Part shown: piece by piece, positions 1-64,000 of the stretch | Layout: each line of letters opens with the position of its first letter | Numbering within the stretch: the first letter of the stretch is position 1 | Assembly: GCA_945862985.1 (NCBI GenBank) | Contig: CAMAZF010000001.1 | Location: forward strand, 124,001 to 188,000 | Length of the DNA stretch: 64,000 bases | Origin: Bordetella parapertussis | Lineage (GTDB): Bacteria > Pseudomonadota > Gammaproteobacteria > Burkholderiales > Burkholderiaceae_A | Reading direction: 5' to 3' | Program-made: the position numbers and the translations under genes | Notes under the pieces: generated by a model | Seen by the model: the letters and a program-made list of their open reading frames with translations, nothing else | Database searches by the model: none | What the model was told of the DNA's origin: nothing

Positions 1-2
1 GC

Positions 3-1169
3 ATGAGCCAAGACTTCCTCTTCACTTCTGAATCTGTTTCTGAAGGCCATCCCGACAAAGTATCCGACCAGATATCGGATGCCATTCTCGACGCCCTCAT
101 CGCCCAAGACCCCACCTCACGTGTTGCGGCTGAAACCCTGTGCAACACCGGCCTGGTGGTTCTGGCTGGAGAGATCACCTCCCGCGCCAACGTGGATTAC
201 ATCCAGGTGGCCCGCGACACCATCAAGGGCATCGGGTACGACAACACCGAGTACGGGATCGACTACAAAGGCTGCGCGGTGCTTGTAGCCTATGACAAAC
301 AAAGTCCGGACATCGCCCAAGGCGTGAACAAGGCACATGATGACGGGCTTGACCAAGGCGCGGGTGATCAAGGCCTGATGTTTGGCTATGCCTGTGATGA
401 GACAACTGTCCTGATGCCCACCGCCATTCACCTTTCTCACCGGCTGGTGGAGCGCCAGTCCCTCGTTCGGCGTGATGGTCGTCTCTCATGGCTGCGCCCT
501 GACGCCAAGTCCCAGGTCACCCTTGAGTACCGGGACGGGAAACCCTTTCGGATCGACACCGTCGTGCTCTCGACGCAGCATGCTCCCGACATCACGCTCG
601 AACAGCTGCGCGAAGCGGTCATTGAGGAAATCATCAAACCTGTTCTGCCTGCAGAGCTTGTGAAGGGCGAGATCAAATACCTGGTCAACCCCACAGGGCG
701 GTTTGTGATTGGCGGACCACAGGGTGACTGCGGCCTCACCGGGCGCAAGATTGTGGTCGACACCTATGGCGGCTCCGCTCCCCATGGAGGCGGGGCATTC
801 TCAGGCAAGGATCCCTCGAAGGTGGACCGATCCGCTGCCTACGCTGGTCGCTATGTGGCCAAAAACATTGTGGCGGCTGGCCTTGCAAAGAAGGCTCTCA
901 TTCAGGTGAGCTACGCCATTGGAGTGGCCAAACCCACCTCTGTTTTCGTGGACACACAGGGCACTGGCGTGGTCCCAGACGAGAAGATTGCCGCTGCAGT
1001 GCAGGCTGTGTTCGACCTACGCCCCCGTGGGATCGTCCAGATGCTGGACCTGCTTCGTCCGATCTACAAGAAGACCGCAGCCTATGGCCATTTTGGCCGC
1101 GAAGAGCCCGAATTCAGTTGGGAGCGCACCGACAAGGCCCAAGCCCTGAAGGATCACTGCCTGACCTAA
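3..1169 (+). CDS. metK: S-adenosylmethionine synthetase MetK
   Basis: Makes S-adenosylmethionine from methionine and ATP in the cytoplasm. The 388-residue protein has the family's full length. Visible signatures are HPDK at residues 16-19, the ATP-binding [12 protein letters not shown] at 119-130, and the glycine-rich [16 protein letters not shown] loop around residues 262-277. The ATG lies two bases into the window, so its promoter and ribosome site cannot be seen. It is followed by the riboswitch-controlled ahcY-metF unit, which recycles the by-product of SAM-dependent methylation. Identity is secure. Confidence 0.97.
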
Positions 1170-1212
1170 CTGGATTGACCTCAGCGCACCTTCTCGTCAT
1201 ACTCCCGATTCT

Positions 1213-1293
1213 GCTCGAGGAGCGTTGCGAGAGGGTGCGCCCTCCCAGGCTCGAGCGAGGCGCCGCACTGGCGCCTTCAGCAACGGCGCTCGC
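1213..1293 (+). ncRNA. SAH (S-adenosylhomocysteine) riboswitch
   Basis: Lies in the 155-base gap between metK and ahcY. P1 is GCTCGAG 1213-1219 paired with CTCGAGC 1250-1256. An inner hairpin pairs GAGGG 1231-1235 with CCCTC 1240-1244. A third hairpin pairs AGGCGCC 1258-1264 with GGCGCCT 1270-1276. The segment GCAACGGCGCTC at 1280-1291 can pair back with GAGCGTTGC at 1220-1228, forming the pseudoknot typical of this class. The conserved strings GAGGAGCG, CCAGGCTCG and GCAACGGCGCTC match the known SAH riboswitch consensus. In this class SAH binding turns expression on, so recycling genes are made when SAH builds up. The ahcY ribosome site (AAAGGAG 1312-1318) lies just downstream. Confidence 0.9.
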
Positions 1294-1324
1294 GTATTCC
1301 TAACCCAACAGAAAGGAGCGCGAG

Positions 1325-2746
1325 ATGAGCGCTGTTCTAAAAGAAGTTCGCACCCAAGATTACGTCATTGCGGATATGAGCCAGGCCGATTGGGGCCGCA
1401 AGGAAATCCGCATCGCAGAAACTGAGATGCCTGGCCTCATGGCCATTCGTGAAGAGTTCGCCAAGGCCCAGCCTCTTAAGGGCGCCCGCATCACAGGCTC
1501 CCTGCACATGACCATCCAGACTGCGGTCCTGATCGAGACACTCACGGCCCTCGGTGCTGAGGTTCGCTGGGCATCCTGCAATATCTTCTCCACTCAAGAC
1601 CACGCCGCTGCCGCGATCGCCGCTGCCGGAGTGCCCGTCTTTGCAAAGAAAGGTGAGACCCTGGAGGAGTACTGGGACTACACCCATCGCATTTTTGACT
1701 GGGCCGATGGCAAGCCCACCAACATGATTCTTGATGACGGCGGTGACGCCACCCTGTTGCTGCATCTCGGCGCAGACGCAGCCCGTGACATCAGCGTACT
1801 TGACCACCCTCACAGCGAAGAGGAGCGGTGCCTGTTTGCCTCCATCAAGACTCAGCTCGCCAAAGACCCCGGTTTCTATCAGCGCAATCTCGACGCAGTC
1901 ATCGGCGTCACTGAGGAGACCACCACGGGCGTTCATCGCCTCAAAGAGATGAGCGCCAAAGGCACGCTGGCGTTCCGCGCCATCAACGTGAATGACTCGG
2001 TCACCAAGAGCAAATTCGACAACCTTTATGGCTGCCGCGAGTCGCTGGTCGACGGCATCAAGCGCGCCACCGACGTCATGATTGCCGGCAAGATTGCAGT
2101 CGTTGCGGGCTATGGTGATGTGGGCAAGGGCTCCGCACAGGCGCTGCGGGCACTTTCAGCCCAAGTCTGGATTACCGAAATCGATCCCATTTGTGCTCTA
2201 CAAGCTGCGATGGAAGGCTATCGCGTGGTCACCATGGACTACGCAGCCGACAAGGCCGACATCTTCGTCACAGCCACTGGCAATAAAGACGTCATCACCT
2301 TCGATCACATGTCGCGCATGAAGGACCAGGCCATTGTCTGCAACATCGGTCACTTCGACAATGAGATTGATGTCGCCTCTTTGGCGCAGTGCACTTGGGA
2401 AGAGATTAAGCCTCAGGTTGACCACGTCATCTTTGCCGATGGCAAGCGGATCATTCTTCTGGCGCAGGGTCGACTCGTGAACCTGGGTTGCGGTACCGGT
2501 CACCCCAGCTATGTCATGAGCTCCTCCTTTGCCAATCAGGTCATTGCCCAGATCGAGCTCTTTACGCATCAGGACTATTACGAAAAGGGCAAGGTCTATG
2601 TGCTGCCAAAGCACCTCGATGAGAAGGTCGCGCGTCTCCAGCTGCAGAAGCTCGGGGCCATGCTGACCGAACTCTCCCCCGAGCAAGCTCGATACATTGG
2701 CGTGCCGATGGAAGGCCCCTATAAGCCTGAGGCCTACCGCTATTAA
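1325..2746 (+). CDS. ahcY: Adenosylhomocysteinase (SAH hydrolase)
   Basis: Splits S-adenosylhomocysteine into homocysteine and adenosine, relieving product inhibition of methyltransferases. The protein is 473 residues. The NAD-binding [10 protein letters not shown] motif is at 261-270, and the C-terminus KPEAYRY is typical of the family. The ATG is preceded by a good ribosome site at 1312-1318. The SAH riboswitch lies directly upstream, and metF starts four bases after the stop, so the homocysteine made here meets the methyl donor made by MetF. Confidence 0.97.
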
Positions 2747-2750
2747 TCCC

Positions 2751-3584
2751 ATGCAAATCAGCCTGGAGTTTTTCCCACCCAAGTCCCCAGCAGCAGCGGA
2801 GGCCCTGGGTGGGGTCGCGCAGAGCCTCTCGGTCCTCCGCCCGGCCTATGTCTCCGTCACGTATGGGGCGGGCGGCTCGACAAGAGAGGGGACTGCGGCC
2901 ACGGTTTCGCAGATGCGAAAGCAGTTTCACGCCGTGGCCCCACATGTGTCTTGTATCGGGGCGAGCGCCGACGAGCTCCTCGAACTCCTGAGCGGCTACC
3001 AGAGGGATGGCATCGATCGCATCGTAGCCTTACGCGGCGACCTCCCCTCTGGCTTTGGTCAGGGTGGGGACTTTGCTCACGCGGTTGACCTCGTTCGATT
3101 CGTCCGCCAACACTTTGGCAGTCACTTTGCGATCGAGGTGGCCGCCTACCCGGAAGTCCATCCGCAAGCCCGCTCCGCCCAGACTGATCTCGATCACTTT
3201 GTGGCCAAGATGAAGGCCGGCGCTGATGGCGCCATCACCCAGTATTTCTTTAACTCTGACGCTTACTTTCGGCTGGTCGATGAAGCCTACGCGAAGGGAG
3301 TGGAGGCGCCCATCACGCCTGGGATAATGCCCATCACCAACTTCACCCAGCTGGCTCGCTTCTCAGACAGTTGTGGCGCGGAAATCCCTCGTTGGATACG
3401 CCAACGCCTCTCTGGGTTTGGAGATGATGCGGAATCCATCAGGGCCTTTGGCCTCGATGTGGTGACCGATCTGGTCGATCAGCTCGTCACCGCCGGTGTG
3501 CCAGGCCTGCACTTCTACACCATGAACCGGGCTGAGCCAACGCTTGCCATCTGTCAACGACTTGGCTTGGCTGGGTCGGGCTGA
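2751..3584 (+). CDS. metF: 5,10-methylenetetrahydrofolate reductase MetF
   Basis: Reduces 5,10-methylene-THF to 5-methyl-THF, the methyl donor for methionine synthase. I chose the ATG at 2751 (MQISLEFFPPK), four bases after the ahcY stop, because MetF proteins begin just before the EFFPPK motif; an in-frame ATG at 2697 would lie inside ahcY. The protein is 277 residues, close to the family length. VSVTYGAGGSTREGT and ALRGDLP are recognisable family blocks. It shares the riboswitch-controlled transcript with ahcY. Its last 31 bases overlap the convergent cyclo-ligase gene. Confidence 0.95.
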   Translation: MQISLEFFPPKSPAAAEALGGVAQSLSVLRPAYVSVTYGAGGSTREGTAATVSQMRKQFHAVAPHVSCIGASADELLELLSGYQRDGIDRIVALRGDLPSGFGQGGDFAHAVDLVRFVRQHFGSHFAIEVAAYPEVHPQARSAQTDLDHFVAKMKAGADGAITQYFFNSDAYFRLVDEAYAKGVEAPITPGIMPITNFTQLARFSDSCGAEIPRWIRQRLSGFGDDAESIRAFGLDVVTDLVDQLVTAGVPGLHFYTMNRAEPTLAICQRLGLAGSG

Positions 3585-4162
3585 ATCCAGCCGCCCTCAT
3601 GGACCCAGGCATGGAGCCGCAGATCGTGCTGCTCTCCGAATGCAAAGTCCACCGCTGCGTGCTCAAAAACCACGCCCACCATGAACGGGTCGGGCAATCC
3701 CTTGGCCCGCCGAGCATCCAGGGTCCGATCGTAGTAACCCTTGCCTGCGCCGAGCCTCGCCCCGTGACAATCCACTCCTACGCAAGGGACTATCCAGACC
3801 TCGCAGTCAGGATCCTCCGTGCCTCCCGGTGCGAGCAGTCCCTGCGCGTCTTTGACAAGCGATTGCCCAGGAACCCATCGACGAAACAGCAGGGGCTCCT
3901 CAGGCGCTGCCACCACGGGCAACGCCAGCGAAATGCCTCTCTGGTGCCAAGCGCGCCAGACCACCACCAGGTCGGGCTCGCCCTTCCAGGGCAGAAAGAC
4001 CGCAACCCGGCTCCATTCCCGAAGAACAGCCTGAGCAGAGAGGGTATCGGCCATCAGCCGCTCCGCCCGGCGGCGGTTCTCAGCGCTCAGATGCTGACGA
4101 GCCTGAAGCAGCCAGGAGCGCCACTCCTGCTTGGACTGACCCTCTGGGGGCATCCGTTCCAT
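3554..4162 (-). CDS. 5-formyltetrahydrofolate cyclo-ligase
   Basis: Converts 5-formyl-THF to 5,10-methenyl-THF using ATP, returning folate to the one-carbon pool. The start MERMPPEG at 4162 has an AGGAG ribosome site seven bases upstream; longer readings would run into the divergent slt gene. The protein is 202 residues. The family signature GARLGAGKGYYDRTL is present about two thirds of the way along, as is the N-terminal basic R-R-AERL helix. The gene converges on metF, whose product also uses folate, with a 31-base coding overlap. Confidence 0.9.
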   Translation of the reverse strand: MERMPPEGQSKQEWRSWLLQARQHLSAENRRRAERLMADTLSAQAVLREWSRVAVFLPWKGEPDLVVVWRAWHQRGISLALPVVAAPEEPLLFRRWVPGQSLVKDAQGLLAPGGTEDPDCEVWIVPCVGVDCHGARLGAGKGYYDRTLDARRAKGLPDPFMVGVVFEHAAVDFAFGEQHDLRLHAWVHEGGWIQPDPAKPSR

Positions 4163-4196
4163 AGGCGACTCCTGTTCTCGTTCCACGGCTCCGATG

Positions 4197-4202
4197 TATC
4201 GT
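4197..4202 (+). promoter_or_regulatory. -10-like hexamer of slt (possible leaderless start)
   Basis: TATCGT sits exactly six bases before the slt ATG at 4209, where no Shine-Dalgarno sequence is visible. A transcript from this box would begin at or next to the ATG. No clear -35 element is seen. Four of six bases match TATAAT. Confidence 0.4.
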
Positions 4203-4208
4203 AGGCTC

Positions 4209-6110
4209 ATGCGCAACCCTCTGCTCAGTGCATCGCTGACGATCATTCTGATGACCTTCTTGGGAACTGCCACTCAGGCAAAGCCCCAAGTCAACCATCC
4301 CATCTTGGCCGCAAAGGCCGCCTTTGAGGCATCGAATCTGCCCAAGCTGGTTCAAGCCCAACGTCAACTGGGTCAGGATCCCTTGCGCATCTGGGCAGAC
4401 TACTGGGTTCTGCGCCTCTCCCTCACCCAGGAGCCCTTCGGCTCGGGCCCGCTCGAGAGCCTCGAGCAGTTTCTCAAATCGGCGGGCAACCACCCACTGG
4501 CCACCGCCATACAAAGGGATTGGGGTCACGCTGCCATTCGTAAGGGCCCCTGGGAGCGTGTTGCCACCGTCTTGGAACGCCTTCCAGCCACCCTCGACTC
4601 TCCTGGCATTGCCTGTGGTCAGGCTCGCCTCCGACTGGAACGAGGGCAGGCCCAGGCTCTGGAGGTGGCCAGCCTGGCGCGTGGGCAGGAGTCCCGAGAG
4701 GGGTGTCTTTATTTGCTAGAGGCAGTCCACCGACAATCCCCCCTGCCTCATGAGACATTGCAGACCCATGCCCGTTGGGCAGCGGCGGCAGGCGATCTGT
4801 CGGCTGCGCGCAGGATATGGCTGCTCACCGAACAAGGCGACACCCAATTTGCGCGGGAGCGGCCGTTGCTGGAGATGCTGGTTCGATCTCAATCCAATAG
4901 CCTGCAGGTCGCTCAGCAGCTCGATCGAGGAAAGATTCGTCTTCGCGAAGATCAAGTGCCCTTTGCCAAAGGTGTTCTCGCAGGGCGGCTCTACGTGCGC
5001 TCAGACCCGAAGTCCTGGCCCTTTTTGCAAGATGCGCTTCGAGGCGATCCCCAGCTGCTCAAACGCATGCCGACGGCCAGCCTGGAGGCGTTTGCTCGGC
5101 TGAGCCTTCGGCGCGGAGATTGGGCCAGCCTGCACCGAGTTCTTGAGTCGCTCCCACCGGCCGTGCAGGCGGAGGACCATTGGCGTTACTGGAGGGGGTG
5201 GCTTGCCCAACAACGTGGCGATTCCGCCATGGCGAGGAGCCTTTGGCAGAGCATTCCTGCCGGCTGGGGCTTTTATCAGCAGCTTGCATCTGCTGAACTC
5301 GTGCGCGCAGCTCCGCTCTCGCGTCGCGATTCGAGCCTCGCCATCGAGGTCGCCAGAGCACGCGAACAGCTTCAAACACAAGACACGCTGCAACGCGCGC
5401 TCTCTTTGGCGACGCTCGGGCTTCGCTCAGAGTCTGCGACCGAGTGGAGATCGCTGCTTGACCAACAATCCGACCCCGTCATCCTGGCAGCGGCTGAGCT
5501 GGCGCTGGCCTCTGGTCACTACGACCGGGCCATCAATGCCGCGATTCGGACCCAAAGCGCCCATGACCTCGATCTTCGTTACCCCAAGCCCTTTCAAAAA
5601 ACCATCGATCATTACTCCGCCTCTCGAGCCCTGGAGGTCAGCTGGGTCTACGGGCTGATTCGCCAAGAATCTCGCTTTCTCTCGGGGGTCTTCTCTCCCG
5701 TTGGTGCGGCGGGCCTCATGCAGATCATGCCAAGAACCGCCAAGTCGCTTGCAAAGGAAGAGGGCATCCGAAACTTCAGGCCCTCCGCCGTGACCGAACC
5801 AGAGCTCAATGTGCGACTCGGTACCCGCTATCTGCGCACTCTCTATGACCAGTTTGAAGGCTCTCTGGTGCTTGCCACCGCAGCCTACAACGCAGGGCCT
5901 GCTCGCAGTCGGCTCTGGCGGGGCACGCTGGTGCAGCCCATTCCTGGGGCTGCCTTTGCCGAGTCGATACCCTTTGCAGAGACTCGTGACTACGTCAAGA
6001 ATGTCTTGGCCAACACCGCGGCGTATCACGCGCCCAGTGCCCCACAAACCCTTCTCACCTGGCTACGCCCGATTGATCAGAAGAAACCCAGCCTAGAATC
6101 TCAACCATGA
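4209..6110 (+). CDS. slt: Soluble lytic murein transglycosylase (Slt family)
   Basis: Cleaves peptidoglycan glycan strands in the periplasm, forming 1,6-anhydro-muropeptides. From the ATG at 4209 the protein is 633 residues and starts with a signal peptide (MRNPLLSASLTIILM, cleavage near TQA-KPQ). A long alpha-helical region typical of the Slt superhelical ring follows. The C-terminal catalytic domain shows GLIRQESRF with catalytic Glu487, GAAGLMQIMP and AYNAGP. An alternative ATG at 4194 would add MYRRL before the signal peptide. The stop overlaps the start of the next gene by ATGA. The AmpG-like permease near 21 kb could import the products. Confidence 0.92.
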   Translation: MRNPLLSASLTIILMTFLGTATQAKPQVNHPILAAKAAFEASNLPKLVQAQRQLGQDPLRIWADYWVLRLSLTQEPFGSGPLESLEQFLKSAGNHPLATAIQRDWGHAAIRKGPWERVATVLERLPATLDSPGIACGQARLRLERGQAQALEVASLARGQESREGCLYLLEAVHRQSPLPHETLQTHARWAAAAGDLSAARRIWLLTEQGDTQFARERPLLEMLVRSQSNSLQVAQQLDRGKIRLREDQVPFAKGVLAGRLYVRSDPKSWPFLQDALRGDPQLLKRMPTASLEAFARLSLRRGDWASLHRVLESLPPAVQAEDHWRYWRGWLAQQRGDSAMARSLWQSIPAGWGFYQQLASAELVRAAPLSRRDSSLAIEVARAREQLQTQDTLQRALSLATLGLRSESATEWRSLLDQQSDPVILAAAELALASGHYDRAINAAIRTQSAHDLDLRYPKPFQKTIDHYSASRALEVSWVYGLIRQESRFLSGVFSPVGAAGLMQIMPRTAKSLAKEEGIRNFRPSAVTEPELNVRLGTRYLRTLYDQFEGSLVLATAAYNAGPARSRLWRGTLVQPIPGAAFAESIPFAETRDYVKNVLANTAAYHAPSAPQTLLTWLRPIDQKKPSLESQP

Positions 6111-7039
6111 CCCCTTACCCTCGCAGCGTCGCTATCCTGGGTGGCACTGGCTTCATCGGGCGTGCCCTCTGTAATCGGCTCTCCCAGCTTGACTCCGGCC
6201 CCCGAGAGATCCGTGTGCTCACTCGAAGTCGCGGTCGTGCACGTGCCCTCTGGATTCTTCCCAAGCTCCAGGTGCTCGAGGTCGATTACCTGGATGAAGC
6301 GAGCCTCGCCGAGGGGCTTCACGGCTGTGAGGCGGTGGTGAACCTGGTGGGCCTGCTGCACAGCCGACCCGGAAAGCCATGGGGCCCAGACTTTGATGAG
6401 GCCCATGTCCGTCTGCCCGCAAGGCTCGCCCGGAGCATGGCTCGAAACCAGATTCGGCGTCTGATCCACATCAGTGCGCTCGGCGTCTCTTCGTCCGCCC
6501 CATCGATGTACCTGCGCAGCAAGGCAGCCGGAGAAGCACTTCTCAGAGGCGCAGAGTCCATCGATCTCACCATCCTGCGGCCTTCGGTGGTCTTTGGCCC
6601 GGAGGATCAGTTTGTTCGGCTCTTTGCCAAACTCTCTCGATGGCTTCCCATCATTCCACTGGCCAGTCCGCATGCCCGCTTTCAGCCCATTTATGTGGGA
6701 GATCTCGTTCAAGCCATCACCCAGTGTCTGCAAGAGCCGAGAGCAATTGGCCAGGTTTTTGAGATTGCGGGTGAGGACGTGCTGACGCTCTATGAAGTGG
6801 TTCACTGGGCGGCCACCTACTCCGGGCATCCCCGAATCATCCTGCCGCTCTCTGACGGGCTTGCACAGCTGCAGGCGCTCATCATGGAGCACCTCCCTGG
6901 TCCCACGCTGGTCTCTCGTGACAACCTGGCCTCTGCAACCATCCCAAGCCTGGCCTCTGGCCCGATGAGCCCCTTGCTGAACCTCGGGCCCCTCACTCGC
7001 TTTCACAGCGCCGTTCCGAAGATGCTTGGGAAAGCCTAG
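6107..7039 (+). CDS. NDUFA9-like NAD(P)-binding protein
   Basis: Extended-SDR/atypical epimerase of 310 residues. The nucleotide-binding GGTGFIG is at 12-18. NLVGLLHSRPG and LILRPSVVFGPEDQF-type blocks resemble the complex I NDUFA9 family found widely in proteobacteria. The usual SDR Tyr-x-x-x-Lys appears only loosely (MYLRSKAAGE around 135-144). The substrate is unknown; members are often annotated complex I-associated or nucleoside-diphosphate-sugar epimerases. Its ATG overlaps the slt stop by four bases, so the two are probably translationally coupled. cca follows after five bases. Confidence 0.8.
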   Translation: MTPYPRSVAILGGTGFIGRALCNRLSQLDSGPREIRVLTRSRGRARALWILPKLQVLEVDYLDEASLAEGLHGCEAVVNLVGLLHSRPGKPWGPDFDEAHVRLPARLARSMARNQIRRLIHISALGVSSSAPSMYLRSKAAGEALLRGAESIDLTILRPSVVFGPEDQFVRLFAKLSRWLPIIPLASPHARFQPIYVGDLVQAITQCLQEPRAIGQVFEIAGEDVLTLYEVVHWAATYSGHPRIILPLSDGLAQLQALIMEHLPGPTLVSRDNLASATIPSLASGPMSPLLNLGPLTRFHSAVPKMLGKA

Positions 7040-7044
7040 GGCCG

Positions 7045-8223
7045 ATGGACCATCAAGGATTGGCGGCGCTTGCACCCGAGCGAAGCGACCCCTTCCTCTC
7101 TCGTCTGCCGGCGCGCGTCGAGGTTTACTGTGTGGGCGGGGCGGTTCGAGACTGCCTGCTGGGAGAGCCCGCACTCGATCGAGATTACCTGGTAACAGGA
7201 GCCAGCCCAGATGACATGGCAGGAGCCGGTTTTCGTCCAGTGGGCAGAGATTTTCCGGTCTTTCTTCATCCGACCACCCAGGCCGAATACGCGCTGGCAA
7301 GAACCGAACGAAAGTCTGGGCAAGGCTATAAAGGCTTCGTGTTTTACACCGGCCCGGAGGTCAGTCTGGAGGAGGACCTCCTTCGAAGGGATCTGCGCAT
7401 CAATGCGATGGCGGTCGACTCGGGGGGGCGTTTGCACGACCCATTGGGTGGCTATGAGGACCTCAAGCGTGGGATATTGCGCCACATCAGCCCTGCCTTT
7501 CGAGAGGACCCCCTTCGCCTCCTGAGGCTCGCACGGTTCTGTGCGCGTTGGCCCCATTTTGCGGTTGCGGACGAGACTTTTGCCCTCTGTCAGCAGGTTG
7601 TCGCGGACCAAGAGCTCCAGGTTCTTGTGGCTGAGCGAGTCTGGACTGAACTGGAAAAGGGGCTCCAGTCAGCCGAACCCGCCCGAATGATGGCCCTGCT
7701 CGAGTCTCTGAGCGCATGGCCCAGTCTCGTCGGCACGCACGGTGTCTCGCTCGATCAAGGGGCCGCCATGGCAGAGCTGACAGAGGCCAAGAGAAGGGGG
7801 GTCCCTGTCGGCACGCTGGCAGGACTGCTCTTTTCAAAATGGCCAGCAGGCAGGCTGTCCGCTGTGCTGCCCAAGCAGGTTCTCGACTGGCAACGCCTCC
7901 TCTCAGCGGGACTCGCCAAGCCCAGCTGGATCAAGCAACTCCAGCACCCAAGCCCTCCAGACGCCCTTGAGCAGACGGCCAGAGAGATTCTGCATTGGGC
8001 AGAGGAAGGGGACCTTTTTCGACGGCCTGAACGCGCCTTACCGCTGCTGGTGCTGGCGGACCCCAGGCACCAGGCGGCGCTGACCCTCATTCAGGGTTTG
8101 ATCTCACTGCCGGTTGGGCTCGCTGCCCAGTCTGCTGCGCGAGACCATTTGTCGGTTCCCCTCGCCGTTCAATCACATCGACTCGCCTGGCTCATGGAGC
8201 AGCTTGCGCGCGCTCAAGACTGA
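7045..8223 (+). CDS. cca: CCA-adding tRNA nucleotidyltransferase
   Basis: Adds or repairs the 3' CCA end of tRNAs. The catalytic head is clear: GGAVRD at 31-36, the metal-binding Asp45-x-Asp47, RRDLRIN at 114-120, and FREDPLRLLRLARF then ERVWTELEKGL in the neck. The protein is 392 residues. In related enterobacterial enzymes the C-terminal half carries an HD phosphohydrolase domain with a CHDLGKG-type motif; here the corresponding stretch reads TLAGLLFSKWP, so the metal-binding HD pair appears lost. Nucleotidyltransferase activity should be unaffected. The last 51 bases overlap the convergent methyltransferase gene. Confidence 0.93.
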   Translation: MDHQGLAALAPERSDPFLSRLPARVEVYCVGGAVRDCLLGEPALDRDYLVTGASPDDMAGAGFRPVGRDFPVFLHPTTQAEYALARTERKSGQGYKGFVFYTGPEVSLEEDLLRRDLRINAMAVDSGGRLHDPLGGYEDLKRGILRHISPAFREDPLRLLRLARFCARWPHFAVADETFALCQQVVADQELQVLVAERVWTELEKGLQSAEPARMMALLESLSAWPSLVGTHGVSLDQGAAMAELTEAKRRGVPVGTLAGLLFSKWPAGRLSAVLPKQVLDWQRLLSAGLAKPSWIKQLQHPSPPDALEQTAREILHWAEEGDLFRRPERALPLLVLADPRHQAALTLIQGLISLPVGLAAQSAARDHLSVPLAVQSHRLAWLMEQLARAQD

Positions 8224-9369
8224 GAACGCCTGGCCCATCGCCGCATCAGAGAGCAGCGTCTGCAGATCAGACAAGGCTCGAAGGCGCCCAGAGTCCTCCG
8301 GAGGACGGCCGAGCGCTGCAGGGGCGGGAAACAGCATCGGCTGGGCAAGCGTCAGAAGACCCTGATCCAAAAGCCAGGCAGTCTGGGACTTCAACACCAG
8401 CTCACTGGCACCGAGCGCCTCTAAGAATCCAGCCAGCCGCGTGAAATCCACGTGGGCGGTGAGGTCGCGAGAGCCGGGCATGCGGATCCACTCCTCAGGG
8501 TCATCCAGACGACGATGGTGAAGGTGCGCTGCGAGCGTGCCGCGGTGGCGGTCCGGATGATCCAGTTCTGGCTGCTCATAGCCGTAATCCACGAAGACGA
8601 AGGCACCGAACGCCATTCGATTCCAGAGGGTTTGAATGAAGGCGCTCAGCCCAGGGGCAACCTCACAGAAATGCCCGCTCCGCCACCCACCCCAGGCGCA
8701 CGCCGCCCGAGCTCGGCCCTGAACGATCTCTGTATGCTCAAGATCCGCCGCCTGAGCCCGCCACATCCAGGCCTCTCGGTGTTCCTCCCAGACCAACCCC
8801 CACTCAAGGACCGCCTCGTCCAAGCCCCTCCATTCCAGGCGCTTGACCGGCAAGGCATCCAACACCTCGTGCCCAATCACCAGTCCGCGAATGGGCTCAA
8901 AAACGGCTTCGTTCACCCAAGCCACCCGGGACCAGAGGTCCGAGCCGTCCTGTCGACCCTGCAGAATCGATCCAATGGTCTCTCGTTGAAGCGCGCGAAG
9001 GTGGGGGCTAGGCTCATCGAGCCAGTACCTCTCGGGAAGGCATTCGCTCTGCGCGAGCGAGATCAGAACCTGGGCCGCCAGGGCCCCTGTTCCAGGACCC
9101 ACCTCCAGAATAGAGAGCCCAGGCCCCAGTTCCCTCGAGAGTCGCTCGAAGGCTTGGGCCATGGCCATTCCCATCCAGGGGCCCATTGCTGGCGCAGTCT
9201 GAAAATCGCCTGAGGCCCCGAAGGGGCCTTGAGGCCGGTCGCTTCTCGCGTAATAGCCTTCGCCAGGATGAAGGAGGGCAGCCTGCATGAATCGGTCAAA
9301 GGCAAGCCATCCTCCCTGGGCAAGGGCCTCCTGTTGCAATCGAGCCTGAAGAGAAAGGGTCAGCGCCAT
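8173..9369 (-). CDS. SAM-dependent methyltransferase, MidA/NDUFAF7 family (COG1565)
   Basis: Class I methyltransferase of 398 residues. It has a long N-terminal region (GGWLAFDRFMQAALLHPGEGYY), the SAM-binding ILEVGPGTG around 87-95, and a later FVFVDYGYEQPEL motif. These blocks are typical of the family that in mitochondria methylates a complex I subunit; the bacterial substrate is not known. The ATG at 9369 was chosen because family homology starts just after it. The gene is divergent from the SDR gene with only 32 bases between starts, and its 3' end overlaps cca by 51 bases. Proximity to an NDUFA9-like gene is suggestive but not proof of a shared role. Confidence 0.87.
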   Translation of the reverse strand: MALTLSLQARLQQEALAQGGWLAFDRFMQAALLHPGEGYYARSDRPQGPFGASGDFQTAPAMGPWMGMAMAQAFERLSRELGPGLSILEVGPGTGALAAQVLISLAQSECLPERYWLDEPSPHLRALQRETIGSILQGRQDGSDLWSRVAWVNEAVFEPIRGLVIGHEVLDALPVKRLEWRGLDEAVLEWGLVWEEHREAWMWRAQAADLEHTEIVQGRARAACAWGGWRSGHFCEVAPGLSAFIQTLWNRMAFGAFVFVDYGYEQPELDHPDRHRGTLAAHLHHRRLDDPEEWIRMPGSRDLTAHVDFTRLAGFLEALGASELVLKSQTAWLLDQGLLTLAQPMLFPAPAALGRPPEDSGRLRALSDLQTLLSDAAMGQAFSVLSARKLLHEPGESM

Positions 9370-9389
9370 GCGATGGAGGGTATCAAAGC

Positions 9390-9395
9390 TACACT
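9390..9395 (+). promoter_or_regulatory. -10-like hexamer of the SDR-folB operon (possible leaderless start)
   Basis: TACACT ends six bases before the ATG at 9402, and no ribosome-binding site precedes that ATG. It would initiate transcription at the start codon. It lies in the 32-base divergent gap. No convincing -35 is visible. Confidence 0.45.
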
Positions 9396-9401
9396 TGCGA
9401 T

Positions 9402-10202
9402 ATGCGCGCTGCCTCGCCCCCTTCCGCCTCCATTCGCCCTGTCGCCCTCGTGACCGGCGGGGCCAAACGGCTCGGACGGTCGATCGTGCAAACCCTCTCA
9501 GCACATGGCTGGAGTGTGGCGATTCACTACCACCAGTCTGCCGCAGAGGCCCAGGCCCTGGTCCGCTCGCTAGAGGCTGATGGCCTTGAGGCCATCGATT
9601 GCTGTCTGGCACTCGACGAGCACCTCACAACTCAGAGAGTCGACACGTTTCTGAACGACATCGAGCATCGTCTCGGGCCCGTCACTCTGCTCGTGAACAA
9701 TGCGTCGCGGTTCTCCTTCGACCTGCCCGACTCTGCCAGTGCAGACGACCTAAAGAGCCACCACGAGACCAACCTCATTGCTCCAGTCTTGCTGACCCAG
9801 TCTCTCTATCGCCAGTGCAAGGCCCGTGGTACGCGGGGTGTGGTCATTAGCCTCTTGGACCAAAAGCTCGACAACCCCAATCCCGATTTCTTCTCCTACA
9901 CACTCTCCAAAGCAGGTCTGCTCTGGGCCACTCGGCTCATGGCCCAATCGCTCGCTCCAACCCTCAGGGTGCTCGCGGTCTCGCCTGGCATTACCCTTCC
10001 CAGCGCCGACCAGTCAGAGGAAGAGTTCCGACAGACCCATGGTCAGACGCCCCTGGGGGCCTCCAGCACGCCAGAAGATGTGGCAAATGCCATTGTCTGG
10101 CTGGCCCAGTCTCCCGCCATCACTGGCACACACCTCCTCGTCGATGGTGGGCAGCATCTGCTTCCCTCCGCTCGTGACGTGATGTTCTCTACTCGATCAT
10201 GA
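9402..10202 (+). CDS. SDR oxidoreductase, pteridine reductase-like (FolM-like)
   Basis: Short-chain dehydrogenase of 266 residues. The cofactor motif TGGAKRLG (18-25) has the basic residues expected for NADPH. NNAS is at 99-102, and the catalytic Tyr166-x-x-x-Lys170 lies in FSYTLSKAG. The ISLLDQKL stretch before the catalytic Tyr is characteristic of pteridine/dihydromonapterin reductase relatives. The ATG-TGA overlap with folB, a dihydropterin enzyme, supports a pterin substrate by context. The exact substrate is inferred, not shown. Confidence 0.82.
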   Translation: MRAASPPSASIRPVALVTGGAKRLGRSIVQTLSAHGWSVAIHYHQSAAEAQALVRSLEADGLEAIDCCLALDEHLTTQRVDTFLNDIEHRLGPVTLLVNNASRFSFDLPDSASADDLKSHHETNLIAPVLLTQSLYRQCKARGTRGVVISLLDQKLDNPNPDFFSYTLSKAGLLWATRLMAQSLAPTLRVLAVSPGITLPSADQSEEEFRQTHGQTPLGASSTPEDVANAIVWLAQSPAITGTHLLVDGGQHLLPSARDVMFSTRS

Positions 10203-10585
10203 TGAGACCCATGACCCAAACGGCCGGCCATCGACGCGTCTTCTTGAACGAGCTCAGCCTTATGGCCTCCATTGGATTCCATGACTTTGAGCGCGCTGCA
10301 CGCCAGCGGATTCTCGTGAATGTCGATCTTTTCGTGCCCCTGGAACAGGCCCAGAGTCACCGTGACGATGTGGCAGACCTGCTCGACTATGACCGCGTGC
10401 GCGCTGGCATTCAAGCCCTGGTCGCAGCCCGTCACTACAACCTGCAAGAGACCTTGGTCGATGAGATTTTGGCGCTCTGCCTCGAGTTTCCCCAGGTGTC
10501 GGGCGCGCGGGTGTCCACCCAAAAGCCGGACGTCTATCCAGATTGCAAGACCGTTGGGATCGAGACCGAAGCATGGCGCAGCTGA
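10199..10585 (+). CDS. folB: Dihydroneopterin aldolase FolB
   Basis: Converts 7,8-dihydroneopterin to 6-hydroxymethyl-dihydropterin in folate synthesis. The 128-residue protein carries the family features: [21 protein letters not shown] near the N-terminus, a central [12 protein letters not shown] segment, and the C-terminal VSTQKPD block. The start at 10199 overlaps the SDR stop by four bases; ATGs at 10202 and 10211 are also possible. The 3' end overlaps ttcA by 13 bases. It belongs to the SDR-folB-ttcA-ubiB run. Confidence 0.92.
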
Positions 10586-11454
10586 GTCTGGTCCATCTCC
10601 ACCCGACACCGCGGGAGCTGCGCAATCCGACAGAGGTCAATAAGCTGTCCAAGCGCCTTCATCGGCTCGTCGGCCAGGCCATCGCCGACTTCAACATGAT
10701 TGAGGCAGGCGATCGGGTGATGGTCTGTCTCTCTGGGGGAAAGGACAGCTACAGCCTGCTCGACCTGCTTCTCTCTCTGAGATCGAGAGCGCCGATTGAG
10801 TTCGAACTGATCGCAGTGAATCTGGATCAAGGACATCCGGGATTCCCCAAGGAGGTTTTGCCCAACCATCTGCGTGCCCTTGGCGTGCCATTCCACATCG
10901 AGACCCAAGACACATACTCCATCGTCAAGCGCGTGATTCCAGAGGGCAAGACGATGTGCTCGCTCTGCTCAAGACTGCGAAGAGGGACCCTCTACCGAGT
11001 GGCCAGTGAACTCGGTGTCACCAAGATTGCGCTTGGCCATCACCGAGATGACATTCTTCAGACCTTCTTTCTAAACCTCTTTTTCGGCGGGGCGCTCAAG
11101 GCGATGCCCCCCAAGCTGGTCTCAGACGATGGGCGTCATGTGGTCATTCGGCCACTGGCCTATGTCGAGGAGTCTGACCTCCAAGCCTGGTCTGTGCACA
11201 AGGCCTTTCCAATCATTCCCTGCGACCTCTGCGGATCGCAGGAGAATCTCCAGAGACAGCAGGTCAAAGCCATGCTGCACGCCTGGGATCGCCAACATCC
11301 TGGTCGAGTCGATTCTATTTTTCAGGCGCTTAGCAACCTCAAGCCATCCCACCTGCTCGACCAGAATGCATTTGCGTTTCGCTCGCTCATGGCCGACGGG
11401 TCGCCAAAGGCGGACGGCGACACTGCATTCGACCCGCCAGGATCCTGCGAATGA
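10573..11454 (+). CDS. ttcA: tRNA 2-thiocytidine biosynthesis protein TtcA
   Basis: PP-loop ATPase that thiolates cytidine 32 of certain tRNAs, using an iron-sulfur cluster. The PP-loop SGGKDS is at 54-59. The two CxxC pairs are at Cys129/Cys132 and Cys217/Cys220, as expected for TtcA. I chose ATG 10573 ([10 protein letters not shown]); a start at 10543 would overlap more of folB. The 293-residue protein ends in an ATGA overlap with ubiB. Confidence 0.95.
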
Positions 11455-13007
11455 ACGCATTTTTTCGACTGCTCACGATTCTCTGGGTTGTCTGGAAGTA
11501 CGGGCTTGACCAGCTCGCAGTGGATGGGGCCCGGCGAGGTCTGGACTCGCGAGTGCTGGCCGGCACTCTCTTTCTCTTGCGTCTGGGCCGGCGCTTTCAC
11601 GCGCCTCGTGGTCAGCGTATTCGGGAGGCGCTCGAGAGCCTCGGCCCCATCTTCGTCAAATTCGGTCAGGTGCTCTCCACCCGTCGCGATCTGTTGCCGG
11701 AAGACATCGCCAACGAGCTCGCCCTGCTCCAAGATCAGGTCCCCCCATTTCCTTCAGACCAAGCGATTGCGGCCATCGAGAAGGCCTTTGGGCGGACCAT
11801 CGAGCAGCTCTTTTTGGTCTTTGACCCGAACCCCGTGGCCAGTGCCTCCATCGCCCAGGTCCATTTCGCTCAGCTCCATGACGGTCGGGAGGTTGCAGTC
11901 AAGGTGCTGCGCCCCGGCATGCTGGAGATCATTGACAAGGACCTGGCCCTATTGGCGCTGGGGGCGCAATGGGTCGAGCGCCTCTCTCCGGATGGCCGAC
12001 GTCTCAAGCCCAGAGAGGTCGTGGAGGAATTCAATCATTACCTCCATGATGAACTTGACCTGGTGCGTGAGGCGGCGAATGCGGCCCAGCTTCGGCGAAA
12101 CTTCGAGCATTCAGGGCTCCTGCTCATCCCAGAGATGATCTGGGAGCTCTGTCAGCCCAATGTCATTGTGATGGAGCGGGTCTACGGCATTCCCATTGGG
12201 AGGATGGACCGACTGCGCGAGGCAGGCGTGGATCTGCAGCAGCTCTCCCGAGAGGGGGTGGAGATCTTCTTTACCCAGGTCTTTCGGGATGGGTATTTCC
12301 ACGCTGACATGCACCCGGGAAATATTCTCGTCTCTGACCGAGGCCCACATTTTGGACATTACATTGCACTGGACTTCGGCATTGTCGGCACCTTGTCCGA
12401 ATACGATAAGAACTATCTCGCGCAGAACTTTCTGGCGTTCTTCAGGCGCGATTACCGACGCGTTGCAGAGCTTCATGTTGAATCAGGCTGGGCGCCCGCA
12501 GACACCCGCATAGACGCGCTGGAGGCAGCCGTGCGTGGGGTTTGCGAGCCCTTTTTTGATCGCCCGCTCAAGGAGATCTCGCTCGGTCAGGTGCTCATGC
12601 GTCTGTTTCAAGCCTCTCGTCGATTCAATGTGGAGATTCAGCCTCAACTCGTCTTGCTGCAGAAAACGCTGCTCAATATTGAAGGGCTCGGTCGCCAGCT
12701 CGATCCGGACCTGGATCTCTGGGTGACAGCCAAGCCGTTTCTGGAGCGATGGATGAAGGAGCAGGTGGGCTTTGAGGCCTTGCGCGCACAAGGCATGCGC
12801 GAAGCCGAACGTTGGGCCAAACTATTGCCGCAGCTGCCGCGGCTCGCCCATGCTGCATTGACACAGGCGGCCTACCCTCGGGCGGATGAAACGGCTCATC
12901 AGATTCGTCGATTGGCTGATGAGACCCGCCGCACGCGGCGCTGGCTTCAGTTGTTGGTGATCGTTGTGATGGTCTCTCCGTGGTTGTTTGCCGCATTTTT
13001 CTCTTGA
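11451..13007 (+). CDS. ubiB: Ubiquinone biosynthesis regulatory ATPase UbiB
   Basis: Atypical protein-kinase-like ATPase needed for ubiquinone synthesis, membrane associated. The 518-residue protein shows the ABC1/ADCK hallmark KFGQ at 70-73 (in [16 protein letters not shown]), ADMHPGNI and LDFGIVG in the kinase-like core, and a C-terminal hydrophobic anchor (about 499-517). The start overlaps the ttcA stop (ATGA). Another ubiquinone factor, ubiK, occurs near 42.6 kb. Confidence 0.95.
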
Positions 13008-13017
13008 AGGACGCGAC

Positions 13018-14463
13018 ATGCTTTTAGCCCTGGTCTCTCTCTATCTTCTGATCTCTGTCCTGATTGGGCTGGTGGCGGCCCGGCAGGTCCACACCGCACA
13101 GGACTACATCACCGCTGGCCGGCATTTGCCCATGCCGGTGGTCATGGCCATGGTCTTTGCCACCTGGTTCGGGGCAGAAACCGTGCTCGGTGTCTCCGCG
13201 ACCTTCCTCGAAGAAGGGTTTCGAGGCCTGATCTCTGACCCGCTCGGCGCATCGCTCTGCCTGGTTCTTTTTGGCCTGGTCTTTGCGCTTCCGCTCTACC
13301 GAATGAAGCTGCTCACGCTTGGGGACTTCTTTAAGCGACGCTACAACCGTCAGACTGAGCTCATCATTTCACTCTGCATCGTCGTGTCCTACCTGGGCTG
13401 GGTCTCCGCTCAGATCACCGCGCTCGGGCTTGTTTTCAATGTGCTCTCGAATGACATGGTTTCGATGAGCATGGGCATGCTGATCGGTGCGGCGGTGGTG
13501 CTGACTTACACCCTCTTCGGAGGGATGTGGAGCGTGGCAGCCACCACGTTTATTCAGATGATTGTGATTGTGGTGGGCCTGCTGATCGTGGCGTGGATGG
13601 CGGGTGACATGGCCGGCGGCTTTGGCCCCGTCATTGCAAAGGCTGCGGCAGAAGGAAAGTTTGAATGGCTGCCCACGCTGGATCCCATCGACCTGTTGGG
13701 ATGGATGGCGGCACTCTTCACCATGGCGCTGGGCTCCATCCCCCAACAAGACGTGTTTCAGCGCGTCAACTCCTCCAAGAGCGAGGCGGTCGCCGTCTGG
13801 GGCACCACGCTCGGCGGCGTCGCGTACTTCTTCTTTGCTGCGGTTCCCCTCTTTCTGGCGCACTCCGCCAGCATGATCGATGCAGACCTCACGGCCAGAC
13901 TCATGGATCAGGACTCTCAGCTCGTGCTCCCCACGCTGGTCCTTCAATACATGCCGTTCTGGGTGCAAGTGATCTTCTTCGGCGCGCTGCTCTCCGTCAT
14001 CATGAGTACGGCCTCTGGAACGCTATTGGCTCCTGCTGTCACCTTTGCTGAGAATGTCCTGAAGGGCGGCCAGCCCCATATGTCCGACCGTCAGCTGCTG
14101 CTCACCACCCGGATCACCGTGGCGGTCTTTACCGTGATGGTGACCGCCTATGCCCTACTCACCGATGAGAGCATCCATGGCATGGTGGAGAACGCCTATC
14201 GGATCACCTTGGCTGGTGCGTTCGTACCCCTCGCGGCCGGGCTGTTCTGGCGAAAAGCCAGCAACCTCGGCGCGAGCCTCTCCATTTTCTTTGGCCTTGG
14301 AACCTGGCTGCTCCTCGAGGCCAGCGGCGCGGAGCTTCTGGTCGAGCCCCAGCTGATTGGCCTGTGCTTTAGCCTAATGGGCATGGTCATCGGATCCTAT
14401 GTCTCGCCCAATCCACACCGCGCCCACCTCCATGGTCTCTCGCCAGGGGCTGAAAACCGATGA
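13018..14463 (+). CDS. Sodium:solute symporter family protein
   Basis: Integral membrane protein of 481 residues with about 12-13 hydrophobic segments, of the SSS (SLC5-like) family. Recognisable blocks include [17 protein letters not shown] with WFGAETVLG near the N-terminus, [12 protein letters not shown] mid-protein, and [17 protein letters not shown] chose ATG 13018, which has GAAGGA six bases upstream, over 12988 inside ubiB. The substrate cannot be read from sequence. It ends in an ATGA overlap with glmU, so it is likely in the same operon as amino-sugar synthesis. Confidence 0.88.
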
Positions 14464-15866
14464 AAACACCAAACAAGACTGATCTCCTCTCCGTGGTGGT
14501 GCTCGCCGCAGGGCGTGGGAGTCGAATGCGCTCGGGGCTGCCAAAGGTCTTGCACCCCATCGGCGGGGTGCCCATGCTGGGCCGGGTCCTCTCAACCGCA
14601 CAAGAGCTCCAGGCCTCTCACATGGTCTGTGTGGTGGGCTTTGGAGCAGAGGCTGTCGAAGCCTATGTTCGGCAAGCATTTTCGAATCACGCCTCACTGA
14701 GCTTTGCCGTACAAGACCCGCCTCAGGGCACGGGGCATGCTGTCGCCTGCGCCATGCCCTTTCTCCCACAAGAGGGTCATACCGTCGTCCTCTATGGAGA
14801 CGTGCCGCTCTTGACTCGAGAGACCCTCAGCAGCCTTCTCAATCTCGCCCTCAGTCACGACGGGATTGGACTCCTGACCACAAGACTCATCAACCCCACT
14901 GGCTATGGACGGATCCTGAGAGACGCCGATGGTCACTTGAGAGGCTGCGTCGAGGAAAAAGATGCCAGCGATGAAGAGCGCCTCATTCAAGAAGTGAACA
15001 CCGGGGTCCTCGTGGCCCCGACGGCGCGGCTTCGGACCTGGGTCCAGGCCCTCAGAAACGAGAACGCCCAAGGGGAGTATTACCTGACCGATGTCCTGGC
15101 CATGGCCGTAGAAGCTGGTCTTCGGGTGGCCACCCACTGCTGCCCTGACCCCATAGAGACTCAAGGGGTTAACTCACAATCTGACCGCAGTCAGCTTGAG
15201 CGACACCTCCAGCGCCGTCTGGCCAATGCGCTGCTGGAGGCCGGCGTGAGCCTCGCAGACCCGAGCCGCATCGATATTCGTGGATCACTCCAATGCGGGC
15301 AAGACGTGCGTATAGATCCAGGCTGCGTTTTTGAGGGAACGGTGGTGCTCTCCGATGATGTCCAGATCGGCCCAAACTGTGTTCTCAAGGATGTTCGTGT
15401 GGGACCCGGCTCTAGGATTGAGGCCATGTCTCATTTGGAATCCTGTGAGCTCGGAGCCCGAGCCGTCGTAGGGCCCTTTGCCAGACTTCGTCCCGGCACG
15501 CAGCTTGGCGAAGGGGCTCATGTCGGCAATTTCACTGAGATCAAAAACAGCAGCATTGGCGCCATGTCCAAGGCGAACCATCTCTCCTACATCGGAGATG
15601 CCACGGTCGGTGAACGAGTCAACATTGGTGCTGGCACCATCACCTGTAACTACGACGGCGCTCACAAGCACCGCACCATCATTGGCAACGATGCATTCAT
15701 TGGCTCCGACACTCAGCTGGTGGCCCCGGTGGTCGTGGGGGAGGGCGCCACGCTCGGTGCCGGCACCACCCTCACCGCCGACGCGCCGGCTGGCCAACTG
15801 ACCCTCTCCCGAGCTCGACAGACGAGCATTGCCCGGTGGAAGCGGCCGAAGAAGACCTCTCATTAA
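14460..15866 (+). CDS. glmU: Bifunctional UDP-GlcNAc pyrophosphorylase / GlcN-1-P acetyltransferase GlmU
   Basis: Makes UDP-N-acetylglucosamine for peptidoglycan and outer membrane. The N-terminal uridyltransferase shows [17 protein letters not shown] at 15-31. The C-terminal left-handed beta helix carries hexapeptide repeats and the acetyltransferase blocks [10 protein letters not shown] and [10 protein letters not shown]. Length 468 residues is normal. The ATG overlaps the upstream symporter stop. glmS, which makes the precursor sugar phosphate, begins 17 bases downstream. Confidence 0.97.
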
Positions 15867-15883
15867 GCATCGGAGACTGACTC

Positions 15884-17740
15884 ATGTGTGGAATCGTCGC
15901 AGCACTCTCAAACCAGAACATCGTTCCAGTCCTACTGGAGGGCCTAAGAAGACTGGAGTATCGGGGCTATGACTCAGCAGGTCTGGCCTGCGCGGTCTCA
16001 GGAGACCTGACTCGAGTCCGAGCCGTCGGCCGTGTCTCGGAGCTGGCCAAAGCCTCAGCCAATCTCAGCTCCACCCTGGGCATTGCCCACACGCGTTGGG
16101 CCACGCACGGCGGCGTGACGAAAGACAACGCTCACCCTCACTGGTCAGAGGGAGAAGGACTGCGCGTCTGTCTGGTTCACAACGGCATCATTGAGAACCA
16201 CCAAAGCCTGCGTGAGGAGCTCGTCTCCCAGGGATATCGCTTCGAGTCTCAAACCGACACCGAGGTCATTGCTCACCTCCTGCATCGAGAGCGTCTCCAA
16301 AGCCTCGACCTTCCCACCGCCTTTACAAACGTCCTGAAGCAGCTCACGGGCGCCTATGCCATTGCTGCCATCAGCTCCAGGGACCCCGGCGCCCTGGTCG
16401 CAAGCCGGCACGGTGCGCCCCTCATTCTAGGAGTCAGTGAGAATCCCCAACAGGCGTTCCTGGCCTCAGATGCATCCGCCCTCTTGCAGGTCACACGAGA
16501 CATGGTCTATCTCGAGGATGGCGATGAACTGTCCCTCACCACCGGCTCGGATGGTCTCATCGAGATTCGTATCCACGATCTCCAGGGTCTCGCCGTCGAG
16601 CGGCCCATGGTCCGCAGTGCCCTGAGTGATGATGACGTCGCGCTCGGCCCCTATCGTCATTACATGCAGAAGGAGATGGCCGAGCAGCCCGGTGCCGTCG
16701 CGGCCACTCTAGAGATGGTCATGCAGGCCTCCAACATCTCGGATGGCCTCTTTGGGGCCGATGCGGCCGAGGTCTTTACTCAAACGCGACGGGTCCTGAT
16801 TCTCGCCTGCGGCACGAGCCATCATGCGGGTATGGTGGCCCGCTATTGGATCGAGGCCGTCGCCGGACTCCCCTGTCAGGTCGAGATCGCGAGCGAGTAC
16901 CGCTACCGACAGAGTGTGAGCGAAGCCGACACCCTCGTCATCGCCATCTCACAATCCGGAGAGACCGCCGATACGCTCGCCGCCATCGAGCACGCCCATC
17001 GTCAAGGTCTTCGTCACACCCTGGCCATTTGCAATGTGCCGGAATCCTCCCTGATCCGTGCCTGCCGTCTGCGATTTCTCACGCGAGCCGGTCCTGAGAT
17101 CGGTGTGGCCTCTACCAAGGCCTTCACGACACAACTGGCTGCGCTCTACCTGCTGACACTCACGCTGGGTCGTCATCACGGCAGCATCGATGCATCGAGT
17201 CTTCAGTCTCATCTGGACGCCTTGAGGCACCTTCCGGCTGCGCTCAGCTCCATCCTCGAGGCTGAGCCATCCTTTGCTGCCTGGGCCAGACACTTCGTGA
17301 ACAAGGATCACGCGCTCTTTCTGGGACGTGGCATTCACTACCCGATCGCCCTAGAGGGCGCGCTCAAGCTGAAAGAAATCAGCTACATCCACGCCGAGGC
17401 CTATGCAGCGGGGGAGCTCAAACATGGGCCTCTTGCTCTGGTCGATGACAACATGCCCGTGGTCGCTGTTGCTCCGAATGATCAACTGCTGGAGAAGCTC
17501 CGAAGCAACCTTGAAGAGGTTCGCGCTCGCGGTGGTCGACTATTCGTAATTGCGGACCAAGGCAGTGCATTCGAGCCCTCAGAGGGCGTGGAGGTCATCA
17601 CTCTCGGTGCACACGCTGGCTTGTTATCCCCCATCTTGCATGTGATCCCGCTTCAGATGCTCGCCTACCATGTCGCGCTGGCAAGAGGGCATGATGTCGA
17701 TAAACCCCGAAACCTGGCCAAGAGCGTCACGGTCGAGTGA
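15884..17740 (+). CDS. glmS: Glutamine-fructose-6-phosphate aminotransferase GlmS
   Basis: Forms glucosamine-6-phosphate from fructose-6-phosphate and glutamine, the first step of amino-sugar synthesis. Cys2 (MCGIVAAL) is the glutaminase nucleophile. [14 protein letters not shown] and [13 protein letters not shown] belong to the glutaminase domain. Two SIS sugar-isomerase domains follow, and the C-terminus [12 protein letters not shown] is canonical. 618 residues is full length. No glmS-type ribozyme lies in the 17-base gap before it. Confidence 0.97.
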
Positions 17741-17765
17741 AATCCCCCTAAAGGAAAGGCTGACC

Positions 17766-18212
17766 ATGAGAATTGGCGTTGCAATCGATGGATCTGATCA
17801 TGCGCTGGAGGCTCTCAAAACGGCGATTGCGCTGAGCCATTCGATGAAGGTTCCAGCGGAGCTGATTCTGATCCATGTCAGCATTGACAGCCTGGCCTCG
17901 CCGATCGCACGTGGCATTGATCGCGATCAGGTGGCTGCCTACCTTGACGAGCTTGCCCAAGGCGATCTGGCCCATGCCGCTGAGCAAGCTCAGCAGAGCG
18001 GGCTCAGACATCGCGTGATCCGGGCGCATGGGCCGATTGTTGAGACCCTGCTCAACACCATCACCCAGGAGAGCCTCGACCTGCTGGTCCTGGGCCATAA
18101 AGGCCGTGGAGGCCTGACTGACTTATTGATCGGGTCCGTGACGAACCAGATGGTTCAGCTCAGCCCGGTTCCGGTCGTGGTCGCCAGAAAGTCCAACACC
18201 AGCGGAGCGTGA
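17766..18212 (+). CDS. Universal stress protein UspA family
   Basis: Small cytoplasmic nucleotide-binding stress protein of 148 residues. The N-terminal MRIGVAIDGSDHALEAL strand-helix and the C-terminal LVLGHKGRGGLTDLLIGSVTNQM segment, which contains the ATP-binding G-x2-G-x9-G(S/T) pattern, define the family. The ATG at 17766 has an AAAGGA-type site upstream, 25 bases after the glmS stop. Its last 58 bases overlap the convergent xthA gene, the longest such overlap in the window. Confidence 0.92.
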   Translation: MRIGVAIDGSDHALEALKTAIALSHSMKVPAELILIHVSIDSLASPIARGIDRDQVAAYLDELAQGDLAHAAEQAQQSGLRHRVIRAHGPIVETLLNTITQESLDLLVLGHKGRGGLTDLLIGSVTNQMVQLSPVPVVVARKSNTSGA

Positions 18213-18997
18213 TCCGAGAAGCGCTGTTCCTTATAGACCGTGGCCGCACGTAATCTCGGGGCCAGCCCAGGTGTGATCAGGGCGTAGTCAATTCTCCAGC
18301 CCACATTCTTGGCTCGGGCCTGGCCACGGTTGCTCCACCAGGTGTACCCTCGCTCCTGCTCCTCGGGATAAAGATGACGAAATCCGTCGACCCAGCCCAT
18401 GCGGTCGAGGATGTCCGAAATCCATGCCCGTTCCTCTGGCAGAAAGCCTGAATTTTTCTGGTTCCCCTTCCAGTTCTTGAGGTCCCTCTCCGTATGGGCG
18501 ATGTTCCAATCGCCACAAATCACGTACTCGCGGCCGGTGTCGAGATGATCCTGCATCCACTGCTCCAGGCAGGGGCGAAAAACCTCCATGAATCGAAACT
18601 TGGAAGCCTGGCGTTCCTCTGAAGCACTGCCCGACGGTGCGTAAAGGCTCATCACCGACAGCGGCGTCTCGCACAGCGTTCCCGCGGAAAAGTCGGCACG
18701 AACCAGGCGACCCTCATCATCGAACTCTGGCGCTCCAAAACCGTTTTCCACACAGACCGGCTGATGAGGGGAGTAAAGACCCACGCCGCTGTATCCCCGC
18801 TTTTGTGCGCAGTGCAGCCACGACTGAGCGGCCCCCCGATCTGTTGGGAAGCTCAAATGCCTCTCGGACAAATCCGACGGCTGGGCCTTCAGTTCCTGGA
18901 GGCAGACGACATCTGCAGACTGGGCTGAAAGCCAGTCCATCACCCCTTTATCTGCGGCCGAGCGAAGGCCATTTAAGTTCAGGCTAATGATTCGCAT
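18155..18997 (-). CDS. xthA: Exodeoxyribonuclease III
   Basis: AP endonuclease and 3'-5' exonuclease for base-excision repair. The 280-residue protein begins MRIISLNLNGLRSA, followed by VVCLQELKAQ (metal-binding Glu), CGDWNIAHTERDLKNWKGN (catalytic Asp/Asn) and SDHAPLVLDF with the catalytic His near the C-terminus. I chose ATG 18997; a longer reading would overlap pyrE. Starts of xthA and pyrE are separated by only 18 bases. Its 3' end overlaps the UspA gene by 58 bases. Confidence 0.95.
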   Translation of the reverse strand: MRIISLNLNGLRSAADKGVMDWLSAQSADVVCLQELKAQPSDLSERHLSFPTDRGAAQSWLHCAQKRGYSGVGLYSPHQPVCVENGFGAPEFDDEGRLVRADFSAGTLCETPLSVMSLYAPSGSASEERQASKFRFMEVFRPCLEQWMQDHLDTGREYVICGDWNIAHTERDLKNWKGNQKNSGFLPEERAWISDILDRMGWVDGFRHLYPEEQERGYTWWSNRGQARAKNVGWRIDYALITPGLAPRLRAATVYKEQRFSDHAPLVLDFLATTTGTGLS

Positions 18998-19003
18998 GCC
19001 GTG

Positions 19004-19009
19004 TATTCT
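19004..19009 (+). promoter_or_regulatory. -10-like hexamer of pyrE (possible leaderless start)
   Basis: TATTCT ends six bases before the pyrE ATG at 19016. No Shine-Dalgarno sequence fits in the 18-base divergent gap with xthA. A transcript from here would start at the initiation codon. Confidence 0.45.
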
Positions 19010-19015
19010 CCAAAT

Positions 19016-19687
19016 ATGCAAAGCACTCAACAGTCATTTCTTCAGTTTGCCATTGAGAGTGGCGTTCTTCGATTTGGCAGCTTTAAAACCAAGGCCGGAC
19101 GCATCTCCCCGTACTTCTTTAATGCTGGTCTGTTCTATTCTGGGGGCCTGCTTGGACGCCTGGCCGGCTTCTATGCTCAGACGCTTCTCAATGCCCAGGC
19201 CCATCAGGGACTCGAAGTCGATCTCCTCTTCGGTCCGGCCTACAAGGGTATTACCCTGGCCAGCGCCACGGCCGTGGCCATGGCTGCAAAAGGGCATGAC
19301 CTGCCGTTTTCCTACAACCGCAAAGAAGCGAAAGACCATGGAGAGGGTGGCGTCATGGTGGGTGCCCCGGTGCAAGGGAGAGTCCTCATCATTGACGATG
19401 TCATCTCAGCAGGCACCTCCGTTCGGGAATCCGTTGCCTTGATCCGTGATCTCGGTGCGAGTCCATGCGGCGTTCTGATTGCCCTCGATCGCATGGAGAA
19501 GGGTGGTACAGCCGATGCGCCCACCCGCCATTCGGCCGTTCAGGAGACCGAACAGGCCTTCGGCATCCCGGTCATTGCGATTGCAGGCCTCACAGACCTG
19601 CTTGACCTGCTGCAACACGCTGCTTCGCCAGAGCTCAAACAACACGCTCAGGCAGTCGCCGATTATCGAGATCGCTGGGGCGCCTGA
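19016..19687 (+). CDS. pyrE: Orotate phosphoribosyltransferase
   Basis: Joins orotate and PRPP to form OMP in pyrimidine synthesis. The 223-residue protein has LFGPAYKGITLA around 71-82, the catalytic-loop lysines in SYNRKEAKDHGEGG (99-112), and the PRPP-binding VLIIDDVISAGTS at 123-135. I chose ATG 19016 (MQSTQQSF); a GTG at 19001 would add five residues. The 3' end overlaps the M48 protease gene by 25 bases. Confidence 0.95.
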   Translation: MQSTQQSFLQFAIESGVLRFGSFKTKAGRISPYFFNAGLFYSGGLLGRLAGFYAQTLLNAQAHQGLEVDLLFGPAYKGITLASATAVAMAAKGHDLPFSYNRKEAKDHGEGGVMVGAPVQGRVLIIDDVISAGTSVRESVALIRDLGASPCGVLIALDRMEKGGTADAPTRHSAVQETEQAFGIPVIAIAGLTDLLDLLQHAASPELKQHAQAVADYRDRWGA

Positions 19688-20484
19688 CGATAGAGCGGCA
19701 TCAGCTGCTCTTGCAAGGCCTGCATCTCTTGGATGCGTCGGTCCCCAGACGGGTGAGTAGAGAGCCATTGAGGAGGGGCACCCTTCTGAGCGGTCTGCAT
19801 TTTGCGCCACAAGCTCACACCAGCCCTCGGGTGATAGCCCGCACGACTGGAGATCTCAAGCCCCACTCGGTCGGCCTCCACCTCGTCGTCTCGCGAAAAC
19901 TTCAAGGTCATTAATTGTGCCCCTGCGCCAAGCGCAGTCCGACCCAGGTCACCCAATCCCAGCAGGCCCGCCACAAGGCTCGCGCCCAGGCCCGTGAGCT
20001 GCTCCTTGGCGACGCGCTCACGGGCGTGCTCCCGCAGCGCATGGGCCATCTCATGGCCCATGATCACTGCAATTTCATCGTCTGTGAGCTTGAGCTGATC
20101 GATGATGCCGGTGAAAAAGGCAATCTTGCCTCCCGGCATGCAAAAAGCGTTGATCACAGGCTGATCAATGAGCGACACCTCCCACCGCCATCTGCGGGCG
20201 TCTGGGTTCCATTGCTCCACATGGGGCAAAAGAGCGGAGGCAATAGACCGCAGCCTCTGTGCCCGGGGGTCTTCAGGTGGCACCAGACGTCCGGCCTCTT
20301 GGGCGCGTACGAGCAAGGCCCGATACTGGTCCAGTGCTGTCTGCTCGAGCACTTGCGCTGGAACGAGTTTTCGAAGGCGCGAGGCTTCTCCTACATCGAC
20401 CGCAGGCGCCTGTGCACCGACCGTGCCCGTCAGGGCAAGTCCCAACATCACCGCTGCCTTTAACACCCCTTTCACCATCGACAC
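19663..20484 (-). CDS. Periplasmic M48 family zinc metallopeptidase
   Basis: Protease of the YcaL/LoiP/BepA-like M48 group, 273 residues. It has a signal peptide (KGVLKAAVMLGLALTGTVGAQA), zinc-binding HEMAH at 144-148 and the third zinc ligand Glu in EVEADRVGLE near 201-210. There is no lipobox cysteine, so it is probably soluble in the periplasm. The GTG at 20484 has a strong AAAGGGG site seven bases upstream; ATG 20478 is the alternative. Substrates are likely misfolded envelope proteins by family analogy. It is divergent from the AmpG-like gene and converges on pyrE. Confidence 0.88.
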   Translation of the reverse strand: MSMVKGVLKAAVMLGLALTGTVGAQAPAVDVGEASRLRKLVPAQVLEQTALDQYRALLVRAQEAGRLVPPEDPRAQRLRSIASALLPHVEQWNPDARRWRWEVSLIDQPVINAFCMPGGKIAFFTGIIDQLKLTDDEIAVIMGHEMAHALREHARERVAKEQLTGLGASLVAGLLGLGDLGRTALGAGAQLMTLKFSRDDEVEADRVGLEISSRAGYHPRAGVSLWRKMQTAQKGAPPQWLSTHPSGDRRIQEMQALQEQLMPLYRQAPQRSR

Positions 20485-20505
20485 CGAAGCGCCCCCCTTT
20501 CACTG

Positions 20506-21810
20506 ATGACTCGCGTTAGGATGGCGAGCACCATGAGCCCAGTTCCCAGCCCACCACCCTCATCAAGACCCAGGCAGGGCCTACTGCTCATGACCCTGCT
20601 GCTGGGCTTTGCCAGTGGCCTGCCCCTGGCCTTATCCTCCGGAACCCTTCAGGCCTGGCTGACTGTGGAGGGCATGGATCTCAAGACCATTGGTTGGCTC
20701 ACGGTACTTGGACTTCCTTACACCTACAAGTTCGCTTGGGCCCCCGTACTCGATCGTTATCCCCTGCCAGGGGCGTGGGCCGCTCGCAGGCGGGGATGGC
20801 TCACCGTGCTGCTGGTCGCAATGGCCTGCGTTCTGCTGGCCCTCTCATTCTCATCACCCACCACCGATCTGGCCAAACTTGCAAGCTTGGCGTTCCTGTT
20901 GGTGGTGCTCTCGGCCAGCTTTGACATTGTCTTTGACGCATGGCGCGCGGAATCTCTGACTCCAGAGCAGCGCGGTCTCGGTGCGGCCTGGTCGGTCATT
21001 GGCTATCGGCTGGCCATGCTCACCTCAGGTGGCCTTGCCCTCATGCTGGCGGACCTCTGGCTTGGATTCGAGGGCACCTATCGGGTGATGGCAGGCCTGT
21101 GTCTGCTGCTGGCACTGATTGCAGGCTGGGCCCCGGAGCCCCAAGAGATCCGGGTGCCCGGCAGTCTGAGAGCCGCTGTCATCGAGCCCTTTCGGGAGTT
21201 CTTCAGCCGACCAGGGGCCATTGCTCTGCTGGTCTGCATCGTGCTCTACAAGCTTGGGGATGCCTTCGCAGGCAGTCTCTCTACGGCGTTTCTGATTCGC
21301 GGCGCAGGCTTTACCCCGGCGGAGGTTGGGGCAGTCAATAAGGGGGTGGGGCTCTTTGCCACGCTGGTGGGTGGCCTACTTGGTGGGTGGCTGCTCTCCA
21401 AAACAGGGCTCTGGAAGGCGCTGCTCGGTTTTGGTCTCCTTCAGGCCATCACCAACCTTGGGTTCTGGTGGCTGGCCTCCCACACACCGACGCTCACCGA
21501 CATGACCGCCGTGGTGCTTCTCGAGAACCTGGCGGGCGGCATGGGCACTGCAGCCTTTGTTGCGCTCCTCATGGCACTGTGCGACGCCCGATTCACCGCA
21601 ACTCAATTCGCACTGCTCTCGGCGCTGGCCTCAGTTGGGCGCGTCTGGGTGGGTCCAGTGGCTGGGGTTGCTGCCACTGACTACGGCTGGGCTCCATTCT
21701 TTCTGGGTACCTTCTTCGCTGCCATTCCTGGGCTCATCATGCTTGCCTGGCTTGGGCCTATGATCCATCGGGCCGACCAGCCTGCATTGCAGACCTCAGA
21801 AGCTCCGTAA
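20506..21810 (+). CDS. ampG: AmpG-like muropeptide permease (MFS)
   Basis: Twelve-helix transporter of 434 residues (425 if it starts at ATG 20533). The N-terminal [20 protein letters not shown] and [19 protein letters not shown] blocks are typical of AmpG proteins, which import anhydro-muropeptides for recycling. ATGs at 20506, 20521 and 20533 are all in frame; a TAGGAT hexamer at 20517-20522 would favour the last one with a very short leader. Its natural supplier would be Slt. The 3' end overlaps gatB by 53 bases. Confidence 0.85.
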
Positions 21811-23248
21811 CCGCCTGCGGGTTTGCCTTTCCACCGCTGCGCTTCATGACCTGGCCCATGAGTGCATTTAAGGCCTTGTCCTTGCCGGACTGGAATTCCT
21901 CGACCATCTTTGGATTGGCCGCAATCACCTCCTGTACCCAGCCCTGAAGCTGCCCGCTGTCTTGGACCTGCCTCAGCCCCTCGGATTCAATGACCTGGTC
22001 AGCCGTGAGCCCTGGGGTGGCCCAGAGCTTGGCGAAAACCTCACGAGCAATCTTGTTGGAGAGGGTCCCATCGGCCACGCGCACCACCAAGTCGGTGAGT
22101 CGCTGAGCAGAGAGCGGGGAGTCCTGAATGTCTAGGTTTTCCCGATTGAGGGCACTCGCCATCTCTCCCATGACCCAGTTCGCCAGCAGCTTGACCCGGG
22201 TAGAGTCCGCCCCACCAGCTGGCTCCAGTGCAGCAACACCCAGATCGAAAAAGTCGCTGGCTTCTCGAGTGGCGGTCACCAGAGCCGCATCACCTGCTGA
22301 GAGACCAAACCGCTGCTCGAGCTCGGCTCTGCGCACGGCGGGAAGCGTGGGCATCTGGCTCTGAACCTGGGCCATCCACTCCTCTGAGACCACCAGCGGT
22401 GGAAGATCTGGGTCTGGGAAATAACGGTAGTCATGCGCGTCCTCTTTACTGCGCATCGCCCGAGTCTCGTCTCGATCGGGATCAAAGAGGCGAGTCTGCT
22501 GAATGACAACACCTCCCTCTTCCAACAGCTCCACCTGCCGCTGCGCCTCTACCTGGATGGCCCGCTCAAGAAACCGGAACGAGTTCAGGTTCTTGATCTC
22601 GCAGCGGGTCCCAAATTCGGTCTGTCCTTGGCGCCGCACCGACACGTTCGCATCGACCCGAAAGGAACCCTCCTGCAGATTCCCATCGCAGATCCCGATC
22701 CAGCGAACCAATGCATGAAGGGCTTTGGCGTATGCGACGGCCTCTGCTGCCGAACGCATCACCGGCTCGGTCACAATCTCAAGCAATGGCGTCCCAGCCC
22801 GGTTTAAGTCAATGCCAGACTGACCTTGTGGAATGCCCTCGAGGCCCTCATGAACCGACTTTCCGGCATCTTCCTCGAGGTGCGCTCGGGTCAATTCAAT
22901 GGTCCGAGATTGGCCATCGGGGAGCACCACTGACACCCACCCACCGGTGACAATCGGCTGCTCAAACTGACTGATCTGATATCCCTTGGGCAGGTCTGGA
23001 TAGAAATAATTCTTGCGAGCAAAAATAGACCGCCGAGCAATCTGTCCACCTACAGCAAGGCCAAAACGGATGGCAGCCTCCACCGCCGCCTGATTGAGAA
23101 CCGGCAGCACGCCCGGCAGGGCCAAATCGATGGGATGTGCTTGGGTATTCGCTGGCGCTCCGAATGCAGTCGAGGCAGGTGAAAATATCTTGGACTTCGT
23201 TTGGAGTTGTACGTGGGTCTCCAGCCCAATGACGACCTCCCAGCTCAT
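21758..23248 (-). CDS. gatB: Asp/Glu-tRNA amidotransferase subunit GatB
   Basis: Part of GatCAB, which converts mischarged Glu-tRNA(Gln) or Asp-tRNA(Asn) to the correct aminoacyl-tRNA. The 496-residue protein begins [15 protein letters not shown] and contains [17 protein letters not shown] and [10 protein letters not shown], all family signatures, plus the C-terminal tRNA-binding GatB/YqeY domain. The ATG overlaps the gatA stop by four bases (ATGA). The gene order gatC-gatA-gatB reads leftward. Its 3' end overlaps the permease gene by 53 bases. Confidence 0.96.
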
Positions 23249-24786
23249 CGCTGCTCTCCTTGCACTGAGACATGGCCCTGCGAACCGGGCGTTTGAAGGT
23301 GCCAGTCCGTTTGACGCTGATACGCATGGGCAAGGGCCAGCAGACGAGCCTCCTGCCAGGCGGGGCCGATGAGCTGCAGGCCAACGGGCATGGGAGGGCC
23401 GCCTGTCTGCGGCGTTGCAAAGCCGCACGGAACCGACATGGCGGGCAGCCCGGCCAGGCTCGCACCGAGTGTGTAGATGTCGGCCAGATAGTCCTGAAGA
23501 GGGTCTTGAGGCGCTCTCTGGCCTGAAGCGCCCGGACGCTCCCAGGCGACGGTGGGAGAGACTGGGCCGAGCAGCAGGTCACACTGAGCAAAGGCCTGTT
23601 GAAAGTCCAGGGAAATGAGACGACGCACCTGCTGCGCCTTGAGGTAGTAGGCGTCGTAATAGCCGTGGGACAAAACGAAACTGCCGACCAGAATTCGGCG
23701 CTGAACCTCTGCACCGAACCCCTCGCTGCGACTGTTCACGTAGAGCGCCTGAAGGTCCTGCGCCTGAGACGATCGATGTCCATACCGCACGCCATCGAAC
23801 CGCGACAGATTGGAAGATGCCTCTGCTGGGGCAATGACGTAATAAGCAGGAATGGAGAGCGCCGTGCGAGGCAGATGGACTTCTACGGTCTGGGCGCCCA
23901 GACGGCGAAGTTCATCGATAGCAGCCTCGATGGCCTGACGCACACCAGAGGCAAGGCCATCGGAAAAATATTCCTCAGGCAGCCCAATCCGAATCCCCTC
24001 GAGAGGACGCTCCGACGCTTCGAATGGCCTCCAGCCCTCTAAGCCCTGAGCGAAGTCCTCCACCGAACGGTTCGCACTGGTGGAGTCTTTGGCGTCAAAA
24101 CCTGCCATTGCATTCAACAAAAGGGCGCAGTCCCGGGCGGAGCGCGCCATCGGCCCAGCCTGATCTAGGCTCGAGGCGTAGGCCACCATGCCCCAGCGAG
24201 AAATGCGGCCATAGGTCGGTTTGATGCCCGTGATGCCACACATGGCCGCTGGCTGACGCACCGAGCCTCCAGTGTCGGTTCCGGTTGCAGCTGGCGCCAG
24301 TCCTGCCGCAACTGCGGCTGCAGAGCCTCCGGACGAACCTCCGGGGACGCGTGAGGCATCCCAGGGATTCAGGGCGGGGCCATAGGCACAGAACTGGTTT
24401 GCCGAGCCCATTGCGAACTCATCACAACTGGCCTTGCCCAAGCCCACCATGCCCGCTGAGCTCAAGCGCGCCACCACCTCAGCATCAAAGGGACTTCGGT
24501 AGCCGTCAAGCATGCGCGATCCAGCCGTGGTGGGCCAGTCGCGGGTGACAAAGACGTCCTTGTGAAGGACGGGAATACCCAAGAGCGGGCCAGCCTCGCC
24601 CGCATCTCGGCGCAGCTGGGCCGCACGCGCCTGGGCAAGGGTCACCTCGGGGTCTAGGCTGATGATGGCGCCCAGTGGGCTCTGCTGCATCGCCTGTAGA
24701 AAGTCCTGGGCAAGCTCCACAGGCGACACCATGCCCACCTCAAGCGCATTGCTCAGTCCAGAGAGGTCTGAAAATCGAAGGTCCAT
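23245..24786 (-). CDS. gatA: Asp/Glu-tRNA amidotransferase subunit GatA
   Basis: Glutaminase subunit of GatCAB, amidase-signature family, 513 residues. The catalytic triad is visible as Lys76 (VLHKDVFVT), Ser151 ([10 protein letters not shown]) and Ser175 ([11 protein letters not shown]). It supplies ammonia to the GatB kinase/transamidase site. It starts two bases after the gatC stop and overlaps gatB. Confidence 0.97.
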
Positions 24787-24788
24787 GG

Positions 24789-26184
<1,396 letters not shown>

Positions 26185-26209
26185 CCCTCACTGCCCCCCG
26201 ACGGAGACC

Positions 26210-27061
26210 GTGTCTCTCTCTCCAAGCCCTCAGCCATTCTTTCATCAAGGGGTCTCGGGCCGTATTCGGCTCTTTATTGCCATCTTCTCTGCGCTTGGAC
26301 TGATGCAGTTAGACCACCAGGCGAGGCTCACAGAACCCCTTCGACAAGGATTGAGCGTGCTGCTCTATCCACTTGAGCAGGCGGCCATCCTGCCCAGAGA
26401 CCTCGCTGTCTGGGGGTGGGAGACGCTCCAAGGCATTGAGGCTTTGCGCGATCGGGTCGCCGTGCTCGAGCAATCGCAGTCTGAACAGGCTGCAAGCGCC
26501 CTGCTCTGGGCCCAGCTTCAGGCTGAGAATCAGAATCTCCGAACCCTCCTGAACCTCAAGCAAGCCAACCCGGCACAGGGGGTGGTTGCTCAGTTTGTCT
26601 CGGCCCGCCGGGATCCGCTGGCCCAACAGGTCGTCTTAAACCAGGGGGCCGATGCCGGCGTCCAGATTGGAAGCCCTGTCATGAGTCCTTCAGGGGTGAT
26701 CGGCCAGGTGAGCCGCGTCTACCCTCTCAGCTCCGAAGTCCGTCTGCTGTCTGATGACCAGCTCAGAGTCCCAGTCGTCTTGCCCCGGACAGGAATCAGG
26801 GCCTTGACCCAAGGTCTGGGCAGTCAAGACGGGTTCGAGGTGCAATATGTCAACTTGGCGGCGGAGATTCGGATTGGCGATGATGTGCTGAGCTCTGGAC
26901 TGGACGGCCTCTATCCCGCAGGACTTCCCGTTGGCAAGGTGACTGCGATCATTCCCGGGCGTGAGGGGCAGTTCCCACGCGTCCTTGCCCGCCCGATGGC
27001 CACCATTGGGCTTCAGCAACAAGTGCTCATTCTGAATCCAGCCCAGGTGGCGAAGCCATGA
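26210..27061 (+). CDS. mreC: Rod-shape-determining protein MreC
   Basis: Periplasmic scaffold linking MreB to wall enzymes, 283 residues. It has one N-terminal membrane helix (about 18-37), a coiled-coil stretch (about 70-115) and two beta-rich domains (SPSGVIGQVSRV, SSGLDGLYPAGLPVGKV). It starts with GTG at 26210, with GGAG at 26203-26206 close in front. It overlaps mreD by ATGA. Confidence 0.94.
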   Translation: MSLSPSPQPFFHQGVSGRIRLFIAIFSALGLMQLDHQARLTEPLRQGLSVLLYPLEQAAILPRDLAVWGWETLQGIEALRDRVAVLEQSQSEQAASALLWAQLQAENQNLRTLLNLKQANPAQGVVAQFVSARRDPLAQQVVLNQGADAGVQIGSPVMSPSGVIGQVSRVYPLSSEVRLLSDDQLRVPVVLPRTGIRALTQGLGSQDGFEVQYVNLAAEIRIGDDVLSSGLDGLYPAGLPVGKVTAIIPGREGQFPRVLARPMATIGLQQQVLILNPAQVAKP

Positions 27062-27591
27062 GCCATGTCGTGCTTGCGCGTGAGCCCTCTGCGCAGCTTT
27101 TCTTGGGGAGTCTCGGCGCAGCACTGCTGCTCAATCTCTTGCCGTGGCCAGCACAGTGGCCCATTCCTGACCTCCTTGCAGTCTGTATTGTGTTCTGGGC
27201 CCTTCAACTGCCCGGCCGGTCGCTGCTCTGGCCCGCCTGGCTCTTAGGCCTGCTGATGGATGTTCACCAGGGTGTTCTGCTGGGGGAGCATGCACTGGCT
27301 TATAGCCTTCTGGCCTACGGCAGCGTGACACTGCACCGCAGACTCTCCGGGTTCACGGCCTGGGGGCAGGCCGCTCACCTCGCAGGCTTGTTTGCCATCG
27401 CCGAAGGGGCGCTGGTGCTGGTGCGATGGGTGGCGACCTCCAGCTCACCCGATGTGCACTCCCTCGCGCTCATTGCTTCCAACACGCTGGGCTGGGTGCT
27501 TCTACAAAGACTCCTGCTCGAACTCCTCTCGCGAAGGCCTCGAGTGCGCATGGCCAAGGCCAGGTCTCGACCTGGCCAGACGCTGCGTTAA
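27058..27591 (+). CDS. mreD: Rod-shape-determining protein MreD
   Basis: Inner-membrane protein of 177 residues with about five hydrophobic helices and the family segment WPAWLLGLLMDVHQGVLLGEHAL. It works with MreC in the elongasome. The ATG overlaps the mreC stop by four bases, and mrdA starts eight bases after its stop. Confidence 0.93.
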   Translation: MSHVVLAREPSAQLFLGSLGAALLLNLLPWPAQWPIPDLLAVCIVFWALQLPGRSLLWPAWLLGLLMDVHQGVLLGEHALAYSLLAYGSVTLHRRLSGFTAWGQAAHLAGLFAIAEGALVLVRWVATSSSPDVHSLALIASNTLGWVLLQRLLLELLSRRPRVRMAKARSRPGQTLR

Positions 27592-27599
27592 GACCAGCC

Positions 27600-29447
27600 A
27601 TGGTGGTGCGATCCTCAGCGATCAGTGACTTTCGATTCAGGGCCACGGTCTCCATCCTGGCCGTCGGCCTGCTCTTTGGGCTCCTGCTGATTCGATTCGC
27701 CAACCTCCAGATCTGGCAGCACGACACCTTCGCAGTGAAGGCCGAGAACAATCGCGTTGCGCTGCTTCCCATTCAGGCGCCTCGGGGAAAGATTCTCGAT
27801 CGCTATGGCGAAATCCTGGCACGCAACGATGCAGGATTCTCGGTCGAGATCGAGCCGGGGCGCGCACAAGACCTAAAGGCCTCACTCGAAAAACTCACGC
27901 AGATTCTCGACCTCGCACCGGCCGAGATTCGTCGATTCAAACGTCTCGCCGCAGAGGCTCGTCGCTTCGACAATGTTCTGCTCAAATCCAAGCTCACCGA
28001 CGAGCAGGTGGCCAAGCTCGCCAGCCAGCTTGACCAGCTCCCGGGCGTGCAGGTCATGCGCAGAACGGTGCGAGCCTATCCTTTCGGGGAGCAAGCCTCC
28101 CACCTGCTTGGCCACATTGGCCGGCTCTCAAAAACAGATGTCGAGCGACTTGAAGCCGGGGAGCAGTCCCAGGAATATTTTGGGGTCACCCACATGGGCA
28201 AGCTCGGCATTGAAAAGAGCTATGAAGAAGTCTTGCGCGGGGAGGTCGGATTTCAGCGCATTGAGGTGACCGCGGGGGGTCGCATTGTTCGAGAGCTCGC
28301 CATGCGCCCGGCGGTTCCAGGACAAGACCTGGTCCTCTCCATTGACTTTGGGCTTCAGCAGATGATTGAAGAAGCATATGGCGCGCGGCGCGGCGCCATG
28401 GTGGTCCTCTCACCGAAGACCGGAGAGATTCTGGCGTTTGTCTCGATGCCGAACTTCAACCCCAATGAGTTTGTCGATGGGATCGATCCAGATCTCTGGA
28501 ACGCCCTGAACACCTCCATCGACAAGCCACTCTACAACCGTGCTCTGAAGGGGGTCTATCCACCTGGTTCTACCTACAAGCCCTTCATGGCCATCGCTGC
28601 ACTGGCCTCAGGAGAGCGCAAGCCTGGCGACACCATTCAAGACCCTGGCTACTTCATGCTGGGCAGCCACCGATTTCGCGACAGTCGCCCTGAGGGCCAC
28701 GGCACGGTCGATCTGAAGAAGTCCATCGTCGTCTCGAGCGACACGTATTACTACAAGCTCGCCATTGACATGGGCGTGGATACGATCCACCAGTTCATCA
28801 CACCCTTCGGATTTGGTCAGCGAACCGGCATTGATGTCGATGGAGAAGTGGTCGGCATTCTGCCCTCCTCCGAATGGAAGAAAAAACGATTTGGCAAGGA
28901 CTGGCTGACAGGCGAAACACCCTCGATTGGCATTGGCCAGGGCTACAACGCCTTCACCATTCTGCAGCTTGCTAGAGCCACTGCAAGCCTTGCCAATGGG
29001 GGAAAACTCGTTCGCCCTCGGCTCGTCAAAGCCGTTCAAGAGCCCTTTAGTAAAGCCAGAACCGAGATCCCCCTTGAGGAGCCACAAGACCTTGGGCTGC
29101 AGCCCGAATGGCTCCAACTGGTCAAGGAGGCGATGGTGGAGGTGAACCTCTCTGGAACCGGCGCACGGGTCTTCCAGGGGGCCACCTACCAGCCCGCAGG
29201 AAAGACTGGAACCTCTCAGGTCTTTAGTGTGGGACAGAATGAGAAATATGTCGCTTCAAGGGTGGCAGAGCGACTCAGAGATCACTCGCTCTACATCGCC
29301 TTTGCGCCAGCCGATGACCCGAAGGTTGCACTCGCCGTCGTCGTTGAGAATGGCGGCTTCGGGGCGGCTGCGGCTGCGCCGCTGGCCAGAAAAGCACTGG
29401 ACTATCTGCTGGTCAAACGTGAAGGGGAAGGGAAGTCATTGCCATGA
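27600..29447 (+). CDS. mrdA: Penicillin-binding protein 2 (elongation transpeptidase)
   Basis: Cross-links peptidoglycan during cell elongation. From ATG 27600 the protein is 615 residues: a short cytoplasmic tail, a membrane helix (about 14-36), a dimerisation domain with APRGKILDRYG, and the transpeptidase domain with Ser324-x-x-Lys327 (PPGSTYKPF), SSDTYYY and Lys535-Thr-Gly-Thr. It overlaps rodA by ATGA, matching the functional pairing of PBP2 with the glycosyltransferase RodA. Confidence 0.96.
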   Translation: MVVRSSAISDFRFRATVSILAVGLLFGLLLIRFANLQIWQHDTFAVKAENNRVALLPIQAPRGKILDRYGEILARNDAGFSVEIEPGRAQDLKASLEKLTQILDLAPAEIRRFKRLAAEARRFDNVLLKSKLTDEQVAKLASQLDQLPGVQVMRRTVRAYPFGEQASHLLGHIGRLSKTDVERLEAGEQSQEYFGVTHMGKLGIEKSYEEVLRGEVGFQRIEVTAGGRIVRELAMRPAVPGQDLVLSIDFGLQQMIEEAYGARRGAMVVLSPKTGEILAFVSMPNFNPNEFVDGIDPDLWNALNTSIDKPLYNRALKGVYPPGSTYKPFMAIAALASGERKPGDTIQDPGYFMLGSHRFRDSRPEGHGTVDLKKSIVVSSDTYYYKLAIDMGVDTIHQFITPFGFGQRTGIDVDGEVVGILPSSEWKKKRFGKDWLTGETPSIGIGQGYNAFTILQLARATASLANGGKLVRPRLVKAVQEPFSKARTEIPLEEPQDLGLQPEWLQLVKEAMVEVNLSGTGARVFQGATYQPAGKTGTSQVFSVGQNEKYVASRVAERLRDHSLYIAFAPADDPKVALAVVVENGGFGAAAAAPLARKALDYLLVKREGEGKSLP

Positions 29448-30634
29448 ACAGCAGCCAAAGACGGGCTCAGACGGGATGGCGCATGGTGGGTTATTGGCTC
29501 AAGACAAAGTTTGAGAGCCTGGATCAGCCTCTTTTCTGGATCATGATGGGCATCATCATGGTGAGCCTCTTCTCGGTCTACAGCGCAAGCCATGACGATC
29601 CAGAGCGGTTTGTCAGCCACCTGCGCAACCTCGGCATGGCGGTCGTCATCATGGTTGTGCTCTCACAGCTTCCCTCGGTCCAGATTCAACGCGTGGCCAT
29701 TCCGCTCTACAGCTTCGGGCTGGTGCTGCTGATTCTGGTGGAGCTCTTTGGGTTCACGGCGAAGGGAGCCACTCGATGGCTCGACATTGGCATCGCTCGA
29801 ATTCAGCCCTCCGAGATCATGAAGATCGCGATGCCTCTCATGCTGGCCTGGTTCGTGCACAAACAGGAGGGGCTCAAGACCTGGGGGGGATGGGCCATTG
29901 CGCTCGGGCTGCTCGCCTTTCCGGTGATTCTGATTCTCAAGCAGCCCGACTTAGGCACCTCGATCCTGGTGTTGGGATCAGGCGTGTTCGTTCTGTATCT
30001 CGCGGGTCTGCCTTGGAAGTTGATTCTCTGGGTCACGGGTGCACTGCTTCTGGCCATTGCCCTGCTCGTGAGCTTTGGCGATGCAGCCTGTGCTGCAGGT
30101 GTGGAGTGGCCCGGATTTCGCGAGTATCAACGGCAGCGCGTCTGCACCCTTCTGGATCCGATGCGAGACCCTCTGGGCAAGGGATTCCACATCCTCCAAT
30201 CCATGATCGCAGTCGGCTCCGGGGGGCTGGTGGGCAAGGGCTGGCTACAGGGCACGCAGACCCAGCTTGAATTCATTCCCGAGCGAGCGACTGACTTCAT
30301 TTTCGCTGGCTATGCCGAGGAGTTCGGCTTCCTCGGAGCACTCTTACTGGTGGCCCTTTACTTGGGCCTCATTGGTCGTGGGCTCTGGATCGCGATTGGT
30401 GCGCCGACTCTCTTTAGCAGACTCCTCGCGGGCAGCCTCTCGCTGGTCATTTTTACCTATGCATTCGTTAACCTGGGCATGGTCGTGGGCGTGCTGCCGG
30501 TCGTTGGGGTTCCTCTGCCCTTCATGTCCTACGGCGGAACCGCCATGGTGACGCTGGGCGTAGGCATTGGTCTGATTTTTAGCATTGCACGTGACCGCTC
30601 ACGCGTGACACAGGGCTTCTCTTTACAACGCTAG
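29444..30634 (+). CDS. rodA: SEDS peptidoglycan glycosyltransferase RodA
   Basis: Multi-pass membrane polymerase of 396 residues that works with PBP2. SEDS signatures present are GATRWLDIG-IQPSEIMKIAMP, QRQRVCTLLDP, GSGGLVGKGWLQGTQTQLEFIPE, TDFIFAGYAEE and LPFMSYGGT near the end. The C-terminal segment has the conserved putative catalytic Asp region (ATDFIF). It is the last gene of the shape cluster; aceK follows 22 bases later with its own ribosome site. Confidence 0.95.
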   Translation: MNSSQRRAQTGWRMVGYWLKTKFESLDQPLFWIMMGIIMVSLFSVYSASHDDPERFVSHLRNLGMAVVIMVVLSQLPSVQIQRVAIPLYSFGLVLLILVELFGFTAKGATRWLDIGIARIQPSEIMKIAMPLMLAWFVHKQEGLKTWGGWAIALGLLAFPVILILKQPDLGTSILVLGSGVFVLYLAGLPWKLILWVTGALLLAIALLVSFGDAACAAGVEWPGFREYQRQRVCTLLDPMRDPLGKGFHILQSMIAVGSGGLVGKGWLQGTQTQLEFIPERATDFIFAGYAEEFGFLGALLLVALYLGLIGRGLWIAIGAPTLFSRLLAGSLSLVIFTYAFVNLGMVVGVLPVVGVPLPFMSYGGTAMVTLGVGIGLIFSIARDRSRVTQGFSLQR

Positions 30635-30656
30635 GCCCCCGACAGAAAGGAGTCTC

Positions 30657-32399
30657 ATGAATACCCCCGGTCCAGCACATGCCATCGCGCGGGTGGTTCT
30701 CGAAGGCTTCGATCGACACTACGGCCTCTTTCGCTACAACGCCCAACAGGCCAAATCACGCTTCGAATCGGGTGATTTTCAAGCCATCCGAGGCCTGGCG
30801 CGAGAGCGTATCGCGTTCTATGACCAGCGCGTGCGCGAGGCCTGCGATCGACTGACCAGCCTCTTTTCTGAGTCGATCTCGGATGAGCAGATCTGGGCTG
30901 AGGTCAAGCGCGCCTACATCATGCTGCTGACCGACCATCGTCAGCCGGAGCTTGCTGAGACCTTTTTCAATTCCGTCACGACTCGACTGCTCTCAAAGGC
31001 CTATATCCACAATGAGACGCTCTTTGTCCGGCCGGCCGTCTCAACCGACTATCTCGACAGCGACCCCCCGTCCTACCGAATCTACTATCCTCATACCAGA
31101 GGCATTCGAGGCTGCCTACACGACATTGCCGTGGATCTCGGCATGGCCTGCCCATGGGAAGACATTGACCGAGACCTTCGATTCGTTCTCAAGGCGGCCT
31201 GCAAAGACCTGGCGCGGCCCTTCAATGCCAGTAGCGACCTGCAGATTCATGTGTTGCGCGCGCTGTTCTACCGCAACAAGGGGGCTTACCTCATTGGCCG
31301 AATCATGAACGATGGTGAGCCCATTGGGTTTGCAGCGCCCATACTTCGGTCGCGAGCAGGGCGGCTTCGCATCGATACCGTCATGTTCGACCCCGAGCAG
31401 ATTTCCGTGCTCTTTTCCTTCGCACGCGCCTACTTCATGGTGGACATGGAGGTGCCCTCAGCCTACGTCCAGTTCCTTCGTTCGATCATGCCCAATAAGC
31501 CCAAGAGCGAGCTCTACACCATGCTGGGCCTGCAAAAGCAGGGCAAGACCCTCTTTTATCGGGACTATCTCCATCATCTGCGACACTCCAATGACCAGTT
31601 CTGCCTAGCGGCAGGCATTGAAGGTCTGGTCATGCTGGTCTTTACCCTTCCGTCTTACCCTTACGTCTTTAAGGTCATCAAGGACAAGCGCGCAAAGGAT
31701 GTGAGCCGAGAGCATATTGTCAGCAAGTATCAGCTGGTGAAACTGCATGATCGGGCTGGACGCATGGCAGACACCTGGGAGTACTCCAACGTCGACTTCC
31801 CCCTTGATCGGTTCGACCCTTCACTGCTGGAGCGGCTACAAGACATGGCGCCCAGCATGGTGGTCATCGAAGACAAGCGCATCATTATCCGGCATGTCTA
31901 TATTGAGCGGCGCATGGTGCCCCTTAACCTCTATCTTGAACATGCCACAGAGCAGGAAACGGAGCATGCTGTTAGAGAGTATGGAGACGCCATACGGCAG
32001 CTCATGGCGGCCAATATTTTCCCCGGCGACATGCTCTACAAAAACTTCGGCATGACGCGACACCGTCGGGTGGTGTTCTACGACTACGATGAAATCCAGT
32101 ACATGACAGAGTGCCACTTTCGGAAAATTCCGCCGCCTCGCACGCCCGAGGATGAGATGGCCAGTGAGCCGTGGTACACCATCGGCCCGAATGATGTCTT
32201 TCCGGAAGAATTCGAAACCTTTCTGCTTGGGCAGCCACGACTGAGAGCACCCTTCATGAAGTACCACGCCGATCTGCTGGATCATCAGACCTGGGCCGAT
32301 CAGAAAAAGCGCATCGAAAAAGGCCTGCTTGACGATGTCTTCCCTTATCCTGAGGAACTTCGATTTCAGAACCGGCCAGATCTTCATGGAGTTCGATAG
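30657..32399 (+). CDS. aceK: Isocitrate dehydrogenase kinase/phosphatase
   Basis: Bifunctional enzyme that phosphorylates and dephosphorylates isocitrate dehydrogenase, setting the split between TCA cycle and glyoxylate bypass. The 580-residue length is normal. Recognisable blocks are YPYVFKVIKDKRAKDV, RRMVPLNLYLEHA and YKNFGMTRHRRVVFYDYDEIQYMTECHFR. A strong AAAGGAG site precedes the ATG. No glyoxylate-cycle enzyme (aceA/aceB) is in the window. It sits between rodA and a GMC oxidoreductase whose start overlaps its stop by 14 bases. Confidence 0.96.
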   Translation: MNTPGPAHAIARVVLEGFDRHYGLFRYNAQQAKSRFESGDFQAIRGLARERIAFYDQRVREACDRLTSLFSESISDEQIWAEVKRAYIMLLTDHRQPELAETFFNSVTTRLLSKAYIHNETLFVRPAVSTDYLDSDPPSYRIYYPHTRGIRGCLHDIAVDLGMACPWEDIDRDLRFVLKAACKDLARPFNASSDLQIHVLRALFYRNKGAYLIGRIMNDGEPIGFAAPILRSRAGRLRIDTVMFDPEQISVLFSFARAYFMVDMEVPSAYVQFLRSIMPNKPKSELYTMLGLQKQGKTLFYRDYLHHLRHSNDQFCLAAGIEGLVMLVFTLPSYPYVFKVIKDKRAKDVSREHIVSKYQLVKLHDRAGRMADTWEYSNVDFPLDRFDPSLLERLQDMAPSMVVIEDKRIIIRHVYIERRMVPLNLYLEHATEQETEHAVREYGDAIRQLMAANIFPGDMLYKNFGMTRHRRVVFYDYDEIQYMTECHFRKIPPPRTPEDEMASEPWYTIGPNDVFPEEFETFLLGQPRLRAPFMKYHADLLDHQTWADQKKRIEKGLLDDVFPYPEELRFQNRPDLHGVR

Positions 32400-34044
32400 C
32401 GTCATTGTCGGGGCGGGAAGTGCAGGCTGCCTGCTGGCGAATCGGCTGAGTGCCAACCCCCGTCACCGAGTGCTGCTGATTGAGGCGGGCGGTGAGGATG
32501 ACTGGCACTGGATCAAAATTCCAGTGGGATACCTCTTTACCATTGCCAACCCCCGGACAGACTGGTGCTTTCAAACGGCGCCAGATCCGGGCCTGCGCGG
32601 CCGAAGCATCCATTACGCGCGAGGGAAGGTGCTCGGTGGATGCTCCTCCATCAACGCCATGATCTACATGCGCGGTCAGGCCAGTGACTACGATCGATGG
32701 GCAGAAGCCACCTCAGACCCGCGGTGGAAGTGGTCCGAGGAGACGCTCTCGATCTACAAGTCACTCGAGGATTTCTTTGGCGGCGCGAATGAATGGCATG
32801 GCGCGAGCGGTGAGATGCGGGTGGAGTCCGCACGTGTGCGCTGGAAGATTCTCGACGCCTGGCAGATGGCTGCGCAGCAGGCCGGCATTGCGCCCATTGA
32901 GGAATTCAACCGAGGAGATAACGCTGGCAGTGCCTACTTTCATGTCACCCAGCGGCGCGGACGTCGATGGTCCATGGCCGATGCTTTTCTTCACCCGATT
33001 CGTCATCGAGCCAACCTCACCGTCATGACCCACGCTCAGGTCACCAAGCTGATTCTCGATGACCAAGCGCCATTGCAGCAGCCCAACACTCCGACCGCAT
33101 GGAGGGGGGCTGCCCTTCGAGCCACCGGTGTGGAAGTGCTGCAAGGGGGCAGATCGATCACCATCCAGGCCCGTGAGCAGGTCGTTCTCTCCGCCGGAGC
33201 GATCTCAAGCCCACATCTGCTGCAGGCCTCAGGTGTCGGTCCAGCGCAATGGCTGGCAGACCATCAGATCCCCCTTCGGCTGCGATCTGAAGGCGTGGGC
33301 CGCAACCTCCAAGACCATCTCCAGATCCGAACGGTCTATCGCATCTCTGGAGCGCCCACAGTCAATACCCTCTACCGAAATCCATTGACCCGCCTGGGGA
33401 TGGGACTGCAGTATCTCCTCTTTCGAACAGGCCCCATGACCATGCCGCCCTCCACCCTGGGAGCCTTTGCCAAGAGTGATCCCGGTCAGGCGAGTGCCAA
33501 TCTCGAGTGGCACCTACAGCCACTCTCGCTGCCGAAGTTTGGAGAGCCCCTCCACCCTTTTGGTGCGATCACACCCTCCGTATGCAACCTCAGGCCGAGT
33601 TCTCGGGGCCAGGTTCAGATTCAGAGTGCAGATCCACTCAAGCCCCCCAAAATTGACTGCCGTTACCTCAGCACCGAGGAAGACCTTCAGGTGGCACTTG
33701 CGGGTTTGCGTAAAACCCGAGAGATCATGCGTATGCCTGCCCTTGCGCCATTCTGCCCAGAGGAACTCCTTCCCGGTCCCGATCGCATCTCGGAGTCCGA
33801 TCTCATCGATTCCGCCCGAGACCTAGGCACCACCATTTTTCACCCCGTTGGCACCTGTGCCATGGGACAAGATGGACACGAACAGGCCGTCCTTGATACC
33901 GACCTTCGCTTTCGTGGAATCCAGAATCTCCGCGTCGTCGATGCCTCTGCCATGCCCACCATCACCTCCGGCAACACCAATGCACCGGTCATGCTGATGG
34001 CAGAACGCGCGGCTCGATCGATGCACCGGGACCTCGGGCTGTAG
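32386..34044 (+). CDS. GMC family FAD-dependent oxidoreductase (choline/alcohol dehydrogenase-like)
   Basis: Flavoenzyme of 552 residues. The FAD dinucleotide motif GAGSAG is at 9-14 (DSVIVGAGSAGCLLANRLS). The GMC signature region is GKVLGGCSSINAMIYMRG. The C-terminal active-site segment has HPVGTCAMG with His486 and SGNTNAP with Asn530 in place of the second catalytic histidine often seen. Members oxidise choline, aliphatic alcohols or polyethylene glycol; the substrate is not deducible. ATG 32386 lies 14 bases before the aceK stop, so translation is probably coupled. Confidence 0.9.
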   Translation: MEFDSVIVGAGSAGCLLANRLSANPRHRVLLIEAGGEDDWHWIKIPVGYLFTIANPRTDWCFQTAPDPGLRGRSIHYARGKVLGGCSSINAMIYMRGQASDYDRWAEATSDPRWKWSEETLSIYKSLEDFFGGANEWHGASGEMRVESARVRWKILDAWQMAAQQAGIAPIEEFNRGDNAGSAYFHVTQRRGRRWSMADAFLHPIRHRANLTVMTHAQVTKLILDDQAPLQQPNTPTAWRGAALRATGVEVLQGGRSITIQAREQVVLSAGAISSPHLLQASGVGPAQWLADHQIPLRLRSEGVGRNLQDHLQIRTVYRISGAPTVNTLYRNPLTRLGMGLQYLLFRTGPMTMPPSTLGAFAKSDPGQASANLEWHLQPLSLPKFGEPLHPFGAITPSVCNLRPSSRGQVQIQSADPLKPPKIDCRYLSTEEDLQVALAGLRKTREIMRMPALAPFCPEELLPGPDRISESDLIDSARDLGTTIFHPVGTCAMGQDGHEQAVLDTDLRFRGIQNLRVVDASAMPTITSGNTNAPVMLMAERAARSMHRDLGL

Positions 34045-34053
34045 GACTTTCAT

Positions 34054-34998
34054 ATGAATTCCAATCTGAAATCCTTCGGTGAGGGCATTTTTGTGATCGA
34101 TTCGGGATACATCCGTCCCAGATTCGACGCCATTCATCTCATCGTGGAACAAGGGCGGGTGGCGATTATCGATACTGCCACCCAGCATGCCGCCACTCAC
34201 GTCATGCAGGCCCTCGCCGATCTGGGGCTCGGCCCTGAGGCAGTGGACTACGTGGTACTGACACACGTCCATCTCGATCATGCCGGCGGAGCCGGGCGTC
34301 TCATGCAGCTCTGCCCCAACGCCCAACTCACTGTCCATCCCCGGGGTGCGCCCCACATGATCTCCCCTGAGCGCCTCTGGGCCGCAGTGGTCGAGGTCTA
34401 CGGAAAGGACATGGCTGAGCGAGAGTATGGTGAGCCGCTTCCCATCGACCCGAGCCGAATCATTGAGACACCCGAAGGCATGCAGGTTCGCCTCGCCGGG
34501 CGCGTCCTTGAGTTCTGGGATGCTCCTGGCCACGCTCGTCACCATGTCTTTATTCAGGATCAAAAGACCAAAGGCATCTTCACTGGAGACACCTACGGCA
34601 TCTCCTACCGTGAGCTCGATACGGCCGCAGGGCCCTTTGCATTGGTCAGCGCCTCACCCAGCCAATTTGACCCACCGGCTCATCAAGCCTCCATTCGCAG
34701 GGTCATGAACAGTGACGCACCCGCCGTCTATCTCACCCACTACTCACAGCTGACACAGGTCCGAGCCGTGGGCGAGGTCCTATTGAGGCAGGTCGATGAC
34801 TATGCCGTGATCGCCCAGAGAAATGGGTATCGGGGTGAGGACCGTTCGAGAGCCATCCGAGAGGAGCTCCGCAGTCTGCTCTTTCAGGCGGCTCGGGCCC
34901 ATGGACTGGACCTCTCAGACGAGGCACTCGAAGACTTGATTGGCCTTGACCTGAGGCTCAATGCGGATGGCCTGGTCTGCTGGCTTGACCGACTATAA
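34054..34998 (+). CDS. MBL-fold metallo-hydrolase
   Basis: Metallo-beta-lactamase-fold enzyme of 314 residues. The metal motif HVHLDH is at 71-76 (H71, H73, D75, H76), with later ligands in DAPGHARHH and FTGDTYG. The C-terminal ~100 residues ([24 protein letters not shown]) form an extra helical region seen in hydrolases of unknown substrate. It lies nine bases after the GMC oxidoreductase and eight before metH. A thioesterase or lactonase role acting on the oxidoreductase product is conceivable but only a guess. Confidence 0.85.
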
Positions 34999-34999
34999 T
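34994..34999 (+). promoter_or_regulatory. Perfect TATAAT box just before metH
   Basis: TATAAT sits seven bases before the TTG start of metH, overlapping the end of the upstream gene. No Shine-Dalgarno sequence precedes that TTG. No good -35 hexamer is seen 16-18 bases upstream. It could give a leaderless metH mRNA in addition to read-through from upstream. Confidence 0.45.
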
Positions 35000-35006
35000 C
35001 GAGCGC

Positions 35007-38000
35007 TTGACCACACTCGCCCTCTCCCCCAGCTTCGAAGCGATTACCCGCGCACTTCGTCACCGAATCCTGGTGATCGATGGAGCTATGGGAACGATGA
35101 TCCAGCAGCTTGGATTCACCGAGGATCATTACCGAGGGACTTCAGGCGAGCACGCAGTGGCGCTCACAGGCCCCGATCTGATGTCGCTGGAAAAGGCTCT
35201 GGGCAGGGGCATCGAGGTCAAGGGCAACAATGAGCTCCTCTCGCTCACGCAGCCCTCTGCCATTGAGTCCATTCACTCGCAATACCTTGCCGCGGGTGCG
35301 GATTTTATTGAGACCAACACCTTTGGAGCCACCCAGATTGCACAGGCCGACTATGGCCTTGAGGCACTCACACGGTCCATGAACCTAGCCTCCGCCCGGC
35401 TGGCCTGCGCTGCTCGGGATGCGGTCTCCACGCCCGAGCACCCGCGCTGGGTGGCCGGTGCCATCGGACCCACTCCTCGAACCGCATCCATCTCCCCAGA
35501 TGTCAATGACCCGGGCGCTAGAAATGTGAACTTCGATGAGCTGGTCTCGGCCTATGGCGAGCAGATCGAAGCCCTGCTCGACGGTGGAGTCGATCTTCTG
35601 CTGGTAGAGACCATCTTCGACACGCTGAATGCCAAGGCAGCACTCTTTGCCTGTGACGAGGTCTTTGAGCGACGACAGCAACGCTGGCCAGTCATGATCT
35701 CTGGCACCGTCACAGACGCATCCGGGCGCGTGCTCAGCGGCCAAACCGTTGAGGCCTTCTGGAACAGTGTCCGGCATGCCAAACCCATCACCATCGGGCT
35801 CAACTGCGCCATGGGTGCCGCACTCATGCGGCCCTACGTACAGGAACTCTCCAAGCTCGCCGACACCGCTATCTGTATCTACCCCAATGCTGGTCTCCCG
35901 AACCCGATGGCTCCCACTGGATTTGATGAGACGCCGCCAATCACCTCAGGGCTCTTGAAGGAATTTGCCGAACTCGGCTGGGTCAACGTGGTGGGGGGCT
36001 GCTGCGGCACCACGCCCGACCACATTCGTGCCATTGCTCAAGCCGTCGCCGAACTCAGCCCAAGGGACATCCCCAGCCCAGCCGTCAAGACACGGCTCTC
36101 TGGTTTGGAGCCCTTCAACATCGATGAAGACTCGTTCTTCGTGAATGTGGGAGAACGAACCAATGTCACCGGATCGCGTCAGTTCGCCAAGCTCATCCTG
36201 AATGGCGACTTCGAACAGGCCGTAGCGGTCGCTCGACAACAGGTTGAAAACGGAGCCCAGGTCATTGACGTCAACATGGACGAGGCCATGCTGGACTCCA
36301 AAGCCGCCATGACCCGGTTCCTGAACCTGATTGCCTCAGAGCCCGATATCTCACGCGTTCCGATCATGATCGACTCCTCTAAATGGGAGGTGATCGAGGC
36401 GGGCCTCAAATGCGTTCAAGGCAAGGCCATCGTCAATTCCATCTCCCTGAAAGAGGGGGAAGCTGAGTTTCTGCGCCAGGCAAGGCTTTGCAAGCGATAC
36501 GGCGCTGCCGCGGTGGTCATGGCATTTGACGAGGCAGGGCAGGCCGACACCCTTGAGCGCCGTCAATCCATCTGTCAGCGAGCCTACGACCTCCTCACAA
36601 ACGTGGTCCAGTTTGCGCCAGAAGACATTATTTTCGACCCCAATATTTTTGCCATCGCCACTGGCATCGAGGCGCATAACCGCTACGCCATCGACTTTAT
36701 TGAGGCAACGCGTTGGATACGGGAGCACCTTCCTCACGCTCGAATCTCCGGCGGTGTCTCAAACGTGAGCTTCTCATTCAGAGGAAACGATCGAGCGCGT
36801 GAAGCGATTCATACGGTGTTCCTCTATCACGCCGTGCGTGCCGGTCTCACTATGGGCATTGTCAACGCAGGCCAGCTCGGTGTGTATGAAGACCTCGACC
36901 CCGAGCTCAGAGAACACGTAGAGGACATTGTGCTCGACCGTCGCCCAGATGCGACCGAACGCATGATTGCTCTGGCCCCGCGCCTGCAAGGCGGTGAAGC
37001 CCGAGCTGTTGAGCAGCTCGCCTGGCGGCAGCTTCCCATTGAGAAGCGGCTTGAGCATGCGCTCATTCACGGCCTCACGGAGTTCATCGTTGAAGACACC
37101 GAGGCCGTTCGGCAGGCCATCAGCGATGCCGGTGGACGACCGATCGAGGTCATCGAAGGCCCCCTCATGTCCGGCATGAACGTCGTGGGAGACCTCTTCG
37201 CCGAAGGCAAGATGTTCCTTCCTCAGGTGGTGAAGTCGGCTCGAGTCATGAAGGCTGCCGTCGCCCATCTGGTGCCCTTCATTGAAGCCGAACAGGCCGC
37301 CAGCGGTCAGATTCAGGCTCGAGGCAAGATGGTGTTGGCTACCGTAAAGGGCGATGTTCACGACATCGGCAAGAACATCGTCTCTGTGGTGCTTCAGTGC
37401 AATAACTTTGATGTCATCAACATGGGCGTGATGATCCCTGCGCAACAGATCCTTGCGACGGCGAAAGAGCACCAGGCCGATCTCATCGGACTCTCCGGCT
37501 TGATCACCCCCTCACTCGAGGAGATGGCGCATGTTGCCCGCGAAATGGAGCGCGACGAATGGTGTCGCACGCGTCAGATCCCCTTGCTCATTGGCGGTGC
37601 AACCACCTCGAGGGTCCACACCGCCGTCAAGATCGCCCCGCACTACTCGGGTCCCGTCATCTGGGTGCCTGATGCCTCTCGCTCAGTCCCTGTCGCACAG
37701 TCGCTGACCAGTGACGCGCTCCAAAAGAAGGTCTTTCTCGAGGCACATCGCGGCGATTACGACACCCTTCGCGCTCGTCACGCCGCTCGACAGGCCACGC
37801 CCATGCTCAGCCTGAGCAAAGCCCGATCGAACGCACAGTCCGTTGCATTCACCGAAGATGCGCCCAAGCCCCTTCAACTCGGGCGTCAGATCATTCGCTC
37901 CCAGCCACTGGAGGCACTGGTTCCCCTGATCGACTGGACCCCATTCTTTCAGACATGGGATCTCGCGGGGCCCTATCCTGCCATCCTCAACGACGATGTC

Positions 38001-38765
38001 GTGGGCGAGCAGGCTCGAGCCGTGTTCGCAGATGCACAGGCCCTTCTCAAGCGCTTGCTCACCGACCGCAGGCTCGTCGCCCATGCCGTGTTTGCTTTGC
38101 TTCCGGCCCGACGGACCGGCCCCGAGGACATCACGCTTTATCAGGACGAAGGCCTCACCACGCCCGTACTTCAATGGATTGGGCTTCGGCAACAAACCGA
38201 AAAGCCAGAAGGGACAGCGAACAAATCCCTCGCGGACACCGTATGCCCTCTAGAGTCTGGATTCAAAGACTATGTCGGGTGTTTTGCAGTCGGTGTCCAT
38301 GGGGCCGAGAGCCTCGCACAAGACTTCGAACGGGCAGGAGACGACTACAACGCGATTATGGTGAAGGCACTCGCAGATCGATTTGCGGAGGCCTTTGCAG
38401 AGCAGCTTCACCTGCGCGTGAGAACCGAGTTCTGGGGATATGCAGCCCAAGAATCGCTGAGCACCGAGGCGCTCATTCAAGAACGCTACCAAGGCATTCG
38501 ACCTGCACCGGGCTATCCCGCCTGTCCCGACCATAGCGTCAAATCCGACGTCTTTGCGCTCCTCGATGCGGGCGAGGTGGGGCTCAGCCTGACCGAGAGT
38601 CTCGCCATGATTCCAGCCTCGTCCGTGAGCGGCTTTTATTTCTGGCGACCGCAGGCTCAGTACTTTAACCTTGGCCCGATTGGAACCGATCAGCTCGAGG
38701 AGTACGCGCATCGAACAGGCGTCTCGGACATTGAGGCAAAACGGCGACTCGCACCGTTGCTTTAA
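35007..38765 (+). CDS. metH: Cobalamin-dependent methionine synthase MetH (full length)
   Basis: Transfers a methyl group from 5-methyl-THF to homocysteine. All modules are in one 1252-residue chain: homocysteine-binding zinc domain (Cys267 in GLNCAMG; Cys332/Cys333 in VGGCCGTT), pterin-binding domain ([12 protein letters not shown]), cobalamin domain with the cobalt-binding His785 in [10 protein letters not shown], and the C-terminal SAM reactivation domain ([17 protein letters not shown]). The only plausible start is TTG 35007, because an in-frame stop lies just upstream and the next start codons are inside the conserved domain. A perfect TATAAT precedes it. No cobalamin riboswitch is present. 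Confidence 0.96.
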
Positions 38766-38777
38766 GGGAAGGGTGGC

Positions 38778-39071
38778 TCAGCCACGCTCCCACACAACGG
38801 GCTTCTGATCTGCCAAAGCCAAACGAAGCATCTCCATCACTGGCGCGAGGCGTTGATAAAAAGCGATTGCCCCAGGGGCCAAGCCGCCATCACGCTCTTC
38901 CTGACGCGACTGCTCTGCCCGATGCTCGAGCGTGGCCAAGATCTCGGAGAGCCTTTCTACCCTCCAGATCCCCTGATCGGACCACTCGGACCCCGAGGCC
39001 TCAATCACCGTACGTGCAACCCCATCGGTCATGATGAAGGAGGCCGCGGACTTACTCATGAATGTCACCAT
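38778..39071 (-). CDS. DUF1840 domain-containing protein
   Basis: Small protein of 97 residues, starting MVTFMSKSAASFIMTDGVA and ending AFYQRLAPVMEMLRLALADQKPVVWERG. This pattern (VTFxSKA..., central acidic variable part, M-LR-A...K-VVW end) is that of DUF1840 proteins of betaproteobacteria, whose function is unknown. ATG 39071 has GAGGAG about ten bases upstream. It is the only convergent partner in the window that does not overlap its neighbour (12 bases from metH). Confidence 0.85.
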   Translation of the reverse strand: MVTFMSKSAASFIMTDGVARTVIEASGSEWSDQGIWRVERLSEILATLEHRAEQSRQEERDGGLAPGAIAFYQRLAPVMEMLRLALADQKPVVWERG

Positions 39072-39077
39072 CAGCGC

Positions 39078-39083
39078 TACACT
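39078..39083 (+). promoter_or_regulatory. -10-like hexamer of the lipoprotein gene (possible leaderless start)
   Basis: TACACT ends six bases before a GTG at 39090 and twelve before the in-frame ATG at 39096. No ribosome-binding site is visible for either. It lies in the short divergent gap to the DUF1840 gene. Confidence 0.4.
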
Positions 39084-39095
39084 CCTCGGGTGAAT

Positions 39096-39635
39096 ATGCA
39101 ATCCATTATGCGCGTGCTCTCTGGTTTGTTGGTGACCGGGCTCATGGGCTGCACGCCTGCACACAACTGGAGAGAGGTGCACCATCCAGACGGGCTCTGG
39201 TCCGCCACCTTCCCCGACAAGCCGGTCCAAGTGGCTCGAGTGGTTCAGGTTCCGACCGCAGACGGAGATTCGCTCACAGGCGTCTCTATGTCGCTCTGGT
39301 CGAGTCGGGTGGGCGAACAGACCTTCACCATGGGTGTCACAGAATCCAAGAATCATCCCGTTTCCCAGCTTCAGTCGGCCCTGATTCACGCGCGTCTGAA
39401 GAACATAGGCGCAGACACCTCTCCAGCAGTTTCAGGCGATGCCTCCCAGACCATCGACCGAATGGGCCAGATGCGATTGGACCCGAACGGGCCTTCCGTC
39501 CAAGCCAGGCTCATGCTGCGCACCAAGACACATGGCACTCAGGTGATCGAGGCGATCGTTGCTGGGCCAATAGGCGACTTTGACGCAGAGGCCGCAGAGA
39601 CGTTCATCCAGTCTGCTCGGCTTACGGCCGAATGA
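39096..39635 (+). CDS. Putative lipoprotein of unknown function
   Basis: A 179-residue protein with a short signal peptide and lipobox LMGC, with Cys19 as the predicted lipidated residue. The mature part (WREVHHPDGLWSATFPDKP then ESKNHPVSQLQSAL) has no motif I can name. The phrase about dumping of an envelope-facing WSATFP-x-P segment recalls small secreted proteins of Burkholderiales, but that is only an impression. Starts at GTG 39090, ATG 39096 and ATG 39108 are all possible; a -10-like box favours 39090. It is divergent from the DUF1840 gene, followed by a stem-loop and an MFS gene. Confidence 0.7.
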   Translation: MQSIMRVLSGLLVTGLMGCTPAHNWREVHHPDGLWSATFPDKPVQVARVVQVPTADGDSLTGVSMSLWSSRVGEQTFTMGVTESKNHPVSQLQSALIHARLKNIGADTSPAVSGDASQTIDRMGQMRLDPNGPSVQARLMLRTKTHGTQVIEAIVAGPIGDFDAEAAETFIQSARLTAE

Positions 39636-39651
39636 GGCCCTGAGGGCCTCA
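39633..39651 (+). other. Stem-loop at the lipoprotein stop codon
   Basis: TGAGGCCC 39633-39640 pairs perfectly with GGGCCTCA 39644-39651 across a TGA loop. The gene's TGA stop lies in the left arm. There is no T-tract after it, so it is not a classical terminator; it may protect the 3' end or reduce read-through into the MFS gene that starts at 39668. Confidence 0.5.
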
Positions 39652-39667
39652 GCCCCATCACACGCTC

Positions 39668-40909
39668 ATGCCGGTTCTCCTCCATCCCTCCATGTTGGCC
39701 ATGGTCTGGCCCTTTGGACTGGCCTATGCGCTTTCATACGCCCTCCGAACCATCAATGCAGTGCTCGCTCCAGAGTTTGAGCGCGCGCTGCAGCTCTCTG
39801 CAGCAGATCTCGGACTCTTGGCGAGCGCGTACTTTTTCAGTTTCGCCCTCATGCAGATTCCGCTGGGTCTCCAGCTCGATCGCAAGAATCCTGTCCAGAT
39901 CGAGCGAAGACTCCTGCTGATCGCACTCCTAGGCTGCGTGATCAGCGCCCTCTCGACCGGCTTCTGGGCCCTGTGGATGGGCAGAGCCCTGATCGGGATT
40001 GGCGTCTCTGCCTGCCTGATGTCTGCCTATAAAGCCTTCCGCCTGGAGTTTGAACCCCGCCTTCAGGCCCCTCTGGCCTCGACGATGCTGGTCCTCGGAT
40101 CCGTTGGTGCACTCTCTGCCACGCTGCCTGTGAGCCTGCTGCTCACGCTCACCAGTTGGCAGGGCATCTTCTGGCTCCTCTGCGGCTGTTTTGCCCTCTC
40201 TTGGCTTGCACTTGGATCCCTCGAGGCGCATTTTGAGACGACCCAAGGGTCGAGGCACGCCACTGCAAAGCCCGCTGAGGATCCTTGGAAAGGTCTCCTA
40301 GAGGTCGTGACCCATCCCGCCTTCCTCAGGCTGCTCCCTTTTGGGGTGTTGAGCTATGGGGGGTTTCTTGCCTTACATGGCCTATGGCTTGGGCCCTGGC
40401 TGATTGATGTGGAGGGCGTCTCTCAGGGCACGGCGGCTGAGCTTCTGTTCTGGCTCACGGGCGTCATCATGATCGGGCACCTCTCGTGGGCAACACTCAC
40501 CCAGAAACTGGTGGGCCCTCGTCTGAGTCTGGATCGCTTGATGCGGCTAGGTCTTTGGCTCTTCGCACTTTTAAGCCTCATGGCCACCTTCTCGCTCTGG
40601 CCTCATCCGGTCATCGGATGGGGCCTGGCCTTTTTGGCGGCCGGAGCAACGACCCTCAGCTACAGCGTGGTGGCCCTCTCATTCTCCGTTGATCGCTCCG
40701 CAAGAGCGACCACTGCGTTTAATTTTCTGGTGTTTGTTGGAGCGTTTCTGGTGCAATGGGGGATGGGCATTGTCGTTGACCTGGCTCGATCGCAAGGTCT
40801 CACCAAGGAGGCTGGCCTCCAATGGGCCGTCGGGATCTGGGTGGCCTCACAGGTCTTGGCACTGCTCTGGATGCAGAGAACACCCGCAGCGCCAGAAGCT
40901 CGATCCTAG
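39668..40909 (+). CDS. MFS transporter
   Basis: Major facilitator permease of 413 residues with twelve predicted helices. The loop 2-3 region reads LGLLASAYFFSFALMQIPLGLQLDR, a typical MFS motif A zone, and ARVL-like features follow with GRALIGIGVSACLMSAYKAF. The substrate is unknown. It starts 32 bases after the lipoprotein. It converges on comM with a four-base overlap. A second unrelated MFS gene of similar type lies at 53.5 kb. Confidence 0.85.
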   Translation: MPVLLHPSMLAMVWPFGLAYALSYALRTINAVLAPEFERALQLSAADLGLLASAYFFSFALMQIPLGLQLDRKNPVQIERRLLLIALLGCVISALSTGFWALWMGRALIGIGVSACLMSAYKAFRLEFEPRLQAPLASTMLVLGSVGALSATLPVSLLLTLTSWQGIFWLLCGCFALSWLALGSLEAHFETTQGSRHATAKPAEDPWKGLLEVVTHPAFLRLLPFGVLSYGGFLALHGLWLGPWLIDVEGVSQGTAAELLFWLTGVIMIGHLSWATLTQKLVGPRLSLDRLMRLGLWLFALLSLMATFSLWPHPVIGWGLAFLAAGATTLSYSVVALSFSVDRSARATTAFNFLVFVGAFLVQWGMGIVVDLARSQGLTKEAGLQWAVGIWVASQVLALLWMQRTPAAPEARS

Positions 40910-42504
40910 GCTGGCATCCCGTCATCGATTTGGAGCCCACGTCGAAGGCTGACGGCCTCCGCGAGACAGGCCTCATCGATCGCCTCCATGCCCTGGAGAT
41001 CCGCGATGGTTCGGGCGACACGTTGGAACCGGCCTAAAACACGCCGACTCCAGCTGGCAGTTCGAGCGAGCTGGTTGAGCAGCGTCAGGGCACCAGGCTG
41101 AACTGCAAGCCGCTGCAGAGCGCCTTCCGAGAGATGCGCATTGAGCACCGATTGCCGCGCGCGTGCAAGGTCTCGAGCCGCCCTCACGGCCGCCTGAGCC
41201 TCAGCTGCGGTCCAGTCCTTGCCGAGCACCTGCGAGACCCGGGCTGTTGAGGCCAGGGGTACTGCGGCTTGGACGGGCAGGACTGGTGCTGGACTTGCGG
41301 TCTGCATGAGCACAATGAGGTCGAAGCGATCGAGCAGTGGTGCTGAGAGCTTTGCGCGATAGGCCTGAACCTGCTTCGGGGTACACCGGCAGGGCGTCGA
41401 GTGCGCCCGTACGGTTCCAAACAGTCCGCAAGGACATGGATTCATGGCCGCGACGAGCTGTGTGCGTGCGGGCATCACAAAGCGTGACTGAAGACGCGCC
41501 GGCTGGACCCAGCCCGTCTCGAGAGGCTCTCTCAAGGCCTCGAGCGCGTCTCGGCGAAACTCCGCCAATTCATCAAGAAAAAGAATGCCGCCATGCGCCA
41601 GCGAGATCTCGCCGGGACGAAAGGGGCGCCCCCCTCCGAACAAGGCCGCCGCTGAGGCCGTATGGTGAGGCGCACGAAAGGGCGGACGCGCCGGAGAGAG
41701 GCCGGCGTCTGGTCCACCGTGGAGGGCCTGAATCGCGGCGAGCTGCTGCGCATCCTCTTGCGCAAGTTCGGGGAGCAGGGCGGGTAGACGGTGCGCAATC
41801 ATGGACTTGCCCACCCCAGGGGGACCCAGCATGAGCAGATGATGTCCACCCGCCAAGGCCACCAGCGCCGCGCGCTTGGCTTCTGGTTGCCCGGAGACCT
41901 CATCCCATGGGCTGGGATCAGTCCCTCGATCAGCCTGGGACTGGGCCTTTGCCGCTTCTGGGTGAGCAAGCGCTCCGATCGTCTTGAGCGTGCGAGAACC
42001 CCTGGCGAAATCAACAAGATCTGCCAGTGCGTTCACGACGCGATGCTGGAGGTCTCCAACTTGGAAAGCCAGGGCACCTCGGGGCACAGGCGTGATCAGC
42101 TGCGCCGATGCAGACCGAGCCGCTTGCAACCAGGCGAGCTCATGCTCGATGGGAAGCAGCCCACCCGATAAGGTGAGCTGCCCGAGAAGTGCAACATCTT
42201 TCAGTGCCGACGCGGGAATGCGACCCATCGCCATGAGCACTGCAGCTGCAATGGCTAAATCCGCCAGTTCCGGCGCCTCGAGCGCATCCTGTGCAGTGAG
42301 TTGAACCGTGACCCGTCCGGCCGGGAACCCAAAGCCCAGGTTCTGAATGGCCACGCGGATGCGGTCCCTGGCCTCACGCGCTGGATGAGCAGGCATACCG
42401 ATGAGATTGAACTGTGGAAGGCCGCCAGAGAGGTCAGCCTCCACACGGACCAAGCGAGCCTGAAGTCCGCAGAGATTAAGCGTGTGGGTGCATGCGAGTG
42501 TCAT
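40906..42504 (-). CDS. comM: YifB/ComM family Mg chelatase-like AAA ATPase
   Basis: A 532-residue ATPase of the ComM family, which drives branch migration during natural transformation. It has an N-terminal Lon-like fold (GLPQFNLIGMPAHPAREARDRIRVA), Walker A GPPGVGKS at 227-234, Walker B GILFLDEL, the Cys-rich AMNPCPCG-TPCRC segment, and a C-terminal Mg-chelatase lid (SWSRRVLGRFQRVARTIADL). ATG 42504 (MTLACTHTL) was chosen as the family start. The protein is widespread, so by itself it does not prove competence. Confidence 0.93.
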   Translation of the reverse strand: MTLACTHTLNLCGLQARLVRVEADLSGGLPQFNLIGMPAHPAREARDRIRVAIQNLGFGFPAGRVTVQLTAQDALEAPELADLAIAAAVLMAMGRIPASALKDVALLGQLTLSGGLLPIEHELAWLQAARSASAQLITPVPRGALAFQVGDLQHRVVNALADLVDFARGSRTLKTIGALAHPEAAKAQSQADRGTDPSPWDEVSGQPEAKRAALVALAGGHHLLMLGPPGVGKSMIAHRLPALLPELAQEDAQQLAAIQALHGGPDAGLSPARPPFRAPHHTASAAALFGGGRPFRPGEISLAHGGILFLDELAEFRRDALEALREPLETGWVQPARLQSRFVMPARTQLVAAMNPCPCGLFGTVRAHSTPCRCTPKQVQAYRAKLSAPLLDRFDLIVLMQTASPAPVLPVQAAVPLASTARVSQVLGKDWTAAEAQAAVRAARDLARARQSVLNAHLSEGALQRLAVQPGALTLLNQLARTASWSRRVLGRFQRVARTIADLQGMEAIDEACLAEAVSLRRGLQIDDGMPA

Positions 42505-42538
42505 GCCCCATGGTCGATGAAGGACTTCCGCTCGGGCA

Positions 42539-42802
42539 TCAGCCCGATGTCTGACCCGCTTCGAGCTGAATGAGCCGAGCCTCCAGTCTCGCAATCTGCT
42601 CCATGGCTCGTTCAAGCTGGCGGCGCTGACCTTCAAATTCCTCTTGCCGGACCAGCTCGAAGCGGTCCGCCAAGCCCGCCAATAAGGTTTGGACCAGCTG
42701 ACTTCGATCGGCCTGTGACATGGTCTGGGTCAGCGTCTGCAGACGCTGCTGGAGATCAGCCAGATGGGCTGCGAGATCGGGAGGAGTGAATGCCATGGAC
42801 AT
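42539..42802 (-). CDS. ubiK: Ubiquinone biosynthesis accessory factor UbiK (BMFP family)
   Basis: Small coiled-coil protein of 87 residues (85 from the second ATG). LADLQQRLQTLTQTM and the C-terminal REEFEGQRRQLERAMEQIARLEARL helix match the BMFP/YqiC family; UbiK assists the ubiquinone-synthesis complex with UbiJ. Start ATGs are at 42802 and 42796. A TAGAAT box at 42804-42809 favours the second as a leaderless start. It is divergent from the porin operon and 34 bases before comM in the same direction. Confidence 0.85.
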   Translation of the reverse strand: MSMAFTPPDLAAHLADLQQRLQTLTQTMSQADRSQLVQTLLAGLADRFELVRQEEFEGQRRQLERAMEQIARLEARLIQLEAGQTSG

Positions 42803-42803
42803 G

Positions 42804-42809
42804 ATTCTA
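42804..42809 (-). promoter_or_regulatory. -10-like hexamer of ubiK (possible leaderless start)
   Basis: TAGAAT on the minus strand ends seven bases before the second ubiK ATG (42796) and partly precedes the first (42802). There is no Shine-Dalgarno sequence for either. Five of six bases match TATAAT. Confidence 0.4.
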
Positions 42810-42831
42810 GCCAAACGCCATATGAGTGGGT

Positions 42832-42848
42832 TGCACCAGAACTGTTCG
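42832..42848 (+). promoter_or_regulatory. NtrC-like site 1 upstream of porin-glnK-amtB
   Basis: TGCACCAGAACTGTTCG matches 12 of 17 positions of the NtrC consensus TGCACCA-AAA-TGGTGCA. Its centre is about -151 relative to the start point predicted from the sigma-54 promoter. The left half-site is perfect and the right half weak. Confidence 0.5.
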
Positions 42849-42873
42849 ATCCCAACCCTGACGACCCGGCTTG

Positions 42874-42890
42874 CGCACCACAAGAGTGCA
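42874..42890 (+). promoter_or_regulatory. NtrC-like site 2 upstream of porin-glnK-amtB
   Basis: CGCACCACAAGAGTGCA matches 13 of 17 positions of the NtrC consensus, with both GCAC and GTGC arms at the right spacing. Its centre is about -109, the classic enhancer distance. A further GCACCA half-site occurs at 42898-42903. Confidence 0.6.
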
Positions 42891-42964
42891 ATTCTTCGCA
42901 CCACGGGGGGGAGCGACGGAGCGTTCGAATGAGATCCTGCATGAAATTCAATGAGTTACCGTCG

Positions 42965-42980
42965 TGGCATGGCTTTCGCT
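42965..42980 (+). promoter_or_regulatory. Sigma-54 promoter of the porin-glnK-amtB operon
   Basis: TGGCATGGCTTTCGCT fits the sigma-54 consensus TGGCAC-G-N4-TTGC(A/T): GG at 42966-42967, GC at 42978-42979, exactly ten bases between. The predicted start is near 42991, giving a leader of about 23 bases with AGGAG at 43001-43005. Two NtrC-like sites lie upstream, so nitrogen-limited activation by NtrC and RpoN is expected. Confidence 0.75.
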
Positions 42981-43013
42981 AATCGGGATGACCTATTGAA
43001 AGGAGAACTCGAA

Positions 43014-43754
43014 ATGCGCAAGACACTTTTGGCCATTGCCATCGCAGCCGCCTCAACATCGGCCTTCGCTCAAGCAGCACCCGCTGCAGAACCCGACTAC
43101 AGCATCGCTGGAAACTTTGCCATCACCAGCGACTATCGCTACCGTGGGGTCAGTCAGTCCGATCTGTTGCCAGCAGTGCAGGGTGGCATTGATTACACCG
43201 CCAAGTCTGGCCTTTACCTTGGGAACTGGAACAGCAGCATCTCTGAATGGACGAGCTTCAGTGGCGCGGGCGTGGAAATGGACTTCTACGGCGGCTACCG
43301 AACAGAGGTTGGAGGCATTGGGCTCGACGTTGGCAACCTTTATTACTACTACCCGGGTGCAGTGGGCTCGATCAAGCCCCACACCAATGAGGTCTATTTC
43401 GCGCTGTCCCACGGAATCCTCTCATTCAAGACCTCCTACGCCACGTCAGAGTACTTCGGGGTGGCAGGGTCCAAGGGCACGATGTACTTCGATCTCACCG
43501 CCAGCACGGAAATCGCACCGGGGGTGACCGGTAAGGTTCACCTCGGTCAGGTCAAGGGCAAGGGAGACATGGTGGATGGGACCGACTACCTGGTCGGTGT
43601 CAGCACCGATCTCTCTGGCTGGACAGTCAGCGCTGCATGGGTCGGCACGTCCGGAGACCTCAAGGACTTCACCAGCGGTCAGCAAGTCTCGGAGGGCAAG
43701 TTCAAAGACCTGGGCAAGTCTGGCCTCATGGTCTCCATCTCCAAGTCGTTCTAA
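43014..43754 (+). CDS. TorF family putative porin
   Basis: Outer-membrane beta-barrel of 246 residues. The signal peptide MRKTLLAIAIAAASTSAFA is followed by YSIAGNFAITSDYRYRGVSQSD, the signature of the TorF (TIGR02001) group, and it ends in a C-terminal phenylalanine (SISKSF) as barrel proteins do. ATG 43014 has AGGAG eight bases upstream. It heads the sigma-54-controlled unit with glnK and amtB, so it probably lets nitrogen compounds through the outer membrane; that role is inferred from context. Confidence 0.88.
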   Translation: MRKTLLAIAIAAASTSAFAQAAPAAEPDYSIAGNFAITSDYRYRGVSQSDLLPAVQGGIDYTAKSGLYLGNWNSSISEWTSFSGAGVEMDFYGGYRTEVGGIGLDVGNLYYYYPGAVGSIKPHTNEVYFALSHGILSFKTSYATSEYFGVAGSKGTMYFDLTASTEIAPGVTGKVHLGQVKGKGDMVDGTDYLVGVSTDLSGWTVSAAWVGTSGDLKDFTSGQQVSEGKFKDLGKSGLMVSISKSF

Positions 43755-44147
<393 letters not shown>

Positions 44148-44173
44148 ACATTCTTGAAGAAAGAGGATTCCCA

Positions 44174-45580
44174 ATGAAACCCATCTCTTCCTTATACGAA
44201 GCCGTGTCTGGCAAAGGGCTGATGTCAGGCCTGATTGCCGGACTCGGCCTCATCGCACTCCCCGTACTCGCACAGTCCACCCCCGAGGCAGCAGCTGTGG
44301 CCTCCGCCGTCGCGGAGGCCGCGCCAGCAGCCGCAGAGGCAGTCAAAGCCGAAGTCGTCAAAGGCGATGTGGCCTGGATGATGGTGTCTACCCTGCTCGT
44401 AACGTTTATGGCCATTCCAGGTCTTGCCCTGTTCTACGGTGGTCTTGTACGGACCAAAAATATGTTGTCCGTTCTCATGCAGGTGATGGTCGTCTTCTCT
44501 TTAATCTCCATTTTGTGGGCCGTGTATGGCTACAGCCTTGCGTTTACCGAGGGCGGGCCGATCATCGGAGGATTCTCAAAGCTATTCCTCTCTGGTGTCA
44601 CCATGGACTCACTCTCCGACACCTTCACCGACACGGTCAAGATTCCAGAAATGATCTTCATTGCGTTTCAGTGCACATTTGCAGGAATCACCTGTGCACT
44701 CATCGTGGGATCGTTTGCTGAGCGAGTGAAGTTCTCTGCGGTCTTACTTTTTTCGGTGCTCTGGTTCACTTTTTGTTACCTGCCGATCGCGCACATGGTC
44801 TGGGGTCCCGGTGGTTACTTGCTCGATAAGGGCGCGCTAGACTTTGCTGGTGGCACCGTGGTGCACATCAATGCAGGCGTCGCAGGCCTCGTTGGCGCCT
44901 ACATGCTCGGCAAGCGTGTGGGTTTTGGCAAAGAGCCGATGCCTCCTCACTCGCTCACCCTGACCATGGTCGGTGCCTCCATGCTCTGGGTGGGATGGTT
45001 TGGATTCAACGCGGGCTCTAATCTGGAAGCGACTGCTGGTGCAACCCTTGCCTTTGCCAACACCCTCTTCGCTACCGCTGCTGCCGTGCTGGCTTGGTGT
45101 GCAGGTGAGGCCATTTTCCGTGGGAAAGCCTCTATGTTGGGTGCAGCGTCTGGTGCAGTGGCTGGACTGGTCGCGATCACCCCTGCCTGTGGCTCTGTCG
45201 GAATCATGGGTGCAATTGTGATCGGCGCGCTGTCAGGACTGATCTGCCTCTGGGCAGTGTCCGTGCTCAAAAAGATGCTGGGTGCCGACGACTCCCTCGA
45301 TGTCTTCGGTGTCCACGGCGTAGGCGGAATCCTAGGGGCACTGCTGACGGGTGTCTTCACCGCGCCTTCTCTGGGTGGCACTGGCGCTGAAGATTTCTCA
45401 ATGGCCTCTCAGGTCGCAATTCAGGCGGAGGGCGTGATCATTACGATCGTCGTCTCCGCTGTGGTCGCTGCAATTTCTTACAAGCTTGTGGACATGATTG
45501 TCGGGCTGCGCGTGACGGAAGAAGAAGAGCGCGAAGGCCTGGACGTCAGCACCCACGGCGAAAAAGCGTATTACATGTAA
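44174..45580 (+). CDS. amtB: Ammonium transporter AmtB
   Basis: Ammonium channel of 468 residues. It has a cleaved-type signal sequence (about 1-34), an Ala/Glu-rich linker (35-65), then eleven membrane helices with GLALFYGGLVRTKN, the conserved HMVWGPGGYL and GGTVVHINAGVAGL histidine region, and FGVHGVGGILGALLTG. It works with GlnK. A 9-bp perfect hairpin lies in the linker coding region. A strong terminator follows. Confidence 0.95.
   Translation: MKPISSLYEAVSGKGLMSGLIAGLGLIALPVLAQSTPEAAAVASAVAEAAPAAAEAVKAEVVKGDVAWMMVSTLLVTFMAIPGLALFYGGLVRTKNMLSVLMQVMVVFSLISILWAVYGYSLAFTEGGPIIGGFSKLFLSGVTMDSLSDTFTDTVKIPEMIFIAFQCTFAGITCALIVGSFAERVKFSAVLLFSVLWFTFCYLPIAHMVWGPGGYLLDKGALDFAGGTVVHINAGVAGLVGAYMLGKRVGFGKEPMPPHSLTLTMVGASMLWVGWFGFNAGSNLEATAGATLAFANTLFATAAAVLAWCAGEAIFRGKASMLGAASGAVAGLVAITPACGSVGIMGAIVIGALSGLICLWAVSVLKKMLGADDSLDVFGVHGVGGILGALLTGVFTAPSLGGTGAEDFSMASQVAIQAEGVIITIVVSAVVAAISYKLVDMIVGLRVTEEEEREGLDVSTHGEKAYYM
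44299..44320 (+). repeat. Perfect hairpin inside amtB
   Basis: GGCCTCCGC 44299-44307 pairs with GCGGAGGCC 44312-44320 around CGTC, inside the Ala/Glu-rich linker codons. Alanine-rich GC codons make such repeats more likely by chance, so a regulatory role is uncertain. Confidence 0.4.
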
Positions 45581-45618
45581 CTCATTCTCCTCGGCCCATT
45601 CTTCCCAGGGTCTTTCCC

Positions 45619-45650
45619 GGCCTGCGGCATCGTCCGCAGGCCTTTTTTTT
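45619..45650 (+). terminator. Rho-independent terminator after amtB
   Basis: GGCCTGCGG 45619-45627 pairs perfectly with CCGCAGGCC 45634-45642 around CATCGT, followed by eight T residues (45643-45650). This is the clearest terminator in the window and separates the nitrogen operon from gshA. Confidence 0.95.
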
Positions 45651-45661
45651 AGCGTCAAGAC

Positions 45662-45667
45662 TACAAT
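45662..45667 (+). promoter_or_regulatory. -10-like hexamer of gshA (possible leaderless start)
   Basis: TACAAT ends eight bases before the gshA ATG (45676), just after the amtB terminator. No Shine-Dalgarno sequence is seen. Five of six bases match TATAAT. The leader would be one or two bases at most. Confidence 0.5.
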
Positions 45668-45675
45668 GCCCTGCT

Positions 45676-46989
45676 ATGACGCCACAGCTTCAGACTCAGC
45701 TTTGCGGACGCCTACGTCAACTCGAATCGAGAGTGCTTGAGCACAGCTTCGACATTGAGCATTGGTTTCGAGCGCAATGGCGTTCCCACCGCCCACCCTT
45801 TTATGGGTCCGTTGATCTGAGAAACGCGTGTTTCAAGCTCGCCCCGGTGGACACGAATCTCTTCCCGGGAGGTTTCAACAACCTGAGCGAGGCGGCCCTT
45901 CCAGTGGCGGTTCAGGCCCTCATGTCCTCGATTGAGAACCATTGCCCAGACGTGAGGCGAGTGCTCCTAATCCCCGAGAATCACACCCGAAATCTCTTTT
46001 ATCTCGCAAATGTTGAGCGCCTCTCTGGCCTGCTTCGACAGGCGGGTCTCGAGGTTCGGATTGGGTCCTTATTGCCTGAGTTACAAGAGCCTACGACGCT
46101 TGAATTCGAGGGGCCAGATGGGACTGGGCATGCGTTGAGGCTTGAGCCTATCCAGCGACACGGCTCACGCATTGGGGTCGAAGGCTTCGATCCCTGCCTG
46201 ATTCTTTTGAACAACGACCTCTCTGCGGGCGTTCCTCCGATATTGCAGAACCTCTCAGGCCAGCGGCTTTTCCCGCCCCTTCATGCGGGCTGGGCCTCAC
46301 GGCGCAAGTCTCAACACTTCGCTGCCTATCGCCAAGTGGCCATCGAGTTTGCCGAACGCCTCCAGATCGATCCCTGGCTGATTGACAGCTATTTTGAGTC
46401 TTGTCGCGGTATCGACTTTCAATCTCGCATCGGCGAGGACGAATTGGCTGAAACCGTGGATCTGGTTCTAGGCCGAATACGTGAGAAGTACCGTGCGCTC
46501 GAGATTTCCCATACCCCTTACGTGGTGGTCAAGGCCGATGCAGGCACCTACGGCATGGGAATCATGACCGTTAAGGATGCGAGTGAAGTGCGCGGGCTCA
46601 ATCGAAAGCAGCGCAATAAGATGTCTGTGATCAAAGAAGGGCAGACCGTCTCGGACGTATTGGTGCAAGAGGGGGTTCATTCCTTTGAGACCATTCCAAG
46701 TGCCAAGGGAGATGCCGTTGCTGAGCCCGTTGTCTACATGGTCGATCGTTTCGTGGTCGGGGGCTTCTATCGGGTTCATGAAGACCGCGGGCCTGATGAG
46801 AATCTCAATGCCCCGGGCGCTCGTTTCATTCCATTGCCCTTTGAAGAGGGCTGTCAGCAGCCTCTGCGTGACTCCGACCCAGACGCCACCCCGAACCGAC
46901 TCTATCTCTACGGCGTCATTTCCCGCCTCGCACTGCTGGCCGCTGCACGAGAACTTGAGGCAACCCATCCTGCTGCCATCAAGGTGTAG
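45676..46989 (+). CDS. gshA: Glutamate-cysteine ligase (Thiobacillus/betaproteobacterial type)
   Basis: First step of glutathione synthesis. The 437-residue protein belongs to the TIGR02049 type rather than the E. coli GshA type. Characteristic stretches are VDLRNACFKLAPVDTNLFPGGFNNL, VVVKADAGTYGMGIM (ATP-grasp-like) and VYMVDRFVVGGFYRVHEDRG. gshB begins eight bases after the stop, which confirms the pathway. It starts a new transcription unit after the amtB terminator. Confidence 0.92.
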   Translation: MTPQLQTQLCGRLRQLESRVLEHSFDIEHWFRAQWRSHRPPFYGSVDLRNACFKLAPVDTNLFPGGFNNLSEAALPVAVQALMSSIENHCPDVRRVLLIPENHTRNLFYLANVERLSGLLRQAGLEVRIGSLLPELQEPTTLEFEGPDGTGHALRLEPIQRHGSRIGVEGFDPCLILLNNDLSAGVPPILQNLSGQRLFPPLHAGWASRRKSQHFAAYRQVAIEFAERLQIDPWLIDSYFESCRGIDFQSRIGEDELAETVDLVLGRIREKYRALEISHTPYVVVKADAGTYGMGIMTVKDASEVRGLNRKQRNKMSVIKEGQTVSDVLVQEGVHSFETIPSAKGDAVAEPVVYMVDRFVVGGFYRVHEDRGPDENLNAPGARFIPLPFEEGCQQPLRDSDPDATPNRLYLYGVISRLALLAAARELEATHPAAIKV

Positions 46990-46997
46990 ACACCGTC

Positions 46998-47984
46998 ATG
47001 GCCAATCTGCTCTTCATTCTCGATCCGCTTGAGAGTCTCAAGGCCCACAAAGACAGCTCGGTCTCCATGATGAGGACCGCAGCAGCTCGTGGACACACCA
47101 TCTGGGCCGCAGAGCCCCAGGACCTCTCCATCCACTGGCCGACTGTCCAGCCCGAGACCCTCTTGAATGGTCGTGCCCAGATCAATGTCCAGGCAGTGGC
47201 CTTAGAGCTGAGGCCTCGCGATTCAGATGCATCTGCCTGGTACGTCGAGAGACATCGAGCCTTGCTGGAGGCGAGAGATGTCAACGCGGTCCTGATGCGC
47301 AAAGATCCGCCTTACGATGTGGATTTTCATGTCTGCACCCAGATGCTCGAACACTTTGAACGCCAGGGTGTGCCCGTCTTTAACCGTCCTCGCGCCCTCA
47401 GGGATCACGGCGAGAAAACCGCTGTCTTGGAGTTTAGTGAGTGGGCACCCGAGGGACTCATCACCACGGAGCTCCAGACGGTTCAGGCCTTTGCACGCCG
47501 TCACGAAAGAATTGTCCTCAAGCCACTGGATGCGATGGGCGGCAGTGGCATTTTCTTGAGCCATGCACAGGACCCCAATTTGCCGGTGATTCTCGAAACG
47601 TTGAGCCTCAATGGGTCTCGACAGATCATGGTTCAGCGTTGGCTGCCAGACATCGCCCTCGGCGACAAACGTGTCCTCTTGATTGATGGAAAGCCCTTCC
47701 CATACTGCCTGGCCCGTATCCCTCCTGAGGGGGCATCTCGAGGGAATCTGGCCGCGGGTGGTCGAGGAGAGGCTCGTCCGCTTTCAGACTCAGACCGCCG
47801 AATCGCTGAGGCGCTCGGGCCCATCCTCAGGGATCGGGGCCTCTTTCTGGTGGGCCTCGACATCATTGGTGAACACCTCACCGAGATCAACGTCACCAGC
47901 CCGACTGGCTTTCAGGAGATCGCCCAGCAGACCGGTGCAGATCCCGCAGTGGCCTGGATGGATGCTCTCGAGGCCCGGCTGTGA
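46998..47984 (+). CDS. gshB: Glutathione synthetase
   Basis: ATP-grasp ligase of 328 residues joining gamma-glutamylcysteine and glycine. MLRKDPPYD-type (VLMRKDPPYDVDF), VLKPLDAMGGSGIF and the ligand-binding LLIDGKPFPYCLARIPPEG and FVGLDIIG-like blocks are visible. The EIIA gene starts in the gshB stop (GTGA). Confidence 0.95.
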   Translation: MANLLFILDPLESLKAHKDSSVSMMRTAAARGHTIWAAEPQDLSIHWPTVQPETLLNGRAQINVQAVALELRPRDSDASAWYVERHRALLEARDVNAVLMRKDPPYDVDFHVCTQMLEHFERQGVPVFNRPRALRDHGEKTAVLEFSEWAPEGLITTELQTVQAFARRHERIVLKPLDAMGGSGIFLSHAQDPNLPVILETLSLNGSRQIMVQRWLPDIALGDKRVLLIDGKPFPYCLARIPPEGASRGNLAAGGRGEARPLSDSDRRIAEALGPILRDRGLFLVGLDIIGEHLTEINVTSPTGFQEIAQQTGADPAVAWMDALEARL

Positions 47985-48394
47985 GCACAGATTCCCCTCA
48001 GACCCTGATCGTCTTGGCCTGTCATGCCCCCATGGCCTCAGCGCTTCATGCAGTGGCCTGTCACGGTTTTGGGATGACACTCCGCGCCATTGGGGTACTC
48101 GATGTGCCCAGCAGCGCCACGCCAAATTCGGTGCAAGAGCAGCTCGAGGCGCTCTGGGTTCAGGACGGCTGCCCAGAGCAAGTCCTGGTGCTCACCGATC
48201 TGCTGGGGGCAACACCCAGCAATGGCGTCAATCATTGGCTTGCCCTTTCGCCCGAAACTCGAGCCGGCCTGACAGGAGTCAGTCTCCCCATATTGTTAAG
48301 GGCGTTGAGCCATCGAGAACAGCCCGCGCGTGCCCTCGCAGATCGGCTGCAAGCCTCTGCCACCGCGTGCATCACGCAACTGCCTCAGGTCTGA
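47981..48394 (+). CDS. PTS EIIA component, mannose/fructose (EIIA-Man) type
   Basis: Soluble phosphocarrier of 137 residues. The phosphorylatable His15 is in LACHAPMASAL, and LTDLLGATPSN is the typical second signature. It starts with GTG overlapping the gshB stop. With HPr and EI it forms a short phosphorelay. No sugar permease (EIIB/EIIC) is in the window, so a regulatory role is more likely than sugar uptake, as in other betaproteobacteria with this cluster. Confidence 0.88.
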   Translation: MSTDSPQTLIVLACHAPMASALHAVACHGFGMTLRAIGVLDVPSSATPNSVQEQLEALWVQDGCPEQVLVLTDLLGATPSNGVNHWLALSPETRAGLTGVSLPILLRALSHREQPARALADRLQASATACITQLPQV

Positions 48395-48395
48395 T

Positions 48396-48668
48396 ATGCC
48401 AGTCAGAGACGTCACCATTGTGAATGCACTGGGCCTGCACCTCAGAGCGTCCTCAAAGCTCTCCCAGACCGCCAGTCGCTTTCCCTGTGAGGTCTGGCTC
48501 AGTCGTGGCACCAAGCGCGTCAATGCAAAGAGCGTTCTGGGTGTCACGATGCTTGCAGCAGGGCCCGGAGTCAGCATCCAGATTGAGACCTCAGGAACCC
48601 AAGAAGAGGAGGCCCTGCTGGCCCTCGTGAGCCTCATCGAGGGCGGTTTCGGGGAGACGCTCGCATGA
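48396..48668 (+). CDS. ptsH: PTS phosphocarrier HPr
   Basis: Phosphocarrier of 90 residues. The active-site histidine is His15 in NALGLHLRASSKL, where many HPr proteins read GLHARPA. Ser46 (NAKSVLGV), the regulatory serine of HPr kinase systems, is kept. It lies one base after the EIIA gene and overlaps ptsI by ATGA. Confidence 0.92.
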   Translation: MPVRDVTIVNALGLHLRASSKLSQTASRFPCEVWLSRGTKRVNAKSVLGVTMLAAGPGVSIQIETSGTQEEEALLALVSLIEGGFGETLA

Positions 48669-50413
48669 CCTGGAGCCTTCACGGAACGGGCGTCGGAGAC
48701 CGAGTGGCCATTGGAAAGGCATGGGTCCTCGCACCAGCCAACCTGGAGGTCCCCCGTCACAGTCTCGAAGCCTCACAGGTTGATCAGGAGCAAGTCCGCT
48801 TTCGCCAGGCCGTTGAGACGGTTCGAGGGGAACTCTTAGCCGTCGGCAATAGCCTCGCAGACGATTCCGCCCCTGAGGTCATGGCCTTTCTGGACCTGCA
48901 GAGCCTGGTACTCAGTGACCCCTTACTCGCCGAGCAGACCGAGGCTCGTATCGCCTCTGAACGCTGCAATGCAGAGTGGGCCCTCGTACAGCAATATGAA
49001 CGTCTCGCAGACCAGTTCGATGCCCTTGAGGACCCCTACCTCCGGGAACGCAAGGCAGACATCCAGCAGGTGGTCGAGCGAATCCTCAAAGCCATGGCGG
49101 GTGGACCGGGGCTCAGTAAACAGCTGCGAGAACTGACAGAGGATACCCAGCAGCCTTGGATTCTGGTCGCACGAGACATTGCACCCGCCGACATGCTGCT
49201 GATCCGTGAACACGCATTTGCCGGATTTGCAACGGATTCGGGCAGTCCCACCGCCCATACCGCCATCCTGGCGCGAAGCCTAGGGCTTCCTGCCGTGGTC
49301 GGCCTCGGCCACCTCTTCAGCCTGGTTGAGCAGGGTGAAGAGCTCGTTTTGGACTCTCGATCCGGTGTCGTGGTGGGCGGCCTTGACCCAGAGCTCAGGT
49401 CCGACTACCTGCAAGAAGAGGCCGAGCAGCGACTTCGTGATGAACGACTTCAGCGGCTCAAAAGCCTCGTGAGCGCCACCCTAGATGGTCAGCGCGTGCA
49501 GCTGATGGCGAATCTCGATCTTCCAGAGGATGCACAGGCAGCCGCAGCCGCTGGCTGCGATGGCGTGGGGCTCTTTCGAAGCGAATTCTTGTTCATGAAC
49601 CGCAACTCTGCTCCAAGCGAGGAGGACCAGACAGCAGCCTACAAGGCCGTCGTGATGGCCATGAACGGAAAGCCCGTCACCATTCGAACCCTTGATTCTG
49701 GGGCAGATAAGGCCATCGGCTATCTGTCCGAACTCCACCGCACACCGCCGCTCAACCCAGCGCTCGCGCTACGTGCCATTCGACTCTGTCTGGCCGAACC
49801 CGAGCTTTTTCTCGTTCAGCTCAGATCCTTGCTTCGGGCCTCCGCATTTGGGCCCCTTCAGATCATGATCCCACTGATCAGCGGCCCCTCGGAGCTGATC
49901 TCTGCACGCCGAATGATTCAGCGTGCAATGGGTGAACTCCGGGCACGAGGAGAGTCTTTCGATCCACAGATCCGAGTGGGCGCCATGATCGAGGTGCCAT
50001 CGGCTGCGATCGCCATTGACGGTCTGTTGGCCCATATGGATTTTGCCTCCATCGGGACCAACGATCTCATTCAATACACGCTGGCCATTGACCGAACCGA
50101 CCGCGAGGTCTCCCACCTTTACGACCCCTTACATCCCGCTGTCATTCGATTGATCCGTGACACCATTCGGGCATGTGATCGCGCTCAGACTCCCATTTCG
50201 CTCTGCGGCGAAATGGCCGGGGAACCTCAGTACACCCGGCTTCTGCTGGGCATGGGTTTGCGAAGCTTTTCCATGCATGCTGTTGAGATTCTTCGGGTCA
50301 AACAAGAGGTCCTAAAGTCGGACATTCGCTTGCTGGAGCGGCCCGTCGCTCGACTCCTACGCCTGCCTGATAGCCGACGCGTCAGGGCCGGGCTTGAATC
50401 ATTGAGCAGCTGA
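48665..50413 (+). CDS. ptsI: PTS enzyme I
   Basis: Phosphoenolpyruvate-protein phosphotransferase of 582 residues. It has an N-terminal HPr-binding helical part, the phosphohistidine domain with His198 (SGSPTAHTAILARSLG), and the PEP-binding barrel with DGVGLFRSEFLFM, IEVPSAAI, FASIGTNDLIQYTLAIDR and LCGEMAGEP. It passes phosphate to HPr, then EIIA. Its last 15 bases overlap the LuxR-type gene. Confidence 0.95.
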   Translation: MTWSLHGTGVGDRVAIGKAWVLAPANLEVPRHSLEASQVDQEQVRFRQAVETVRGELLAVGNSLADDSAPEVMAFLDLQSLVLSDPLLAEQTEARIASERCNAEWALVQQYERLADQFDALEDPYLRERKADIQQVVERILKAMAGGPGLSKQLRELTEDTQQPWILVARDIAPADMLLIREHAFAGFATDSGSPTAHTAILARSLGLPAVVGLGHLFSLVEQGEELVLDSRSGVVVGGLDPELRSDYLQEEAEQRLRDERLQRLKSLVSATLDGQRVQLMANLDLPEDAQAAAAAGCDGVGLFRSEFLFMNRNSAPSEEDQTAAYKAVVMAMNGKPVTIRTLDSGADKAIGYLSELHRTPPLNPALALRAIRLCLAEPELFLVQLRSLLRASAFGPLQIMIPLISGPSELISARRMIQRAMGELRARGESFDPQIRVGAMIEVPSAAIAIDGLLAHMDFASIGTNDLIQYTLAIDRTDREVSHLYDPLHPAVIRLIRDTIRACDRAQTPISLCGEMAGEPQYTRLLLGMGLRSFSMHAVEILRVKQEVLKSDIRLLERPVARLLRLPDSRRVRAGLESLSS

Positions 50414-50809
50414 GATCACCGGTTGAATCCAGCCTGCACGCACCGCTGCCAGCACGGCCTCCGTTCGGGTCTGCACATTCAAGGCTCGAAGGATGGCGCT
50501 GATGTGCACCTTTGCCGTGCCCTCAGACATGCCCAGATTGCGGCAGATCACTTTCGTGGGAGCACCCTCGACGAGGTATCCCAAGACCTCAAACTGACGC
50601 GGCGTGAGTGCCGCCCAAGGGGCATCGGTCGATCGGGCCTCCTGGACCTCAATTCGAATCACCGAGCCGCCCCCTGGCTTGAGATGTCGGCGGTTTCCGG
50701 GAGACAGGGTCGATTCTGCTGCGGTGGGCAATCGACGCACCGGGCGCGTCGAAGGGTTCAGTCGATCGTAGTGCTGAGCAGCCAAGAGGCTGGTAATGGC
50801 ATCGGTCAT
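50399..50809 (-). CDS. LuxR-type HTH transcriptional regulator without receiver domain
   Basis: DNA-binding protein of 136 residues. The C-terminal half (about 67-130) is a LuxR/FixJ helix-turn-helix: [40 protein letters not shown]. The N-terminal part (1-66) shows no phosphoacceptor Asp pattern and is too short for a receiver. The ATG has AGGAG seven bases upstream. It lies between ptsI and the divergent metX, so it could control the methionine genes, itself or the PTS cluster; none is shown. Similar short LuxR proteins exist in Burkholderiales. Confidence 0.82.
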
Positions 50810-50892
50810 GATGGGCTCCTGGGAAGGTCAAGTCATGGATAAAGAGCCTGAAGTGTCGGAGCGCGAGGCCCTCCAAACTGTAACGAATTGTG

Positions 50893-50898
50893 TCAAAT
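50893..50898 (+). promoter_or_regulatory. -10-like hexamer of metX (possible leaderless start)
   Basis: TCAAAT ends eight bases before the metX ATG chosen here (50907), which lacks a Shine-Dalgarno sequence. It is a weaker match (four of six) than the others but has the same spacing as gshA. Confidence 0.3.
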
Positions 50899-50906
50899 TG
50901 CAGTCC

Positions 50907-52067
50907 ATGCAGGATCATCCACGAGACCTTGGGCCCATTCCCACACAATTCGCTCATTTCGAGGACCCACTGCCTCTGGTGAGTGGCCAGTCTTTTGGGC
51001 CCTACACCCTCGCGTACGAAACCTATGGGGAACTCAACGCGACACGATCAAACGCTGTGCTCATCTGTCACGCCCTCAATGCCTCACACCATGTAGCGGG
51101 AGCGCGTGAGAGCGATCCCACAGATCGCGGCTGGTGGGACAATATGGTGGGTCCAGGAAAGCCTGTTGATACCGATCTGTTCTTTGTGATTGGGGTGAAT
51201 AACCTCGGCTCATGTTTTGGGTCCACCGGGCCGGCAAGCCTAGACCCCAAAACCGGACGGCCTTACGGGGGACGGTTTCCTGTCGTCACAGTAGAGGACT
51301 GGGTGCGTGCACAAGCCAGACTGGCGGATCACCTGGGCATTGCTCGGTTTGCCGCAGTGATGGGCGGAAGCCTCGGCGGAATGCAGGCGCTTCAATGGTC
51401 GATCGCCTATCCCGAACGACTCGGCCATGCGATTGTCATTGCATCCACGCCGCGGCTGAGCGCCCAGAACATTGCATTCAATGAAGTTGCGCGTCGGGCC
51501 ATTCTGAACGACCCAGACTTTCACGGCGGCGACTTCTATGCACACGGAGTGGTGCCCAAACTAGGTCTCTCCATCGCCCGTATGGTCGGCCACATCACCT
51601 ATCTTTCAGACGATGTGATGGCTCAGAAGTTTGGTCGGAACCTTCAATCCTCTGAGCGCTATCGCTATGGGTTTGATGTTGAATTTCAAATCGAGTCTTA
51701 CCTTCGGCATCAGGGTGAAAAGTTTTCGAGCTACTTCGATGCCAACACCTATCTTCTGATCACACGCGCACTCGATTATTTCGACCCGACGCGAGACACG
51801 GGAGGCTCTCTCACGCAGGCACTCGCGCCTGCAACGTGCAGCTTCTGCCTGGTGTCTTTCACTACGGATTGGAGATTCTCTCCCGAGCGTTCTCGTGAAA
51901 TTGTGGCTGCTCTGATTGAAGGGGGCCATGAAGTGACCTACTCTGAAGTCGACGCTCCCCATGGGCATGACGCGTTTCTCATGGCTGACCCGCGCTATCA
52001 CGCGGTGATTCGATCCTACTTTGCTCGCATGGCTCAAGACCTTGAGCAGCCAGAGGTCAGATCATGA
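50907..52067 (+). CDS. metX: Homoserine O-acyltransferase MetX
   Basis: Activates homoserine for methionine synthesis. Alpha/beta-hydrolase of 386 residues: nucleophile Ser155 in [11 protein letters not shown], oxyanion block CHALNASHH, and catalytic His in PHGHDAFL (His354 adjacent to Asp355). Proteobacterial MetX proteins may use succinyl-CoA or acetyl-CoA, and I cannot tell which. ATG 50907 was preferred; ATG 50835 has a weak GAAGG site but adds 24 residues with unusual codon choice. It overlaps metW. Confidence 0.92.
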
Positions 52068-52696
52068 TGAAGCGCCCTGGGCTTCGATCAGATCTCGCTC
52101 TCATCGCAGACTGGGTAGAGCCTGGCGCGCGAGTGTTAGATCTCGGATGTGGGGACGGCAGTCTCATCGATTGGCTCAAGACTGAAAAAGGCTGCACGGT
52201 CTATGGCGTAGAGATCGATCATGACAAGCTGCTGACGTGCATCCACAAGGGGCTGTCAGTCGTTCAGGGGGACATCGATCAAGGACTCGCTCTGCTAGGG
52301 CAGTCCAAGTTTGACACGATCATTCTCTCGCAGGTCTTACAAGCCACCCATCGCACAGAACAAGTCTTGCGTGAGATCGCTCGCATGGGACAGGAAGCCA
52401 TCGTCAGCAGCCCAAACTTTGGGCACTGGTCACATGTCTGGTCCCTGCTCAGGGGCCGAATGCCCGTGAATCGCCGACTGCCCTATCAATGGTTCGACAC
52501 GCCCAATCTTCACTTCGCCACCACCAAAGACTTTGAAGCCCTGCTCGAACAGCTTCAGCTGCGCGTCACACGTCGTGAGTATCTTAGGGAACTCGACTCC
52601 GGCGACATGGCTCGTGTTGAGTCATGGGCATCGCTGCGTGCCACTGTGGCGATCTATCAATTCCATGCAAAATCGAATGAGGAGTGTCAATCATGA
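52064..52696 (+). CDS. metW: Methionine biosynthesis protein MetW
   Basis: SAM-dependent methyltransferase-like protein of 210 residues with [11 protein letters not shown] near 24-34 and the family blocks [15 protein letters not shown] and [12 protein letters not shown]. It partners MetX in betaproteobacteria; its exact reaction is not settled. The ATGATG start overlaps the metX stop, and the next gene starts in its stop codon. Confidence 0.92.
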
Positions 52697-53541
52697 TTCA
52701 AACCATTGGCGTGATCGGTGCCGGGACCATGGGCAATGGCATTGCCCAGGCATTTGCCTGTTCAGGTCACACGGTTGTCTTACAGGACATCCAAGCACCT
52801 GCTCTCGAGAAGGCGGTCAAAACCATTGAAGGGTCTCTCGATCGTCTCATCAAGAAGGGCAGCCTGACAGAGGTCCAGAAATCAGACGCCCTGGCACGAA
52901 TTCAGGCCACGACGGACCTTCATGTCTTGGCATCAGTCGACCTGGTGGTCGAGGCTGCCACCGAGAACGAGCGAATCAAGATTGAGATTCTCCAGACGCT
53001 TGAGGGCCAGGTGCGCGAGGATTGCATCATCGCAACCAACACCTCATCACTCTCGATTACGGCCCTGGCCGCTAAGCTTCGGGTACCGCATCGATTCATT
53101 GGCATGCACTTCTTTAATCCCGTGCCCATGATGCCGTTGGTGGAGGTGATTCAAGGCCTTCAGACTGCGCCGCAGACAGTGCAAGCCATTCAAGCGCTCG
53201 CCCAAGACATTGGCAAAACGCCCATCGTCGTGAAAAACAGTGCTGGCTTCGTGGTGAATCGACTGCTCTGCCCCATGATCAATGAAGCGGTCTTCGTGCT
53301 GGCAGAGGGACTTGCAACGGCTCAGGAAATTGATGACGGCATGAAGCTGGGATGCAACCATCCCATCGGCCCTCTTGCACTAGCAGACCTCGTCGGTCTC
53401 GATGTCTTGCTGGCGGTCATGCACGTGCTCTCTGATCACTTTGAAGATCCAAAATATCGACCTGCTCCGCTTTTGAAGGAAATGGTTGCGGCGGGTCACC
53501 TCGGACGCAAGACGGGGCGCGGTTTCTATCAGTACACCTAA
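52693..53541 (+). CDS. 3-hydroxybutyryl-CoA dehydrogenase
   Basis: NAD-dependent beta-oxidation or butyrate-type enzyme of 282 residues. The Rossmann [11 protein letters not shown] motif is at 9-19; [11 protein letters not shown] and [16 protein letters not shown] are typical, and a C-terminal domain ([16 protein letters not shown]) follows. ATG 52693 has GAGGAG eight bases upstream and overlaps the metW stop. Its genomic link to methionine genes looks like simple packing rather than pathway. Confidence 0.92.
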
Positions 53542-53551
53542 ATCTGCGCCG

Positions 53552-54811
53552 GTGGAGTTGGCCTACCGAATGTGGGGCCTTGCGGCCCTGTTCTATCTAT
53601 TTGATTTTTTTCAACGCGTCGCACCGGCCAGCCTGGCATTTGACCTCTCCCGTGAGATTGCTCCCACCGCCCTGGCGCTGGGTACGCTCTCATCGGCCTA
53701 CTTCCTCACCTATGCAGGGTGTCAGCTTCCCGCCGGTCTCTTGGTTGACCGACTGGGTGCACGCAGAGTGCTGACCATGGCCGCATTGGGCGGCGCAACG
53801 GGCGTAGCCGTGTTTGCGTCCGCCTCAGCCATGGAGCAGGCCCTAATGGGTCGATTGATTCTCGGTGCAACCGGAGCCGTCGCCTGGATTGCACTCCTCA
53901 AGCTGGCTGCTGAGTGGTTCTCTCCTCAGAAATTTGCAGGCATGACAGGTCTTTCATTGGCCGTTGGCGCCATTGGGGCTGTTCTTGCGGGGTTCCCGCT
54001 GAGCACGCTCGCGCAATCCTATGGATGGCGGGAGGTTTTGATGGGCAGTGGTGCCTGCGCCGCAGGATTGGCCATGCTCTTCTGGTGGCAGATCCGAGAT
54101 CGGCCTGAGACACCGATGGCCACACCAGCCTCTGATGTCCGGCCCAGGGTGCCTTTTTTTCACCTGCCATGGCGCTCACTGATGACGCTCGGGCTCGGAC
54201 AGATGGGCGTGACCGGAAGCATGGCTGCGCTGGCATGGCTCTGGAGCGTGCCTTACCTCAAGACCGGATTTTCGCTTTCTGCAAGCACCGCAACGCTGCT
54301 GTCCTCTTGCATGATGGTCTTCTTTGCCGTGGGGGGCGTGGTCTTTGGCCGTTGGTCGGATCGCATTCAGGAGCGCCGTCGTCCACTCATGCTAGGAACC
54401 ACGGGTGTCATCGTGATGCTGGCCCTCCTGAGCACGGGTGTGCTGAGGGAGCAGCTCATGATCACCACGATTTGCCTATGGCTCATGGGCCTCTGTGCGG
54501 GCTCCATGGTGCTCTCATTTGCGGCAGCCAAAGATCTGGCCAAAGGCCAGCATACGGGCGCCGTGGTTGCGTTCATGAACCTCTGTGTCATGACCGGAAG
54601 CATCGGCCTGCCCCCCCTATTTGGATTGGTCTTAGACGCCCAATGGCAAGGCAGCATCATCGATGGTGTTCGGCGCTATCCAACTGAAGCCTATGAGCTC
54701 GCCTTTCAGGGCCTGGCCCTCTGGGTATCACTCACCTTGTTTTTTCAATGGAAGTGGTCCGACGCGCTCATCGACGCCAGAAAGCTGGCGAAAACAACAC
54801 CACAACGGTGA
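53552..54811 (+). CDS. MFS transporter
   Basis: Twelve-helix permease of about 419 residues. SSAYFLTYAGCQLPAGLLVDRLGARRVL is a clear motif A. I place the start at GTG 53552 (or ATG 53570) because starts further upstream overlap the dehydrogenase gene; none has a good ribosome site. The substrate is unknown. The 3' end overlaps trkH by 44 bases. Confidence 0.85.
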   Translation: MELAYRMWGLAALFYLFDFFQRVAPASLAFDLSREIAPTALALGTLSSAYFLTYAGCQLPAGLLVDRLGARRVLTMAALGGATGVAVFASASAMEQALMGRLILGATGAVAWIALLKLAAEWFSPQKFAGMTGLSLAVGAIGAVLAGFPLSTLAQSYGWREVLMGSGACAAGLAMLFWWQIRDRPETPMATPASDVRPRVPFFHLPWRSLMTLGLGQMGVTGSMAALAWLWSVPYLKTGFSLSASTATLLSSCMMVFFAVGGVVFGRWSDRIQERRRPLMLGTTGVIVMLALLSTGVLREQLMITTICLWLMGLCAGSMVLSFAAAKDLAKGQHTGAVVAFMNLCVMTGSIGLPPLFGLVLDAQWQGSIIDGVRRYPTEAYELAFQGLALWVSLTLFFQWKWSDALIDARKLAKTTPQR

Positions 54812-56261
54812 GCAACTCCAAGCGACCCAGCATCATGGTGAAAGACAGCACAGCGAGCTGAAAGTCGGTCAGTCCCGAGTAGTTGCCAGCTGGGCCAACC
54901 TCATTGAGCCCCGGACCCAAGTTGTTGATACACGCCAGAACTGCACTGATGGCCGTGACATCATTCATGCCAGAGAGCAGTAAACAGAACGTGGCCACCA
55001 TCACGATAAAGCCATAGACGAGCATAAAGGCCAGTACCGAGAAAATCACACCCTGACTGACGCTGGTTCCTCTCACCAGGCTGACGGGATTGACCAGTCG
55101 AGGGTGAATAATCTTTGCCAACTCCTGTTGAGCAAGCTTGGCCATGATTACCAGGCGGATCATCTTGATTCCACCTCCGGTGGAGCCCGAGCAAGTCGCA
55201 AACGCTGCCAAGAGAATCATGAGCCAAGGCGCAAAGACGGGCCAGGCAGAGTAATCCTGTGTGGCATAGCCGGTGGTGGTCGCAATCGAGACCACATTAA
55301 ATGCGGCAGCCCGAAGGGCCTCCGGAAAACTGGCATACGTCTGCTGGCTCCAGAGCACCAGCGTCACTACCACTACCCCAAGGCACACCGCCAGAACAAA
55401 CCATCGGGCCTCGGGGCAGTTCAAATAGGGCTTCATACTCCCCGTTCGAACCGCAGAGAAGTGGACTGCGAAATTCACCCCAGCAATCATCATAAAAACG
55501 ATCGCTACCAGCTCCACTCCCAGACTCTGAAACTGCCCGATGCTTGCGTCATAGCTCGATAGACCGCCAATGCTCATGGTGGTGCCTGCATGGACAAAGG
55601 CATCAAACCAGTCCATCCCAACGGCCCAATAAGACACTGCACAGGCCAGCGAGAAGAGGAAATACAACCCCCAGAACCCCTTGGCTGTCTCCGTGATGCG
55701 TGGGGTGAGCTTGGTGTCCTTCATCGGGCCAGGCGTCTCAGCCTTATAAAGCTGCATGCCACCGACGCCAAGGAGTGGAAGAATGGCCACGGCCAAAACC
55801 AGAATGCCCATGCCGCCAAGCCATTGAAGCAAGCTTCGCCAGGCCAGAATCGATTTTGGCGACGCATCCAGACCGGTCAAAACCGTGGCCCCAGTGGTTG
55901 TCAGTGCAGACATCGCCTCAAAAAAAGCCTGCCAACCCCGAAGGCTCTCCAGCGCAAATGCAATAGGCAGGGATCCAAGCCCCACCAGGGCACCCCAACA
56001 GAGGATCACCAGGAGAAACCCATCGCGTGGAAAGAGCTCAGCCGAATGCCCGCGGGTGATCCAAACACCCACCAATCCAACAGAACAAGAAATCAAACCC
56101 CCTTGGACGAAGGCCCAGACTGCTCCATCCTCGGCCCAGAAACCCACTGCAATGGGCACGAGAAACGTGAGCGAAAAAAGCAAGACCAGCTTACTGAGGA
56201 CGTTAAGCAATGCCACGGCCGAGTCGAGACTCGACTGACGCGGACGTGAATCAGTCTGCAT
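54768..56261 (-). CDS. trkH: Trk potassium transporter membrane subunit TrkH
   Basis: Potassium-translocating subunit of 497 residues. The four selectivity-filter repeats are recognisable: TTTGATVLTGLD, GTTMSIGGLSSYD, ATTTGYATQDYS and NNLGPGLNEVGPAGNY. The ATG overlaps the trkA TAA stop by one base. It is the distal gene of a leftward eight-gene run and overlaps the convergent MFS gene. Confidence 0.95.
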   Translation of the reverse strand: MQTDSRPRQSSLDSAVALLNVLSKLVLLFSLTFLVPIAVGFWAEDGAVWAFVQGGLISCSVGLVGVWITRGHSAELFPRDGFLLVILCWGALVGLGSLPIAFALESLRGWQAFFEAMSALTTTGATVLTGLDASPKSILAWRSLLQWLGGMGILVLAVAILPLLGVGGMQLYKAETPGPMKDTKLTPRITETAKGFWGLYFLFSLACAVSYWAVGMDWFDAFVHAGTTMSIGGLSSYDASIGQFQSLGVELVAIVFMMIAGVNFAVHFSAVRTGSMKPYLNCPEARWFVLAVCLGVVVVTLVLWSQQTYASFPEALRAAAFNVVSIATTTGYATQDYSAWPVFAPWLMILLAAFATCSGSTGGGIKMIRLVIMAKLAQQELAKIIHPRLVNPVSLVRGTSVSQGVIFSVLAFMLVYGFIVMVATFCLLLSGMNDVTAISAVLACINNLGPGLNEVGPAGNYSGLTDFQLAVLSFTMMLGRLELLTVVVLFSPAFWRR

Positions 56262-57649
56262 TAAAAGAAGCCTGCGGAAACCTGAAAGAGCTTCTCAACC
56301 TTCGGAATGGTTTTTCGGTCGGTGACAAAGACGATGAGGTGATCACCGGACTCGATCACGACATCGTGATGGCCCATGATCACCTTGGCCTCATTCCCTT
56401 CCCCACGAACAAGACCGCCGATCATCGCGCCTTCTGGAAGGCGGATGGACTCAATGGCGCGTCCCACCACTTTCGAGGTCTTGTGGTCTCCATGCACCAC
56501 CAGTTCTAAGGCCTCAGCTGCCCCTCGTCGGAGGCTGTGAACCGCTGCGACGTCGCCCCGACGAACATACTTCAGGAGTTCTCCCAGCGTCACATGGGAG
56601 GGTGTGAGCGCAATGTCAATGCGACCGCCTTCCATCAGTTCAGCATATGCTTTTCGATTGATCAGCGCCAAAACGCGCTTCGCGCCCAACCGCTTCGCAA
56701 GCAGCGCGGACATGATGTTGTTCTCATCGTCATTGGTGAGCGCAAGAAACAGATCCATTCCGGCCACATTTTCTTCAATGAGCAGGTCTTCGTCCGTGGC
56801 ATCACCATGAAGCACAAGCGCCTTGCCGTTCAGCGCCTCTGCCAGGACCATACAGCGCTGCTTGTTTCCCTCAATGATCTTGGGGATCATGCTGTCGCTA
56901 ATGGCCTCAGCGAGTCGACGGCCAATGTTTCCCCCGCCAACAATCATGACCCGTCGCACGGGCTTGTCCTGCTGGCGAAGCTCCTGGGTCACCACTCGAA
57001 TATGCTCGGACGCAGCCAAGAAAAAGACCTCGTCGTTGGGTTCAATTCGTGTGTGGCCCTCCGGCAGAATGGCTCGGCCCTCTCTGAAGATGGCAACGAC
57101 ACGAGAATCCACATCCGGAAGGTGTTGTCTGAGCTCTCTAATTTCATGAGAGACCAGAGGACTGCCCTCACGAGCGGACACCGCCAGCAGACCTGCTCGA
57201 CCCTTGGCAAATTCCAAGACCTGAAGGGCTTCGGGAATCTCAATGAGCTTGACCAAGTAGTCCGTGATCATCTTCTCAGGGCTGATGGCTACGCTCACGC
57301 CAAAGCCCTCATCACCCAACAGCTCCTCATGGGCCATCCATTGAGGCGATCTCACACGAACAATGCGCTGGGGCACGTTGAAGTGGCGCTGCGCGAGCTT
57401 GCACGCGGTCAGGTTGATCTCATCACTGGCCGTGACAGCGATGAGCATCTCGGCCTCTTCAATGCCGGCTGAAGTCAGCACATCCAGAGACGTTGCATGC
57501 CCGAATACGGTCCTCAGGTCGAGCCGCTCCTGCAGAAGCCCAAGAGCCTCTGCATCGGTGTCGACCACCGTGACGTCGTTCTTTTCGAGGACCAGCATCT
57601 CAGCCAATCCAGACCCCACTCGCCCGGCCCCCAGAATCAGAAACTTCAC
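56261..57649 (-). CDS. trkA: Trk potassium uptake regulator TrkA
   Basis: Cytoplasmic gating subunit of 462 residues with two NAD-binding RCK units, starting ILGAGRVGSGLAEML near residue 4 and IVGGGNIGRRLAEA around 236. RCK_C domains follow each. It gates TrkH. It overlaps the upstream response-regulator gene (ATGA) and the downstream trkH. Confidence 0.95.
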   Translation of the reverse strand: MKFLILGAGRVGSGLAEMLVLEKNDVTVVDTDAEALGLLQERLDLRTVFGHATSLDVLTSAGIEEAEMLIAVTASDEINLTACKLAQRHFNVPQRIVRVRSPQWMAHEELLGDEGFGVSVAISPEKMITDYLVKLIEIPEALQVLEFAKGRAGLLAVSAREGSPLVSHEIRELRQHLPDVDSRVVAIFREGRAILPEGHTRIEPNDEVFFLAASEHIRVVTQELRQQDKPVRRVMIVGGGNIGRRLAEAISDSMIPKIIEGNKQRCMVLAEALNGKALVLHGDATDEDLLIEENVAGMDLFLALTNDDENNIMSALLAKRLGAKRVLALINRKAYAELMEGGRIDIALTPSHVTLGELLKYVRRGDVAAVHSLRRGAAEALELVVHGDHKTSKVVGRAIESIRLPEGAMIGGLVRGEGNEAKVIMGHHDVVIESGDHLIVFVTDRKTIPKVEKLFQVSAGFF

Positions 57650-58347
57650 GCAGCCGCCTTGCGGGTTGGGGTGCGATGGGGCTCCATACCCAGCTGGCGA
57701 ATCTTGCGATAAAGGTGCGTCCTCTCCAGACCAGATCGCTCAGCCAAACGAGTCATGCTGCCCCCTTCTTTATCCAGTTGGTACTGCAACACGATCCGCT
57801 CAAACGCCTCTCGCACCTCGCGCAGTGGCGCATCTAAGTCGAGCGCCAACAACGCTTGTCTGGCCATCTCTAGAGGGTCTCCTTCGTCTGCTTCTGGAGG
57901 ATCGTCTTCATCTAGAACCGCAAGCCCAGCCCCAAGCACTTGCTGGGTCTGAGCCACAGCATCGCGCCAGGCCCGCTGCGCCTGAGCCCGGGCTAGCGCA
58001 GCATTAACCGTCTTGAGGAGCTTGGCCAGTGCAATGGGCTTTTCGAGGAAATCGAACGCGCCCATTCGGGTCGCTTCGACTGCGGTGTCGATGGTTGCAT
58101 GGCCAGACATCATGACGACGGGAACAGTCAATAAGCCCTGGGACGACCACTCCTTCAACAAGGTCACGCCATCCGTGTCTGGCATCCAGATGTCGAGCAG
58201 GACCAGATCATAGGACCGACCATCATGAACACCTCTGGCCTGTGTGGCGGATTCTGCGAGCGTGACCGTATGGCCTTCGTCCTCTAGAACCTCTAGCAAG
58301 AGCTCTCGAACGCCGAGCTCATCGTCTACGATCAAAATATTAGCCAT
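57646..58347 (-). CDS. NtrX-like response regulator lacking the AAA+ domain
   Basis: Response regulator of 233 residues. The receiver (1-120) has the acidic pair VDDE, phospho-acceptor Asp52 (LLDIWMPDTDG), Ser81 and Lys103. After an acidic linker (about 140-185) comes a Fis-type DNA-binding helix-turn-helix (SMTRLAERSGLERTHLYRKIRQLG). The sigma-54-interacting AAA+ ATPase of true NtrX/NtrC is absent. Its partner is the NtrY-like kinase three bases upstream. Target genes are unknown; the trk genes in the same operon are candidates. Confidence 0.88.
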   Translation of the reverse strand: MANILIVDDELGVRELLLEVLEDEGHTVTLAESATQARGVHDGRSYDLVLLDIWMPDTDGVTLLKEWSSQGLLTVPVVMMSGHATIDTAVEATRMGAFDFLEKPIALAKLLKTVNAALARAQAQRAWRDAVAQTQQVLGAGLAVLDEDDPPEADEGDPLEMARQALLALDLDAPLREVREAFERIVLQYQLDKEGGSMTRLAERSGLERTHLYRKIRQLGMEPHRTPTRKAAA

Positions 58348-58350
58348 GTC

Positions 58351-60516
58351 TCAATTTTCTGCCACCTGCGGCAAGAGCGCAAATGAGAACTCCGCGCGGG
58401 TGCCCAGCACCTGCGCATCCTCCGAGCGAAGGGTCACAAGAGACACCTCTGCATGATTCTCCTGGGCAATTTTCTGCACCACCGCCAGACCCAGACCAGA
58501 ACCCTTGGCCTTGGTGGTGACATAGGGCTCAAAGACCCGATGAGCAAACTCGGGAGCAAGGCCAGGGCCATTGTCATCCACACGCAATAAAACACGACCA
58601 TCTCGCACCAACACCGAGACCAGAACCTCTGGCTGCGTCACCGTCTCAACCGCATCCTGCGCATTCTGGATGAGATTGTGGATCACCTGAAGCATCTGTC
58701 CACGGTCTGCGAAAACCTGGGCAGTTGAACTCAGCGTATCCACGCGCACCCGAGGATCGGATGCATAGAGCGTCATCACCTCTTCTACCAAGTCTGCCAA
58801 CGAAAACCGCGTCGGAGCGGCATCAGGCAGGCGAGCGTAATTTCGAAATGCATCCACCATGGTCTTAAGCGCAGACACCTGGTCGACAATGGTCTGTGCC
58901 GACTTGGTGAGCAGCTCCCTCTGAGTGGGCGTCAGGCTCGGCGCCAACTTGCGCTCAAGCCGCTCTGCCGAGAGCTGAATGGGTGTGAGCGGATTCTTAA
59001 TCTCATGTGCAAGTCGTCTGGCCATGTCAGACCAAGTCTTGGCCCGCTGTGCAGCCAGCAGCTCACCAATATCATCCACCACGACCACCCAAGTCGCTCC
59101 AAAATGCCCCCCGTCTTCTGAGAGCCGCGCAACATTGACCAGCAACGAACGGAAACTGCCGTCCGAGATCTGACACTCCAGCTGATGCTGAGCCCGAAGC
59201 GAGCCTGAAGCTTGTAGGTCGCGCATCAAGCTCACCAATGGCCCATAGGCATCCCAGTTCGAGACACTCTCCCCAAGCGCCGTATCCAAGGGCCGACCCA
59301 GCACCCGTTCCGCACTGGGGTTGTATTGCCGCAGGCGCAGATCAGCATCCAGGACCAAGACACCCGTTGAGAGCGTCTCGAGCATCTGCTCAAGGAACTG
59401 AAGGCTGAGTTCACGCTGCGCCTCACTCTCAGCAGCCAGCTGCTGGGCATCCTTTAGCTGGGCCGTCATCTGGTTGAAGGAGCGAATCAAGTCGTTGAGT
59501 TCATGGTCGACCAAGTCTTCACGCAGTCTGGGGTAATCCCCCCCCGCCACCGCACGGGTTGCCCGCTCGAGAGCACGCAATGGGCCAGCAAGCCAGCCGC
59601 TGAGTAAGACTGCTATCGAGAGCGCACCGAAGACCGCCAATAACAAAGCCAAAGAGAGCGTGACACCATAAATCCGACGAATGCCCTGCTTACCCAGTCC
59701 AAGCTGCTGGTAGTCATTAAGTCCACGGTTGAGATCATCGATGTGCTGAGCCAGTCGAGTGGGCACTGGCTCGAGCCATTGAACCATCCGAACGGGATCC
59801 TGACTCCATTCCTTTCGAACGGAGACTGCCAATGCGCGAGTCTGCAACGCCGATGGGTCGCTGCCGACGGCGGGCTCGACAATGGCAAACTGGCGAGCCG
59901 TTCTTGCACGAGACAAAGCCTCAGGAGACGGCAGGTCGGGCACCAGGCGAAAGAGTGTCGCACTGCGAATGGCGAGGACTTTACCCTGGGTGTTGAGAAC
60001 CATGACCTCAGCCTGTGGGCGCCCCTCAAGAGCCAGCTCAATCAATGCATTGAGCTCGGAGTCCGGGACGGTCTCAATGGCAAGTGCAAGACGCCGAGCG
60101 TTGTTCAGCGCCTCTAGCTTGAAAGACTCCACCGTGGCTCGGCCTAGGTCTGCCCCCGACTGGAGAGCCCCTTCCACACTCTGAGAAAACCAGCTGTCAA
60201 TGGTTCTGGCAAGAAACTGAACGGAGACCAGAGAGACCAGGGCCACAGGAAGAATGCCCATCAGCGTCAGTGCCGTGGCCAACCGAATGGTCAAACGAGC
60301 ACCAAACTCTCGGCGACGATAGCGACCCCAAGCCTTCGCAACCATGGCAATTGCCATCACCGCCATGACCACCACCAGGGCTAGGTTGGCCGCAACCAGA
60401 ATCGGATACACCTCATCAAGCCGGCTCTCAAGGCCTGAAGCCATAGAGAGGACCGCCAACATCCCCCCGGCAAAGGCAAACACCAACAGCAAGGCGAGTC
60501 GAAAGGCGAAGGTCAT
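58351..60516 (-). CDS. NtrY-like sensor histidine kinase
   Basis: Membrane kinase of 721 residues. Hydrophobic helices lie in the first ~90 residues, then a large extracytoplasmic region, another helix pair (LSLALLLAVFGALSIAVLL), a HAMP domain, a PAS domain (FLEQMLETLSTGVLVLDADLR), HisKA with His504 in ARRLAHEIKNPL, and an ATPase domain with NAQDAVE and DNGPGL. The overall layout is NtrY. ATG 60516 leaves 13 bases after the DUF4390 gene; an earlier ATG at 60573 would overlap it. Confidence 0.92.
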   Translation of the reverse strand: MTFAFRLALLLVFAFAGGMLAVLSMASGLESRLDEVYPILVAANLALVVVMAVMAIAMVAKAWGRYRRREFGARLTIRLATALTLMGILPVALVSLVSVQFLARTIDSWFSQSVEGALQSGADLGRATVESFKLEALNNARRLALAIETVPDSELNALIELALEGRPQAEVMVLNTQGKVLAIRSATLFRLVPDLPSPEALSRARTARQFAIVEPAVGSDPSALQTRALAVSVRKEWSQDPVRMVQWLEPVPTRLAQHIDDLNRGLNDYQQLGLGKQGIRRIYGVTLSLALLLAVFGALSIAVLLSGWLAGPLRALERATRAVAGGDYPRLREDLVDHELNDLIRSFNQMTAQLKDAQQLAAESEAQRELSLQFLEQMLETLSTGVLVLDADLRLRQYNPSAERVLGRPLDTALGESVSNWDAYGPLVSLMRDLQASGSLRAQHQLECQISDGSFRSLLVNVARLSEDGGHFGATWVVVVDDIGELLAAQRAKTWSDMARRLAHEIKNPLTPIQLSAERLERKLAPSLTPTQRELLTKSAQTIVDQVSALKTMVDAFRNYARLPDAAPTRFSLADLVEEVMTLYASDPRVRVDTLSSTAQVFADRGQMLQVIHNLIQNAQDAVETVTQPEVLVSVLVRDGRVLLRVDDNGPGLAPEFAHRVFEPYVTTKAKGSGLGLAVVQKIAQENHAEVSLVTLRSEDAQVLGTRAEFSFALLPQVAEN

Positions 60517-60529
60517 GTCTTCAAATGCC

Positions 60530-61216
60530 TCAGGGCGCCTGTGCGTCGCCGATTCGAGACCATCCCGAATCAAAAGCCCATTGCTCGCTGGTGAGTGCGG
60601 TCACTTGGATGGCCTTGGGCAACGCGCCCAAATCCAGAGACAGCCTGATGCGGTGCAACCCCCCTTTTGGAATCCCTTGTCCCGGACTGGCCACCCGCCA
60701 ACCCTTGACGGCAAGACTGGCGCGAAGTGCCTCACCAAAATCGGAGTAGACCAGTGGCGTGGCCCCGTCAATCGTGACTCGGAACTGACGAGTCAACGGG
60801 TGAAACACCAGGTCCGCAGATCGTGTTCGGCTGTAAACCAGACGATCCCACCACCACCATCTCGGCTGCAGCGCCTGAAAGGAAGACAGAAATCGGAGGG
60901 GCACTCCCCGTTCGATGGCTTGAATCAACGCTGCACTCAGCGTGACCTGAACTTGCCCTGACACCACGACACCTTCGATCGGGTCATCAATCAGAACCAG
61001 CTCACTCAATTGGACGCTCGGGACCCGAGGCGCAGCCTTGGCGGCTGGCTCCGAAGCATGACCCAGTTGCGTCTGAGCCCCCAGGAGACAAGCCAGGAGG
61101 ACTCGTAAGAGGGACGCTATGCCCGCTTGCGTAAGCGAGCCACGAAAAAACCATCCCCGACGCGCTCGCCCTCGGCCATCAGAAGTCCCGGCGCAGAAAG
61201 CCGATCGACATGACAT
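60530..61216 (-). CDS. DUF4390 domain-containing protein
   Basis: Protein of unknown function, up to 228 residues. A hydrophobic stretch (IASLLRVLLACLLGAQTQLGHA, about 33-54) looks like a signal peptide, followed by the DUF4390 domain with GVPLRFLSSFQALQPRWWWWDR and WRVASPGQGIPKGGLHRIRL. The only standard start codon before the signal is ATG 61216, which overlaps rsmB by 100 bases and puts about 30 residues before the signal; a non-standard start nearer 61130 is possible. DUF4390 genes commonly sit between rsmB and ntrY in betaproteobacteria. Confidence 0.78.
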   Translation of the reverse strand: MSCRSAFCAGTSDGRGRARRGWFFRGSLTQAGIASLLRVLLACLLGAQTQLGHASEPAAKAAPRVPSVQLSELVLIDDPIEGVVVSGQVQVTLSAALIQAIERGVPLRFLSSFQALQPRWWWWDRLVYSRTRSADLVFHPLTRQFRVTIDGATPLVYSDFGEALRASLAVKGWRVASPGQGIPKGGLHRIRLSLDLGALPKAIQVTALTSEQWAFDSGWSRIGDAQAP

Positions 61217-62337
61217 CCCTCATTCTGCCATCTCTGAATCAATTCCTCGCCCTCATGAACAAACACTGAGCAGGTCACCACAAGTGCCTCACCACCCGGT
61301 TTGAGTCGGGGCCAGGCGCTCCTGAGGATCTCCCACTGAAGCGCACTCAATTCCTTCAATTGAGCCGGGCTTCGCCGCCAGGGAATGTCGGGGTGGCGAC
61401 GCACAACACCCGAGGCAGAACACGGTAGATCCAAAATAAGGTGGTCAAACTCAGTGGGCCAAGCGCTGGGCCAGGGCTGATCTGCAGTGGGGTCATAGAC
61501 CTGAACATCTACCCGCCCGAGCAGCTGTTGACGAATTCTCTTCCAGTCCATTTCCAGCCGTTCCAAGCGACTTGCAGAAGCATCGCTCGCATAGACCGAG
61601 ACCATCGCCTGTTCTGCCGCAAGAAAGGTCTTGCCGCCCGGGGCTGCGCAGACATCCCAGACGGTCTGCCCGGATTGAAGGGACAGCCAGCCAAAGCAAC
61701 GCTGGGCTGACACGTCTTGAACTCGGAACCATCCTTCTGCAAACCCCGGAAGCTGCGTCACCGATCGGGGGGGCTCAAGATGAAATGCCTGAGGAAGCGC
61801 TGGGCCCACAGACCAAGGCCTAAGGCCCTGTGCTTCAAGGGCTTGGATCCAAGCCTGACGCTGGTTTTTGGGACCGATATAACGAACCGTGAGAGGGGGA
61901 TGCCGCTGCTGATGATCCAGCCAAGGTTCTGTTCGCGATTGAAGGCTGGCTCGCATCTCATCGATCCACCATTGAGGAGCATTCCATCGAGCCATGGGGT
62001 GATGGAGATCCTGCGCAGCAGCCAAGGGGTCTGACAGGGTCTGACGCAAAATGGCGTTGACAAATCGCGCCCCGGGCACGCCAGACCATTCCTCAGCGGC
62101 CTTGACAGCCTGGTTCACGATGAGTGCTGGCGGCCGATAGTTTCTGCGCAACGCACCAAACACCACGCTCAGCAACATCGAGAGGCCTGGATCTGGCCGC
62201 CGCTTGGCAAGACGTTCAAGTCGAACCTGAGTCAAACCCAAGCTTCTTAAGCCGGCATAGAGCAGATCTGTTTCAGCGGCAGACAGTGGTAACAAAGCAC
62301 CGGTTTTTTCAGCTCGATCAGTGACGATCCTGCGCAT
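61117..62337 (-). CDS. rsmB: 16S rRNA m5C967 methyltransferase RsmB
   Basis: Methylates cytosine 967 of 16S rRNA. The N-terminal NusB-like half (NAILRQTLSDP) is followed by the SAM domain: CAAPGGKT at 230-237, catalytic Cys306 in LDLPCSASGVVRRHPDI and Cys356 in VTCSVFVHEGEE. From ATG 62337 it is 406 residues. The frame stays open upstream into fmt without another ATG/GTG/TTG, so the true N-terminus may be longer. Fmt-rsmB neighbourhood is conserved in many bacteria. Confidence 0.92.
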   Translation of the reverse strand: MRRIVTDRAEKTGALLPLSAAETDLLYAGLRSLGLTQVRLERLAKRRPDPGLSMLLSVVFGALRRNYRPPALIVNQAVKAAEEWSGVPGARFVNAILRQTLSDPLAAAQDLHHPMARWNAPQWWIDEMRASLQSRTEPWLDHQQRHPPLTVRYIGPKNQRQAWIQALEAQGLRPWSVGPALPQAFHLEPPRSVTQLPGFAEGWFRVQDVSAQRCFGWLSLQSGQTVWDVCAAPGGKTFLAAEQAMVSVYASDASASRLERLEMDWKRIRQQLLGRVDVQVYDPTADQPWPSAWPTEFDHLILDLPCSASGVVRRHPDIPWRRSPAQLKELSALQWEILRSAWPRLKPGGEALVVTCSVFVHEGEELIQRWQNEGCHVDRLSAPGLLMAEGERVGDGFFVARLRKRA

Positions 62338-62402
62338 CTGCTGGGCTGCCTGGCGAAATTCCTTCCAGAGTGCAGCGCGCTGAACACCCGATGCGTCGAT
62401 GC

Positions 62403-63380
62403 TCAGCTCGAGGCTCCAAACACTTCAGAAGAGGTGAGACCCATCGCACGCGCCACCACTGCCGCAGGCTGTGGCTTCGAGCCCGGCCGCTGCAACCAGG
62501 AGAGTCCAAGCAAACCTTGCGCACACGCAACGACGATGCCGGAGTCTGCAGCCCCGATGTTCACGACCGCACCGGGAGCTCCCCATTGCCCGAGCCGCTC
62601 GATCACACAGGCGCCCCCCAGTTTCATGGCTTCCCCACGCAATTCAGAGACCGCTCCAGGCGTCGATTCAAGCGCGCGAATTTGGTCTGCAACCTGTTGA
62701 GCGGAACGATCAAATCGCACACGGCGATCCTCTGCAGTCAGTTTGTGAGCATAAGTGGTGCCCTCCTCGGACTGAGGCTCTGGAGCAAAGTTCTCAAACG
62801 GAGGGTTCTCTAGGAAAGCCACCAGCTGCCGAGCACCGAGTTCAGCCAGCCGAGATTGGAGCTGAGACCCCGTCTCTTGAGGACCGATGAAGAGCGACTC
62901 ACGAGACCAGACGGGACCGGTGTCCAGCCCGGCCTCCATTTGCATGATGCACACCCCGGTCTCGGTGTCACCCGCTTCGATGGCCCGTTGAATCGGGGCT
63001 GCTCCGCGCCACCGAGGCAACAATGACGCATGCACATTAATGCAACCCCACCGAGGCATCGCCAAAACCTCCGAAGGCAGAATGAGTCCGTAGGCCACTA
63101 CGATCAACAGATCGAGCTCCATCGCTCGGAGCATCCGCTGAGCCTCCAGGCCCCCCTCTCGATCCGCACGAAAACTCAGGGGGTGATACAGGGGAAGTTG
63201 CAACGATTTTGCACATTCGCTCACCGGGCTCGGCGTGAGCTTTCGACCCCGTCCAGCAGCCCGATCAGGCTGAGAGAAGACCGCATCCAGCGTATGCAGC
63301 GGGGCCTCACGCACAAACTGCGCGAGCACCTGAAGATGATGAGCTGCAAATGCAGGCGTTCCTGCAAACCCGATGCGCAT
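62403..63380 (-). CDS. fmt: Methionyl-tRNA formyltransferase
   Basis: Formylates initiator Met-tRNA with 10-formyl-THF. The 325-residue protein shows catalytic Asn115 and His117 in NVHASLLPRWRGAAPIQRAI and Asp153 in GLDTGPV, plus the C-terminal tRNA-binding OB domain. It begins three bases after the def stop; the pair adds and later removes the formyl group. Confidence 0.96.
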   Translation of the reverse strand: MRIGFAGTPAFAAHHLQVLAQFVREAPLHTLDAVFSQPDRAAGRGRKLTPSPVSECAKSLQLPLYHPLSFRADREGGLEAQRMLRAMELDLLIVVAYGLILPSEVLAMPRWGCINVHASLLPRWRGAAPIQRAIEAGDTETGVCIMQMEAGLDTGPVWSRESLFIGPQETGSQLQSRLAELGARQLVAFLENPPFENFAPEPQSEEGTTYAHKLTAEDRRVRFDRSAQQVADQIRALESTPGAVSELRGEAMKLGGACVIERLGQWGAPGAVVNIGAADSGIVVACAQGLLGLSWLQRPGSKPQPAAVVARAMGLTSSEVFGASS

Positions 63381-63383
63381 GCG

Positions 63384-63920
63384 CTAAGCGGTCAGAGGCG
63401 CTGACTGCCTCAGCTTCTTTTGCTCTCTCTGTTCCTTGAGAAGGCGATCTCTGAGGCGCGTCTGCTTGAGCCTCGAGAGATAGTCCACAAAAACCTTGCC
63501 GGACAGGTGATCCATCTCGTGCTGGATGCAGACCGATAAGAGGCCATCGGCTTGCAGCTCAAAAAAAGTGCCGTCCACCCGCTGAGCCCGGACCACGATC
63601 ACGTCCGGCCGCTCTACCTCATCAAATACACCCGGAACAGACAGACAGCCCTCTTGATAAACCTTGACCTCTTGACTCTTGGAGAGGATCTCCGAGTTGA
63701 TGAACACCATGGGATCGCTGTGATCCTCCGTCAGATCGATCACGATCACCTGTTCATGGACGTCCACCTGAGTGGCAGCCAAGCCAATGCCCGGCGCGGC
63801 ATACATGGTTTCAAACATATCCGCCACCAAGGCCTTGAGTCGCTCATCGAAGTGACTCACCGGCTTGGCCACCGTGCGGAGCCGAGGATCTGGATAGTGA
63901 AGAATGGATAAGAGCGCCAT
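63384..63920 (-). CDS. def: Peptide deformylase
   Basis: Removes the formyl group from new proteins. The 178-residue metalloenzyme has all three motifs: GIGLAATQ at 44-51, EGCLSVPG with metal ligand Cys92, and HEMDH at 134-138 (His134, Glu135, His138). It is the first gene of the leftward def-fmt-rsmB-DUF4390-ntrY-regulator-trkA-trkH run. No strong ribosome site is visible. Confidence 0.96.
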
Positions 63921-63985
63921 ACGAATGGAGATTGCTTAAAGGTGAATGCGCACTAGCCTAGAGGGTTTTTCTCTTGGAGGCGAGT

Positions 63986-64000
63986 ATGCAAACTCAAATT
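63986..64000 (+). CDS. Start of an unidentified gene (partial)
   Basis: An ATG at 63986 follows a strong GGAGG (63976-63980) at correct spacing and reads MQTQI to the window edge. It is divergent from def across 65 bases. Five residues are too few to identify the product. Confidence 0.4.

Follow-up and report, generated by a model that had tools for sequence, protein, structure and literature searches.

Nitrogen control of related operons and porins

In Herbaspirillum seropedicae, the nlmA(orf1)-glnK-amtB operon is NtrC-dependent and strongly induced under nitrogen limitation, 21-fold for amtB::lacZ, according to PMC3023670, which cites Noindorf et al. 2006. The same paper describes NlmA as a membrane-associated and probably periplasmic protein of unknown function. 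The gene order given there is that of porin-glnK-amtB in Bordetella parapertussis, while the porin family in B. parapertussis is a predicted outer-membrane barrel. The likeness between the first genes is drawn through two Herbaspirillum relatives (L130 and L136), in which a PF09694 (Gcw_chp) protein precedes glnK together with a sigma-54 promoter and a dyad. Since a Gcw_chp protein occupies this position in both Herbaspirillum genomes, NlmA very probably belongs to the PF09694 porin family.

Nitrogen control of a porin has also been reported in Burkholderia cenocepacia, where BCAL3473 is induced by nitrogen depletion, is affected by NtrC, and takes up amines and arginine (PMC10117139, PMC5491218). 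Unlike the B. parapertussis porin, BCAL3473 has not been described within a glnK-amtB operon, and the spacer of its -24/-12 element is extended (PMC10117139, PMC5491218). In Paraburkholderia phymatum, the PII gene located upstream of amtB is preceded by a predicted RpoN site (PMC5979394).

The original prediction for the B. parapertussis locus was that an outer-membrane porin and the ammonium channel share nitrogen control. This is supported by the conserved sites described below and by the NtrC dependence of the equivalent H. seropedicae operon (PMC3023670), but the porin-glnK-amtB arrangement is already known from Herbaspirillum and is mostly ordinary. Additions to what is known are the retention of the promoter directly before glnK-amtB in porin-less genomes and the presence of a BBP2 barrel in four genomes.

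Organization of the B. parapertussis locus

The window analyzed here is a stretch of 64,000 nucleotides of B. parapertussis DNA. Upstream of the regulatory stretch, a divergent UbiK-like (BMFP) gene lies on the minus strand with a probable start near 42802. On the plus strand, the gene for a TorF-family putative porin (TIGR02001/PF09694; 43014–43754) is followed by glnK, encoding a PII signalling protein (43809–44147), and by amtB, encoding the ammonium channel (44174–45580). The three genes share one strand and the order of the nlmA-glnK-amtB operon, and an intrinsic-terminator-like hairpin with a T-run is located 3' of amtB on the plus strand (45619–45650). No sigma-70-like site has been found on the plus strand between 42500 and 45700. 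Based on the terminator and on the lack of a sigma-70-like site in this region, porin, glnK, and amtB look like a single operon. A longer porin reading frame from 42951 has been rejected because its first codon would lie 5' of the predicted transcript start; the start at 43014 has a ribosome-binding site and a signal peptide.

Between the porin gene and glnK, there is a GC-rich hairpin (GCCCCACC...GGTGGGGC, 43761–43787), and similar hairpins occur in some relatives. Its z of -1.9 is not clearly outside the range of chance, and such a hairpin is not universal, with 18 of 61 cases below z -2 when simple shuffles are used. It could tune the level of the porin relative to those of GlnK and AmtB.

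The sigma-54 promoter

A sigma-54 -24/-12 promoter, TGGCATGGCTTTCGCT, was originally predicted on the plus strand at 42965–42980. Its GG-N10-GC spacing is read directly from the DNA and stands in a TGGCAY...TGC context; the predicted start is near 42991. Scoring against an RpoN matrix, the check proposed with the prediction, puts TGGCATGGCTTTCGCT first of the ~128,000 positions that the window has when both strands are counted; the matrix is approximate and was drawn up from the generally known consensus. No other sequence in the window matches TGGCAYRN4TYGCW perfectly. In genome-wide scans with fixed patterns (2.17 Mb), this motif has four perfect matches, one each at the porin promoter, upstream of flgB, upstream of the gene for a sigma-54 activator, and within a helicase gene. 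A control scan with the pattern reversed gives three matches in the genome, and the pattern count alone is therefore not significant; the evidence lies in the position of the match.

A weak IHF-like match with one mismatch (ATTCAATGAGTTA) is found on the plus strand at 42946–42958. IHF-like matches occur in 15 of 90 regions, compared with a mean of 5.7 in shuffles, and the presence of a putative IHF site here is suggestive only.

NtrC-like sites and their probable activator

Two NtrC-like sites precede the promoter on the plus strand, their centers being counted from +1 at the predicted start (42991). The proximal site, CGCACCACAAGAGTGCA (42874–42890), is centered at -109 and is a perfect GCAC-N7-GTGC dyad that agrees with TGCACYANNNTRGTGCA at 12 of its 14 fixed positions. 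The distal site, TGCACCAGAACTGTTCG (42832–42848), is centered at -151 and matches 10 of 14. The two are 42 bp apart, or about four helical turns. With a matrix made from the dyads of orthologous regions, excluding the B. parapertussis genome, they rank first and fifth, respectively, of ~64,000 window positions, although the core of this matrix is fixed by selection since it was built from exact GCAC-N7-GTGC dyads. The paired sites that had been proposed at -109 and -151 are thus recovered by their ranks, with the qualification that the right half of the distal site is degenerate in the B. parapertussis genome.

A possible third half-site, also part of the original prediction, lies at 42897–42913 on the plus strand (center -86). 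It is weak, ranking only 51st with the matrix from other genomes, but a relative of the same genus (L024) has a site at a similar place: its three sites are located at -173, -134, and -114 from the ATG, compared with -174, -132, and -109 from the ATG in B. parapertussis.

The layout resembles that of the enteric glnA (glnAp2) and glnK-amtB promoters, which have a -24/-12 element and two NtrC dyads ~100–150 bp before the start. The enteric NtrC sites are found at about -108 and -140, whereas those of B. parapertussis are at -109 and -151 and the first gene is a porin.

The regulators on which the prediction depends are both encoded in the genome. RpoN is encoded once, by one TIGR02395 match above the cut-off, and a glnA-ntrB-ntrC cluster is present, with an NtrC that has the sigma-54 contact motif GAFTGA. 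Upstream of glnA, a TGGCACAGAATCTGCA promoter is accompanied by a GCAC-N7-GTGC dyad, which confirms internally what an NtrC site looks like in B. parapertussis. Several NtrC-family proteins are encoded in this genome, and one of the others might act at the upstream sites of a promoter that is still sigma-54-dependent. Such a substitution is very improbable: the dyads agree with the NtrC consensus down to the exact N7 spacing, they are seen again upstream of glnA beside ntrBC, and NtrC dependence has been demonstrated for the H. seropedicae operon (PMC3023670).

Conservation of the promoter and upstream sites

The exact GCAC-N7-GTGC dyad occurs in the window at chance frequency (2 observed, 1.89 expected), and for this reason conservation is the decisive evidence. 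The gene order, with divergent YifB and UbiK followed by porin, glnK, and amtB, recurs across the order. Of the 29 orthologous regions, 28 carry the promoter (score >10), between -49 and -78 relative to the start codon, and so do 62 of the 63 named glnK-linked loci, at -35 to -125 (score >12). The dyad is present in 21 of the 29 orthologous regions, while any other spacing from 0 to 20 occurs in at most 2; among the named glnK-linked loci, a spacing of 7 is seen in 41 of 63 and other spacings in at most 11. The sequences behind these counts are related, so that the trials are not independent, but the spacing control has equal relatedness.

Of the TorF loci without an adjacent glnK, 15 of 17 have no promoter, and in one of the two exceptions (L086) the contig ends inside the porin gene. 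The other is an Azoarcus TorF gene (L117), at which both a sigma-54 promoter and an NtrC dyad are present. No such sigma-54 promoter has been found near the start of the glnB genes. In a class-wide sample, the promoter is located upstream of most glnK loci, whether TorF is present or absent.

These observations bear on the reading that the motifs are chance matches and that the gene uses another promoter. Motif counts at chance level in both the window and the genome favor it, but the position-specific conservation in ~90 loci, with the spacing and paralog controls, and the lack of a plus-strand sigma-70-like site in the region make it so improbable as to be nearly negligible. The expected conservation of the promoter and enhancer sites before orthologous porins holds across the order and beyond. 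Judged by these sequence comparisons, the putative nitrogen-starvation switch, comprising the sigma-54 promoter and the NtrC sites, is real and well conserved.

The -12 element varies in L025, L026, L027, and L029, which belong to a single sister genus and have AGC instead of TGC or CGC. In L023, the -12 element upstream of the porin is not recognizable. RpoN is present in all five genomes despite the altered or unrecognizable element.

The porin and the proposed mechanism

The porin gene encodes a protein of 246 aa with a signal peptide. It scores 155.9 bits against TIGR02001, with a curated cut-off of 47.15, and it also matches PF09694. An AlphaFold2 model based on 28 sequences has a mean pLDDT of 87 and twelve strands. 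In fold it is most similar to outer-membrane barrels, among them the 12-stranded NanC and KdgM porins, with modest query TM-scores of 0.54–0.58 (up to 0.58 for NanC). A sequence search for a solved relative of the porin found none. The protein is predicted from the model to be a 12-stranded outer-membrane beta-barrel. From the apparent co-transcription and by analogy, we infer a link between the porin and nitrogen uptake.

Taken as a whole, the stretch at 42832–42991 is very likely the regulatory region of a TorF porin-glnK-amtB operon, in which an NtrC/sigma-54 switch controls a porin that would raise outer-membrane permeability. Under nitrogen limitation, NtrB would phosphorylate NtrC, which would bind the -109 and -151 sites of B. 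parapertussis, oligomerize, and activate the sigma-54 RNA polymerase waiting at 42965–42980. Transcription would then run from near 42991 to the terminator after amtB. The 12-stranded porin would increase the permeability of the outer membrane to a presumed cargo of ammonium or small nitrogen compounds, and AmtB, gated by GlnK, would move ammonium through the inner membrane.

By this comparison, an uncharacterized outer-membrane protein family shares nitrogen control with the ammonium channel over a large bacterial class. This suggests that nitrogen scavenging includes a step at the outer membrane, and it offers a testable role for the TorF/NlmA proteins.

Variants of the slot before glnK

The gene between the promoter and glnK is not always a TorF porin. 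Eight Burkholderiales genomes that lack the porin have the same promoter directly before glnK-amtB, and the dyad is present in seven of the eight. In four other genomes, a BBP2-family barrel (PF07642) instead of TorF lies between the sigma-54/NtrC promoter and glnK-amtB (L144:1870–3048, L146:1889–3061, and, outside the order, L173:1896–3014 and L180:324–1442). These insertions represent at most three independent cases because L173 and L180 appear closely related. The apparent lack of a porin in two further genomes (G003 and G010) is uninformative, as the contigs break off 80 and 73 bp upstream of glnK, and G008 and G009 yielded only a glnB-like gene. The porin-less and BBP2 loci together indicate a constant unit of promoter and glnK-amtB, with an outer-membrane protein that is frequent but exchangeable.

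This constancy raises the alternative that glnK-amtB are the real clients of the promoter and that the porin is a passenger between the ancestral promoter and glnK, under nitrogen control but with no specific role in uptake. The eight porin-less genomes speak for this alternative, and many glnK loci across the class likewise have the promoter without a porin. On the other hand, TorF occupies the slot not only across the order but also outside it, and its retention, along with the different barrel family occupying the slot in four genomes, suggests that an outer-membrane protein is useful there. On balance, a passenger porin is unlikely, and the preferred reading is still that of a porin contributing to permeability. 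A broader proposal is that many Proteobacteria have a dedicated outer-membrane slot behind the NtrC/sigma-54 promoter of glnK-amtB, filled by different barrel families (mostly TorF, and BBP2 in at least four genomes) and forming a matched outer- and inner-membrane line for nitrogen uptake. We put this forward tentatively, as a possibility that falls somewhat short of being probable.

The last gene of the operon also shows variation. In two genomes of the same genus (L013 and L016), glnK is followed by an ammonium transporter with only ~32% identity to the AmtB of the window, which suggests that AmtB has been replaced by another Amt type.
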